Of a stretch of 45,701 bases of DNA, positions 1-45,701 are shown in pieces. The stretch spans positions 1 to 45,701 of the forward strand of contig CALFWL010000055.1 in the NCBI GenBank assembly GCA_937928215.1, written 5' to 3'. This DNA comes from an uncultured Pirellulaceae bacterium (GTDB lineage: Bacteria; Planctomycetota; Planctomycetia; Pirellulales; Pirellulaceae). Below the pieces are notes generated by a model. It was not told where the DNA came from, did no database searches, and saw only the letters and a list, made by a program, of their open reading frames with translations. Within the stretch, counting starts at the first letter, position 1, and the number at the start of each line of letters is the position of its first letter. The position numbers were made by a program, and so were the translations under genes.

Positions 1-5
1 GCAAC

Positions 6-25
6 GTAAGCGTACAGCAGCACCA
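6..25 (+). repeat. IS66 terminal inverted repeat (tnpC-proximal end)
   Basis: GTAAGCGTACAGCAGCACCA matches the opposite end (GTAAGCGTACACGAGCACGG on the minus strand) at about 16 of 20 positions, including an 11-base perfect start. It marks the outer limit of the element. Confidence 0.85.
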
Positions 26-43
26 TGCGCCGATCGCTGTTGA

Positions 44-1849
44 CTATCGATTCTTGAGTTTGTCCTGTCGTGCTTTGTTCGCACGTCGAGCGGCTCGTTT
101 TTCCTTCTTTCTGAGCTCCCGCTGGCGACGTTCGTCTTGGCGAAACGTACGAATACTCTCGGGATGCTCCGCCGCCCAATTCCATGGCAGCATTGGTTCG
201 TAGTCTGTTTCGCCGGCCAACATCCGCTTCAACACGTCGTTCACGTAAGCCCAAACATCGAGATCGTTTCGATGGGCGCTGCTGGTCAACGTGAAGAACC
301 CGGCGTTTCGCTCGCCGCCAGCAAGGCTGCCACAAAATAGCCAATTTTTTCTACCCACCGCGACCTGCTTCATCAACTGCTCGCACTCATTGTTGTCGAT
401 CGCCAACTTTGGGTCATCAAGATAACGCGTCAGCTCCGTCCAGTGATTGCGAAGATAGTTAAGCGCCTTGCGCAAGTCACTCTTGGGCAACACGACTTGC
501 TCGGTCCGATCGTCAATCGAATCAAGCTCCGCTCGCATCAACTCCCAAACCGGCTTCGCCTTCGCATGACGCAAGGCCGTACATTGCTCGTCGGGTACAT
601 CCTTGGCTTCGGTTTCCACATCGAACACGTCCTGGAACCACTGCATCCACTTGCGGCGGTCCGCTGGATAATCGCCTGCGTCTTCGAACTTCCGGCGGGC
701 GTGGCTGTTGCACGCGGCGCGCAAGATCGCGCCATCGGACTCTGCTGCAATCGCGCCGAACCCGTGCCAACAATCTCCAAGAATCGTGCCAGAGTAATTT
801 TCGAAAAACAAATCAGGACCATCGCGATGACGGCTAACCGTAAAGTCAAACACGTTAAGCTTGACGTTAGCTCCACGATAAGCCCACATCTTGGCATTGA
901 TGCTCGGTTTCTTTTCCTCCAGTGCCTTGGCGTAAACCTCGGCGATCCGTTTTTGTTTGGGATCGTTTAAGTCAAAGTCCGGAGGCACTTTCGGATACAA
1001 GAGCGTCACGCCGGTATCGTCACAGGCCACAATCGCATCATCGAGCAACGTTTGGCGAAAGTAAGCCAACAATGGCTCGATGATGAAGTGGCATCCGATT
1101 AGGATATTGAGCATCGTGCTGCGAGACGGCGTCCAACCGCTGCCGCCGAACATGTCTTGCAGCCGATACAGCGGCAAGTGATAAGCGAACTTGTGCGAGA
1201 TGATTTGGGCGGCGACCGAAGTGTCGTATTTATCGCCTTCGACAATGCCTGTTGGTCGTTCAGGAGAAGCGATGCCACACTCTGGCCGGCCAGAACAAGC
1301 GTATTTTTTGTACTTGCGAACGAGGACTGTATACGAAGCCGGGATGGCGATGAGTTTCTCGCGCACGTCCCACATTGATTCGGGCAGCAACTGTTTTTCG
1401 CCGTGAGTGTCACAGGTTTTAGCGGACTCTTCGACGTCGATGACTTCCGTTTCGCGGGGGAAGTGAGCTGGCAGGCCGTGGTTTTTCTTTTTTGCCTTGC
1501 GACGTTTGTGAGCCGGGATGAGATCAGCTTCTTCGACCGCGTCTTGAAGTCCGTCAGCCGCATCGCTCGATTCGTCGGTGTCGCCGAAGTCAATTCGCAG
1601 TTGATCGGGATCGGCGATGTAGCGCTCGCTTTTGGCGGCAAAGCGTTCCCGCCACAGTTTGTCGTAGGCTTTTGCTTGCGCCGCGATCTTCGCTTCGAGC
1701 TGACGAATCGTGTCGGCGTTGACCAATAGCTGTTTTTTATTATTGGCCAGCTCAGTTTGTTGAGTGGTCAGCACGCCAGCTTGTTGCTCGACGAGATCGA
1801 GCAATTTTTCTTTCGTAAGTGTGGCTGGGTCCTGCATGGGCGTAAACAT
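44..1849 (-). CDS. tnpC: IS66 transposase TnpC (DDE)
   Basis: This is the catalytic transposase of the element, which cuts and joins DNA ends with a DDE active site. The N-terminus has a leucine-zipper-like coiled segment (LTTQQTELANNKKQLL). A basic linker follows, then a zinc-finger-like section with cysteines (YACSGRPECG). The IS66 DDE domain shows ACDDTG, GDCWHG, SHARRKF and IDNNECEQ, and ends in the family tail NWLFCGS...GFFTLTSSAHRNDLD...YVNDVL. The open frame extends to a TTG at 1906, but ATG at 1849 (MFTPMQDP) or 1837 (MQDPATL) fits the family start better; no strong ribosome site separates them. The gene is intact and follows tnpB closely. Confidence 0.93.
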   Translation of the reverse strand: MFTPMQDPATLTKEKLLDLVEQQAGVLTTQQTELANNKKQLLVNADTIRQLEAKIAAQAKAYDKLWRERFAAKSERYIADPDQLRIDFGDTDESSDAADGLQDAVEEADLIPAHKRRKAKKKNHGLPAHFPRETEVIDVEESAKTCDTHGEKQLLPESMWDVREKLIAIPASYTVLVRKYKKYACSGRPECGIASPERPTGIVEGDKYDTSVAAQIISHKFAYHLPLYRLQDMFGGSGWTPSRSTMLNILIGCHFIIEPLLAYFRQTLLDDAIVACDDTGVTLLYPKVPPDFDLNDPKQKRIAEVYAKALEEKKPSINAKMWAYRGANVKLNVFDFTVSRHRDGPDLFFENYSGTILGDCWHGFGAIAAESDGAILRAACNSHARRKFEDAGDYPADRRKWMQWFQDVFDVETEAKDVPDEQCTALRHAKAKPVWELMRAELDSIDDRTEQVVLPKSDLRKALNYLRNHWTELTRYLDDPKLAIDNNECEQLMKQVAVGRKNWLFCGSLAGGERNAGFFTLTSSAHRNDLDVWAYVNDVLKRMLAGETDYEPMLPWNWAAEHPESIRTFRQDERRQRELRKKEKRAARRANKARQDKLKNR

Positions 1850-1917
1850 AAAAAGGTTCGACAAGGCTAGCAAGCCTGAATCGAACCTTTTAGAGAAAAA
1901 CTGCAAAGTTTTTTTGT

Positions 1918-2268
1918 TTAGGCAGCGTAACGTTTTCGTCGCTTACTGGCAGCCTCAAGAGAGACTCCCGAGAGCAACATCGAAAGTTCGGTAGCATCAA
2001 TTTGCAACTTGGCCGATTCGCCCGTGGCTTTGAGCGCTTCAAACGTTCCCGCTTCGAGCAAGCGGTAGTACAGCCAGAAACCTCCGTCGCTAAAGTGCAG
2101 CAGTTTCATGCGATCGCGACGGCGATTGATGAAAACGAACAGGCTGCCATCAGTCGGATCGGATTCGAATTCTCCGCGGACGATTCCTGAGAGCCCAGAG
2201 AATCCTTTTCTCATATCGGTCACTTGTGTATGTACGAATATCTTTGTCGCGTTAGAAAAAGTCAGCAT
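1918..2268 (-). CDS. tnpB: IS66 accessory protein TnpB (Orf2)
   Basis: This 116-residue protein is the conserved small IS66 Orf2. Hallmarks are the start MLTFSNATKIFVHTQVTDMRKGFSGL and the central FVFINRRRDRMKLLHFSDGGFWLYYRLLEAG. The family is required with TnpA and TnpC for efficient IS66 transposition, but its biochemical role is not settled. It starts two bases after the tnpA stop, so translation is probably coupled. It ends about 70 bp before the preferred tnpC ATG. No damage is seen. Confidence 0.93.
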   Translation of the reverse strand: MLTFSNATKIFVHTQVTDMRKGFSGLSGIVRGEFESDPTDGSLFVFINRRRDRMKLLHFSDGGFWLYYRLLEAGTFEALKATGESAKLQIDATELSMLLSGVSLEAASKRRKRYAA

Positions 2269-2270
2269 GG

Positions 2271-2663
2271 TTATGCCTTTGGATTTGGAGATGCAGAAGC
2301 CAATTGCTGAGAAATCAGAAGGACTTCTCGAACGACGGTCGCCACGGCATCGAGTCGTCCGCCAAGCTCAAGCGTCACATTGCCAGGCAGCAAGACGCGA
2401 ATGGCGTCAGTCCCTGGACTGATTTCCACTTCTACAAAACCGCTTCGATTCGCTGCGGATAATTCAACGGCGTCAGCTTGGGCTGCGGATTTCGCAACTT
2501 CAACACTTGGCCGAAGTCGCCGTTTCCACTGATAGAATGATGCAGCCGAAATGCCTTCGGCCTCGCAAAAACTCGCCAAGCTATGACTGGATTGAGAAAA
2601 CCGATTCAGCCGGTCAAGCCAAAGAGCGATCCGCTCAGATTTCGAAAGCGGTGGTTTTGACAT
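2271..2663 (-). CDS. tnpA: IS66 accessory protein TnpA (Orf1, helix-turn-helix)
   Basis: This is the first gene of the IS66 set. The N-terminal half is helical and resembles a helix-turn-helix (SLASFCEAEGISAASFYQWKRRL), as in IS66 TnpA/TnpO proteins that are thought to bind the element ends. The C-terminal half is variable (FVEVEISPGTDAIRVLLPGNVTLELGG), also usual. The frame extends to 2684, but ATG at 2663 (MSKPPLSKSER) has a GGAG ribosome site seven bases upstream and is preferred. The stop is two bases from tnpB. Confidence 0.85.
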   Translation of the reverse strand: MSKPPLSKSERIALWLDRLNRFSQSSHSLASFCEAEGISAASFYQWKRRLRPSVEVAKSAAQADAVELSAANRSGFVEVEISPGTDAIRVLLPGNVTLELGGRLDAVATVVREVLLISQQLASASPNPKA

Positions 2664-2708
2664 CGTGATCTCCAAGGAAATCACTCAGATTAAACCCCGT
2701 GTCAATAA

Positions 2709-2728
2709 CCGTGCTCGTGTACGCTTAC
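2709..2728 (-). repeat. IS66 terminal inverted repeat (tnpA-proximal end)
   Basis: On the minus strand this reads GTAAGCGTACACGAGCACGG. The junction with the older IS200-type gene is sharp: the codons AGT GCA of that gene are followed directly by GTAAGC. The hybrid frame then runs a few codons into the IS before a stop. Confidence 0.85.
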
Positions 2729-2986
2729 TGCACTTTTCCCTTTCAAAAAGCCTACCGTGTTCGCAATGCTGAACTTCGGTGGAACACTCAAAAGAAGATG
2801 AACGTGATCCGGCATGGCATGCCCTTCAACAAGTTCAATCTCTTTCTGACGACAAAGCTGCCGAAGAATCTTTCCAATCTCCGACCGAAGACTTCCGTAA
2901 AACTTACGCCTCCTGTATTTTGGAACAATCACTACATGATATTTACAGTCCCACTTCACATGGGACTGACTACGCCAATCTTTCAT
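2729..2986 (-). pseudogene. IS200/IS605-type transposase TnpA, 3' end lost to IS66 insertion
   Basis: The protein starts MKDWRSQSHVKWDCKYHVVIVPKYRRRKFYG and carries the HUH motif MPDHVHLLL, as in Y1 single-strand transposases of the IS200 group. The family is about 130-150 residues, with the catalytic tyrosine on a C-terminal helix. Here native sequence stops after FLKGKSA (residue 87) at the IS66 end, followed by eight codons read from the IS (VSVHEHGY). The catalytic tyrosine is therefore missing and the copy should be inactive. The missing part would lie left of the window if nothing else has been lost. The start is supported by AGGAGG seven bases upstream. Confidence 0.9.
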
Positions 2987-2990
2987 TTCG

Positions 2991-3036
2991 GATCCTCCTG
3001 TACCCCTCGGGGCCTTCCCACAGGAGGATCTTTTTT
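2991..3036 (-). promoter_or_regulatory. Hairpin masking the IS200 tnpA ribosome site; opposite-strand terminator shape
   Basis: GATCCTCCTGT (2991-3001) and ACAGGAGGATC (3020-3030) form a perfect 11-bp stem. Read on the minus strand, the 3' arm contains the AGGAGG ribosome site of tnpA, so folding of the mRNA would hide it. Known IS200 elements repress their transposase this way. On the plus strand the same stem is followed by TTTTTT (3031-3036), the form of an intrinsic terminator. The role is inferred from the sequence and from IS200 precedent. Confidence 0.75.
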
Positions 3037-3069
3037 AAACTCAAGGAACGGCGGAGCCTAGTGAGTGCT

Positions 3070-3086
3070 CACCAGCAGAGCTGGTG
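3070..3086 (-). repeat. Candidate IS200/IS605 left-end recognition hairpin
   Basis: CACCAGC-AGA-GCTGGTG is a perfect 7-bp stem with a 3-base loop about 85 bp upstream of the tnpA start. IS200/IS605 transposases bind short subterminal hairpins of this size at each end, so this probably marks the left end. The exact end is not determined. Confidence 0.5.
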
Positions 3087-3683
3087 GTTTACGGAAGTGA
3101 ATTAGTTGGAGATAAAAACGGGCGTTCCGTGGGTTGGCCGTTTGGCAGCCACTGGGTTGGATTCGTTGGAAAGTTTTGCCGACTGATTGTGGCTTGGAGC
3201 GGCGGAGAATTCGGCCACGAATGATCGCGGATCGGCACGGATTTATCGCGCTGATGAAGCGAGGGCAGACAGGACGGGATTCCGTCGAATCCGAATTGCA
3301 TGCCCTCTCGTTCATGACTTTCGGTTGCTGGTGTGAAGCAACCGTGAAGAACGTTAGATACACGAAACGAGGAGACTTCTCGATGAACGCTACCAATCGG
3401 ACTCGATTGACAAACCGTATACCCGAACAACGGTCGAAAAAACTCTCCCGAAGGCCAAGGCGCGAGGATGCAGAGCCAAAGAATCGCGGGACGTTGGGCC
3501 TTTGGGCCTGCGCGTGATCCGTTTCACGCTGCTATTTTTCTTCCGTTCAAGGATTGATTGCCGATGTCGCGGTGGCGTTCGTGGAGCAGAGTCAAAAAAT
3601 AGAAGGATGTTCACCACTCGACCGATCCGGACGGCGTGACTGAAAAGGCCATATAGATCTTTGGCGGAATCGTAATCGCGTGA
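3087..3683. other. Gene-poor stretch with decayed repeat-like sequence
   Basis: No convincing gene is seen; the short frames here lack family features and overlap each other on both strands. The stretch holds a hairpin-rich segment (GAGGGCA at 3261-3267 pairing with TGCCCTC at 3301-3307, enclosing GGATTC-CGTC-GAATCC). It also holds the phrase AAGGCGCGAGGATGCAGAG, which resembles non-coding repeats common in planctomycete genomes (recalled, not searched). It may be debris of earlier insertions next to the IS200/IS66 pair. Confidence 0.4.
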
Positions 3684-4577
3684 TCAGTAGTTGAGATTTG
3701 CGCCGAAGTCGGGAGTCTGGCCCTTGCTGACCGATTCTGACCAAGTGGCTAATCGCTCGGCTCCCATCTTCCAGAACTCGCTACAACGATCAAAGTATTC
3801 TAAGACGACTTCTTTTTCGCCTTTGGCCAGAAGTTCCTTCGCCAGTTGCATGTTCGGTCCAAACGAGTTCATCTGCGGTGACCCTTTGGAATCGGCAGAC
3901 GCGAGCAGCCGTTTTTTCGCTTCCGCGATATCGTCTTTCGACAGGGCGATGCGACCCAGTACTTGATTTGAGTCTTGGATCGCGTTGCCGTGGTTCCAAT
4001 CGTTGGTTCGCGTCCGGGCCATTTGCAACAATTCATTCGCAAGTCTCTCGGCTTCCTCAGTCTTTCCTTCGTTCAATGCATTCTTCGCTGCTCGATTGAG
4101 GGCGTAAAAACGCTCGGCCTGATTCCTCGCCGCATCGAGATCACCTCCAACAATCTTCGTCTGGCGTTTCTGCTCTGCCGGCGAGGCGGTGTCTTCGGCT
4201 CGTTTGTTATTCGCCATCCTTGCTTTAGTTGGATCCATGAGCAGGGTGAAATTCAATATGGAGACATCCTTGGGTTTGTTTGGCAAGCTCACTCTTTGGG
4301 CTAGAAAACGGATCTTGTCACCGTTGCTGTAATTGCTGCGGCCGAGAGGGTCGCTCACGATCACATCGAAGTCCTTCCATTTGACCAAGTATGCGATGAA
4401 CCTATGCCCATCTTGTTCAGCGGAGAACACCTTTAGCACGGGTGCTTCCACCGTGTCAAAAGTGCTTTGCGTTCCTGTCGGCAAAGTAGGCGACTGGGCG
4501 AGCGCGCATGGCATGCCAAGCATCGTGATGCCGGCTACCACAATCGCCCCGAGAATGCTCGATGCTTGATTGATCAT
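3684..4577 (-). CDS. Secreted protein of unknown function
   Basis: I do not recognise this family. From ATG 4577 the protein begins MINQASSILGAIVVAGITMLGMPCALAQ, a clear Sec signal peptide with cleavage likely after ALA, so it is exported. The frame extends to 4649, but that would put 24 polar residues ahead of the signal; an AGGAAG ribosome site supports 4577. The first half looks like beta structure (FIAYLVKWKDFDVIVSDPLGRSNY). The second half is helical and alanine/glutamate-rich (ALNEGKTEEAERLANELLQMARTRT), resembling one or two degenerate tetratricopeptide-like hairpins. It stands alone, with GH117 upstream on the same strand about 340 bp away. Confidence 0.75.
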   Translation of the reverse strand: MINQASSILGAIVVAGITMLGMPCALAQSPTLPTGTQSTFDTVEAPVLKVFSAEQDGHRFIAYLVKWKDFDVIVSDPLGRSNYSNGDKIRFLAQRVSLPNKPKDVSILNFTLLMDPTKARMANNKRAEDTASPAEQKRQTKIVGGDLDAARNQAERFYALNRAAKNALNEGKTEEAERLANELLQMARTRTNDWNHGNAIQDSNQVLGRIALSKDDIAEAKKRLLASADSKGSPQMNSFGPNMQLAKELLAKGEKEVVLEYFDRCSEFWKMGAERLATWSESVSKGQTPDFGANLNY

Positions 4578-4914
4578 CGCTTCTTCCTGATTGATTCTTG
4601 ATTCGTATAACGTCGCTCGCACACCCTTTGAGGTGATTTTGATGTTCAAAATCGCGGGCTTGCAGTCACTACCCGATTTGTCGAATGAGCAGACTGAGTT
4701 TTAGTTGGACAGCGCCAGCTGGGGAACGACATGACGCGTTTCGTTTCCTTACTGTAGCTGCCTCTGCTAGAAGGCGGATTTCTGATGCCCCCACGTTCTG
4801 GTGAGCGTGGCTACTTCGAAGGCGCGCTGTTCAATTACAAATGAAATGAAAAACGACGGTTGTTCTTTCTCAAGTGATGTCAAGTCACTTCATCGCGGGT
4901 GCTTAAGGTATGTT
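4578..4914. other. Intergenic region with repeat-like inverted sequence
   Basis: No gene is supported. The region contains the interspersed repeat listed separately (4754-4835). It also has a small palindrome, AAGTGA-N7-TCACTT (4872-4890), just past the 3' end of the GH117 gene. That could be a weak terminator, but no U-run follows on the minus strand. Confidence 0.4.
4797..4835 (+). repeat. Interspersed repeat, copy A
   Basis: TCTGGTGAGCGTGGCTACTT and the bases after it match 31674-31712 without gaps at 30 of 39 positions. Upstream, GTAGCTGCCTCTGCTAGA (4754-4771) forms an imperfect inverted counterpart. Both copies lie in non-coding DNA. Confidence 0.6.
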
Positions 4915-6216
4915 CTATTCAACGAATTCTTGGAGGTTCCCTTTTGCTTTTTCGGCCGCTCTGATTCTGGCTCTTTGCTTTTCGCTCAGACCAAATTTGA
5001 AGTTAATCTCGGGGTCGTTGAAGATGTCAGATTCCTTCATTTCAATGTCGTGAACGTCCAGGCTCAGGTCGCAATCGAACCTCGCGAGCATGCTGTGGCT
5101 CTTGCCTTGGTCTCGCTTGAGATTGCGAAAATGGCACAAACCCCACGTGATGCCACGCCCGTCTTTTGTGTTGGTGAACGCATCCGGGACGTGGGCTCCG
5201 GGAGCGATCGGCATCAGGCCGGTGATCGCGGCGATTTCGAAATTTACTCCGTCGGGCGAGTATTGGATCGTGTTGTGTTCCAGTCCATGCCGACTGACCA
5301 GTGCCGCAAGTCCTGTCTTGAACGGGAACAAAGAGGTTTCATGCCCCGAGTTGATGACCGGATTCTTTGGATGTTTTCTAAACGGTCCGAGAGGGTTATC
5401 GGCGATCGCAAGGCCTTGGGCGCGCACTGGCGGGTCGCCACCCATTTCGCCTTTGTAGTAGAGATAGATTTTGTCGTTGAATACCAACGGGTACGGATCA
5501 TGAATGACGAATTGGTCCCAGGATCCGGGCGGTCCGTTTTCCACCACGATCTTGTTGGAAGGAATCCACGGACCATCGGGCGAATCAGCGACCGACACCG
5601 ACACCGGGCAGTCGTCTCCGTTGGTTCCGCTCGACTCGCGACTGCCAGGCATGAACAGGTATGCCTGATAGTAAAGGTAGAACTTGTTTTGCCAGACCAG
5701 GATGTCGGGAGTCGAAACGGACCGCCAGCCAGCGTGAGGTTTTTCCATTCGCTCGACCGCAACGCCCTGCTCTTCCCACGTGAAACCGTCCTCGCTGGTG
5801 GCGTACCAGATCTCCGCAAGATCCCAATCGCGAGACGGGATCGTTTCGCCCGCTCCGCCGTCATAGTTGGGTGGCGTCGGTGTTTGGCGATGCGTGTACC
5901 AAACGTAGTACTTGTCGTTGACGCGAACGACCTTGGTCGAGTCTCGTCGTGAAACGGTGCCGTCATGACCGTGGTAATCAAAGCCCTTCAGCGGCGTGTA
6001 CTTGAACCGTGAAAATAACTCGTTGCGAGCACAATCCAGACCGGTGTAAGTGCCTTCATAGACCCGATCCATCGCCTTGCTAAGCGACATATTAGGCTTG
6101 GTCTCAGGAACTGCGCCGTACGGGAAAACGGGCTGATCGGTTTGCTGGTGCTGAGAGAATCCGTTGGCTGCGATTGCCAGAACCAGAGCGAGACTCGGAA
6201 GGTGATAAAACCGCAT
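4915..6216 (-). CDS. GH117-type glycoside hydrolase (alpha-neoagarooligosaccharide hydrolase-like), secreted
   Basis: The protein has a signal peptide (MRFYHLPSLALVLAIAANGFSQ), an N-terminal helical stretch and a five-bladed propeller of GH43/GH117 type (KYYVWYTHR, DLAEIWYATSEDGFTWEEQG, KFYLYYQAY, KIYLYYKGE). GH117 enzymes release 3,6-anhydro-L-galactose from neoagaro-oligosaccharides. Candidate catalytic residues are Asp92 (SRRDSTKV), Asp240 (VIHDPYP) and His292/Glu293 (SGHETSLF). Their spacing agrees with what I recall for the Bacteroides plebeius enzyme (90/245/302-303). ATG 6216 has GAGGA upstream. Neighbours give no agarolytic operon, and a related substrate such as a carrageenan- or porphyran-derived sugar is possible. 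Confidence 0.8.
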   Translation of the reverse strand: MRFYHLPSLALVLAIAANGFSQHQQTDQPVFPYGAVPETKPNMSLSKAMDRVYEGTYTGLDCARNELFSRFKYTPLKGFDYHGHDGTVSRRDSTKVVRVNDKYYVWYTHRQTPTPPNYDGGAGETIPSRDWDLAEIWYATSEDGFTWEEQGVAVERMEKPHAGWRSVSTPDILVWQNKFYLYYQAYLFMPGSRESSGTNGDDCPVSVSVADSPDGPWIPSNKIVVENGPPGSWDQFVIHDPYPLVFNDKIYLYYKGEMGGDPPVRAQGLAIADNPLGPFRKHPKNPVINSGHETSLFPFKTGLAALVSRHGLEHNTIQYSPDGVNFEIAAITGLMPIAPGAHVPDAFTNTKDGRGITWGLCHFRNLKRDQGKSHSMLARFDCDLSLDVHDIEMKESDIFNDPEINFKFGLSEKQRARIRAAEKAKGNLQEFVE

Positions 6217-6765
6217 ACGGTATCCTCAATTCAATGGCTGTTTGAGCTCATGATTGTCATGCACACTCAAGACTGAATCAACCGCACCGTGTCCGCAGCA
6301 GTGAAATCCAGTGTCAAACGACGCGTGGTGAGTTCGTAATGCACTTTCAGCTGGCGCCGATCGAAACCATGTCCGTTCTGATGAATCGACTGCGCGATCC
6401 AATTGCAGGGCTGCTCAGGAACCGTGCCTTGGGATGCAAGCGTTGCTTATTTCGTCTTTTTTTTGGGGGATGTCCGGTTTGCTTTTCAGTCCCCCAAGAC
6501 AGGTGAGGTTCTGGTTTCGATTTGCATGCGGGTATTGATTCACACGTAAGGGTGGCTCAATGGCTGACTTGGGGTGGCTTCACGAGTTGCTTGACGGATC
6601 GTACGAAAAGATTGTTGATCAAATTCAATTGTGACGATCAACAAATTGCCGGCAATCGGCGCGGGGTTTGCTACTCTTCGGGGGCGATGTTTCTGGCAAA
6701 CAGGTACGGTGGTGCCTCATAGCAGGCTGGTTTCCGCTTCTCCTTCTGATGGATCTTCAGGCTTT
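6217..6765. other. Long intergenic/promoter region between divergent GH117 and ATP-grasp genes
   Basis: This divergent gap holds no convincing gene; the frame open from GTG 6631 lacks family similarity before 6766. It contains a hairpin TTGGGGGA (6463-6470)/TCCCCCAA (6490-6497) next to a T-run, and closer to the operon the operator-like inverted repeats listed separately. Promoters for both directions are expected here, but I could not assign -35/-10 boxes. Confidence 0.5.
6612..6656. promoter_or_regulatory. Candidate operator: paired inverted repeats upstream of the ATP-grasp operon
   Basis: TTGTTGATC (6612-6620) and GATCAACAA (6636-6644) form a perfect 9-bp inverted repeat with a 15-bp spacer. 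It is followed directly by the perfect palindrome ATTGCCGGCAAT (6645-6656). The cluster lies 110-154 bp before the ATG at 6766 and could be a regulator site or an mRNA leader structure. No matching regulator gene is in the window. Confidence 0.4.
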
Positions 6766-8289
6766 ATGGACTACTCCAGCTACTCGCCGCTTCCCGAGTG
6801 TTACGACGAAACGTTTGCCGACACGGGGGTGCCTCATCCCAGTTGTACTCCCTTCTCGAAACGGTTGCAGGAGTTTTCAGACGAAGAACTGCTGAAGCGC
6901 CAGCAGGCTGCGGAACTGCTGCTGCAAAATCTTGGAATAACGTTCACGGTTTACGGTCACGATGAAGGGACGGAGAAAATCTGGCCATTTGATTTATTGC
7001 CTCGAATCATTGATGGTCAGCAGTGGCAGCAAATCGAAAAAGGGCTCAAGCAGCGAGTCCAAGCGTTGAACCTGTTCATTGACGATCTGTACAACGATCA
7101 GAAGATCATTCGTGATGGCGTGGTACCAGCGGACTTGGTTCTTTCGTCGAAAACGTATCGCGAGCAGATGGTTGGGTTCCATCCGCCTCAAAGTGCGTGG
7201 TGCCATATTTCAGGGGTCGATTTGGTTCGTGGTGGTGACGGCCAGTTTTATGTGCTGGAGGACAACCTTCGCTGCCCGTCGGGCGTATCCTACGTGCTGG
7301 AAAACCGTGAAGTGCTCAAACGGACCCTCGCGAGTCTGTTCCAGGGAATGGATGTCATTCCGGTCGACGATTATCCGGAACAACTGCTGCACACCTTGCT
7401 CAGTTGTGCTCCGGAACAAGTTGATTCACCGACCGCGGTGCTGCTGACGCCCGGTATTTATAACTCGGCCTATTTTGAGCACACGTTTCTGGCGCAGAAG
7501 ATGGGGATCGAGTTAGTGCAGGGTTCGGACCTGGTGGTCGTTGATGACCATGTCTTCATGAGCACCACGCGTGGGCTGAAGAGGGTGGACGTGATCTACC
7601 GCCGAATTGACGACGATTTCCTCGACCCAAAACACTTTAATCCGGACTCGGTCTTGGGCGTCAAAGGATTGATGGATGTCTATCGTGCTGGAAACGTGAC
7701 CATTGCGAACGCTCCAGGGACGGGCATTGCCGACGATAAAGCGGTCTACACCTACGTGCCCGCAATAATCAAGTATTACCTGAACGAGGATTCCGAATTG
7801 GCGAACGTGCCAACGTATTTATGCTCGGATGAAAAACAGCGTCAGCACGTTCTGGAGAACTTGAACAAACTGGTCGTCAAGCCCGTCAACGAATCGGGGG
7901 GGTACGGAATCGTGATGGGGCCGCAGGCTTCCAAGGCCGAACTGGCGGAAGCAGCCGACTTGATTCGAGCCAACCCTCGCAACTATATCGCTCAGCCGAT
8001 GCTTCAACTTTCGACCGTGCCAACGATTTCGGACGACAAATTGTGCCCTCGCCACGTGGACTTGCGTCCGTTTGTGCTACACGGTCGCGACACTTATGTG
8101 TTGCCTGGTGGGTTGACCCGAGTGGCTTTGCGGGAAGGTTCCATGATCGTGAATTCGTCTCAGGGAGGCGGCAGTAAAGACACGTGGGTCTTGCGTGCAA
8201 CTGAAACCATCAATCCACCGCACTCCAAATCGACCAGCAAATCAATATCCGAGAACGGAACCGAAAGTTCAGAGGTGAGCCGTGCTTAG
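6766..8289 (+). CDS. Circularly permuted ATP-grasp protein (COG2308 family)
   Basis: This 507-residue protein belongs to the circularly permuted ATP-grasp (DUF404/407) family, predicted to join a carboxylate to an amine at the expense of ATP. Family motifs are present: [17 protein letters not shown] (60-76), [19 protein letters not shown] (163-181), [20 protein letters not shown] (228-247), VDVIYRRID, and the nucleotide-loop motif [17 protein letters not shown] with Lys372 and Gly378-381. [12 protein letters not shown] and [10 protein letters not shown] close the domain. All look intact, so it is probably active. The ORF extends to GTG 6631, but family similarity begins near [13 protein letters not shown] 6766 is preferred despite a weak ribosome site. 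Its stop overlaps the alpha-E start by 8 bp. Confidence 0.9.
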
Positions 8290-9316
8290 TCGAGTTGCGG
8301 AATCGGTTTATTGGATGAGTCGATACGTCGAGCGGGCTGAGAACGTCGCGCGATTTGTAGATGTCAATTACAATCTGACACTTGGAAATACGTCGCCGCT
8401 GAGAGAGCAGTGGTCGCCGCTGGTCTACACGACCGGAGACCATCAAGACTTTGAGGAACGATACTCGCAGGCGACTCGCGAGAATGTGCTTCAGTTTTTA
8501 CTATTCGATTCGGAGAATCCTAACTCGATCTTGTCGTGTATCAGCAATGCAAGGGAAGCAGCTCGAACGGTTCGCGAAGTGCTTCCCTCTGGCATCTGGG
8601 AGCAACTGAATCGTTTTTACCTGCTGGTGCGAGACGCTTCCAAAACGGATGCTCCCATTCATCAGCCGTACGATTTCTGTGATTCGGTCCGCATGGCCAG
8701 TAACTTGCTGATTGGAATTCAGGATTCGTCGATGTTGCACGACGAAGCATGGTCATTTGTTCGAGCGGGTCGATTCATCGAACGAGCCGATAAGACATCG
8801 CGGATCGTGGACGTGCAGTATTTTCTGTTGCTTCCAAAGGTGCGAGACGTGGGATCGACCATCGATGTGATTCGCTGGTCCAGCCTGTTGAAATCCGCCG
8901 ATGCCTTGAACATGTACCGGAGATCGCACGGTCGGTTGGCACCGGAGAAAGTGGCTCAGTTCCTGATTCTTGACCCGATCTTTCCGCGATCGATCCGGTT
9001 TTGCGTGGCTCAGGTCGAGGACTGTATGAAACGAGTGAAACATGGTGACGGGGCAGGCGAAGATCTTCCTTCGGAGAAGTTGACTGCCCAATTGTTGAAT
9101 CGGTTGGAGGAAATCACGATCGAGGAAATCATTGATCAGGGGATGCACGCGTTTATCGATCATGTTCAGGGAGCCTTGAATCTGCTGGGTTCAGCGATTC
9201 ACAACGATTACTTCAATGCCCAAGCCGAACGTCTTCAGGCTTTCGGGCAATCGCAGTCTCAAACGCAGACGACTGAGACGGAAACGCGGACGACTGAGAC
9301 GGTCAGTCAGAGCTAG
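8282..9316 (+). CDS. Alpha-E domain protein (COG2307/DUF403)
   Basis: This all-helical alpha-E protein starts [29 protein letters not shown], the conserved opening of the family. It continues with family segments such as [36 protein letters not shown] and [17 protein letters not shown]. Biochemical function is unknown; the gene almost always accompanies a circularly permuted ATP-grasp gene and a transglutaminase. GTG start at 8282 overlaps the upstream stop (AGAGGTG just upstream is a plausible ribosome site). The last 24 residues are a Q/T/E-rich tail ([20 protein letters not shown]) encoded by a 21-bp repeat, probably disordered. Confidence 0.9.
9261..9302 (+). repeat. 21-bp tandem repeat encoding the alpha-E tail
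   Basis: Two copies of AAACGCRGACGACTGAGACGG (20 of 21 identical) lie at the 3' end of the alpha-E gene and encode the Q/T/E-rich tail. Copy number could vary between strains by slippage. Confidence 0.8.
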
Positions 9317-9422
9317 TGGTGTGTCACGAAACTAAGTTCGGGTTGGCATTCCTGTTTGAAGCAAGAAAACCAAGGTGAGGTCACATCGCCAACCCGAACA
9401 TTCAAGTTAGACAGACCACTAG
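9313..9422. repeat. 110-bp palindromic (MITE-like) element inside the operon
   Basis: The outer arms CTAGTGGTGTGTC (9313-9325) and GACAGACCACTAG (9410-9422) pair at 12 of 13 positions. The inner arms GTTCGGGTTGGC (9336-9347) and GCCAACCCGAAC (9388-9399) pair perfectly. Unpaired 10-base segments lie between the arms, with a 40-base centre. The element begins at the alpha-E stop codon and fills most of the gap to the transglutaminase gene. It could be a miniature transposable element or an RNA structure that stabilises or divides the operon message. Confidence 0.7.
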
Positions 9423-9498
9423 GATCGGGAACCGGCCTCTCGGATGACAAATTCGCAAACGGATTTAACTTCAAATCAGCAACAACGATTAGACAAAA

Positions 9499-12400
9499 AT
9501 GAGCATCAAAGTCGCCCTTCATCATCACACCAGCTATCAATACGATCGCCCGGTTTCGCTCGGGCCGCAGGTTATCCGGTTGCGTCCCGCTCCGCACTGT
9601 CGGACTCCGATCGAAAGTTACTCGTTGCGTGTTTCTCCCGCAAATCACTTTATCAATTGGCAGCAAGATCCACACGGCAATTTTCTGGCGAGGGTCATCT
9701 TCGAGGAGAAGGTGACTCACCTGACAATCGATGTCGATCTGGTCGCCAATCTGTCGGTCATCAATCCGTTTGATTTCTTCATCGAGGAAGATGCGGAGAA
9801 ATTCCCGGTTCAATACAAGATCGCCGAACTTGAAGAGTTGAAGCCGTATCTGGTGAAGGACGAATCCAGCGATCTGTTAAGACATTATTTGAAGTCGATC
9901 GATCGAAATCACGAACGCACGATCGATTTCTTGGTGGCGTTGAACAAGCAGTTGCAGGAACACATTGGCTACATCGTGCGAATGGAACCCGGCGTCCAAA
10001 CGTGCGACAAAACGTTGGAATCACGAAGTGGGTCGTGCCGGGACTCGGCATGGTTGCTTGTGCAGATACTGCGTCACTTGGGTCTGGCGGCTCGATTCAC
10101 GTCCGGCTATCTGATTCAGTTGAAGCCCGATGTTAAATCGCTTGATGGCCCCTCGGGCACCGAAGTCGACTTTACCGATCTTCATGCTTGGACGGAAGTA
10201 TATCTGCCGGGAGCAGGCTGGATCGGACTTGACCCGACAAGCGGCCTGTTTACCGGCGAAGGGCATCTGCCGCTGGCTTCAACCCCAAAATTCATCGGTG
10301 CGGCAGCGATTTCAGGCGGGGTGGAAGATTGTGAAACCGAGTTCGAGTTCGACATGTCGATCGAACGTGTGCATGAAGACCCTCGCGTAACAAAACCCTA
10401 CACCGATGAGCAATGGAAAGCGATCGATCGGCTGGGCCATCAGGTTGATCAGCATTTGATCGATGGAGACGTGCGGTTGACGATGGGCGGTGAGCCAACG
10501 TTTGTCTCGATCGACAGCCCGGATGATCCACAGTGGCAAACCGAAGCATTGGGCGAAGAGAAAAGCCGTCTGGCAAACGATTTGATGCAACGGATGAAGC
10601 GGCGCTTTGGTTACGGTCCGTTGATGCACTATGGTCAGGGCAAGTGGTATCCGGGTGAACCGCTGCCTCGATGGGGAAAAGCGTGTTACGTCCGGCAGGA
10701 TGGGCAGCCGCTTTGGGAACGACAGGATTTGCTGGCTGCAGACGATGCCAATCTCGGGCACACGTTTTACGACGCGATCGTAATGACTCGACAAATCGCC
10801 AATCGGCTGGACCTGAGTGCAGAGAATGTCTCATCCGGCTATGAGGACGCTCTTTACCAGTTGTGGGAGGAGCAGCGATTACCGGCTAATGTTGATCTTG
10901 AATGTGTTGATCTCAAGGACGGTGCCAGCCGAAAACGCCTAGCGGAAATTTTGGAACGTGGCGTCGACGAACCCGTCGGTTGCGTGCTGCCGTTGCAATA
11001 TCAATCTTGGGGCGAGAAACCGGGTTGGGTCAGTAGCAAATGGGTGACACGATCGGGCAAGGTCAACCTGATCCCGGGCGATTCACCGATGGGTTATCGA
11101 CTGCCGCTCAAATCGCTCATTCGAGTTCCCGGCCAGAGCGAGCACGACAACTTCTTCCCATACGATCCGACGGCTGCCCGGGCGGAACTTCCCGCGCGGA
11201 AGGAATTGCGTGTCAAGCATCAAATGCAGGGCGCGTCGAATGATTGTGCCTGGATTCCGCAAGCTGCCGTCCCGGAAATGGTCGGACATGCGGTGGCTCA
11301 TGGAGGTGACCCGAGCCACGCGTATCGCGGTGGAGGATTGGGAGATGGAAACGAAAACGGTAATCACGAAGGCAATCGTCCTGGTGATGGCGGCGATCAG
11401 TCGACTCAACTGGTGAGTGATCGGTTGGATTCGCCAACGGCATCCGGTGAAACCAATGGTCACGGGGACCTGACCAGGTTCATGAGCGGATCAGCGGGCG
11501 ATGCTGGTTCTTTTGCTCCGGCGATTCCGTTCGCCCTATGTGTGGAGCCACGTGGTGGAACGTTGCATGTCTTCATGCCGCCGACCGAACGCTTGGAGCA
11601 TTATCTTGAAATTTTGACGGCGGTCGAAGACACGGCTGCTGAGTTGAAGCTGCCGGTCGTGATCGAAGGCTATAAGCCGCCATCGGATCATCGGATAAAG
11701 CACTTCAGTATTACCCCGGATCCGGGAGTGATTGAAGTGAATGTTCAGCCCGCCGAGACTTGGGATGAACTGAAAGAGATCACGATCGGGTTGTACGATG
11801 ATGCGTATCACTCGCGTCTGGGAACCGAGAAATTTGAGTTGGATGGCCAGCATTCGGGGACCGGTGGAGGGAACCACATCGTCCTCGGTGGAAAATCACC
11901 GACAGACAGTCCGTTGCTGCGTCGTCCGGACCTGTTGCGAAGCTTGATCGGTTACTGGCAGAATCACCCTTCGCTTTCGTATTTGTTTTCCGGTCGTTTT
12001 ATCGGACCGACTAGTCAGGCTCCTCGCGTGGACGAGGCACGTGTCGACGCGTTGTACGAGCTACAGATCGCGTTTGATGAACTTGAGCGTCATTCCAACT
12101 GCCAACCCTGGTTGGTGGACCGCCTGTTCCGAAACCTGCTGGTCGATGTGACGGGAAATACGCACCGCGCTGAGTTTTGCATCGATAAGTTGTATTCGCC
12201 TGACTCGGTGACCGGGCGTCTGGGACTGCTGGAGTTTCGCGGTTTCGAAATGCCTCCTCATGAACGGATGAGTTTGACGCAACAGCTTTTGTTGCGAACG
12301 CTTGTGGCTCGGTTCTGGGACACTCCCTACCAACAATCGTTGGTCGATTGGAAGACTCGATTGCATGACCAGTTCATGCTGCCTCATTTTGTCTGGCGAG

Positions 12401-13029
12401 ATTTTCAAGATGTGATTTTGGATTGCCAAGCATCCGGGTACGACATGCAGGCGGAATGGTTTGAACCTCATTTCGAATTCAAGTTTCCTCACGTCGGCGG
12501 GTTTACTCATAACAGCGTTTCCGTAGACATCCGTCAGGCGATCGAACCTTGGAATGTACTGGGTGAAGAGGCGACGGGGACGGGGACCTCTCGCTACGTT
12601 GATTCGTCAGTTGAACGACTACAGGTAAAGGTTGATGGGTACGTGAACGAACGATACTCGATCACGTGCAACGGTCGAACGTTGCCGCTTCATCCGACCG
12701 ATGTCAAAGGGCAATACGTGGCAGGCGTCCGGTATCGAGCTTGGCAGCCTCCAAGTTGCCTTCACCCGACGATTCCGGTTGATGGGCCTTTAACTTTTGA
12801 TTTGTTTGACCATTGGCTGGGTCGAAGTGTTGATGGTTGTCGGTATCATGTAGGGCACCCCGGCGGTCTGAATCCATCCACGTTGCCGGTTAATAGTTAC
12901 GAGGCGGAGAGTCGCCGGGCAGCCAGATTCACTCGGGTCGGGCATAGCGGAATCTCGCTGACGCCTCAGGATTCACCTATCAATCGTGACTTCCCCACGA
13001 CCCTTGACCTGAGGAAAAATCGAACTTGA
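9499..13029 (+). CDS. Transglutaminase-like / DUF2126 fusion protein
   Basis: This large 1,176-residue cytoplasmic protein joins two parts. Residues 1-270 are a bacterial transglutaminase-like peptidase with its beta N-domain (HHHTSYQYDRPVSLGPQVIRLRPAP) and an intact Cys180 (SGSCRDSAW), His229 (DLHAWTEV), Asp245 (WIGLDPTSG) triad. From about 330 it is DUF2126 (VRLTMGGEPTFVSIDSPDDPQW, GKWYPGEPLPRWGKACYVRQDG, EFRGFEMPPHERMSL). DUF2126 is a conserved companion of unknown activity. A glycine/asparagine-rich insert (RGGGLGDGNENGNHEGNRPG) interrupts it near residues 610-660. The family is thought to cut or form amide links in the product of the ATP-grasp partner. The stop overlaps the next start by 4 bp. 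Confidence 0.92.
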   Translation: MSIKVALHHHTSYQYDRPVSLGPQVIRLRPAPHCRTPIESYSLRVSPANHFINWQQDPHGNFLARVIFEEKVTHLTIDVDLVANLSVINPFDFFIEEDAEKFPVQYKIAELEELKPYLVKDESSDLLRHYLKSIDRNHERTIDFLVALNKQLQEHIGYIVRMEPGVQTCDKTLESRSGSCRDSAWLLVQILRHLGLAARFTSGYLIQLKPDVKSLDGPSGTEVDFTDLHAWTEVYLPGAGWIGLDPTSGLFTGEGHLPLASTPKFIGAAAISGGVEDCETEFEFDMSIERVHEDPRVTKPYTDEQWKAIDRLGHQVDQHLIDGDVRLTMGGEPTFVSIDSPDDPQWQTEALGEEKSRLANDLMQRMKRRFGYGPLMHYGQGKWYPGEPLPRWGKACYVRQDGQPLWERQDLLAADDANLGHTFYDAIVMTRQIANRLDLSAENVSSGYEDALYQLWEEQRLPANVDLECVDLKDGASRKRLAEILERGVDEPVGCVLPLQYQSWGEKPGWVSSKWVTRSGKVNLIPGDSPMGYRLPLKSLIRVPGQSEHDNFFPYDPTAARAELPARKELRVKHQMQGASNDCAWIPQAAVPEMVGHAVAHGGDPSHAYRGGGLGDGNENGNHEGNRPGDGGDQSTQLVSDRLDSPTASGETNGHGDLTRFMSGSAGDAGSFAPAIPFALCVEPRGGTLHVFMPPTERLEHYLEILTAVEDTAAELKLPVVIEGYKPPSDHRIKHFSITPDPGVIEVNVQPAETWDELKEITIGLYDDAYHSRLGTEKFELDGQHSGTGGGNHIVLGGKSPTDSPLLRRPDLLRSLIGYWQNHPSLSYLFSGRFIGPTSQAPRVDEARVDALYELQIAFDELERHSNCQPWLVDRLFRNLLVDVTGNTHRAEFCIDKLYSPDSVTGRLGLLEFRGFEMPPHERMSLTQQLLLRTLVARFWDTPYQQSLVDWKTRLHDQFMLPHFVWRDFQDVILDCQASGYDMQAEWFEPHFEFKFPHVGGFTHNSVSVDIRQAIEPWNVLGEEATGTGTSRYVDSSVERLQVKVDGYVNERYSITCNGRTLPLHPTDVKGQYVAGVRYRAWQPPSCLHPTIPVDGPLTFDLFDHWLGRSVDGCRYHVGHPGGLNPSTLPVNSYEAESRRAARFTRVGHSGISLTPQDSPINRDFPTTLDLRKNRT

Positions 13030-15818
13030 GCGACAACCTTGAAAACTTGGGCGATCAGAAACGACCTAGCCCATCGATGCAGCCTGATGAGGCGGAGCCG
13101 GGTCAACAACGGCCACCGATCGACGAAAAATCGGCGAACAGTTGGCAAACAGTCGCTCAGCCGGCTCAATCTCAGATGCAGTCGCAAGGTCAATTCCAGC
13201 AGCGGACGAATCAGCTTCAGCAACAACAGCAGCAGCACTCTGCAACCGTAGGATCGTCTCGTCCGGTAGCGGCGGGAGAGTTGGGTTTGCTCAGTCAGTA
13301 CGTCCCTGCCGACCAAGGTTATGACGAAAATATCGATCCATCGGGGGAACCTCGTCGACACTGGCGTCAGTTGGATCACATGCTCGGCAAAGTCGGTGCC
13401 GAGGGGATGGACCGGCGCTGGAAACAGATTCGCCGGATGGTTCATCAGAATGGAATCGCGTTCAGTTCCTACGGTGACCCGGCAGATCGTGAGAAGCATT
13501 TGCAACTCGATCCGCTTCCGCAAGTCATTGCTGGCGAAGAGTGGAATCGTATCGACGTGGCGCTGAAGCAACGTGCCACTCTGTTGAACATGATGTTGGC
13601 CGATTTGTATGGACCGGGGAAATTGATCACCGATCGATTGTTGCCACCTGAAATTCTTTTCGATCATCCTCATCATCAGCTGCCCTATCACGGTCTTCCA
13701 CTTCCGGGGGACAGACATCTGCACTTTTATGGTGCCGAGCTGTTTCGGTCGCCGACGGGTGAGTGGTGGGTGATGTCGGATCGGACGGATTCGCCCGGCG
13801 GCTGCGGTTTTGCGTTGGAAAACCGGTTGGCAATCTCGCGTACGTTTGCGGCTGAATTTCGGCGGTGTAACGTCAGCCGATTGGCGCCATATTTTTTGGC
13901 TGTACGAGAACATCTGGTCAGCTTGGCCAGACGGAATCGCGAGAACCCTCACATTGCAATCCTGAGTGCAGGAATCGGAAGTTCCAGCTATTTTGAAGAC
14001 TCATTCCTTGCCCGATATCTTGGGTTCACGCTGGTCGAGGCCAACGATCTGGTCGTTCGATCCGGTCGAGTCATGTTGAAAACGTTGGCGGGTTTGACGC
14101 CGATCGACGTCATTATGCGTCGTCAGCAGGGTAACCACTTAGATCCGCTTGAACTGGGTGGCGGCGCACCGGGAATTGCCAACATTCTGCAGGTGGTCCG
14201 CGACGGAAACGTTTCCATCGCCAGCGCACCGGGTAGCGGGCTGGTCGAGTCCCCTGTGTTTATGGCTTTCATGCCTCGGATTTGTCAGGCGTTGTTGGGT
14301 ACGGACTTGATGATGCCGGGTGTTGCGACGTATTGGGGTGGAGAACCGGCATCTTTGGAGTTGATTCTCGACTCGATTGACGATTTGACGCTGCTCCCCG
14401 CGTTCCGGCAACGCACGATCGTAGGTACTCCGACGAGCGAGCGAAAACTTGCTGATCCTCAGTCGATGACTCGGGACGAAAAAATTGAGATGGTTCGCAA
14501 TGACGCCAAGGGTTGGGTTGGCCAAGAGCGAATCGTGCGATCTTCTGCGGCTGTGTGGGACAATGGTTCCGTGCGATCGGGTTATGTTTCCATGCGATCG
14601 TTCCTTGTGGCGAAAGACGACACGTGGCACTCGTTGCCGGGAGGTCTTTCACGCGTCAGTGAAACGCCATCTGAAATGATTCTCAATCCGTTTCAAAAGG
14701 GCGGCACGAAAGACGTTTGGGTAGTTACGAAAGAGCCCGTTGAGCCGCTCACCTTGTTGAAGGGGCTTGCGGAACCGATTTTGGCTCAGCGAGGCGGTGG
14801 CTTTCTGTCCAGTCGTGTCGCTGAAAATCTTTGCTGGTTGGGCCGCTACATGGAACGAGCCGACGCGACGGCTCGATTGCTGCGGGCCGTCGTGGTTCGG
14901 TTGACGGGAGAGGTTTCGCCTGCCGAGTCGATCGAGCTGCCCGCTTTGATTCGCGCGTTGGCGGTGGAAGGCCGAATCGATGCCGGTTTTGCCATCAAGG
15001 AAATTTCACGGCAGTTACCCGAACTTGATCAATGCCTTGCCAGCAATACTTTGGATAGATCCGACCCGAACTCTTTGCGATCACTGGTTTACCAGATCGC
15101 TTCTCTTGCCACCCAGGTTCGAGAGCGTCTCTCGACTGACTCATGGCGAATCGTGCAGAAAATCAGCGACGATTTCGACAATCATGATCCAGTGGGCTGT
15201 GATCTGGCTGACCTGCCGGAAATTACCAGTGACTTGGTGTTGGACCTTGCCTCCTTCAACGGTTTGGTAAGTGAGTCGATGACTCGAACGGACGGGTTTC
15301 GGTTCTTGAACATTGGCCGCCGCCTAGAGCACTCGTTACAGATTATCGCTCTGGTAAAAAACTGTCTGCTGCAAAAGGAATCGCCCGAAAGTGAATTGCT
15401 GGAAGCGGTACTGGAAATTGCGGACAGCATCATGACCTATCGTTCTCGGTACTACGCGAATCTTCAACTGCCCGCAGTGCTCGATTTGTTACTGTTGGAC
15501 GAGATGAACCCGCGGTCGCTGGCGTTTCAACTGGTTGCACTGGGTAAGAATCTGGAATCTCTGCCGGGCAACAAGGATCAGTCGCGGTTCCCGGTGGAAC
15601 AGCGGCTGGCCATGGAAGCTTTGCACAAGGTTCGGATGGCCGACATCGGGAAGCTATGTGCGTCTCATGCCGTCGATGGTGACAGTCCGTTAATTCAACT
15701 GCTGGAGAGTGTCGAAAAGCTGGTGCCTCAGGTTTCCATTGCCGTCAGCAATCGTTTTCTGGTCCATAGCGGCCCATTCAATCAGATGATTTCCGAGTCG
15801 TTCCCGGGAGCTGGGTAG
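13026..15818 (+). CDS. Circularly permuted ATP-grasp - alpha-E fusion protein
   Basis: The TTG start at 13026 overlaps the previous stop (TTGA), with GAGGAA nine bases upstream. Residues 1-80 are glutamine-rich and probably disordered (FQQRTNQLQQQQQQHS). An ATP-grasp of the permuted type follows (NGIAFSSYGDPADREKHLQLDPLP, SDRTDSPGGCGFALENRLA, SSSYFEDSFLARYLGFTLVEANDL, SLPGGLSRVSETP). From about 595 it is an alpha-E domain (GGFLSSRVAENLCWLGRYMERADATARLL). The stretch that aligns with [14 protein letters not shown] of the stand-alone protein reads LTLLPAFRQRTIVG, without the basic residue or glycine loop. This half may therefore bind nucleotide differently or be non-catalytic. Paired ATP-grasp/alpha-E fusions are known in other bacteria. 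Confidence 0.9.
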   Translation: MSDNLENLGDQKRPSPSMQPDEAEPGQQRPPIDEKSANSWQTVAQPAQSQMQSQGQFQQRTNQLQQQQQQHSATVGSSRPVAAGELGLLSQYVPADQGYDENIDPSGEPRRHWRQLDHMLGKVGAEGMDRRWKQIRRMVHQNGIAFSSYGDPADREKHLQLDPLPQVIAGEEWNRIDVALKQRATLLNMMLADLYGPGKLITDRLLPPEILFDHPHHQLPYHGLPLPGDRHLHFYGAELFRSPTGEWWVMSDRTDSPGGCGFALENRLAISRTFAAEFRRCNVSRLAPYFLAVREHLVSLARRNRENPHIAILSAGIGSSSYFEDSFLARYLGFTLVEANDLVVRSGRVMLKTLAGLTPIDVIMRRQQGNHLDPLELGGGAPGIANILQVVRDGNVSIASAPGSGLVESPVFMAFMPRICQALLGTDLMMPGVATYWGGEPASLELILDSIDDLTLLPAFRQRTIVGTPTSERKLADPQSMTRDEKIEMVRNDAKGWVGQERIVRSSAAVWDNGSVRSGYVSMRSFLVAKDDTWHSLPGGLSRVSETPSEMILNPFQKGGTKDVWVVTKEPVEPLTLLKGLAEPILAQRGGGFLSSRVAENLCWLGRYMERADATARLLRAVVVRLTGEVSPAESIELPALIRALAVEGRIDAGFAIKEISRQLPELDQCLASNTLDRSDPNSLRSLVYQIASLATQVRERLSTDSWRIVQKISDDFDNHDPVGCDLADLPEITSDLVLDLASFNGLVSESMTRTDGFRFLNIGRRLEHSLQIIALVKNCLLQKESPESELLEAVLEIADSIMTYRSRYYANLQLPAVLDLLLLDEMNPRSLAFQLVALGKNLESLPGNKDQSRFPVEQRLAMEALHKVRMADIGKLCASHAVDGDSPLIQLLESVEKLVPQVSIAVSNRFLVHSGPFNQMISESFPGAG

Positions 15819-15822
15819 GCCG

Positions 15823-16695
15823 ATGCAATATACGATTACCCACCAGACGAAATACGATTACGGCGACGTTGTTCCTGAGTGTTTCAACATTGTCCGGCTC
15901 GCTCCTCGGCGGATCGCTGATCAGGTTTGCCAAGGGCATGAGTTAACCATCGTTCCCGAGCCGACCGAGCGAGTGAAGCGGGTTGATTATTTCGGAAATC
16001 AACTTGAGCAGTTTTCGATCGACATGCCTCATTCAAGCCTAGAAGTCACCGCGCGAAGCAAGGTCAAGGTGACATCGCAACAAGTTCCTGAACCCGCCGC
16101 GTCGCCCGCGTGGGAAACCCTAGTGGTTCCTTCGTCGCGAGGGGAGATTGACCTGCTGTCGACGCAGTTGGCGTTTGACTCGGTTCACGTTCGCAGCCGC
16201 CCGGAGTTTGCTGCTTACGCGAAGGTTTCTTTCACAAATCAACGGCCTGTGCTGGATGCCGCGATTGAGTTGACGCACCGCATCCACGAGGACTTTGAGT
16301 TTGACCCGGAGGCAACGATTGTCAGTACTCCTGTCGAGGAAGTGTTTGAGAAAAAAGCGGGTGTGTGCCAGGATTTTGCTCATTTTCAAATCGCTTGCCT
16401 GAGATCGCTCAACCTTCCCGCTCGATACGTGAGTGGATACTTGAGAACCTATCCTCCGCCGGGAAAGCCACGACTGGTGGGTGCCGATGCGTCCCATGCT
16501 TGGGTCGGAGTCAATTGCGGACGTGAGATCGGATGGTTGGATCTTGACCCGACCAATGATGTCATTCCTTCGATGGATCACGTCACGATTGGTTGGGGGC
16601 GTGACTATTCAGACGTTTGTCCGATTCAGGGAGTCTTCACCGGCGGCGGGAAAACGGTGATGAATGTTTCCGTCGACGTGGAACCTGAATCGTGA
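15823..16695 (+). CDS. Bacterial transglutaminase-like cysteine peptidase
   Basis: This 290-residue stand-alone transglutaminase-like protein has the N-terminal beta domain (MQYTITHQTKYDYGDVVPECFNIVRLAPR) and a complete triad: Cys182 (AGVCQDFAHF), His225 (DASHAWVGV) and Asp242 (WLDLDPTND). The ending CPIQGVFTGGGKTVMNVSVDV is typical of the group. It lacks a signal peptide, so it should act in the cytoplasm. It begins 4 bp after the fusion protein's stop, so the two are translated from one message. Substrates are unknown; by family and context it may hydrolyse or exchange amide bonds in the conjugate made by the ATP-grasp proteins. Confidence 0.9.
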   Translation: MQYTITHQTKYDYGDVVPECFNIVRLAPRRIADQVCQGHELTIVPEPTERVKRVDYFGNQLEQFSIDMPHSSLEVTARSKVKVTSQQVPEPAASPAWETLVVPSSRGEIDLLSTQLAFDSVHVRSRPEFAAYAKVSFTNQRPVLDAAIELTHRIHEDFEFDPEATIVSTPVEEVFEKKAGVCQDFAHFQIACLRSLNLPARYVSGYLRTYPPPGKPRLVGADASHAWVGVNCGREIGWLDLDPTNDVIPSMDHVTIGWGRDYSDVCPIQGVFTGGGKTVMNVSVDVEPES

Positions 16696-17041
16696 AAGAG
16701 TTCTGGCTGAGATTCAAGAATGAGATTCAAGAATGAGATTCAAAAACTTGCTGACGAACCGTTCACGCAACATGACTCGGACGACCACAGCGGCCGACGG
16801 GATCAAAAACGTCGGATGTGGGAAGAGAGCTAACGGTTTGTTGATCTCCATTAACGTGGCCGGATGGTTTTTCTCGGGTGAATATTTCCCCTTCCAGCAC
16901 TGTGCCACTATGGACTTGCGTTCGTTTTCGGACGATAACCAATGAACTCGATCGCACGACGCAGCCGACTTTGATATCGGGATAATGCAAGATCGGCCGG
17001 GGCTGCTCTACCGTTTGTCGCCAATTTGAAAGGTACGCAAC
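16696..17041. other. Intergenic region before glycogen phosphorylase, with 13-bp tandem repeat
   Basis: No gene is supported. TGAGATTCAAGAA occurs three times in direct tandem at 16708-16746 (third copy TGAGATTCAAAAA). The rest presumably holds the promoter for the phosphorylase gene; no clear terminator for the upstream operon is seen. Confidence 0.5.
16708..16746 (+). repeat. 13-bp tandem repeat, three copies
   Basis: TGAGATTCAAGAA is repeated three times head to tail, 12 bp after the operon's last stop codon; the third copy differs at one base. It is too short and lacks spacers, so it is not a CRISPR array. Confidence 0.8.
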
Positions 17042-19474
17042 GTGAATTTATCGCTTTCTACTCTCGACCGAGAAGTTCTGCGTCATTTGAATTTCACGCT
17101 TGGACATCATCAGTCAGAATTGGATAAGACTTACGTCTATCGTGCGCTGGCGATTGCGGTTCGGGACCGTTTGATTAACGATTGGGTCGACACGCGAAAA
17201 TCTTTCATGGCGACCAGTGACCGCAAGGTTTACTACCTTTCGTTGGAGTTTCTGATTGGTCGCTCGCTGACCAATGCCGTCTTGAATCTTGATATCGACG
17301 ATGACGCCGCTTCGGTGGCTCGCGAGTACGGCGTTCAATTTGAAGAGTTGGCAGAAGAGGAACTTGATGCGGGCCTAGGCAATGGCGGGCTCGGGCGACT
17401 GGCAGCTTGTTTCCTTGACAGCTGTGCGAATCTGAAGCTGCCGGTTGTGGGCTATGGAATTCGGTACGAGTACGGGATGTTCCATCAGCATATTAAAGAT
17501 GGGCGACAGGTCGAGGATCCAGATCACTGGTTACGAGACGGGAATCCTTGGGAAATTGAACGTCCCGAAAATACGCGGACGATTCGTTTCTATGGCCACA
17601 CAACCCAACGAATTGGTGCCGACGGCGAATTGCGTGCGGCCCTGACGGACACTCACGACGTGCTGGCGATCCCGTTTGATATGCCTATTCCAGGTTACAA
17701 GAATGGAACCGTGAACACGCTGCGACTGTGGAAGGCGACGGCCACGGACGTGTTTGATTTGGACGAATTCAATTCCGGCTCTTACACCGAGGCAGTTGCC
17801 TCCAAGAACAACGCCGAGCAAATCACGATGGTGTTGTACCCGAATGATTCCAGTGAAAACGGGAAAGAGCTGCGTTTAAAGCAGCAGTATTTCTTGGTTT
17901 CAGCCAGCCTACAGGATGTTTTGGAGGACTGGACCGGCAAGCATGGCTCTGATTTCACGAATTTCGCCAAGTCGAATTGTTTCCAATTGAATGACACCCA
18001 TCCTGCCTGTGCCGTCCCCGAATTGATGCGGTTGTTGATGGACGAATACGGCCAATCGTGGGATCAAGCGTGGTCGATTACTTCCAGTTGCATGGCGTAC
18101 ACCAATCACACGCTGTTGCCAGAGGCGCTGGAGCGTTGGTCGGTCGCCCTGTTTGGCCGACTGTTGCCACGACTGCTTGAGATCATTTACGAAATCAATC
18201 GACGCTTCCTTGCTGTCGTTGCGAAAAAGTATCCGGGCAATGTCGAACTACAGCGGCGAGTTTCTCTGGTGGAAGAGGGCCACGACCCGCAACTGCGAAT
18301 GGCCTATCTGTCCATCGTTGGAAGCTTTTCGGTTAACGGAGTCGCTCAGCTGCACACCGATTTGCTCAAAGAAGGGCTCTTCGCGGACTTCGAGGATCTG
18401 TGGCCTGAGAAATTCAATAACAAGACGAACGGTGTTACGCCCCGTCGCTGGCTTTCCCATTGCAATCCCGGTTTAAGGAATTTGTTGGACCAGACGATTG
18501 GCGACCAGTGGAAACGTGACTTGAGCCACATCGAAAAACTGAAACCCTACGCGGAGGACACCGATTTCCTGCGTCGTTGGATTGACGTGAAACAGTCTAA
18601 CAAGCGTGAGCTTGCCAAATACGTGCTCGACAAAACGGGCGTCAAGTTCGATCCGGCGTTCATGTTCGACGTTCAGGTCAAACGGATTCACGAATACAAA
18701 CGGCAGCTGCTGAACACGCTTCACTGCATTCACTTGTTCAATCGAATCAAGCAAGGTGACACCGCCGGGATGGTCCCTCGCTGCGTGCTGATTGGCGGAA
18801 AGGCGGCTCCTGGTTATCACGTTGCAAAATTAATCGTCAAGTTGATCAGCAACGTGGCCGACGTGGTCAATAACGATCCGGATACTGCGGATTGGTTGCG
18901 AATGGTGTTTCTGCCGAACTATTGCGTTTCCGCGATGGAAGTCATTTGTCCGGGAACCGATCTGTCGGAACAGCTTTCGACCGCTGGAAAGGAAGCTTCC
19001 GGAACGGGCAATATGAAATTCATGATGAACGGAGCGTTGACGATCGGCACACTGGACGGAGCGAATATCGAAATCCGTGACAAAGCGGGGCCAGAAAACT
19101 TCTTTTTGTTTGGGCTCGACGCCGCAGAGGTCGTCAAAGTAAGGCAGAACTATCGACCCAACGATATCATCGCTGGCGATCCTGCGATTGCTCAGGTGAT
19201 GGAGCGACTGGAGGGCGGTTGGTTCAATCGGAATGAGCCCGGCATCTTTGACATGCTGACCTCCGGATTGCGAGACCCTCATGATCAGTGGCTGACGATC
19301 GCCGACTTCCGCAGCTTTATCGATGCGCAACATCAAGTGGCGGTCGAGTATCAGCAGCAGGCGGTATGGAGTCGCAAGAGCGTCCTGAACGTCGCGGGCA
19401 GCGGCTACTTTTCCAGTGATCGGACCATCGGCCAATACGCGAGCGAAATCTGGAAAACAAAAAGCCAGTCTTGA
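17042..19474 (+). CDS. glgP: Glycogen/alpha-glucan phosphorylase
   Basis: This 810-residue GT35 enzyme releases glucose 1-phosphate from glycogen or maltodextrin using pyridoxal phosphate. Signature segments are RKVYYLSLEFLIGRSL, GLGNGGLGRLAACFLDS, YGIRYEYGMFHQ, LNDTHPACAVPELMR, FNNKTNGVTPRRWL, QVKRIHEYKRQLLN and the cofactor motif EASGTGNMKFMMNGALTIGTLDGANIEI, with Lys659 as the PLP lysine. Length is normal for bacterial GlgP/MalP. The start is GTG at 17042 with AAAGG upstream. It converges on the c-di-GMP gene, with only 7 bp between the stops. Whether it is functionally tied to the ATP-grasp operon just upstream cannot be told from sequence. Confidence 0.96.
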   Translation: MNLSLSTLDREVLRHLNFTLGHHQSELDKTYVYRALAIAVRDRLINDWVDTRKSFMATSDRKVYYLSLEFLIGRSLTNAVLNLDIDDDAASVAREYGVQFEELAEEELDAGLGNGGLGRLAACFLDSCANLKLPVVGYGIRYEYGMFHQHIKDGRQVEDPDHWLRDGNPWEIERPENTRTIRFYGHTTQRIGADGELRAALTDTHDVLAIPFDMPIPGYKNGTVNTLRLWKATATDVFDLDEFNSGSYTEAVASKNNAEQITMVLYPNDSSENGKELRLKQQYFLVSASLQDVLEDWTGKHGSDFTNFAKSNCFQLNDTHPACAVPELMRLLMDEYGQSWDQAWSITSSCMAYTNHTLLPEALERWSVALFGRLLPRLLEIIYEINRRFLAVVAKKYPGNVELQRRVSLVEEGHDPQLRMAYLSIVGSFSVNGVAQLHTDLLKEGLFADFEDLWPEKFNNKTNGVTPRRWLSHCNPGLRNLLDQTIGDQWKRDLSHIEKLKPYAEDTDFLRRWIDVKQSNKRELAKYVLDKTGVKFDPAFMFDVQVKRIHEYKRQLLNTLHCIHLFNRIKQGDTAGMVPRCVLIGGKAAPGYHVAKLIVKLISNVADVVNNDPDTADWLRMVFLPNYCVSAMEVICPGTDLSEQLSTAGKEASGTGNMKFMMNGALTIGTLDGANIEIRDKAGPENFFLFGLDAAEVVKVRQNYRPNDIIAGDPAIAQVMERLEGGWFNRNEPGIFDMLTSGLRDPHDQWLTIADFRSFIDAQHQVAVEYQQQAVWSRKSVLNVAGSGYFSSDRTIGQYASEIWKTKSQS

Positions 19475-19481
19475 TTCGTGA

Positions 19482-21716
19482 TCAGTTGGTGTCCGTATCA
19501 GAATTTGCACTTGCATCGAGCCATTGTTGCCGGGTTGCAAGGATTAAATCCTTCGCGGCCAGAAACGCATCAACGACCTGAGGATCAAAGTGCTTGCCGC
19601 GTTGGGCGGTGATCATTTCGAAACAGACCGAGGGTTCGATTGCTTTTTTGTACGGGCGTTCGGTATTAAGTGCGTCAAACACGTCAGCGATGGCGGTGAT
19701 TCGTCCCTCCAGCGGAATGTTTTCTCCTGCCAGTTTGTTCGGGTAGCCTGAGCCATCCCAGCGTTCGTGGTGAGTCGACGCGATTCGCGCGGCCATGCGA
19801 AGCAGCGGCGACGTGATCGTCGCTTTCTCCATATTCTGGGCCTTCCCGAAAAAGATGCGATCGGCTTCCTCGCAGTGAGTTTCGATAACCGCTCTTTCGT
19901 CCACCGTCAGTCCCGCTGGCTTGTGCAGGATAGAATCGGGAATGGACAGTTTTCCGACATCGTGCAACTGCGCGGCCAGTTCGATGTAGCCGACGAAATC
20001 GGGATCCATGCCCATTTGTTTCGCGACAACGGCTGCATAATGTCCGACTCGAATCACATGATTTCCAGTTTCCATGTCTCGGATTTCCGCGGCTCGTGCG
20101 AGGCACAGAATCGTTTCGCGTCGCGTGGCGAAAAGCTCGGCCGTCCGTCCTTTCACTTCCTGGGTCAGTCGATCCGAGAACGCGACCAGTTGATCATGCT
20201 GTATTTTCAGCTTCAAAGCATTGCTGACTCGAACGTCCAGTTCGATCGTGTTGGTTGGTTTGGTAAGGAAGTCGTTAGCGCGAAGCTTCAGCGACGCCAC
20301 CCGAATTCGGTCGTCTGTCGTGGACGTCATGATCAACACCTGAATGTTTTCAGTGGCCGGATTGTCCTTGACCAATCGCAAAATCTCGAGGCCGTTGATC
20401 TTGGGCATTCGGATGTCAAGGATCACAAGGTCAGGCTGTAGCGACGCGATTTTTTCGACCGCTTGAGTCGAATCGTTTTCGACAAGAATATTTTCGTATC
20501 CAGACTTTCGAAGTTGAAGTTCGATCATCTGAGAGATGGCGGGCTCGTCATCGACGATCAAGATATGACCATCACGTGGATTCTTGATTCGAGTCTCGGC
20601 ATCTTCGAGCTTCGGAATTTGAGTCAAGTGTTTATCGCCGATCGAGACGGCTCCCGCATCTGAGTAAACGTTGATCAGGTTTCGGCCCTGTCGCTTACTT
20701 TGATAAAGAGCCGCATCGGCTGCGTTAAACAGTGATCCCTTGTCATCGACTCGTTTGTTCAACGTGGCTATTCCGACGCTGATTGTCGTTTCGTGTCTTG
20801 AGTCATTCAAAAGTACAGACTCATGGGCAACTCGGCTTTTCAGTTCTCTGGCAAGCGAGGTGGGCCAATCCGGGTCGTTGTGTTCACAGACGATCGCGAA
20901 CTCGTCTCCACCGATTCGTGCGACGAAATCCTGTTCCGTTGCAATCGTCGCAGCGAGTTGAGCGACGAATTTCAGCACATCGTCTCCGTGCTGATGTCCG
21001 AAATTATCGTTCGCTTGTTTGAAATTGTCGATATCGAATAAGATCAGGCTCAGCAAAGCGTCCGTATGACTGACGACCTTTGTTGAATAATACTCGTCAA
21101 AGTAACGGCGGTTGTTGACTCCGGTTAGGGCGTCGACTCGCAGTTCTTTCTCGACCGACTTGATTTGATCTTCGATCCCGTCAGCGTACTGTTTGAATCG
21201 CAATGCGTTCTTGATGCGCTGGACCAGTTCGGCTGATCCAACCGGTTTGGTCAGGTACTCGTTCGCACCCGCAGCCAGCGCTTCAAGGCGAGAATCTTCA
21301 TCATCAGACGATGTCAGAATGATCACCGGTAGGTACTGCGTTTCACTGCGAGTTCGTAGGTATTTGAGAACCGAGATTCCTTCAAGCTGCGGAATGTGCA
21401 GGTCCAACAAAACCACATCCAACGCGTTCTCATTGATGAAGCTGATGGCGCGATGAGGGTCGTTGAACACATTCACATTGGTGAATCCGGAGCGTTGAAG
21501 CGTTCTTTGGATGACATCAGTGGTCGCTCGTTCATCGTCGATTACCACGATAGTAGCCGCATGGCACTGCTTGAACGTTTCGTCATCCATCTGCTGACCG
21601 ACAGGCAGCGCAACGGACTCAATGGAATCGGCTGAAGCTGAGACAGCGGCAGTGCGAAGCGGCACAGCGAAGTTCAAATCCACTAATTGAGACGGAGATG
21701 AGGTCATGTCGAACAT
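19482..21716 (-). CDS. REC-GGDEF-REC-HD-GYP response regulator (cyclic-di-GMP synthesis and hydrolysis)
   Basis: Four domains are visible in 744 residues: REC1 (about 54-175, phospho-acceptor Asp105 in VVLLDLHIPQ), GGDEF (about 195-350, motif RIGGDEFAIV intact), REC2 (about 384-500, Asp434 in VILDIRMPK) and HD-GYP (about 530-720, HDVGKL at 585 and HHERWDGSGYP at 649-659). GGDEF domains make cyclic-di-GMP and HD-GYP domains degrade it, so the protein could do both under control of two phosphorylation inputs. The allosteric I-site RxxD expected just before GGDEF reads EQDF here, so feedback inhibition at that site is probably absent. It is cytoplasmic and divergent from the surface protein-kinase pair, a possible partner. 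Confidence 0.93.
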   Translation of the reverse strand: MFDMTSSPSQLVDLNFAVPLRTAAVSASADSIESVALPVGQQMDDETFKQCHAATIVVIDDERATTDVIQRTLQRSGFTNVNVFNDPHRAISFINENALDVVLLDLHIPQLEGISVLKYLRTRSETQYLPVIILTSSDDEDSRLEALAAGANEYLTKPVGSAELVQRIKNALRFKQYADGIEDQIKSVEKELRVDALTGVNNRRYFDEYYSTKVVSHTDALLSLILFDIDNFKQANDNFGHQHGDDVLKFVAQLAATIATEQDFVARIGGDEFAIVCEHNDPDWPTSLARELKSRVAHESVLLNDSRHETTISVGIATLNKRVDDKGSLFNAADAALYQSKRQGRNLINVYSDAGAVSIGDKHLTQIPKLEDAETRIKNPRDGHILIVDDEPAISQMIELQLRKSGYENILVENDSTQAVEKIASLQPDLVILDIRMPKINGLEILRLVKDNPATENIQVLIMTSTTDDRIRVASLKLRANDFLTKPTNTIELDVRVSNALKLKIQHDQLVAFSDRLTQEVKGRTAELFATRRETILCLARAAEIRDMETGNHVIRVGHYAAVVAKQMGMDPDFVGYIELAAQLHDVGKLSIPDSILHKPAGLTVDERAVIETHCEEADRIFFGKAQNMEKATITSPLLRMAARIASTHHERWDGSGYPNKLAGENIPLEGRITAIADVFDALNTERPYKKAIEPSVCFEMITAQRGKHFDPQVVDAFLAAKDLILATRQQWLDASANSDTDTN

Positions 21717-22193
21717 TCAGCGGAGGGAATAGGAAGCGATGATTGGGCAAGCGATTTCCGCGAGCGTCATTAGCTTCGTGCAGCATAAAGTGACTTGAAT
21801 AGCGACCTACAGGATCACAAATCCAATTGCGGGTTGGTGCAAAAAAGTAGGTCATTGTGAATCCAGCCCATCCAAAATCATTTTTTTTGATTTGGAATCT
21901 GACTGTCGTGGTCAGATCGATCGGCCTAAGCCAACTGGCCGAAACAGCCAATACTTTCCGGAATGTGGTCGCGACATTCGCAAGCCATTTGACACGAATA
22001 ACCGGAATGGAATCTTGAATCACGAGTAAAACGGCTTTGACAATCGCGAGTGCACCCGAGCAATGACGTATCGTTGACCTGAAGTGACAGGTGGAATGGC
22101 TCGGTTTGTCCAGCCGTCTTCCAAAGTTCCAGCCGTCTTCCCAAGTTTCGCTCGCCTCGATGTCCCCCCTCCCTCCTTTCTTCAGCGGATTCT
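21717..22193. other. Intergenic region between divergent c-di-GMP enzyme and surface protein
   Basis: No supported gene; the 404-codon minus-strand frame across it overlaps two real genes and has no family features. There is a 19-bp tandem duplication (CCAGCCGTCTTCCMAAGTT, 22110-22128 and 22129-22147, 18 of 19 identical). An AT-rich hairpin CCAAAATCA/TGATTTGG lies around 21872-21894 with T-rich loop. Divergent promoters are expected here. Confidence 0.45.
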
Positions 22194-25100
22194 GTGTTTC
22201 AGCAACTGACCAGAAAACTCGAAATTTTTTCCGCTTGGAGCACTCACGCCAGCGAGAGGAAGACAGACAGCGGGCGGGACAAAGATAAATCCTGGTTGAA
22301 CGAATCTGTGATCGACGCGCACGAGTTGGAGGCGAGGATCTTATATAGCGCCGCGCCGGTGCCCGTGGACTTGGTGATCGAAGGACCGACGGAAGCTCAC
22401 GCTGCTGGGATTGAATTTTCCGAAGCCGCGATTGAATTTGCTGTGGAGCAGGATCCGATTTTGTCGTCGCAAGAACTGGGAACGATTGACGATTCGCATG
22501 CAGACGAGGCCGAAGATTACTCGGGCGGCATGGTTGGAAATTCCGATCAGGTTCTCGATCTGGTCTTTGTTGATGAGAGTGTCGCCGAAGATCAGCGGCT
22601 AATCGATGGAATTTGGTCACAGATGCCCAACGCATTGATTTTTCGATTGAGTTCAAACCAGGACGGCATTGAGGCAATGACATCGATTCTCGCTGAACGC
22701 ACCGACGTGCGATCGGTGCATATCCTCTCTCATGGCGACGCGGGTGAGGTGCAGCTCGGTAACGCGTCACTTTCAAGCGAATCACTGGCGACCTACGCTG
22801 ATGAATTAAGTTTGTGGAAGAATTCACTGACATCAGATGCGGATGTGTTTTTCTACGGGTGCGAGCTTGCCGGTGACGCGCAGGGAGAGCAATTGGTCGG
22901 TGATATTGCCCAGTTGACTGGTGCGGACGTGGCGGCCAGTGATGACCTGACCGGACACCATTCGCTGGGGGGCGACTGGGATCTTGAGTACGAAGTTGGG
23001 CAGATCGATTCCGAAGTTATTTTGTCGGCGAACATCGTCAATGACTGGGAGCACACTCTGGCGGTCGCACAGTCTGGAAACATTTCAACGGACGCTACGC
23101 CTGCGCGTGATCTGAGTGACGGTACCGCCCATACAACGTTAGCGGGCTCGGATCGCCTGCTGCTGGTTGGCGTCTCCTTCGGCCAGACACAGGAAGATTT
23201 CGTGTCTTCCATCACTTACAACGGAGACAGTTTGATTCGGGCGGGCGCGTTCGACAACTCAGACTCCGATCGATCGCGCGTTGAGATCTGGTATCGAGTC
23301 GCGCCGGACGTGGGAACGGATCTTGACCTTGACATCACGTACAGTGGAGACAGTCATCGGGGTGCAACCTACGGAATCGTATCCCTGACAGGTGTTGATC
23401 AAGCGAACCCTTTTGGAGCGTTTGTGGCGACCGAAGGTGATTCGGACAAGCCGAGCGTAACGATTTCATCGGCGGTGGGCGAATTGGTATTTGGTGTCGT
23501 GGCCCTGCACAATCAAGATGTCGACTTCACGCCTGGCGGAGGGCAGACAGAGCTTTGGGATCTTCATGTCGACAGGGCGAACGGTGCGGCTTCACTTGAG
23601 TCTGGAAGTGCTAATGTGGTCACGTCGTGGGACGCGGGCCGAAGCGACGAATGGGTCGCCGCGGGTGTCTCCATTCGCCCCGTAGCGTTGATCGCTCCAG
23701 AAACGCAAACTGCGACAGCTAGTGGAAATGAAGACGAGACCGTTGCGATTACGCTGGCAGGAACAGACGCCGACGGAACGGTGAATTCGTTTTCGTTATC
23801 GACATTGCCATCCAATGGAATGCTGTTTACCGACGCAGCACTTACCAATGCCGTAGCGATCGGCGTGGACTATGCGGCAACCGGTGAGTCGTTGACGTTA
23901 TATTTCGACCCGGACACAGATTGGCACGGAAGTTCCAGCTTCAATTTTTTAGCAAAAGACAATGATGGACAAAGTGATTCATCGCCCGCCACTGGCACGA
24001 TTACCGTTTCTTCGGTGAACGATGATCCGCGAATCACCAGCAACGGTGGAGGAGCAACGGCGGTTATCAATATTGACGAGAATCAGACGTTCGTGACAAC
24101 GGTTGCCGCGTCTGACACAGACAATCCGTCGAGTGCATTGAACTACTCCATTTTGGGAGGCCTTGACTCATCCCATTTCGTCATCGACTCAATGTCGGGC
24201 GACCTCGCATTTATTAACGCGCCTGACTATGAAAACCCGACGGATAGAAATTTTGACAATGATTACAATGTTAGGGTCCATGTCGATGACGGTAGCGGCG
24301 GTTCGGACGTCCAACAGATCCGGGTCATTGTTCAAAATGGGAACGAACGTCCTTATGTGGCAGGTAGCATTGCTGATCTCGTGATCAACGAGGACAGCAT
24401 TAACCTGTTCTTGGACCTTCGAAACGTGTTTGAAGACAACGAAGACGCAGATTCGGACTTGGTGTACTCGATCGAGAATGTGACCAATTCCGGGATCTTT
24501 ACTTCTGTTTCCGTCACCAGCAATTATTTTTTCACACTTAATTTTGGCGACAACCAGAACGGTTCGTCGATCGTTACCATTCGAGCGACTGATACGGGAG
24601 GTCTATTCACTGAAACGACTTCCAGCATCACGATAAATCCAGTCAATGACGACCCGTTCGTTGCCAGTCCAGTATTGCCAGTCGTGGTGGATGAGGATTC
24701 CCCAAACACGCGGATCACTTTGGGTGATATCTTTGACGACGTTGACATCCTGACCGACGGCGATTCTCTGACCTACCGCGTGGTTTCGAACACCAATGGG
24801 GCACTCGTTGCTCATTCCGTCGCGGGAAATCAGTTGAACCTGGACTATCTGGAAAACCAGTACGGACAGGTTCAGATTGTGATTGAAGCCAGTGACATTG
24901 GTGGACTGGTCGCCTCGGACACGATTACGCTGAACGTGATGGCTGTCAATGATCGCCCCGAAGTGGTTGATCACGTATTCAGATCGACAAATGGCGGGAC
25001 AACCAACCCAAATCGGCAGATTACCGGTAATCTGTTGGCTGGAGCCACCGACATCGAAAACGACAGCCTGACAGTAAGTCTGATTAAGGCTCCCGACAAC

Positions 25101-25940
25101 GGGGTTATCAATCTCAATCCCGACGGAACATTCACGTTTACTCCAGACGCAAACTTTTTTGGGCCAGTAACGATCGAGTTCGAAGCCAGTGACGGCGTTG
25201 ACGTGAGCGACAGAGGCACGGCGACATTCATCACGGATCAGTTGCCAATTCCAAGTCCAACGGAAGACAGTTCAGATGACTCAGACGAGGACGAAGACCA
25301 GCTGGTGCCGGTGGCGTTACAGCAAGTCCCTGAAGTACGAATCAAAGAATTGGTTGAGGTAACGGGCGGTATGGCAGCAACGTTTGCCAGTTTCCAATCG
25401 AAAGTAGCAGCGACTGAGCCCGACGAGGCACTCGTGGTCGTGGACGCAAGGTCCGAGGTGGGCGGTGGCACATCGAACAGGCAAATTTTCAGTCCTAGCG
25501 TGGACGCGTTCGTTCGGAGCTCAATCGAAGATTTGACGATCAACAAGTTCGACTACAGTGCCGAATTTTCAGCATCGTTGACTGCGTTTGGCCGCGACCT
25601 AGACGAAGCCGGACGAGAGCTGGAGTTTTTACAACTCTCCACCGTCGTATCGATCTCAGGTGTATCGATTGGATTCATGTCATTGGTTCTGCGCACCGGA
25701 GCAGTGGTGGCCAGCATGATGGTGAACGTGCCCGCTTGGCGATTGATGGATCCATTGTGCGTCCTAGGGTACTCGGATGACGACGCGGACGACGAAGATG
25801 AGTCTTTGTTGGATATTGTAGAAAGCGAGAACACCGGTGCCACGCGCAAGGTCTTGTCACATCCATCGCAACAAGGAATGGGTCGAAGTCGTTTGACCCC
25901 GTTGAAAAAAAGTCGGCAGCAAACATCACCAGTCGGATAA
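22194..25940 (+). CDS. Giant cell-surface protein: LEPR-XLL, DUF4347, cadherin/tandem-repeat domains, C-terminal membrane segment
   Basis: After a polar N-terminus comes the planctomycete LEPR-XLL-type motif (HELEARILYSAAPVP, about 43-57). Next is a DUF4347 domain (about 120-280) with VHILSHGDAGEVQLG and ADVFFYGCELAGDAQG. Its His180 and Cys223 recall the His/Cys pairs of clan CD (caspase-like) peptidases. Several Ig/cadherin-like and tandem-95-type repeats follow (AVNDRPEV, NSFSLSTLPSNGMLF, DPDTDWHGSSSFNF, INPDGTFTFTPDANFFGPVTI), rich in Asp and likely calcium-binding. Near 1146-1192 lies a hydrophobic segment (VSIGFMSLVLRTGAVVASMMVNVPAWRLMDPL) and then an acidic then basic tail. The start is GTG 22194; no clear ribosome site is visible. 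Likely adhesion or surface sensing; the kinase gene follows closely. Confidence 0.88.
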   Translation: MFQQLTRKLEIFSAWSTHASERKTDSGRDKDKSWLNESVIDAHELEARILYSAAPVPVDLVIEGPTEAHAAGIEFSEAAIEFAVEQDPILSSQELGTIDDSHADEAEDYSGGMVGNSDQVLDLVFVDESVAEDQRLIDGIWSQMPNALIFRLSSNQDGIEAMTSILAERTDVRSVHILSHGDAGEVQLGNASLSSESLATYADELSLWKNSLTSDADVFFYGCELAGDAQGEQLVGDIAQLTGADVAASDDLTGHHSLGGDWDLEYEVGQIDSEVILSANIVNDWEHTLAVAQSGNISTDATPARDLSDGTAHTTLAGSDRLLLVGVSFGQTQEDFVSSITYNGDSLIRAGAFDNSDSDRSRVEIWYRVAPDVGTDLDLDITYSGDSHRGATYGIVSLTGVDQANPFGAFVATEGDSDKPSVTISSAVGELVFGVVALHNQDVDFTPGGGQTELWDLHVDRANGAASLESGSANVVTSWDAGRSDEWVAAGVSIRPVALIAPETQTATASGNEDETVAITLAGTDADGTVNSFSLSTLPSNGMLFTDAALTNAVAIGVDYAATGESLTLYFDPDTDWHGSSSFNFLAKDNDGQSDSSPATGTITVSSVNDDPRITSNGGGATAVINIDENQTFVTTVAASDTDNPSSALNYSILGGLDSSHFVIDSMSGDLAFINAPDYENPTDRNFDNDYNVRVHVDDGSGGSDVQQIRVIVQNGNERPYVAGSIADLVINEDSINLFLDLRNVFEDNEDADSDLVYSIENVTNSGIFTSVSVTSNYFFTLNFGDNQNGSSIVTIRATDTGGLFTETTSSITINPVNDDPFVASPVLPVVVDEDSPNTRITLGDIFDDVDILTDGDSLTYRVVSNTNGALVAHSVAGNQLNLDYLENQYGQVQIVIEASDIGGLVASDTITLNVMAVNDRPEVVDHVFRSTNGGTTNPNRQITGNLLAGATDIENDSLTVSLIKAPDNGVINLNPDGTFTFTPDANFFGPVTIEFEASDGVDVSDRGTATFITDQLPIPSPTEDSSDDSDEDEDQLVPVALQQVPEVRIKELVEVTGGMAATFASFQSKVAATEPDEALVVVDARSEVGGGTSNRQIFSPSVDAFVRSSIEDLTINKFDYSAEFSASLTAFGRDLDEAGRELEFLQLSTVVSISGVSIGFMSLVLRTGAVVASMMVNVPAWRLMDPLCVLGYSDDDADDEDESLLDIVESENTGATRKVLSHPSQQGMGRSRLTPLKKSRQQTSPVG

Positions 25941-25994
25941 ACCATAAATATCACAGGTCGGTGCCCCAATCATTTGAACCTCATTCTGAATCCC

Positions 25995-28715
25995 ATGAAC
26001 CAAATCAAACTGTTTAAACGAATTCGAAGTTGGCCAAAGAAAGTTCTCACGACTCAAGTGCGACTGGCGTTTGGTCTTGCACTGACCGTGCTTTCGTTGG
26101 TGTTTGTCTCACAGATGGTGGGGATTCTACCCGATCATAATCAGCCAATCATGGCGGCGAGAAAACTCCAAACCGAGACACTCGCGATGACCAGTTCTGC
26201 GATCGCAGAATCCGGGATGGATCTGAAAGCCTTTCAGAAGACGTTGAAGAACACAAAAAACCGCGTCGATGACGTGCTTTCGATCGGCCTGAGAGATCCT
26301 CAGGGTGAATTGATTATCTCGATTGGTGATCACTTGTCTGTTTGGACGGAGCCGCAGGACGGCAAGTCGAATGACCGGTTTATGTTCGTTCCTGTCTTTC
26401 GTGGAAAAGAGAAAGTCGCTCAGTTGGAGCTCTGTTTTACGCCGCTCGATGGATTCCAATCGTGGATGGAGTCACCCACCTTTCAGCTGGGCGGATTTCT
26501 TTTCGTGTGCTGTTGCGCCGGATTTTATCTGCTGTTGAAGCGAACGTTGCAACAGTTGGACCCACGCGGCGCAGTGCCCAAACGGGTTCGCGAGGCGTTT
26601 GACAACATGGCGGAAGGTTTGCTGATCATGGATCGTCAGTGTCAAATCATGATGGCAAACTCGCAGTTTGGGTCTCTGGTCGGTTTGGACGCCGAACGAC
26701 TTAGTGGTATGAGTGTTTCGGACTTCCCGTGGCAAAGCGACACTGAGCTCCCATGGACTCGCGCGGTTCGCGAGCAGAGAGTCATTACCGAACGATCGCT
26801 GAGCATCGTGGCGGCCGACAAAGGGCTTCGCACATTCAGCGTCAGCGCGGCGCCCGTTTTGGGACACGCCGGCACCAGTCGTGGTGTCATGGTAACCTTC
26901 GATGACGTTACCGAATTGGAGGCACACAAGCGCGAACTGATCAAGGCTCGCAACGCCGCAGACGCAGCGAACGAAGCGAAGTCGAGCTTTCTGGCACGGA
27001 TGAGTCACGAGATTCGGACCCCCATGAACGCGATCATCGGATACACAGACGTACTGCGACAGGGAACCGTCGATCCGCACGAACAGGTGCGATACCTGAC
27101 AACGATTCAATCAAACGGCGACCATCTTTTGGAACTGATTAACGATGTGCTGGATTTGTCTAAAATTGAAGCCGGCCAAATGACCATTGAACGGCGTGAT
27201 GTTGAACTCGTTGAGCTGTTCACTCAGGTGATCGAAACATTAAGTGGAAAAGCGACTGAAAAAAATCTGTATCTGAAGCTGGCAGTCGAAAGTTCGATTC
27301 CAACGGTGATTGAAACTGATGAAACTCGACTTCGCCAGATTTTGATCAATACCATCGGCAACGCGATTAAGTTCACTTCAACGGGTGGAGTGAAACTGAT
27401 CGCTCGTGTGGTGAAGCAGAACGGAAGGCCGATGTTGGAGATGGACATCGCTGACACGGGTATTGGAATGCCCGAGTCCGCGCTGGAAACCATCTTTCAG
27501 CCTTTCACACAGGCCGACAGTTCGGTGACTCGTGAGTTTGGTGGAACGGGCCTTGGTTTGGCGATCTGCAAACAACTGTCGCAATCGCTAGGTGGAGGGA
27601 TCCGGGCGAGAAGCATCAAGGGATCGGGCACCGTGTTCACCGTGACGATCGATCCGGGGCCGTTGGCCGAGGACACAACTTGGGTAACCCAAGCGACACT
27701 GAATAGCCAGCGGGTTTCGCGATCTGACTCGAACAAGCAAAAGCGGACCGTCAACGGAGGGGGGCACGTGTTGATCGTTGATGACACCAAAGCCAATCGA
27801 GACCTAGCCAGTCTGATGCTCAAGCAGATTGGGATGACTTGCGATATGGCCGAAAATGGAAAGGACGCTCTGAAAAAATTGGCGAATCAGTCCTACGACG
27901 TGGTGTTGATGGATGTGAACATGCCCGTGATGGATGGTCTGACGGCCACTCGCTACATTCGCGAAGCCGGTTTGAAGACTCCGGTTATTGCAGTAACGGC
28001 CATGGCATTGGATTCCGAAAAGGCCAAGTGTTTGAACAGCGGTTGCGACAGCTTTCTGATCAAGCCGATCCGTCGAGATTCATTGTTGGATGTGCTGGCC
28101 GAATTCTTTGATGTTATCGAGGAAGTTGCTGAACCGTCGCCAGCTACGAAAGCTCCCTTGGCCCAGCAAGTTCTCGATCCCGCTGCGAGTAAAACGCATT
28201 TGTCAGACGTCGCAACTGCCAAAGCACAGGCATCGGCATCGATTCCCATCAAAGCCTCCGAAACCGTACTGATCGGCGAGCTTGCCAAGTTGAATCAATA
28301 TCAAGGTGAGGATGACTCGATTGAGCGGATGCTCAACGAAATATTAGGCGACTCGTCATCTGCCGCTGGCCGAATCCCGACGCTCGATGCGACGGAAGCC
28401 TCGGAATCGCAGGAGGTTTTCACTACCAGCCTGCCTCACGAACCCGAGTATCTGAGTATCGTGAACGATTTTGTCGACCGACTGAATGAGCGGTTGCCTG
28501 AGTTTGATCAAGCGCTAGCAAGTGGATCGACAAAGCAACTGAGCGATCTTGGTCATTGGCTGGCTGGAGCGTCAAGCACTGTTGGGCTCGATGTTCTGAC
28601 GGCTCCATCACGAGAGCTTGAACACTGTGATGGCAATGATGTCGAAAAACAGGCAAGCCTAGTCGCGAAGATCACATCGCTCAGCTCAAGAATCCGGGTT
28701 CCGGCGGTCGTTTAA
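25995..28715 (+). CDS. Membrane hybrid histidine kinase (PAS-HisKA-HATPase-REC-HPt)
   Basis: Residues here count from TTG 25974; the ATG at residue 8 (25995) is preferred, though TTG is possible. Two membrane helices (about 28-52 and 171-188) enclose an extracytoplasmic sensor of about 120 residues. A PAS domain follows (EAFDNMAEGLLIMDRQCQIMMAN), then HisKA with His345 (MSHEIRTPMNAIIG), an ATPase domain (NAIKFTSTGG, DTGIGMP, FGGTGLGLAICKQL), REC with Asp647 (VVLMDVNMP) and a C-terminal HPt with His861 (DLGHWLAGASSTVGLD). This is a complete BarA-type phosphorelay that would pass phosphate to a separate regulator. The gene follows the surface protein by 33-54 bp, so the two are probably co-transcribed. 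Its stop overlaps the convergent modC stop. Confidence 0.93.
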   Translation: MNQIKLFKRIRSWPKKVLTTQVRLAFGLALTVLSLVFVSQMVGILPDHNQPIMAARKLQTETLAMTSSAIAESGMDLKAFQKTLKNTKNRVDDVLSIGLRDPQGELIISIGDHLSVWTEPQDGKSNDRFMFVPVFRGKEKVAQLELCFTPLDGFQSWMESPTFQLGGFLFVCCCAGFYLLLKRTLQQLDPRGAVPKRVREAFDNMAEGLLIMDRQCQIMMANSQFGSLVGLDAERLSGMSVSDFPWQSDTELPWTRAVREQRVITERSLSIVAADKGLRTFSVSAAPVLGHAGTSRGVMVTFDDVTELEAHKRELIKARNAADAANEAKSSFLARMSHEIRTPMNAIIGYTDVLRQGTVDPHEQVRYLTTIQSNGDHLLELINDVLDLSKIEAGQMTIERRDVELVELFTQVIETLSGKATEKNLYLKLAVESSIPTVIETDETRLRQILINTIGNAIKFTSTGGVKLIARVVKQNGRPMLEMDIADTGIGMPESALETIFQPFTQADSSVTREFGGTGLGLAICKQLSQSLGGGIRARSIKGSGTVFTVTIDPGPLAEDTTWVTQATLNSQRVSRSDSNKQKRTVNGGGHVLIVDDTKANRDLASLMLKQIGMTCDMAENGKDALKKLANQSYDVVLMDVNMPVMDGLTATRYIREAGLKTPVIAVTAMALDSEKAKCLNSGCDSFLIKPIRRDSLLDVLAEFFDVIEEVAEPSPATKAPLAQQVLDPAASKTHLSDVATAKAQASASIPIKASETVLIGELAKLNQYQGEDDSIERMLNEILGDSSSAAGRIPTLDATEASESQEVFTTSLPHEPEYLSIVNDFVDRLNERLPEFDQALASGSTKQLSDLGHWLAGASSTVGLDVLTAPSRELEHCDGNDVEKQASLVAKITSLSSRIRVPAVV

Positions 28716-29854
28716 TTGGTTCGCGAATCGCCCCAAGTGTTGTTCATGGTTTGAACGACGCAAGCGGTTGACTTGATCAAAAGATAAACCGATTGACCGA
28801 CTGCCAGTCTAAGCCGGTCGCGAGCCACAGTGGTAAGTTCTACGACCAACGGCGTTGAATTGCTCTGGTCGTCAAGTTGAACATGGACAAGAACGACCGC
28901 AGCGGATTGCGTTTCGATCTTGCGAATGGTTCCATCAATAATATTCCCGGCCGACACATGGCTTGGGTTTTGCGTCGCAATCAGAATGCTGCGTGCTGGA
29001 ATGGTAACGATCGCTCGTTCACGTGGAACAGAATGTTTGCCTGGTCCCGTCACTGTCAACGTGAGTTCGTTGTTGACGCCGGTCACGCGAACCATCGTTT
29101 TCGATTCGGTTGACTGAACGATCTGGCAACGCAGCACATTCTGAAATCCTGAAAATTCAAACGCGGCACCACCACGAGGATCCGTCAGAACGTCAGTGGG
29201 TTTGCCATGCTTCGTGATGTTGCCGTGGTCGATCGCAAACAGCCAATCACAGATTGCCTGAACCTCAATCGGGTCGTGCGACACCCAGATCATATTCAAA
29301 TTCAAATCCTCAACCAAGCGAATAAAAAACGCCAACGTTTTGTAGCGTAACGTGGCATCAAGTGACGACAGAGGCTCGTCCATTATTAACACCTGCGGGC
29401 CCGAGCAAACGGCTCGACCTGCTGCCACACGCTGGCGTTCGCCACCAGACAGCGAGACCGGTTTTCGATCGAGCAGGTGAGCCAGATTCAGGATCTCGAT
29501 GACTTGATCAAACAGATCGGTTCCCTTCGGAGCCCGTTTGTTACCGAACAGCAGATTCTGTCGGACGGTCAGATGAGGGAACAGCAATCCTCCTTGCGGA
29601 ACGAACCCGATGCCACGATGTTCGGGTGGGACAAAAATGCCTTGATCGGAATCCTGCCAAACGTTTTCGCCAAAGGTGATTCGTCCGCTCGCATCGCGAC
29701 GCAAACCGGCAATCGTTTCCACCAGACTGGTCTTGCCACTGCCCGATGGTCCAAACAATCCGGTAACGCGAGAGTTCAGATTGCCCTGAAAGCTGAGCGT
29801 GAAGGGTTCGAGCGGTAATGTCAGATCAATCGAAAGAGCGGCAACGTTGCTCAT
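28712..29854 (-). CDS. modC: Molybdate ABC transporter ATP-binding protein ModC
   Basis: An ABC ATPase with Walker A GPSGSGKTS, Q-loop VPQGGLLFPHLTV, signature LSGGERQRVAAGRA, Walker B VLIMDEPLSSLD and switch WVSHD. A C-terminal TOBE/Mop-like domain (about 285-370: SAGNIIDGTIRKIETQSAAVVLVHVQLD) is the mark of ModC and binds oxyanion for regulation. With ModB it powers molybdate import at the inner membrane. Its ATG overlaps the modB stop (ATGA), so translation is coupled. A related tungstate transporter cannot be excluded. Confidence 0.92.
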   Translation of the reverse strand: MSNVAALSIDLTLPLEPFTLSFQGNLNSRVTGLFGPSGSGKTSLVETIAGLRRDASGRITFGENVWQDSDQGIFVPPEHRGIGFVPQGGLLFPHLTVRQNLLFGNKRAPKGTDLFDQVIEILNLAHLLDRKPVSLSGGERQRVAAGRAVCSGPQVLIMDEPLSSLDATLRYKTLAFFIRLVEDLNLNMIWVSHDPIEVQAICDWLFAIDHGNITKHGKPTDVLTDPRGGAAFEFSGFQNVLRCQIVQSTESKTMVRVTGVNNELTLTVTGPGKHSVPRERAIVTIPARSILIATQNPSHVSAGNIIDGTIRKIETQSAAVVLVHVQLDDQSNSTPLVVELTTVARDRLRLAVGQSVYLLIKSTACVVQTMNNTWGDSRTN

Positions 29855-30531
29855 GCTTTTCTGCTTTCGATGGTTGATCGCCGAATCAATAACTCAGTGC
29901 AAAAAATTGCGGTCCAACCGATAGCGAGTGCGAAAACGATCAAGATTGTGGCTTCGGCTTGATTTCCTGCCTGCTGTGAGGAGTAAATCGCGCTGGCGAT
30001 GGTTTGCGTCTTTCCGGGAATGTTGCCCGCGATGGTGATGGTGGCTCCGAATTCCCCGACGGCCCGTGTGAATCCCAGAATTCCGGCCGCCAGCAGACCT
30101 CGCGACGCCAAAGGCAGGCTGACCGATGTGAAGGTTGCCCAAGGTCCGCGGCCAAGCGTTCGGCTGATTGATTCAAGCTGTGGATCGACGTTTTCAAAAG
30201 CAACTTTGGCGGTTCGGATCACCAATGGAAACGCCATGACACTCGCAGCCAACACGGCTGCCTGCCACGTTAACAAAAGATTCAAGTTGAATCCCATCAA
30301 TGTTGGACCCAAGAGGCCATCATTGGCTAAAAGCCTTAACAGCAGATAGCCTACCGCCGTCGGCGGCAACACCATGGGTAAGCCGAAGAGCGAGAATATA
30401 AAATGTGACGCAAGTGAATCGTGTCGAGCAAAGTACCATGCCAGCAAGATTGCAGGAACAAAAATGATCACCGTTGCGGCGGTTGAAACCTGAATCGTTA
30501 ACAGAATTGCATTCCACACTTCGCCAGTCAC
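29851..30531 (-). CDS. modB: Molybdate ABC transporter permease ModB
   Basis: A 226-residue inner-membrane permease with about five helices (VSTAATVIIFVPAILLAWYFA, LFGLPMVLPPTAVGYLLL, LLTWQAAVLAASVMAFPLVIRT, and two near the C-terminus). The loop contacting the ATPase reads LESISRTLGRGPWATFTSVSLPLASRGLLAAGILGFTRAVGEFGATITIAGNIPG, close to the ModB/CysT consensus. It is first in the modBC pair and divergent from modA across a 161-bp gap, which differs from the common modABC order. Confidence 0.94.
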   Translation of the reverse strand: MTGEVWNAILLTIQVSTAATVIIFVPAILLAWYFARHDSLASHFIFSLFGLPMVLPPTAVGYLLLRLLANDGLLGPTLMGFNLNLLLTWQAAVLAASVMAFPLVIRTAKVAFENVDPQLESISRTLGRGPWATFTSVSLPLASRGLLAAGILGFTRAVGEFGATITIAGNIPGKTQTIASAIYSSQQAGNQAEATILIVFALAIGWTAIFCTELLIRRSTIESRKA

Positions 30532-30692
30532 AGGAACTCTCGTTGGGTGTCAGTTACTTAGCGCAAAATGATTTGTCGGATGCGCTCAAATTCGAATTTT
30601 CGAAGACGAGGTAACCGCCGCCGGTAATTCGTGATACGATTTCAAGGTAAGTCGTCGGCCCGAGCGAATCCTCAACATAATTCTCGCATGTT
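30532..30692. promoter_or_regulatory. Divergent modB/modA control region with candidate operator
   Basis: The only non-coding space from which both modBC and modA can be transcribed. AACATAATTCTCGCATGTTATG at its modA edge contains AACAT-N9-ATGTT and CATAA-N10-TTATG, overlapping the annotated modA ATG. It is A/T-rich and symmetrical like a ModE-type site but does not match the classical ModE box. Assigning it to molybdate control is a guess. A modA start at 30759 would leave it fully upstream. Confidence 0.4.
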
Positions 30693-31553
30693 ATGATAAT
30701 TCATCGCTTCACGTCCGCACAGCTCGGCACTGGTCAGATAGCTCTTAATCGAATTTTGATGACTTGCGGTACGGTGCTTGTTGCGGGAGTTTTGTCGGGA
30801 TGCAGCTCGGACGCCTCTCGCAACGACGAGGTTGTGGTATTCGCGGCAGCCAGCTTGCAGAAGCCGATGCAAGAGGTTGCGGACAGCTTTCAGGCTGAGC
30901 ATGGTACCGCGGTCCGGTTGAATTTTGCCAGCTCGGGCGCTTTGGCGCAGCAAATTTTGGCAGGAGCCGAGGCGGACGTATTCGTCAGCGCGAGCAAAGA
31001 CTGGGCCGATGAAATCTCAAGCCTCGGTGGAGTGGCGAAAGACTCGGCGGTTCCATTGTTGTCGAATTCTTTGGTGATCGTCGCACACGAATCCACCGAT
31101 TGGAAGCTTGATTCTATCAAGCAGCTTGGTGCCCTGCCCTTTCGGTATCTGGTCATCGGCGATCCTGATTTTGTGCCAGCAGGAAAATACGCAACGCAGT
31201 TGCTGCGTTCGGTTCGCACACCCGAAAGTGAAACGTCGCTGTGGGATTCGCTGGGCGAACGTATCAGTCCGACATCCGATTTGCGTCGAATAATCGCGTT
31301 GGTCGAATCCGATCCTTCGTTGATTGGAATGGTCTACGCGACGGATGTGTTGCAGTCCGGGCGAGTGCGAGTGATTTGTCAAGTGCCTCGTGATAGAGTT
31401 TCAGTGGGCTACTTTTTGGTGACGATGAAGTCGTCTTCGAAAGCCATAAAAGGGCGCCATGATGGAAACGAATTCCGTCAGCATGTGCTCAGCGAGACGG
31501 CAGCTGATATCTTCCGGCGATATGGTTTCACCTTTGCTGATCGATCGAACTGA
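30693..31553 (+). CDS. modA: Molybdate-binding lipoprotein ModA
   Basis: The substrate-binding component of the molybdate transporter. A hydrophobic signal ends in a lipobox (VLVAGVLSGCSSD), so the mature protein is a lipoprotein at the outer face of the cytoplasmic membrane. The mature part starts VVVFAAASLQKPMQEVADSF and has LNFASSGALAQQILAGAEADVFVSAS, the usual ModA oxyanion-binding segments. It continues with GVAKDSAVPLLSNSLVIV, GDPDFVPAGKYATQLL and GMVYATDV. The frame starts at ATG 30693; an internal ATG at 30759 (MTCGTVLV) is also possible, and neither has a strong ribosome site. It is transcribed away from modBC, sharing their control region. Confidence 0.92.
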   Translation: MIIHRFTSAQLGTGQIALNRILMTCGTVLVAGVLSGCSSDASRNDEVVVFAAASLQKPMQEVADSFQAEHGTAVRLNFASSGALAQQILAGAEADVFVSASKDWADEISSLGGVAKDSAVPLLSNSLVIVAHESTDWKLDSIKQLGALPFRYLVIGDPDFVPAGKYATQLLRSVRTPESETSLWDSLGERISPTSDLRRIIALVESDPSLIGMVYATDVLQSGRVRVICQVPRDRVSVGYFLVTMKSSSKAIKGRHDGNEFRQHVLSETAADIFRRYGFTFADRSN

Positions 31554-31816
31554 ATCCAGTCACATGCTAGCAAGTTTCTCACGGACGAACGTTGTGCGAC
31601 CTGCTGGTTTTCACGCTCTTGCGAGAGCAGCTACGTCAGGGTGGTTTGCACTTCACTTCGAAGGTTTCCCGGCTCTGACGAGGGTCGCTACTTCAAAGCA
31701 ACGCTGTTTAATGGAATAACACGAATTGGCACTGGAATTGACCGAGTCCAAAGAATGAAATACGTTTCTGCCGCGCTCATTTTTCCACGGTTCATCTTGT
31801 CTTCCGCGACTGCCCA
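31554..31816. other. Intergenic region with interspersed repeat units
   Basis: No gene is seen. Two related units lie head to tail: GCTCTTGCGAGAGCAGCTAC (from about 31617) and GCTCTGACGAGGGTCGCTAC (31672 onward). The second is part of the repeat shared with 4797-4835. The rest presumably holds the promoter of the permease gene. Confidence 0.45.
31674..31712 (+). repeat. Interspersed repeat, copy B
   Basis: TCTGACGAGGGTCGCTACTT and the following bases align without gaps to copy A at 4797-4835 (30 of 39 identical), in the same orientation. It lies between modA and the permease gene. Confidence 0.6.
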
Positions 31817-33007
31817 TTGTTTCCAGGTTTGATAACTCGATACGTCCTGTGGGAACTGACGAAAATTTTCGTCGTCAGTTCGGTGGCGTTTGTCGCTTTG
31901 ATGGTGATGATTGGAGTCGCTGACGAAGCAGCCGATAACGGGCTCGGTCCAGATGTCGTCCTGCGGTTGGTGCCTTACATTTTGCCCAAGGCAATGATGT
32001 TTGCGATGCCGGCGACGTCTTTGTTTAGCATTTGCGTGGTGTTTGGACGTCTGGCGGCTGACAATGAATTGGTGGCTCTTCAATCGGTGGGCTTGAAGAA
32101 GGCTGTGGTCGTAGTCCCGGCTCTTGCGTTGGCGTTTCTGCTAAGTCTGGGAGCCGTGTGGATTAACGATATCTCGTTTGCGTGGAGTTATTGGGGAGTC
32201 GAACGCGTCGTGCTTGAGAGCATGGACAAGATCGTCTACGGGATGCTGGAGAACGAGGGCAGTTTCAAAGAGAAACAGTTTTCGATCGAAGTCGACGATG
32301 TTCAACAACGCCGATTGATTCGCCCCGTGATCACAATCAATGCCGGCGACGGGAAACGCGTGCGTACCTCCGCCGCCGAAGCAATGCTGTCCATCGTGCC
32401 CGAGATGCATGCGTTAAAACTGACCTTGGTGGACGGTGTTTTTGAAGCCGAAGGCAAAGCGTCGATGCGGTTTGACGATCAGTTTCACATGGAAATTCCG
32501 CTGCGAAGTCAGAAGGAGATTTCGGACCAGTTGGGCAATCCTAGCCATTTGTACATGAGCCAGATCGACGGCGAATGGAAGAGGCAGGTTCGGTCACTCG
32601 AGCGAATGAAATCGACTCAGGCGATCCAGACATGCAGCCAGTTGCTGGTCGGGGACATGCTGGGTTTGACAACCGACACCTGGCGTTCAAGATTGAGCGA
32701 TCAGGCAAAAGCGGAAACTCGGTTGGGTCGATTGAAACTGGTCCCGCATCGAAGGTGGGCGAGCGGTTTCAGTTGTCTCGCTTTTGCCGTCATTGGCATT
32801 CCTGTCGCCATGCGGTTGCGATCGGCCAACTATGCGACAACGTTTGGCATGTGTTTTTTGCCCATCCTGATTGTCTACTACCCGCTTTTTATGTTTGGAT
32901 TGACGGGCGCGAAGGAAGGAACTCTGCCCCCGGCCGCTGCCTGGTTCGCCAATGGTGTTTGCGTGCTGATCGGGTTGTGGTTGCTGTTCCGCGAATCAAG
33001 GACGTAG
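31817..33007 (+). CDS. LptF/LptG-family permease (lipopolysaccharide export)
   Basis: A 396-residue protein of the YjgP/YjgQ family. Three N-terminal membrane helices (IFVVSSVAFVALMVMIGVADEA; YILPKAMMFAMPATSLFSICVVFGRLAADNELVALQSVGLKK; VVVVPALALAFLLSLGAVWIN) include the family motif GRLAADNELVALQSVG. A periplasmic beta-rich domain follows, then three C-terminal helices (ASGFSCLAFAVIGIPVAMRL, FGMCFLPILIVYYPLFMFGL, AAAWFANGVCVLIGLWLLF). In the Lpt system two such proteins with LptB lift lipopolysaccharide from the inner membrane. Only one copy is in this window, so F versus G is not assigned. The start is TTG at 31817; the stop faces a convergent gene 3 bp away. Confidence 0.9.
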   Translation: MFPGLITRYVLWELTKIFVVSSVAFVALMVMIGVADEAADNGLGPDVVLRLVPYILPKAMMFAMPATSLFSICVVFGRLAADNELVALQSVGLKKAVVVVPALALAFLLSLGAVWINDISFAWSYWGVERVVLESMDKIVYGMLENEGSFKEKQFSIEVDDVQQRRLIRPVITINAGDGKRVRTSAAEAMLSIVPEMHALKLTLVDGVFEAEGKASMRFDDQFHMEIPLRSQKEISDQLGNPSHLYMSQIDGEWKRQVRSLERMKSTQAIQTCSQLLVGDMLGLTTDTWRSRLSDQAKAETRLGRLKLVPHRRWASGFSCLAFAVIGIPVAMRLRSANYATTFGMCFLPILIVYYPLFMFGLTGAKEGTLPPAAAWFANGVCVLIGLWLLFRESRT

Positions 33008-33010
33008 CCG

Positions 33011-34042
33011 CTACGAGCTGGCGGGAAAGCATTTGTCTGGCTCAACTCCATCACTGGCGTCGGGGCGAGGAAGAGCTTGGTCAACGTTGGAGGCCACCAC
33101 TGATTGCGAGCCTTGCGTAGCCGATTGTGAATCTTCCGAGTCATCTGAAACTTCTTCCGACACATCGTCGGGGTACTGCTTCCTTAATCGAGCCAATTCC
33201 GACTTCAGATATCGCAGTTCGTCAGCCCGTTCGTTGATCTCTTCTTCCAATTTTTCCATGCGATAGTTCGGGTCGCGTCGAAGGACCATATCCAGCACGT
33301 CAAGCGTCACGAACGCTCGCCAGGTCCGCAGCGCGATTCCTCGCATTCGATAGATGCGAGCGGTACGCGAAAGCTGTTTGATCTGCATCACGGTGCCAAG
33401 CCGTGCGGCCCGCATGAAGGACAGCAGTGGTAGCAGGACAATCGCCAGATCAATCCAATTCTTGCGGCAGTAGGCAAGCTTTCGATCGACCACGGAGATC
33501 ATGACCACGAACTCGAATACGAACGCCATCCAGATCCATACGGTGGCTGTTTCGAGTGTGAACGTCAGGCGAGGGCTCTGCGCGATCAGTTCAGCCCAGA
33601 AAAATTCCAGTACCACGACCGGTAAGACCAACAGCGCGATGACGATCATGGGAATGCTGAAACGGCGCGTCAGTTTTTTCTCGAGTGAACGATTGGTTTC
33701 CTGCCAGCCCAATTGAGGCAACCAGACGTGAGTTCCGTTGACGTGGTCTCGGCCACACAACCTGAAGATTGGCATCAGCAGGTACCAGAAGTGCTGTTGC
33801 ATGTTCCGGCTGCCGGCGAAGTAATGCACCAGAGCTTCGATCACGAACAACGGGTACAGCAGCACGATCCCGATCAGGCAGCAAAAACCCATCCGCGTGT
33901 CCAGAAGATGGCCTTCCTTCAAATGGACGACCGACCCGGTCAGCAGCAGAAACAGAATCGCTGCGACGAACATCGGCAGACAGAACAGCTGATCCAAGCG
34001 ATTGACGGGAGCGTTCGCTAATTCAGTATTGGGTTGGGACAT
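33011..34042 (-). CDS. Membrane protein with voltage-sensor-like segment and C-terminal coiled coil, no pore
   Basis: About five membrane helices are visible (20-40, 52-75, 129-151, 165-186, 195-213). The section RKNWIDLAIVLLPLLSFMRAARLGTVMQIKQLSRTARIYRMRG (193-235) looks like S3-S4 of voltage-gated channels, with basic residues at 211, 214, 222, 226, 229 and 232. No selectivity filter (TVGYG or similar) is present. After it comes a charged coiled coil (MEKLEEEINERADELRYLKSELARLRKQ, 262-289) and an acidic, serine-rich disordered tail. It could be a sensor without pore, like voltage-sensor-only proteins, or a family of unrelated function. The upstream gap (34043-34162) is AT-rich. Confidence 0.7.
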   Translation of the reverse strand: MSQPNTELANAPVNRLDQLFCLPMFVAAILFLLLTGSVVHLKEGHLLDTRMGFCCLIGIVLLYPLFVIEALVHYFAGSRNMQQHFWYLLMPIFRLCGRDHVNGTHVWLPQLGWQETNRSLEKKLTRRFSIPMIVIALLVLPVVVLEFFWAELIAQSPRLTFTLETATVWIWMAFVFEFVVMISVVDRKLAYCRKNWIDLAIVLLPLLSFMRAARLGTVMQIKQLSRTARIYRMRGIALRTWRAFVTLDVLDMVLRRDPNYRMEKLEEEINERADELRYLKSELARLRKQYPDDVSEEVSDDSEDSQSATQGSQSVVASNVDQALPRPDASDGVEPDKCFPASS

Positions 34043-34162
34043 GTCAGATCATTCGTCCAACAATGAGTTTTATTGCCTCCAATCCTTGATCGGCTGACGG
34101 AAGCGAGTGACTCAAGTTTACCGGTTTGCAAGTCGAAAAATCTTACACAAACGAGCGAAAAA

Positions 34163-35923
34163 TCACGCTCCCGCCGGTTTGCTTTCGGATTTCCCTTTTT
34201 GTCCCGAAACTTCTGCGCGTTTTGGTGGCTTGCGGTTGAGACGATTGCCGGTCAACGCCTCCAAATCGTCAACGAACAGCAAGTGCCCGTGGTCCGCAGT
34301 CAGGATGACGGCAGTTTCCGACCAGTTGCTGTTCTTCTCAACCCATTGAGTCACTTTTTGAAATGCGCGATCGCCACTGACGACGGCTCCGATTGAGTTG
34401 TCGACGTTGTTGTTGTGGTTGGCCCAGTCGACTTCACCGGCTTCAATCATCAACCAGAATCCATCGGGATCTTTTTCCAGCACCGTCAACGCGGCTTCGG
34501 TCATTTCCGCGAGCGTCGGATTCTCAATCAGGTCAGCCGGAGAGTAACGTTCGGCAGAGTTGATACCTCGAGTCGGATCGTATCTGCCATCGGCCGTGCG
34601 AAAAGGTAGGTGTCCGCCGTGACCATAAAAGCCAAACAATCGCTCGTTGTTCTCAGCGGCGGTCGTGGCAGCTTCGAGCAACGCCTGATAACCCACCTGT
34701 CCCGAGGTTCGCTGTGCCACTCGATAACGTCCTCCATTTTTGACATCGATGGCGTTGAGATCTTTTTCCGCGAGGTACTTGTTCCCCGGAAGGAAATTGT
34801 TGCCTTGCTTCTTTCGGTCGTCGCCTTTGTGCTCCGAACGCCCGCAGCCGATCAACACGTCCACTCCAGCAAGCGGTTTGTCCGGATGAGCAATTGATTT
34901 CAGGCCCAGCAGGTCTCGCGAAATATCCTGGTAATCATTCCGAGTCACGTTGTTCGCATACGCGCATGCCGGAGTCGCGTGGCTGATCGGCACGCTGGAG
35001 ACGACTCCGATCGCAACACCTTGTTTCTGCAACTGTCTGGCGATTGGTTCAACCGGTTCTCCATCGGGAGCAACGTTGATCGCGGAATTGTAAGTCTTGA
35101 TGCCGCAAAACAGCGACGTCGCCGAAGCAGCCGAGTCCGTGTAACCATGAGGCAGCGATTTTCGTCGCCCTTTCAGATAGGACGGGTCCGCAGGGCGACT
35201 CCATGGTCGATTGCCGCCGTAAGCCGCGCTGTAACCACCGCCTCGTTTGCCCTGAACCGTGACGACCTGAGCATTCACGTCGACTTGGGAATCATTGTTG
35301 TGAGGGCTGGAGACGAAGTAACCGTAATCGGACGAACTCCGCTTGTAGTCAAGAAACGCCAGCCCGGTCCCTCGTCCACGCCGGTAGGCAATTCTGCCCT
35401 CCTGATAGACTGCGGCAGCTTGAGTCGTCTGCCAATCCATGCCGTCAAAAATAATGACGATGATGTGCTTTTTTCCCGCTTCGATTGCCTGCTGCTGAAG
35501 TCGGTAGACATCCGTCTGATCAAAGTAATCGGCTTTTGGATTGAGCGTTTCATCAGGCAAGCGACCGTAAATCTCCTTCAGCTTTTCTTGGTTACGGTAA
35601 CAGCTGTTGGCTTTGTCAAAACGGTCCAGCTTGATGCCCCAAGTATAAATTGGAACCAAGCGATTCGAATGAGTTGTCCAGTTGGAAAACTTGCCTGCTC
35701 GGTCGCCCCAGTGACACCAATCGCAATCGCCCGAATCGACGGCTTCGAACTGGTAGGATCGCATGAAATCTTCGTGATGGTCTTCCGCGATTTCCGCCTG
35801 AGACTGTTTTTTTATTTCCGCATCAGATTGCTTTTCCGGCGCGGCCACTTGGGCCAAGCAAACGTTGCCGTTGAGCATCATCGCGGTCAAAATGGTCAAT
35901 GTCACTAGTCGAAAAGCCTGCAT
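34163..35923 (-). CDS. Alkaline phosphatase (PhoA superfamily), exported, with CxxCH motif
   Basis: From ATG 35923 the protein has a signal peptide (MQAFRLVTLTILTAMMLNGNVCLAQ); the longer frame to 36016 puts 31 basic residues ahead of it. Phosphomonoesterase motifs are IIFDGMDW (metal Asp160), YTDSAASATS (nucleophile Ser264), SVPISHATPACAYANN, LMIEAGEVDWANHNNN and LTADHGHLLF. It should free phosphate from organic esters outside the cytoplasm. The N-terminal extension carries CDWCHW (67-72), a CxxCH heme-c motif, within a section unlike classical PhoA. It lies downstream of an octaheme cytochrome and an amidase on the same strand. Size (586 residues) exceeds E. coli PhoA (about 470). Confidence 0.88.
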   Translation of the reverse strand: MQAFRLVTLTILTAMMLNGNVCLAQVAAPEKQSDAEIKKQSQAEIAEDHHEDFMRSYQFEAVDSGDCDWCHWGDRAGKFSNWTTHSNRLVPIYTWGIKLDRFDKANSCYRNQEKLKEIYGRLPDETLNPKADYFDQTDVYRLQQQAIEAGKKHIIVIIFDGMDWQTTQAAAVYQEGRIAYRRGRGTGLAFLDYKRSSSDYGYFVSSPHNNDSQVDVNAQVVTVQGKRGGGYSAAYGGNRPWSRPADPSYLKGRRKSLPHGYTDSAASATSLFCGIKTYNSAINVAPDGEPVEPIARQLQKQGVAIGVVSSVPISHATPACAYANNVTRNDYQDISRDLLGLKSIAHPDKPLAGVDVLIGCGRSEHKGDDRKKQGNNFLPGNKYLAEKDLNAIDVKNGGRYRVAQRTSGQVGYQALLEAATTAAENNERLFGFYGHGGHLPFRTADGRYDPTRGINSAERYSPADLIENPTLAEMTEAALTVLEKDPDGFWLMIEAGEVDWANHNNNVDNSIGAVVSGDRAFQKVTQWVEKNSNWSETAVILTADHGHLLFVDDLEALTGNRLNRKPPKRAEVSGQKGKSESKPAGA

Positions 35924-36081
35924 CGGGCGTCGTATCCATGGGTAAATTGAAGTGAGTTTCAGAGAGCCAGAATTGTAGTTTACGACCGACCTTCGTAGCA
36001 GAGGCGGTGGCCGCAAGTCGTGTAAATGCCAACAGGTTCACGTCGGAGGCGTAGCTGCCACGCGTCGCGATTGGTAGGAAT

Positions 36082-36930
36082 TCAGCCGTTGGAATCTTTC
36101 ATTGTTTTGGTCAGCAATCCATACGTCGATGGATGTCGGTCTTTGAAGCGGTGGACTTCGTGCTGGCCGGGAACCGCGACTAGGTGTTTCTGTCTTGCCT
36201 CGTCTGGATCGATCGTTGCATAAAGAATCGCTTCTTCGGCGTGATCGGCGGACGCCAGAATGCCTCCCTTGGGGTCACAGATTTTACTCTTGCCAATAAA
36301 TTCAAAGCCTCGCTCGGTCCCGATTCGATTGACGGACATGTAGTAAACATTGTTTTCCAAAGCACGAGCATTCGGGATAAAGTCGGCGACTCGCCCCGAA
36401 CCCGGTGGCCAGTTGGTCGGCAAAGCAATCAAGTCGGCACCCGCCAGCGCGAGTGAGCGAGCGGCTTCCGGAAAAGAGCTGTCGTAACAGATGTTCAAAC
36501 CGACTTGCAGATCGTCGACACCGAAGACCGCATCCGCATGGCTGCCTGACGTGGTGAACCGGTCGACTCCGAGAAACGGAAGGTGGATTTTTCGGTAACG
36601 TCCCAGCACACAAGCGGGTGTGACCAGTGCGATGGAATTGTACAGCTGCTTGTCATCGCCCCGTTCCAGGAATCCGACGATGGCTGACGTGCCCAAGTCC
36701 GCACACATTTCACAGACTCGGGCGATCGAGCTACCGCCGAAGTCTTCCGCGTGATTGAACGCTTCGTCAAACGACTCGAAGCAGTAACCGGTGATCGTGC
36801 ATTCAGGGAACACGGTTAGCGTGGCACCACTGGAGGTAGTTTCTTTCAAGCGGGAGTGGATTCTTTCGAGGTTTGAATCCGCGTTTGCGAACGCGATGTC
36901 CATCTGGACGCCGGCGACTTTGACTGACAT
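36082..36930 (-). CDS. Carbon-nitrogen hydrolase (nitrilase superfamily)
   Basis: A 282-residue cytoplasmic hydrolase with the Glu-Lys-Cys triad: Glu43 (TVFPECTITGY), Lys114 (GRYRKIHLPF) and Cys148 (LNICYDSSFPE). The fold is complete, with the opening VAGVQMDIAFANADSNLERI and ALENNVYYMSVNRIG after the cysteine. The family cleaves amides (omega-amidase, N-carbamoyl amidases, other small amides); the substrate cannot be named from sequence. ATG 36930 has GGGGAAA upstream. It follows the cytochrome gene by 44 bp and precedes the phosphatase by 158 bp, so an operon with the cytochrome is likely. Confidence 0.92.
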   Translation of the reverse strand: MSVKVAGVQMDIAFANADSNLERIHSRLKETTSSGATLTVFPECTITGYCFESFDEAFNHAEDFGGSSIARVCEMCADLGTSAIVGFLERGDDKQLYNSIALVTPACVLGRYRKIHLPFLGVDRFTTSGSHADAVFGVDDLQVGLNICYDSSFPEAARSLALAGADLIALPTNWPPGSGRVADFIPNARALENNVYYMSVNRIGTERGFEFIGKSKICDPKGGILASADHAEEAILYATIDPDEARQKHLVAVPGQHEVHRFKDRHPSTYGLLTKTMKDSNG

Positions 36931-36974
36931 TGAAAATTTCCCCGGTTGGTTGATCCAGCCCGTGTCAGGCCGAA

Positions 36975-39329
36975 TTATTGCAGCTCGTCGGCCAGTTGTT
37001 GATAGGCGGCGTTGTCAGGGTCGAGCTTCAACAACCGGTTGACCAGGACCTTCGCTTGACCTTCGTCACCCGTCTGACCGAATACGATTGCTGCGGAGTA
37101 CAAATAGTTTTCATCGTCCGGAAGTTGTTGGACGCATTCCAGCAAGTGCTTTTTGGCCAACAGATAATCTCGCTGCAGCAGGCAGGACATGGCAAATCGA
37201 TAGTGCAGCGTGTGGTTCCCCGGAATGCCTTCGCTCAGCTTTAGGTCGCGTTTGAGCAACTCATGTTCTTCTTGCCGCAAGGTCGCCGCGCGCTGGGCGA
37301 TCGCTTTTCGGTCGAGCCCCACAGATTCTTTTGCAGACGCCTGCCGCTCCATCAAGCTGGCCAATTGTGAGCGAGGCCCGGCCATCGCACCGTTCATCTT
37401 GATCGCGCGCTCGTAGGCTCCTCTGGCTCGGTCGACTCGTTGAATCTGTTCAAAGAAGCTGCCCAGCATCATTTGTCCGCTGGCTTGATCTTGATTCAGG
37501 CGCAGGAATGCTTCAAATTCTTTCAACCCCTCTTGATACGCCGTTCGCTGCGCTGCGGAAGCAACCTGGTCCCGCAAGCCGGGCGCGACCGACATGGCGA
37601 ACGTGGTTGCTTCGAGCCGTACTTGTTTGGCCGGATGCGTAAGCAGCGGAAGTACGCTTTGCGATGCTTCGTGCGCTCGTTCGGAAAGGGTGCTCAGGAA
37701 TTCCGTCAGGCGTCGGATGGCGGCGACTTGTAGCTGCGGGTCAGAAGCTTCGACCAACTCCAACGCGTTTTCGAAAGAATCGACATTATTTTCGGTTGCC
37801 AGGATTGCACTCGATCGGATGATCGATGGCGCGGTCGCGTCTCGCGCGAGGCGATTGAGCAGATTCGATTGACTCGATAAGCCGACTGCTAAATCTTCGT
37901 AGTACTGGGTCTTTGGCGGTGAGGTTTCTGCCGGATACCATTTCTTGACCGCGTCGAGCATCTGATGGTTGATGCGTTCAAGCTCTTTTTCAACTGTTTC
38001 ATCGCCACTTTCAGCGGCAATGATCCAATCGAGGTATTGCTTCAATGGGCGACGGTTTTCATCCTCAGGCAGTTTCGATTTATCGATATGGCAGGCGGTG
38101 CACGCGTTGGGCGTCCCTGCCGTTACGCTCAGGTCCGGTCGCGGAACTCGAAAACTGTGGTCGTGTCGCTGGTCAACCTCCATGTAAGTGGTATGAGGCA
38201 TGTGGCAATTGATGCACAGGGCTCCGGCGGTGCCCGGCTGATGGAAATGATGGCTGATCGAATCGTATTTCCCCGCCGCGTGTTGGTGACACGAAGTGCA
38301 AACTTGATTGCCTTCATACTTCAAACGTGTTGAATGGGGATCGTGGCAATCCGTGCAGCGAATTCCTTTGTGATACATTTTGCTTTGCAGGAACGATCCA
38401 TAAACGTAATCTTCATCGCGGATTTGCCCATCAACATGGTAGACCGGATTCTGAATCGTTTGCACGGCGTAAAATTCGTCGAACCGACAACCCGCCGTGA
38501 AGCCTTCGACGACGACCGTTCGTCGCGAGTGGCAGGGGGCACATGTTTCGACTTGAGGGAGGTTGCTCTCTGTTTTCAGGTCCGGCAGCCCCGTGCCGTG
38601 ATTGCGATCCCAAAAAAATCCCTTGTTCGCTACGACTTGCTGGTGAAGGCTTCCGGGCCCATGACAGGATTCGCAACTGACATCGATGTCCGTGAAGGTG
38701 GTTGCAAAACGGTTGGACTGGACGTCAAACTTTTTCTGTAAATTGGTGCTGTGACATTCGGCGCAGCTGACGTTCCAGTTCTGCGTCACACCGGTCCAAT
38801 GGAGCGGATCATCAGGTTGCAGCTTGTCAGAAACGTCGGGCGGTTGCAGGTAGAACCATGTCTTCTTCTGAGTATCCCAGGACAGCCGCAGAACCTGCAC
38901 TCGACCGATCGCGTTTTTATCGGTCGCTCCAGCGGCGGGTGGTTCAATCTCCACCATGAACTGCTGGAGTGGCTCGATGCCGAACGTGTATTTCACCTGA
39001 TAGTCATGCAACTGTCCGTCCGGTCCCTCGGTCCGCACCATGAACTTTTCGCCATCTCGGTACATTCGCGACGTGATTCCAAAGATCGTCAACGTTTGGT
39101 CATTGAAATCGGCCAAGACGGTGGAATCGTCCGCGATCGCCATCGCCAGATCGTGGTGTGAACCGTGAAACAGTGACGCTTGTTCCTGGTGGCACTCGAC
39201 GCATGATTGCCGACCGACAAATTCCGCCTTCAAATCCGTTGGCAGCCCCGAATAGTAGTCTGCCAGCAGATAGCCGCCACCCAGCGTCAGGATGATGGCA
39301 ACGATGATAATCGTTCTGGAACGGTTCAT
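36975..39329 (-). CDS. Membrane-anchored octaheme c-type cytochrome with HEAT/TPR-like C-terminus
   Basis: An N-terminal helix (RTIIIVAIILTLGGGYLLADYY) anchors or exports the protein. Eight CxxCH motifs follow: CVECH (43), CAECH (189), CESCH (219), CAPCH (263), CTDCH (325), CTSCH (344), CINCH (372) and CTACH (410). The arrangement resembles cytochrome c554/NrfB-like multiheme modules (SCVECHQEQASLFHGSHHDLAM; CTDCHDPHS; CINCHMPHTTY). Residues of about 480-600 look like HEAT repeats and 600-784 like TPRs (PDDENYLYSAAIVFGQTGDEGQAKVLVNRLLKLDPDNAAY). It probably carries electrons in the periplasm while the repeats bind partners; neither redox partner nor substrate is known. First gene of the run cytochrome-amidase-phosphatase. 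Confidence 0.9.
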   Translation of the reverse strand: MNRSRTIIIVAIILTLGGGYLLADYYSGLPTDLKAEFVGRQSCVECHQEQASLFHGSHHDLAMAIADDSTVLADFNDQTLTIFGITSRMYRDGEKFMVRTEGPDGQLHDYQVKYTFGIEPLQQFMVEIEPPAAGATDKNAIGRVQVLRLSWDTQKKTWFYLQPPDVSDKLQPDDPLHWTGVTQNWNVSCAECHSTNLQKKFDVQSNRFATTFTDIDVSCESCHGPGSLHQQVVANKGFFWDRNHGTGLPDLKTESNLPQVETCAPCHSRRTVVVEGFTAGCRFDEFYAVQTIQNPVYHVDGQIRDEDYVYGSFLQSKMYHKGIRCTDCHDPHSTRLKYEGNQVCTSCHQHAAGKYDSISHHFHQPGTAGALCINCHMPHTTYMEVDQRHDHSFRVPRPDLSVTAGTPNACTACHIDKSKLPEDENRRPLKQYLDWIIAAESGDETVEKELERINHQMLDAVKKWYPAETSPPKTQYYEDLAVGLSSQSNLLNRLARDATAPSIIRSSAILATENNVDSFENALELVEASDPQLQVAAIRRLTEFLSTLSERAHEASQSVLPLLTHPAKQVRLEATTFAMSVAPGLRDQVASAAQRTAYQEGLKEFEAFLRLNQDQASGQMMLGSFFEQIQRVDRARGAYERAIKMNGAMAGPRSQLASLMERQASAKESVGLDRKAIAQRAATLRQEEHELLKRDLKLSEGIPGNHTLHYRFAMSCLLQRDYLLAKKHLLECVQQLPDDENYLYSAAIVFGQTGDEGQAKVLVNRLLKLDPDNAAYQQLADELQ

Positions 39330-39472
39330 GACGATACAGTGTTGGAAAAGGAATTGGCTGCGGATATCGCCATCACTCCATCATACCCTCGTCAGAAATC
39401 GACGGAAATGGTCTTGCATCGTCTTCAGGGCTCGCAGTCGTGTTAAAATTGTGATCGTTAGCGACAGAAAGG

Positions 39473-40852
39473 ATGGAAACGGCAGACGCGATGTCCAAAT
39501 CAGAGTCAGGTAATCAACCGCTTGCTCGATCACCAGCACTTCGATTGCAGTTGGAAGCAGCCGGGTTGGCGGGTTCATGTGTGGATCTGAATGCCCTGTC
39601 CTGCCCCGCGTTTGCGGGCGCGGCAGACAAGTTTGACACCGGATTTTGCTGGTGCCCGCACCCGTTGCCGCTAGGAAAGTCGGTCCATTTGGCAAGTTCT
39701 CGTTTGAGCCAGCAGCTGGAGTCATTTCCGGCGTGGTTTGATGCCTTGCGAACGTTTGGTTGTTCGGTCAAATCGGACCAGCTGTTTCTGATTACCGCAC
39801 AAGGCACAACGGCTGATCGTTTTGTGAATCGAATTGGGGAGCTGTTCGGGATTCCGGTGGTCAGTATCAAACGATTTCCGAACCGAGTGACCGGGGCGTG
39901 GATCGAGCGCCAGAAGAAGCTTTCCGAGGAATCCCCTGAATGGACTCAGACGATGTGGATTGAGCCGGCGTCAGGCGTTTCGATGGACGCTCTTCTAATT
40001 GCCATCGCTAGTGAAGTACGTGTGCTGCGGGTACGAAACCAAGGCAACGTTCACCGCGCGCTAACCGCGCGACTTGAATCAAGTAGCGGTCGAACGTGGC
40101 TGCTGATTGACTCGTCGCTGACTAGGGCCGATGTGGCTGAGCCATTGATCGATGCAGGAGCAACGAGTTGGTGGTTGTACGACTCGGATGCTCAAGCCGT
40201 TCATGCACCGCCTTCACCGCTTGGGAAACGGGCTCGGGAATCGGTATTCGCCGGTTCAGTGGTTCCGTTGGACCAGGTGGACTCGGTCGATTACGCGATC
40301 CATTGGACTCGTCGAAGGCATGGTGCGTGGCCCGACCAGAGCGATCCGGCTTATCTAGATGACCTGATCTTTCGAAGGGACGCGAGTGACCATCGGGCTC
40401 TTTCTTCGTTGCGAAGAATCTTGATGACTCAGCGTATCATCGCCAGCAATGATCTGACTCGTGCACCGACGCCGGTGGTGTGCTTTGCGGATGTCCTGCT
40501 GACAGAAATTGAAAAGCGGCGCACATTCCGCAATCATCTTGGGCGTTGGGATTTTGAGCCTTACGGAATCGCGATTCGGAAAGACTGCTTGAAAGGTTTG
40601 GGGGCTCGTTCCGTGATCTACGGCGATGACGATGATTGGAATCGGCTGCCCGACCCGGATCGACCTTTTTTTCAGTTGGCAACGGGCAAAGAAAGCAAGC
40701 TCGATTGGCAAACGGAGCGAGAAATCCGTGTGTGTGGGGATCTGTCTTTGAAACAGTTTGGCCCCGACGAAGCGATCGTGTTTGTGCCCTCGAAGGATGA
40801 AGCCGAGTTGGTCGCTCCACTCAGTCGCTGGCCTGTTGTGGTGCTCGGGTGA
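39473..40852 (+). CDS. Protein of unknown function with DUF2971/AbiGi-like C-terminal region
   Basis: I do not recognise the whole protein. The N-terminal half looks alpha/beta (SDQLFLITAQGTTADRFVNRIGELFGIPVVSI; RTWLLIDSSLTRADVAEPLIDAGATSWWLYD), with a cysteine-rich patch near the start (FCWCPHPLPLGKSV). The last 120 residues (VCFADVLLTEIEKRRTFRNHLGRWDFEPYGIAIRKDCL...VIYGDDDDW...DWQTEREIRV...EAIVFVPSKDEAEL) follow a pattern I associate with DUF2971 and AbiGi-type proteins: an early F(A/S)D, a YGIAI strand, and an ERE(I/W)RV motif. That link is from memory. No signal peptide. ATG 39473 touches AAAGG, so ATG 39491 may be the real start. It stands alone between two minus/plus units. Confidence 0.75.
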   Translation: METADAMSKSESGNQPLARSPALRLQLEAAGLAGSCVDLNALSCPAFAGAADKFDTGFCWCPHPLPLGKSVHLASSRLSQQLESFPAWFDALRTFGCSVKSDQLFLITAQGTTADRFVNRIGELFGIPVVSIKRFPNRVTGAWIERQKKLSEESPEWTQTMWIEPASGVSMDALLIAIASEVRVLRVRNQGNVHRALTARLESSSGRTWLLIDSSLTRADVAEPLIDAGATSWWLYDSDAQAVHAPPSPLGKRARESVFAGSVVPLDQVDSVDYAIHWTRRRHGAWPDQSDPAYLDDLIFRRDASDHRALSSLRRILMTQRIIASNDLTRAPTPVVCFADVLLTEIEKRRTFRNHLGRWDFEPYGIAIRKDCLKGLGARSVIYGDDDDWNRLPDPDRPFFQLATGKESKLDWQTEREIRVCGDLSLKQFGPDEAIVFVPSKDEAELVAPLSRWPVVVLG

Positions 40853-41049
40853 ACGGCGTGCTTTTGCCCACCGGATCGAAATTTGGGGCTTCGGTCGGAA
40901 TTCGCCCGACTCACTTCTGCCATGCCTTTGCTATTCGAGTCGACGGAACGAACCGCTAGCGTTGTCCGTTTCAAGGCAGAATCGACTTGCTGTTGAGTGA
41001 ACATTTCTGTAATTACGAATCACGAACCTTTCGCGCCTCAGGTCAATGG
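40853..41049. other. Intergenic region upstream of the split BamA genes
   Basis: No gene. The POTRA gene's open frame extends back into it to TTG 40987 but without a signal-peptide-like start. A promoter for the POTRA gene is expected here; none was assigned. Confidence 0.35.
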
Positions 41050-42624
41050 ATGGACCAAACGTTGCCTTTACAAAACGCACAACCTAAGAAAAACCAACGC
41101 GAGACTCGACGGAAGCACGCGCGGTCGGCTCGTTTGATTGCGGTTTTGTTTGCTTCAATCGGGATTTCGGCCTCGGGTTGCCAGATGGGAATGCTGGCTG
41201 CCAACAAAGAACTACCTGTCCCCGCTGCCCAATTGGAACCGGGGCAATTCGAAACGGTGCGGTACCAAAGTCCGGGCGGTTCGGGATCAAGAAACGCTCC
41301 GACTGCGGGAGGTCTTCGTCGACAGCCTCGCGACGAAGTTTACACACCTGATCCCTGGGAAACGCTGGCTCCTGGAGCCAATGGCGAAGAAATTGATCAG
41401 GCCAACGTGATCATCGACGTGGTGATTCAGGGAAACCAAGCCGTTCAAGAGCATGAAATTCTCGGCATGATCCAGTCTCGGGTCGGTCGCTACTTTGACG
41501 CTGACAAGCTTCAGCGAGATGTGGATCAGTTGTGGCGACTGCCGGAAGTCAATCGAGTCAACGGCCCGTACATCAATCGCAGCGATGATGGCGTGGTGAT
41601 CACGTTTGACATTGTCGAACGCAATGTGATCCGAGAAATTAAATTCGTCGGCAATCGGGGTATTTCAGATCGTGGTCTTCGCAAGAAGGCAGGGTTGGAG
41701 CCCGGTATGCCGTTTAACGCTCATGAAATTCGGATGGCAAAATCGCGACTGGAAGACCTTTACAAGGAAAAGGGATTCCCTCGAACGCAAGTCGAACTTT
41801 CCAACGCAGAAGGTGTTGATCCTTCCACGGTCGTGTTTCTGATCCACGAAGACCAGAAGCAACGGGTTTGGGATGTCGAATTTGAAGGGAACGAAATTGC
41901 TTCGGACGGTCGACTGCGAAGCTTTATCGAGTCCAAGCCAGGCATCGCAAAACTGTTTGGTGGAAACGTCAAACGAGACGAAATCGAGCAAGACGTGCTT
42001 CGTCTGACCAACTACTACCGCAGCCTTGGGTTCTTCAACGCCCGTGTCGGTCGCGAAGTCAGCGAGAGCAACGATGGCAAGTGGGTTACGATTCGTTTTA
42101 TCATCGACGAAGGGCCTCGCTATAAGGTTCGCAACGTCTCTTTCATCGGAAACAAGTCCTACCAAGCCGATCAACTGCTTGGTCTGTTGGAACTGAAGCC
42201 GGGTGAAGAAGATGCTCCCGAGTTTAACTCAACCAAAATGAACAAGGACGTCGTTGCGCTGCAAACGTTGTACGGCAGCGAAGGTTTCGTGTTTGCCACG
42301 GTTCAGGCGGAGCCAAGATTTTTAGAGGAGCCGGGGCTGCTGGACATGGTCTACAAGATTGACGAAGGCGAACAATACCGCGTCGGTCGGATCAATGTTC
42401 ATTTCGAAGGCGACTATGGGATCACCAAACGAGAAGTTGTGTTAAGCCGTCTTGGGCTCAACCCAGGCGACAAGATTGATGCCAACTTAATTCGTAAAGC
42501 CGAAAGTCGGCTTGGGGCATCGCAAATCTTTGCAGGTCGATCGACTCCAGGAGCCCAACCGCCCAAGGTCGTGGTGCGGCCTCCGGAACTGGGTGGAGCT
42601 TCTTCCGGAACGATGCGACGTTAG
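41050..42624 (+). CDS. POTRA-only half of a divided BamA-type outer-membrane assembly factor
   Basis: From ATG 41050 a basic N-terminus (RRKHARSARLIAVLFASIGISASGC) carries a hydrophobic stretch and a lipobox-like Cys44, so this is probably a periplasm-facing lipoprotein. From about residue 115 it is a string of POTRA domains, which fold client barrels: (1) VIIDVVIQGNQAVQEHEILGMI, (2) NVIREIKFVGNRGISDRGLRKKAGLEPG, (3) QRVWDVEFEGNEIASDGRLRSFI, (4) YKVRNVSFIGNKSYQADQLLGLL, (5) YRVGRINVHFEGDYGITKREVVLSRLGLNPGD. The fifth stops after its two helices (RKAESRLGASQIF) and runs into a proline-rich end (GAQPPKVVVRPPELGGASS), with no barrel. The matching last strand is found in the next gene. Confidence 0.9.
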   Translation: MDQTLPLQNAQPKKNQRETRRKHARSARLIAVLFASIGISASGCQMGMLAANKELPVPAAQLEPGQFETVRYQSPGGSGSRNAPTAGGLRRQPRDEVYTPDPWETLAPGANGEEIDQANVIIDVVIQGNQAVQEHEILGMIQSRVGRYFDADKLQRDVDQLWRLPEVNRVNGPYINRSDDGVVITFDIVERNVIREIKFVGNRGISDRGLRKKAGLEPGMPFNAHEIRMAKSRLEDLYKEKGFPRTQVELSNAEGVDPSTVVFLIHEDQKQRVWDVEFEGNEIASDGRLRSFIESKPGIAKLFGGNVKRDEIEQDVLRLTNYYRSLGFFNARVGREVSESNDGKWVTIRFIIDEGPRYKVRNVSFIGNKSYQADQLLGLLELKPGEEDAPEFNSTKMNKDVVALQTLYGSEGFVFATVQAEPRFLEEPGLLDMVYKIDEGEQYRVGRINVHFEGDYGITKREVVLSRLGLNPGDKIDANLIRKAESRLGASQIFAGRSTPGAQPPKVVVRPPELGGASSGTMRR

Positions 42625-42788
42625 GCAGCAGGAAAGTATAAACGACCAATCAGGATACTGGAAACTCGGCAGATGCGCTCCATCGATGGATGGGGTTCAT
42701 TTTGCCACTCGCCTTAACTGGTGAACTGACTGACAGGCCAACAGGACAAAGCGGATGCTGATCCGTTACCGCAGGAAATAAAAGCAAC
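42625..42788. other. Gap between the two halves of the BamA pair
   Basis: The 164-bp gap holds no gene and no clear terminator, so the two genes may be co-transcribed. A purine-rich GCAGGAAAT stretch about 11 bases before ATG 42789 may be the ribosome site. The two genes lie in different frames, so one base of sequencing error would not join them. Confidence 0.4.
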
Positions 42789-44450
42789 ATGCCAAACCTT
42801 ACGGACAACCTGACTTTCGCCGGCCTGCTGACCACAGCGATCGCCATGGTTTTGAATACCGGATGTGCTCACACGATGGGTGACCCCAGCCGTTCGACCG
42901 CGATGGTTCCTGCGTCTGCAAGTCAATACCGTCTTCCGGCCGAAGTAACCGGTCGAGTCACTCCGTCCGCGTTGGCTCATTACCTACCGGATGACTCGCC
43001 GATTGACGTGGAATCAGGGCAGGTGATTTCGGATCAAGTGGTGGCAGATCGCCAGTTCAGCGTGCGAGCCCAAAGCCCCGACCGCGCCAACGGGTTCGGC
43101 TTCCCCGAGCAACCGATTCCTTCGTATACGCCAACCAACCAAAACGCGGCCTACGGCCAATCTTATCAACAGCCGGTCGCGAGTAGCGGAAACGGACAAG
43201 TGGTCGGGCAACAGACCAGCTACCAATACCCTGAACTGGCCACGCCGGGGGGGAGCAGTATTCCCGGCAATGGTTTGCCTTCACCCAATATCGGATCACC
43301 CAACGAATTGAATTCGATTATTCAACCGTTCGAACGAGGCGGCAATGCCGGTTTTCCCAGTGAGTTTCCATCGAACTACGCGGACATCGACGTCTATGTA
43401 ACGGAAACGCAGACAGGCAGCATCAACTTTGGTGGAGCTTACAATAGTGATAACGGGGTGGTCGGTCAGATCATCGTCAATGAAAAGAACTTCGATATCA
43501 CGCGCTTTCCGCGCAGGTTTCGAGACATTGTCGATGGAACCGCGTGGCGTGGAGCCGGTCAGAACTTTCGGCTGGAACTGGTGCCCGGATCGGACATTCA
43601 ACGGTACTTGGTCAGCTTCTCGGAGCCGTACCTGTTTGGCACGAATTACAGTTTCAGTGCCAGCGGATACTTGTTTGACCGCAGGTATTTTGACTGGGAT
43701 GAAAACCGCCTGGGAGGCCGCGTGTCTCTGGGGCGGCGACTGACGCCTGACCTCTCGTTCAGTCTGGGATTGAGAATGGAACGCGTTGAAATTGATAACC
43801 CGCGTAACATGAACTCACCCCAGTTGAATGCGGACTTGGGCAAGAGCAGTTTGTTTCTGGCGAACGCCGGTTTGATCCGCGACACTCGGGACCATCCGTT
43901 CCTTGCGACCGAAGGTTCGTATTTTTCAGCAACCGTCAGCCAAGCATTTGGCGATTACACCTACACTCGCGGTGACATCGATTGGCGAACCTATCGCTTG
44001 ATGTATCAACGTCCGGACGGGTCGGGTCGGCACACCGTCAGCTATGGAACCAAGCTGGGGTTCAGTGGATCGGACACACCCGTGTTTGAGAACTATTTCG
44101 CTGGTGGATTCTCGACCATGCGAGGCTTTGACTTTCGTGGTGTCGGACCCAGCGAAGGTGGCATCCGAATCGGTGGTGAGTTCCAGTGGCTCAACACCGT
44201 TGAGTACAACTTCCCACTGACAGCCGACGACATGGTCAAAGGCGTCGCGTTCTGTGATTTTGGAACCGTGGAAGAGAGTATCGAGATCCAAGGTGACAAC
44301 TTTCGAGTCGCACCCGGCGTCGGCCTGAGGATTTCTGTACCCGGTTTGGGGCTGGGAGCCCCGTTGGCGTTTGACTTCGCGTTTCCAGTCGAAACCGCGA
44401 CCGGGGACGAAGAGAAGGTCTTCAGTTTCTACTTGGGCGCGTTGCGATAG
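42789..44450 (+). CDS. Barrel half of a divided BamA-type outer-membrane protein, with its own lipobox signal
   Basis: A second signal peptide with lipobox (LTFAGLLTTAIAMVLNTGCAH, Cys26) begins this protein. Residues of about 30-195 are low-complexity, rich in Q, N, S, P and G (PTNQNAAYGQSYQQPVASSGNGQVVGQQTSYQYP). At about 198 the sequence resumes as the last strand of POTRA5 and the first barrel strand (YADIDVYVTETQTGSINFGGAYNSDNGVVGQIIVNEKNFD). A full Omp85 16-strand barrel follows, with the conserved loop motif STMRGFDFRGVGP (Arg445) and closing strand EEKVFSFYLGALR ending in an aromatic-containing strand. It should insert outer-membrane proteins together with the POTRA partner just upstream. 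Confidence 0.9.
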   Translation: MPNLTDNLTFAGLLTTAIAMVLNTGCAHTMGDPSRSTAMVPASASQYRLPAEVTGRVTPSALAHYLPDDSPIDVESGQVISDQVVADRQFSVRAQSPDRANGFGFPEQPIPSYTPTNQNAAYGQSYQQPVASSGNGQVVGQQTSYQYPELATPGGSSIPGNGLPSPNIGSPNELNSIIQPFERGGNAGFPSEFPSNYADIDVYVTETQTGSINFGGAYNSDNGVVGQIIVNEKNFDITRFPRRFRDIVDGTAWRGAGQNFRLELVPGSDIQRYLVSFSEPYLFGTNYSFSASGYLFDRRYFDWDENRLGGRVSLGRRLTPDLSFSLGLRMERVEIDNPRNMNSPQLNADLGKSSLFLANAGLIRDTRDHPFLATEGSYFSATVSQAFGDYTYTRGDIDWRTYRLMYQRPDGSGRHTVSYGTKLGFSGSDTPVFENYFAGGFSTMRGFDFRGVGPSEGGIRIGGEFQWLNTVEYNFPLTADDMVKGVAFCDFGTVEESIEIQGDNFRVAPGVGLRISVPGLGLGAPLAFDFAFPVETATGDEEKVFSFYLGALR

Positions 44451-44509
44451 AGTCCAAAATCGGGAGCCCCGAGTTCCAAAACCGGGAGTCCGCCCCGAGT
44501 TCCAAAATC
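44451..44509 (+). repeat. Short degenerate tandem repeat (AGTTCCAAAAYCGGGAG)
   Basis: GAGTCCAAAATCGGGAGCCCC, GAGTTCCAAAACCGGGAGTCCGCCCC and GAGTTCCAAAATCGGGAGGGG follow one another directly after the barrel gene's stop. They lead into the first palindromic unit and may be part of the same repeat system. Confidence 0.7.
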
Positions 44510-44689
44510 GGGAGGGGAAGGCTCCGTCCGCCCCGGCGGGCTCAGGATGCTTGGTCCATTGACGGGTGTGGACGGGGTTTTCTCGTTCCTGTGTTCGCGT
44601 GCGGAATCGGAAGTTTGAGGTCCGCTCGAGCCGATCATTTGTTTGGGCGTTGTCAATCCGTTGGGGTGCGGGCGGAGCCTTCCCCTCCC
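44510..44689 (+). repeat. Palindromic-ended REP/MITE-like unit, upstream copy
   Basis: The 180-bp unit starts GGGAGGGGAAGGCTCC (44510-44525) and ends with its exact complement GGAGCCTTCCCCTCCC (44674-44689). The similarity between the ends continues imperfectly inwards (GTCCGCCCC versus GCCCGCACC). Its body (CTCAGGATGCTTGGTCCATT and onward) is nearly identical to the unit at 45352-45531. It lies 100 bp upstream of the RAYT gene. Confidence 0.85.
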
Positions 44690-44789
44690 TGATGGAACAG
44701 GTGCTCTGAACCGCGCTGCATATCAACACTTTCAGCGACGCGATCGATTACGATAATGATCTTGTCGCTTGTGTCGAAAAGGAAATGTG

Positions 44790-45242
44790 ATGCTCAATCG
44801 GAAACGGCCTGCCTGTGGCGTAAAACATGTCGACGGTCAACCGACCGTTGTGTTCGATACCGTGTGCACCAAAGGCAAACGACCTTGGCTGGCAACTGAG
44901 CAAATGCACGAAATTTTGGTTGGTATCTGGCGTGACCAAGCCACCGCGTGGCTTGTTGGCCGATATATCATCATGCCCGATCACGTTCATTACTTCGCGT
45001 GGGCGACCGAGCGTACGATCCCGTTCGACAATTGGGTGAAATTTTGGAAATCAAAATTTACGTGGGCGCATGGTCAACAAGATAAACGGATGCAAAGAAA
45101 CGACTGGGACCGGCGCATGCGAACAGAATCTCAGTACGAGGAAAAATGGGAGTACATACGACACAACGCATCTCGAGCTGGATTGGTTGAGCATGCTGAC
45201 CAATGGCCGTTTCAGGGAACGGTTTTCAATTTGGATTGGTGA
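44790..45242 (+). CDS. REP-associated tyrosine transposase (RAYT, IS200-like Y1 family)
   Basis: This 150-residue Y1-type protein has the HUH motif MPDHVHYF (His65, His67) and the RAYT-type C-terminus ESQYEEKWEYIRHNASRAGLVEHADQWPFQGTV with candidate catalytic tyrosines 116 and 122. RAYTs act on single-stranded REP palindromes and are usually domesticated, single-copy and flanked by such repeats, exactly the context here. ATG 44790 has AAGGA six bases upstream; the open frame goes back to 44769 (MCRKGNV) with less support. All key residues are present, so activity is plausible. It is unrelated at sequence level to the truncated IS200 tnpA at 2.7 kb apart from the shared fold. Confidence 0.92.
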   Translation: MLNRKRPACGVKHVDGQPTVVFDTVCTKGKRPWLATEQMHEILVGIWRDQATAWLVGRYIIMPDHVHYFAWATERTIPFDNWVKFWKSKFTWAHGQQDKRMQRNDWDRRMRTESQYEEKWEYIRHNASRAGLVEHADQWPFQGTVFNLDW

Positions 45243-45247
45243 AAATT

Positions 45248-45334
45248 GGGAGGGGGAGGCTCTATCCGCCCCGATCATTTGTTTGAGCGTTATCAATCAA
45301 TCCGGTGGGGTGCGGGCGGAGCCTTCCCCTCCCT
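45248..45334 (+). repeat. Palindromic-ended unit with internal deletion
   Basis: It has the same ends as the 180-bp units (GGGAGGGGGAGGCTC ... GGAGCCTTCCCCTCCCT), but only 87 bp. The sequence jumps from CCGCCCC directly to GATCATTTGTTTGAGCG, losing about 93 bp of the body. It starts 5 bp after the RAYT stop codon. Confidence 0.85.
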
Positions 45335-45351
45335 GTGGTGATTGCATTGCC

Positions 45352-45531
45352 GGGAGGGGGAGGCTCTGTCCGACCCGGCGGTCTCAGGATGCTTGGTCCA
45401 TTGATGGGTGTGGACGGGGTTTTCTCGTTCCTGTGTTCGCGTGCGGAATCGGAAGTTTGAGGTCCGCTCGAGCTGATCATCTGTTTGAGCGTATCAATCC
45501 GGTGGGGTGCGGACGGAGCCTTCCCCTCCCT
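45352..45531 (+). repeat. Palindromic-ended REP/MITE-like unit, downstream full copy
   Basis: The 180-bp unit is nearly identical to 44510-44689, with the same ends (GGGAGGGGGAGGCTC ... GGAGCCTTCCCCTCCCT). It is preceded and followed by the same 16-bp spacer GTGGTGATTGCATTGC (45335-45350 and 45532-45547). The spacer and unit thus form a tandem array downstream of RAYT. Confidence 0.88.
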
Positions 45532-45547
45532 GTGGTGATTGCATTGC

Positions 45548-45565
45548 GGGGAGGGGGAGGCTGGG
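45548..45565 (+). repeat. Start of a further, truncated palindromic unit
   Basis: After the second spacer the start of another unit is seen (GGGGAGGGGGAGGCT), but the sequence then diverges (GGGCTGATGAAAATGG). It is the broken last member of the array. Confidence 0.7.
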
Positions 45566-45678
45566 CTGATGAAAATGGTTTGAGTTTTTGAGAATAGGTA
45601 GGAATTGGATATTAAAGCTGCTACGCCCCTGATTAACTTGTTTGGTTAAGATCAATCAAGCGAAGGAGCGCAGCAGCG

Positions 45679-45701
45679 ATGTCATTATTGTTTAATTCAT
45701 T
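45679..45701 (+). CDS. Possible start of a further gene, cut by the window end
   Basis: ATG 45679 opens MSLLFNS and continues past the last base. GAAGGAG lies about 10 bases upstream and is a reasonable ribosome site. With seven codons nothing can be said about function. The preceding AT-rich stretch has an imperfect inverted repeat (GCTGCTACGCCCC near 45620 and GGAGCGCAGCAGC near 45665), which could be the end of a mobile element. Confidence 0.35.

Follow-up and report, generated by a model that had tools for sequence, protein, structure and literature searches.

A BamA encoded by two genes in Pirellulaceae, divided within POTRA domain 5 and probably reassembled from two exported chains

Results

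The window, i.e., the whole analysed stretch of 45,701 nucleotides from an uncultured Pirellulaceae bacterium whose near relatives are Mariniblastus-type Pirellulaceae, carries two genes on the forward strand that lie in different frames, one for a POTRA protein of 524 aa (chain 1; 41050-42624) and one for a barrel protein of 553 aa (chain 2; 42789-44450). The ATG of chain 1 is at 41050 and its stop at 42624, in a frame already open from 40987. Pfam recognizes five POTRA stretches on chain 1 (E 2e-54) and Omp85 on chain 2 (E 2e-48). On the 741 positions of the BamA model TIGR03303, chain 1 covers 2-368 and chain 2 covers 384-738, without overlap and with about 15 positions left between them, a near-complete and complementary coverage which argues that the pair is one BamA. 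Taken alone, the halves score 196 and 162 bits and do not reach the curated cut-off of 297 bits, and the combination of five POTRA domains and an Omp85 barrel is found in the pair and in neither chain by itself. The single polypeptide of other BamA proteins is replaced here by two genes with separate signals, an arrangement conserved in the family. The initial annotation, drawn from the letters of the sequence, had read the locus as a BamA divided over two genes in two frames with a 164-bp gap and a cut within POTRA domain 5, and the profile searches and coordinates bear it out.

The intergenic gap (42625-42788, forward strand) holds a weak terminator-like hairpin at 42677-42696; eight terminator-like sites occur in the region against 5.4 expected by chance, and promoter and terminator scans of the region came close to chance level. 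Immediately upstream of chain 1 lies an ORF of 459 aa (39473-40852, forward strand) with no Pfam match, and a small downstream ORF (44769-45242, forward strand), also without a Pfam match, resembles by eye a REP-associated/Y1 transposase (MPDHVH). Neighbouring genes for BAM or lipid A functions, which would have been further evidence, were found neither in the window nor in Blastopirellula. The genome (4.15 Mb, 92% complete) has one PF01103 match, i.e., a single Omp85 barrel, and one POTRA gene; Omp85-barrel and POTRA searches of it returned no second full-length BamA, which answers the question, raised with the initial annotation, of another intact copy. A second match of chain 1 in this genome (C86) was rejected as BamA, being a LysM protein. 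A search for the YfiO (BamD-type) domain gave weak to moderate matches.

All features of the two chains lie on the forward strand. Chain 1 begins with a signal peptide whose lipobox cysteine (ISASGC, Cys 44) is at 41179-41181, followed by an R.QSP. motif (RYQSPG, 41260-41277). POTRA1-4 (41407-42363) have complete beta-alpha-alpha-beta-beta folds, and a POTRA5 portion without beta3 (42370-42588) consists of beta1 (42370-42408), the two helices (42430-42534) and beta2 (PPKVVVRPPE, 42559-42588). In an alignment of 45 POTRA chains the beta2 segment PP.IVVRPPE is conserved behind the helices, and one-piece relatives have the same segment. Since chain 1 retains beta2, the cut sits in the beta2-beta3 loop of POTRA5 and chain 2 provides beta3 only; the initial annotation had rightly placed it inside POTRA5 but directly after the two helices, which is one strand too early. 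Chain 2 starts with its own lipobox (LNTGC, Cys 26; cysteine at 42864-42866) and continues with a low-complexity linker or tether of about 170 aa (42867-43373), whose counterpart is disordered in the AlphaFold2 model of a one-piece relative and which includes an RAQSPD motif (43065-43082). After these residues it reads DIDVYVTETQTG, the last POTRA5 strand and the barrel entry, in which beta3 (DIDVYVTE, 43383-43406) is joined by TQTG to the barrel. The Omp85 barrel (43545-44438) bears the L6 RGF motif as MRGF, with Arg and Gly invariant in 16 relatives. The order of lipobox signal, low-complexity stretch, last POTRA5 strand and barrel is as first described.

Both window chains start with a hydrophobic stretch and a lipobox, called, as throughout this work, by pattern matching and not by SignalP prediction. 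By the same pattern a barrel-chain lipobox is present in 63 of the 74 named split loci, distributed over the sampled families as 37/41 in f1 (Pirellulaceae), 4/4 in f3, 1/1 in f4, 2/2 in f9, 1/1 in f17 and 0/2 in f5; a POTRA-chain lipobox occurs in 32 of the 74, and 2 of 22 one-piece BamA N-termini have one. POTRA-chain lipidation is thus not general. The view that each half has its own export and acylation signal holds by pattern for the window and extends to barrel chains generally, but not to POTRA chains.

In the sampled Pirellulaceae, all loci with both parts visible comprise two genes on one strand with the POTRA gene first. Among the best 80 named loci, 74 are split, one is one-piece and five are incomplete at the thresholds used, and the POTRA gene comes first on the same strand in all 74 split loci; a second one-piece named locus (L198) was seen in a simpler listing. 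Cultured examples of the split include Blastopirellula marina DSM 3645, Rhodopirellula europaea and R. sallentina, Stieleria, Roseiconus, Neorhodopirellula and Laterigemmans, and the chromosomes CP036526 and CP036432 as well as single-contig Pirellulaceae genomes have the same layout. In most of the other Pirellulales families both parts share one frame of about 937-1500 aa, with a linker of 170-460 aa between POTRA5 beta2 and beta3, so that a comparison of relatives for one-piece and two-piece forms divides the order into a split Pirellulaceae and a mostly one-piece remainder. The outgroup f21, another family of the Planctomycetia, is one-piece with a linker of 122-217 aa at the same point, most of the Omp85 frames listed for the sample of the remaining phylum measure about 700-1100 aa, and nearly all other sampled bacteria have a single-chain BamA. 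Two-gene forms outside Pirellulaceae were found in f3 (four genomes), f4 (one), f5 (two copies in one genome), f9 (two) and f17 (one); the split lineages f4 and f17 rest on draft assemblies, and their barrel chains bear their own signal peptides. Six further candidates (G081, G091, G095, G141, G154 and G174) were discarded because their coordinates or sequence stretch indicated a truncation at a contig edge or an incomplete locus. PF01103 had no match in four Pirellulales genomes rated 93-99% complete (G040, G072, G075 and G147), which may reflect a gap, divergence or loss.

A tree was built with IQ-TREE (C20) from concatenated POTRA and barrel regions in 61 rows. On it the split label changes five times (bootstrap 4-6), with at least three changes forced by the starred branches alone, parsimony counts that do not by themselves separate fission from fusion. 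A single clade of all split forms is rejected (delta lnL 111.7, p-AU 9e-5). The split G098 is nested among one-piece rows of its family f17, and the split G058 (f5) is sister to the one-piece G054 (f19). One of 22 one-piece linkers includes a hydrophobic segment that may be a former signal peptide, now buried, and four of the 22 contain a Cys.

The POTRA5 parts on both chains are conserved. Averaged over selected columns picked by hand from the column table, entropy is about 1.4 bits for beta3 in split forms vs about 2.0 in one-piece forms, and in the POTRA5 core of chain 1 about 1.0 bits for beta1 and 0.9 for beta2, rising to about 3 bits just past beta2. All barrel chains read have retained beta3. 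In an AlphaFold2 model of chain 1 alone (45-row alignment), POTRA1-4 are mostly above pLDDT 90, whereas in POTRA5 the helices form, the beta1 region has pLDDT 66 and no strand, and beta2 is not formed, a result that could partly stem from the alignment or from weak sampling of the domain end. In the model of the one-piece L087, by contrast, beta1 (354-363), beta2 (415-418) and beta3 (571-579, pLDDT about 89) all form, the linker (421-566) is disordered and mostly below pLDDT 50, and beta3 runs straight into the first barrel strand. Foldseek matches both models best to E. coli BamA structures.

In 11 Mariniblastus genomes of one clade (L062, L063, L064, L077, L078, L104, L106 and L115-L118), a second barrel gene lies directly downstream, with a single POTRA gene wherever the contig reaches far enough. 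The second barrel copies group as a single clade with a long stem, which points to one duplication; they retain beta3 (e.g. LDVDVFIPQ), the turn after beta3 differs, and most of them are missing the lipobox. Pieces resembling POTRA5 were seen in two other places. The membrane-anchored LysM protein of the window's own genome (L061:1971-3683, reverse strand) includes the piece STREEALSRLGLKPGDKLDASKIR...SIVRPP, 59% identical to chain 1 over alpha1-alpha2-beta2; the copy is more diverged in the G020 homologue, and none is evident in G015, G012 and G009. The barrel chain of G021 (L062:2714-4567, forward strand) has a second copy of POTRA5 alpha2-beta2 after its lipobox, KLDVSQVFAAQGTPGAQPPKIVVRPP, which its sister G004 does not have. 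A short motif, R[GAYF]QSP[DE], is found repeatedly in a linker that is variable elsewhere (L081-L102, L201-L220); many one-piece forms and many tails of chain 1 have it about 35-40 residues past POTRA5 beta2, and R, G and Q are nearly invariant in 22 one-piece sequences. A scan of seven genomes also placed it close to the lipobox of a further lipoprotein (L226, L243) and within additional proteins that appear to be exported. The string RGQSPD was not found in the open-licence PMC papers searched.

Discussion

BamA, the essential insertase of the outer membrane, occurs across Gram-negative bacteria and is regarded as a single chain with tightly coupled parts. With the E. coli type (YaeT/Omp85, TIGR03303) the pair described here has in common the five POTRA domains, the Omp85 barrel with the L6 RGF motif, the domain order and the single copy, and it differs in its two genes and two exported chains, in a POTRA5 shared between them, in the predicted lipidation of the barrel chain, in the long disordered linker and in halves that each stay below the TIGR03303 cut-off. 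The one-piece BamA of other Pirellulales and Planctomycetia (e.g. L087, L083; G205, G226, G316) has the linker at the same site in the POTRA5 beta2-beta3 loop, R.QSPD in most linkers and barrels about 50-56% identical to that of the window, but it is a single polypeptide with an N-terminal signal usually without lipobox and with no second signal. TamL, a lipidated Omp85 protein (NF052279), is likewise a barrel protein with an N-terminal lipid anchor; however, it is one chain, its similarity to the window chains is weak (E 6e-10 and 3e-5), and scores of 38 and 23 bits against its family cut-off of 400 place them outside the family. The TamA and FhaC-type transporters, with three or two POTRAs in one chain, share the barrel of the Omp85 superfamily, and the window chains score more weakly to TamA. 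The pair should work like BamA, yet it departs from the single chain of the BamA family.

We consider it quite probable that the two genes encode the genome's single BamA, that the chains rejoin through POTRA5 and function normally, and that the arrangement goes back to repeated fission in a linker that already existed. Chain 1 would be the periplasmic POTRA arm, and chain 2 the barrel in the outer membrane, with a tether made of an N-terminal lipid, which we infer from the lipobox pattern, and its disordered linker. Beta3, which chain 2 carries adjacent to its first barrel strand, would complete the POTRA5 sheet of chain 1, so that the chains rejoin non-covalently and the pair acts as a normal BamA that inserts beta-barrel proteins. 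Because the cut lies inside one small domain, the halves probably must complete a shared fold to work, as the initial annotation had proposed; the conservation of beta3 and POTRA5, together with the contrast between the AlphaFold2 models of chain 1 alone and of the one-piece L087, is the ground for this proposed donation of beta3, and assembly followed by insertase function is the most likely outcome. It is unlikely, in our estimate, that the chains act apart, chain 2 as an insertase barrel without POTRA domains and chain 1 as a free periplasmic chaperone, with POTRA5 never rebuilt. Such a division would agree with the separate signal on each chain and with the Mariniblastus clade in which two barrel genes have one POTRA gene between them, which indicates that barrels can multiply without POTRA genes, and Omp85 barrels that lack POTRA domains are known. 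If the chains did not rejoin, however, beta3 and the incomplete POTRA5 should decay. Instead, both stay conserved: every barrel chain read has the strand, a POTRA5 fragment without evident use alone, the POTRA5 residues of chain 1 persist in an incomplete domain, and the two genes are always adjacent and in BamA order.

The rejection of a single origin makes repeated fission within one pre-existing linker likely. The simplest reading is that the linker is older and that the gene breaks fall within it, i.e., that fission struck the long disordered linker which would already have been present in the beta2-beta3 loop of one-piece BamA, probably several times in the order Pirellulales and at one spot. 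We infer that the direction of change was fission and not re-fusion. The same two-chain BamA could instead descend from a split ancestral in Pirellulales, the one-piece forms being re-fusions, which would need just the loss of a stop and a signal and would fit a label that changes several times in a direction left unfixed by parsimony. We regard this as improbable, as BamA is one-piece in the outgroup f21 and in the rest of the phylum as sampled, a possible buried signal peptide is limited to a single one-piece linker and a Cys to four, and G098 sits among one-piece rows. An artefact, in which a frameshift or assembly error cuts one gene, would have been conceivable for a window that comes from a single contig of a draft assembly in 247 contigs; it now has practically no probability left and is refuted by the comparative data, since the chains have separate signal peptides and different frames and the layout is the same in complete genomes and isolates. 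Sequencing error had been thought unlikely from the outset, and dozens of relatives whose genomes were sequenced independently, complete ones of cultured strains among them, have the same separate frames. That barrel chains appear to have acquired a lipobox repeatedly, following separate breaks, suggests that it may be useful to anchor the new N-terminus in the membrane.

The tandem loci hint that a single POTRA chain could work with both barrels. We tentatively consider a two-component BamA with a detachable POTRA arm, a possible but rather doubtful extension, in which POTRA5 would be a docking joint, the barrel would donate beta3, and one POTRA subunit would serve more than one barrel. The copies of POTRA5 alpha2-beta2 in the G021 barrel chain and in the LysM protein of the window's own genome (G000) might compete for this joint or regulate it, and R[GAYF]QSP[DE] is a possible docking motif of the planctomycete envelope.

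No description of a split BamA or of BamA gene fission was found in open-licence PMC papers, and our claim to novelty is limited to those. BamA has been listed for planctomycetes, including R. baltica NP_869683.1 (Speth 2012, PMC3422733), and detected in the proteome of T. immobilis (PMC8567305); bamA is essential in P. limnophila, another planctomycete (PMC10632474). BamA hybrids of N. meningitidis and E. coli, with the exchange made at the POTRA5 end, did not function in N. meningitidis (PMC3869937). Searches for a one-gene BamA in planctomycetes, such as that of Speth 2012, may report only one half. The split BamA of Pirellulaceae, a family of free-living bacteria, could offer biochemistry a ready-made two-part BAM, and the family-wide separation of arm and barrel, probably repeated within the order, would be a natural test of which couplings between POTRA5 and the barrel are needed for the insertion of outer-membrane proteins.
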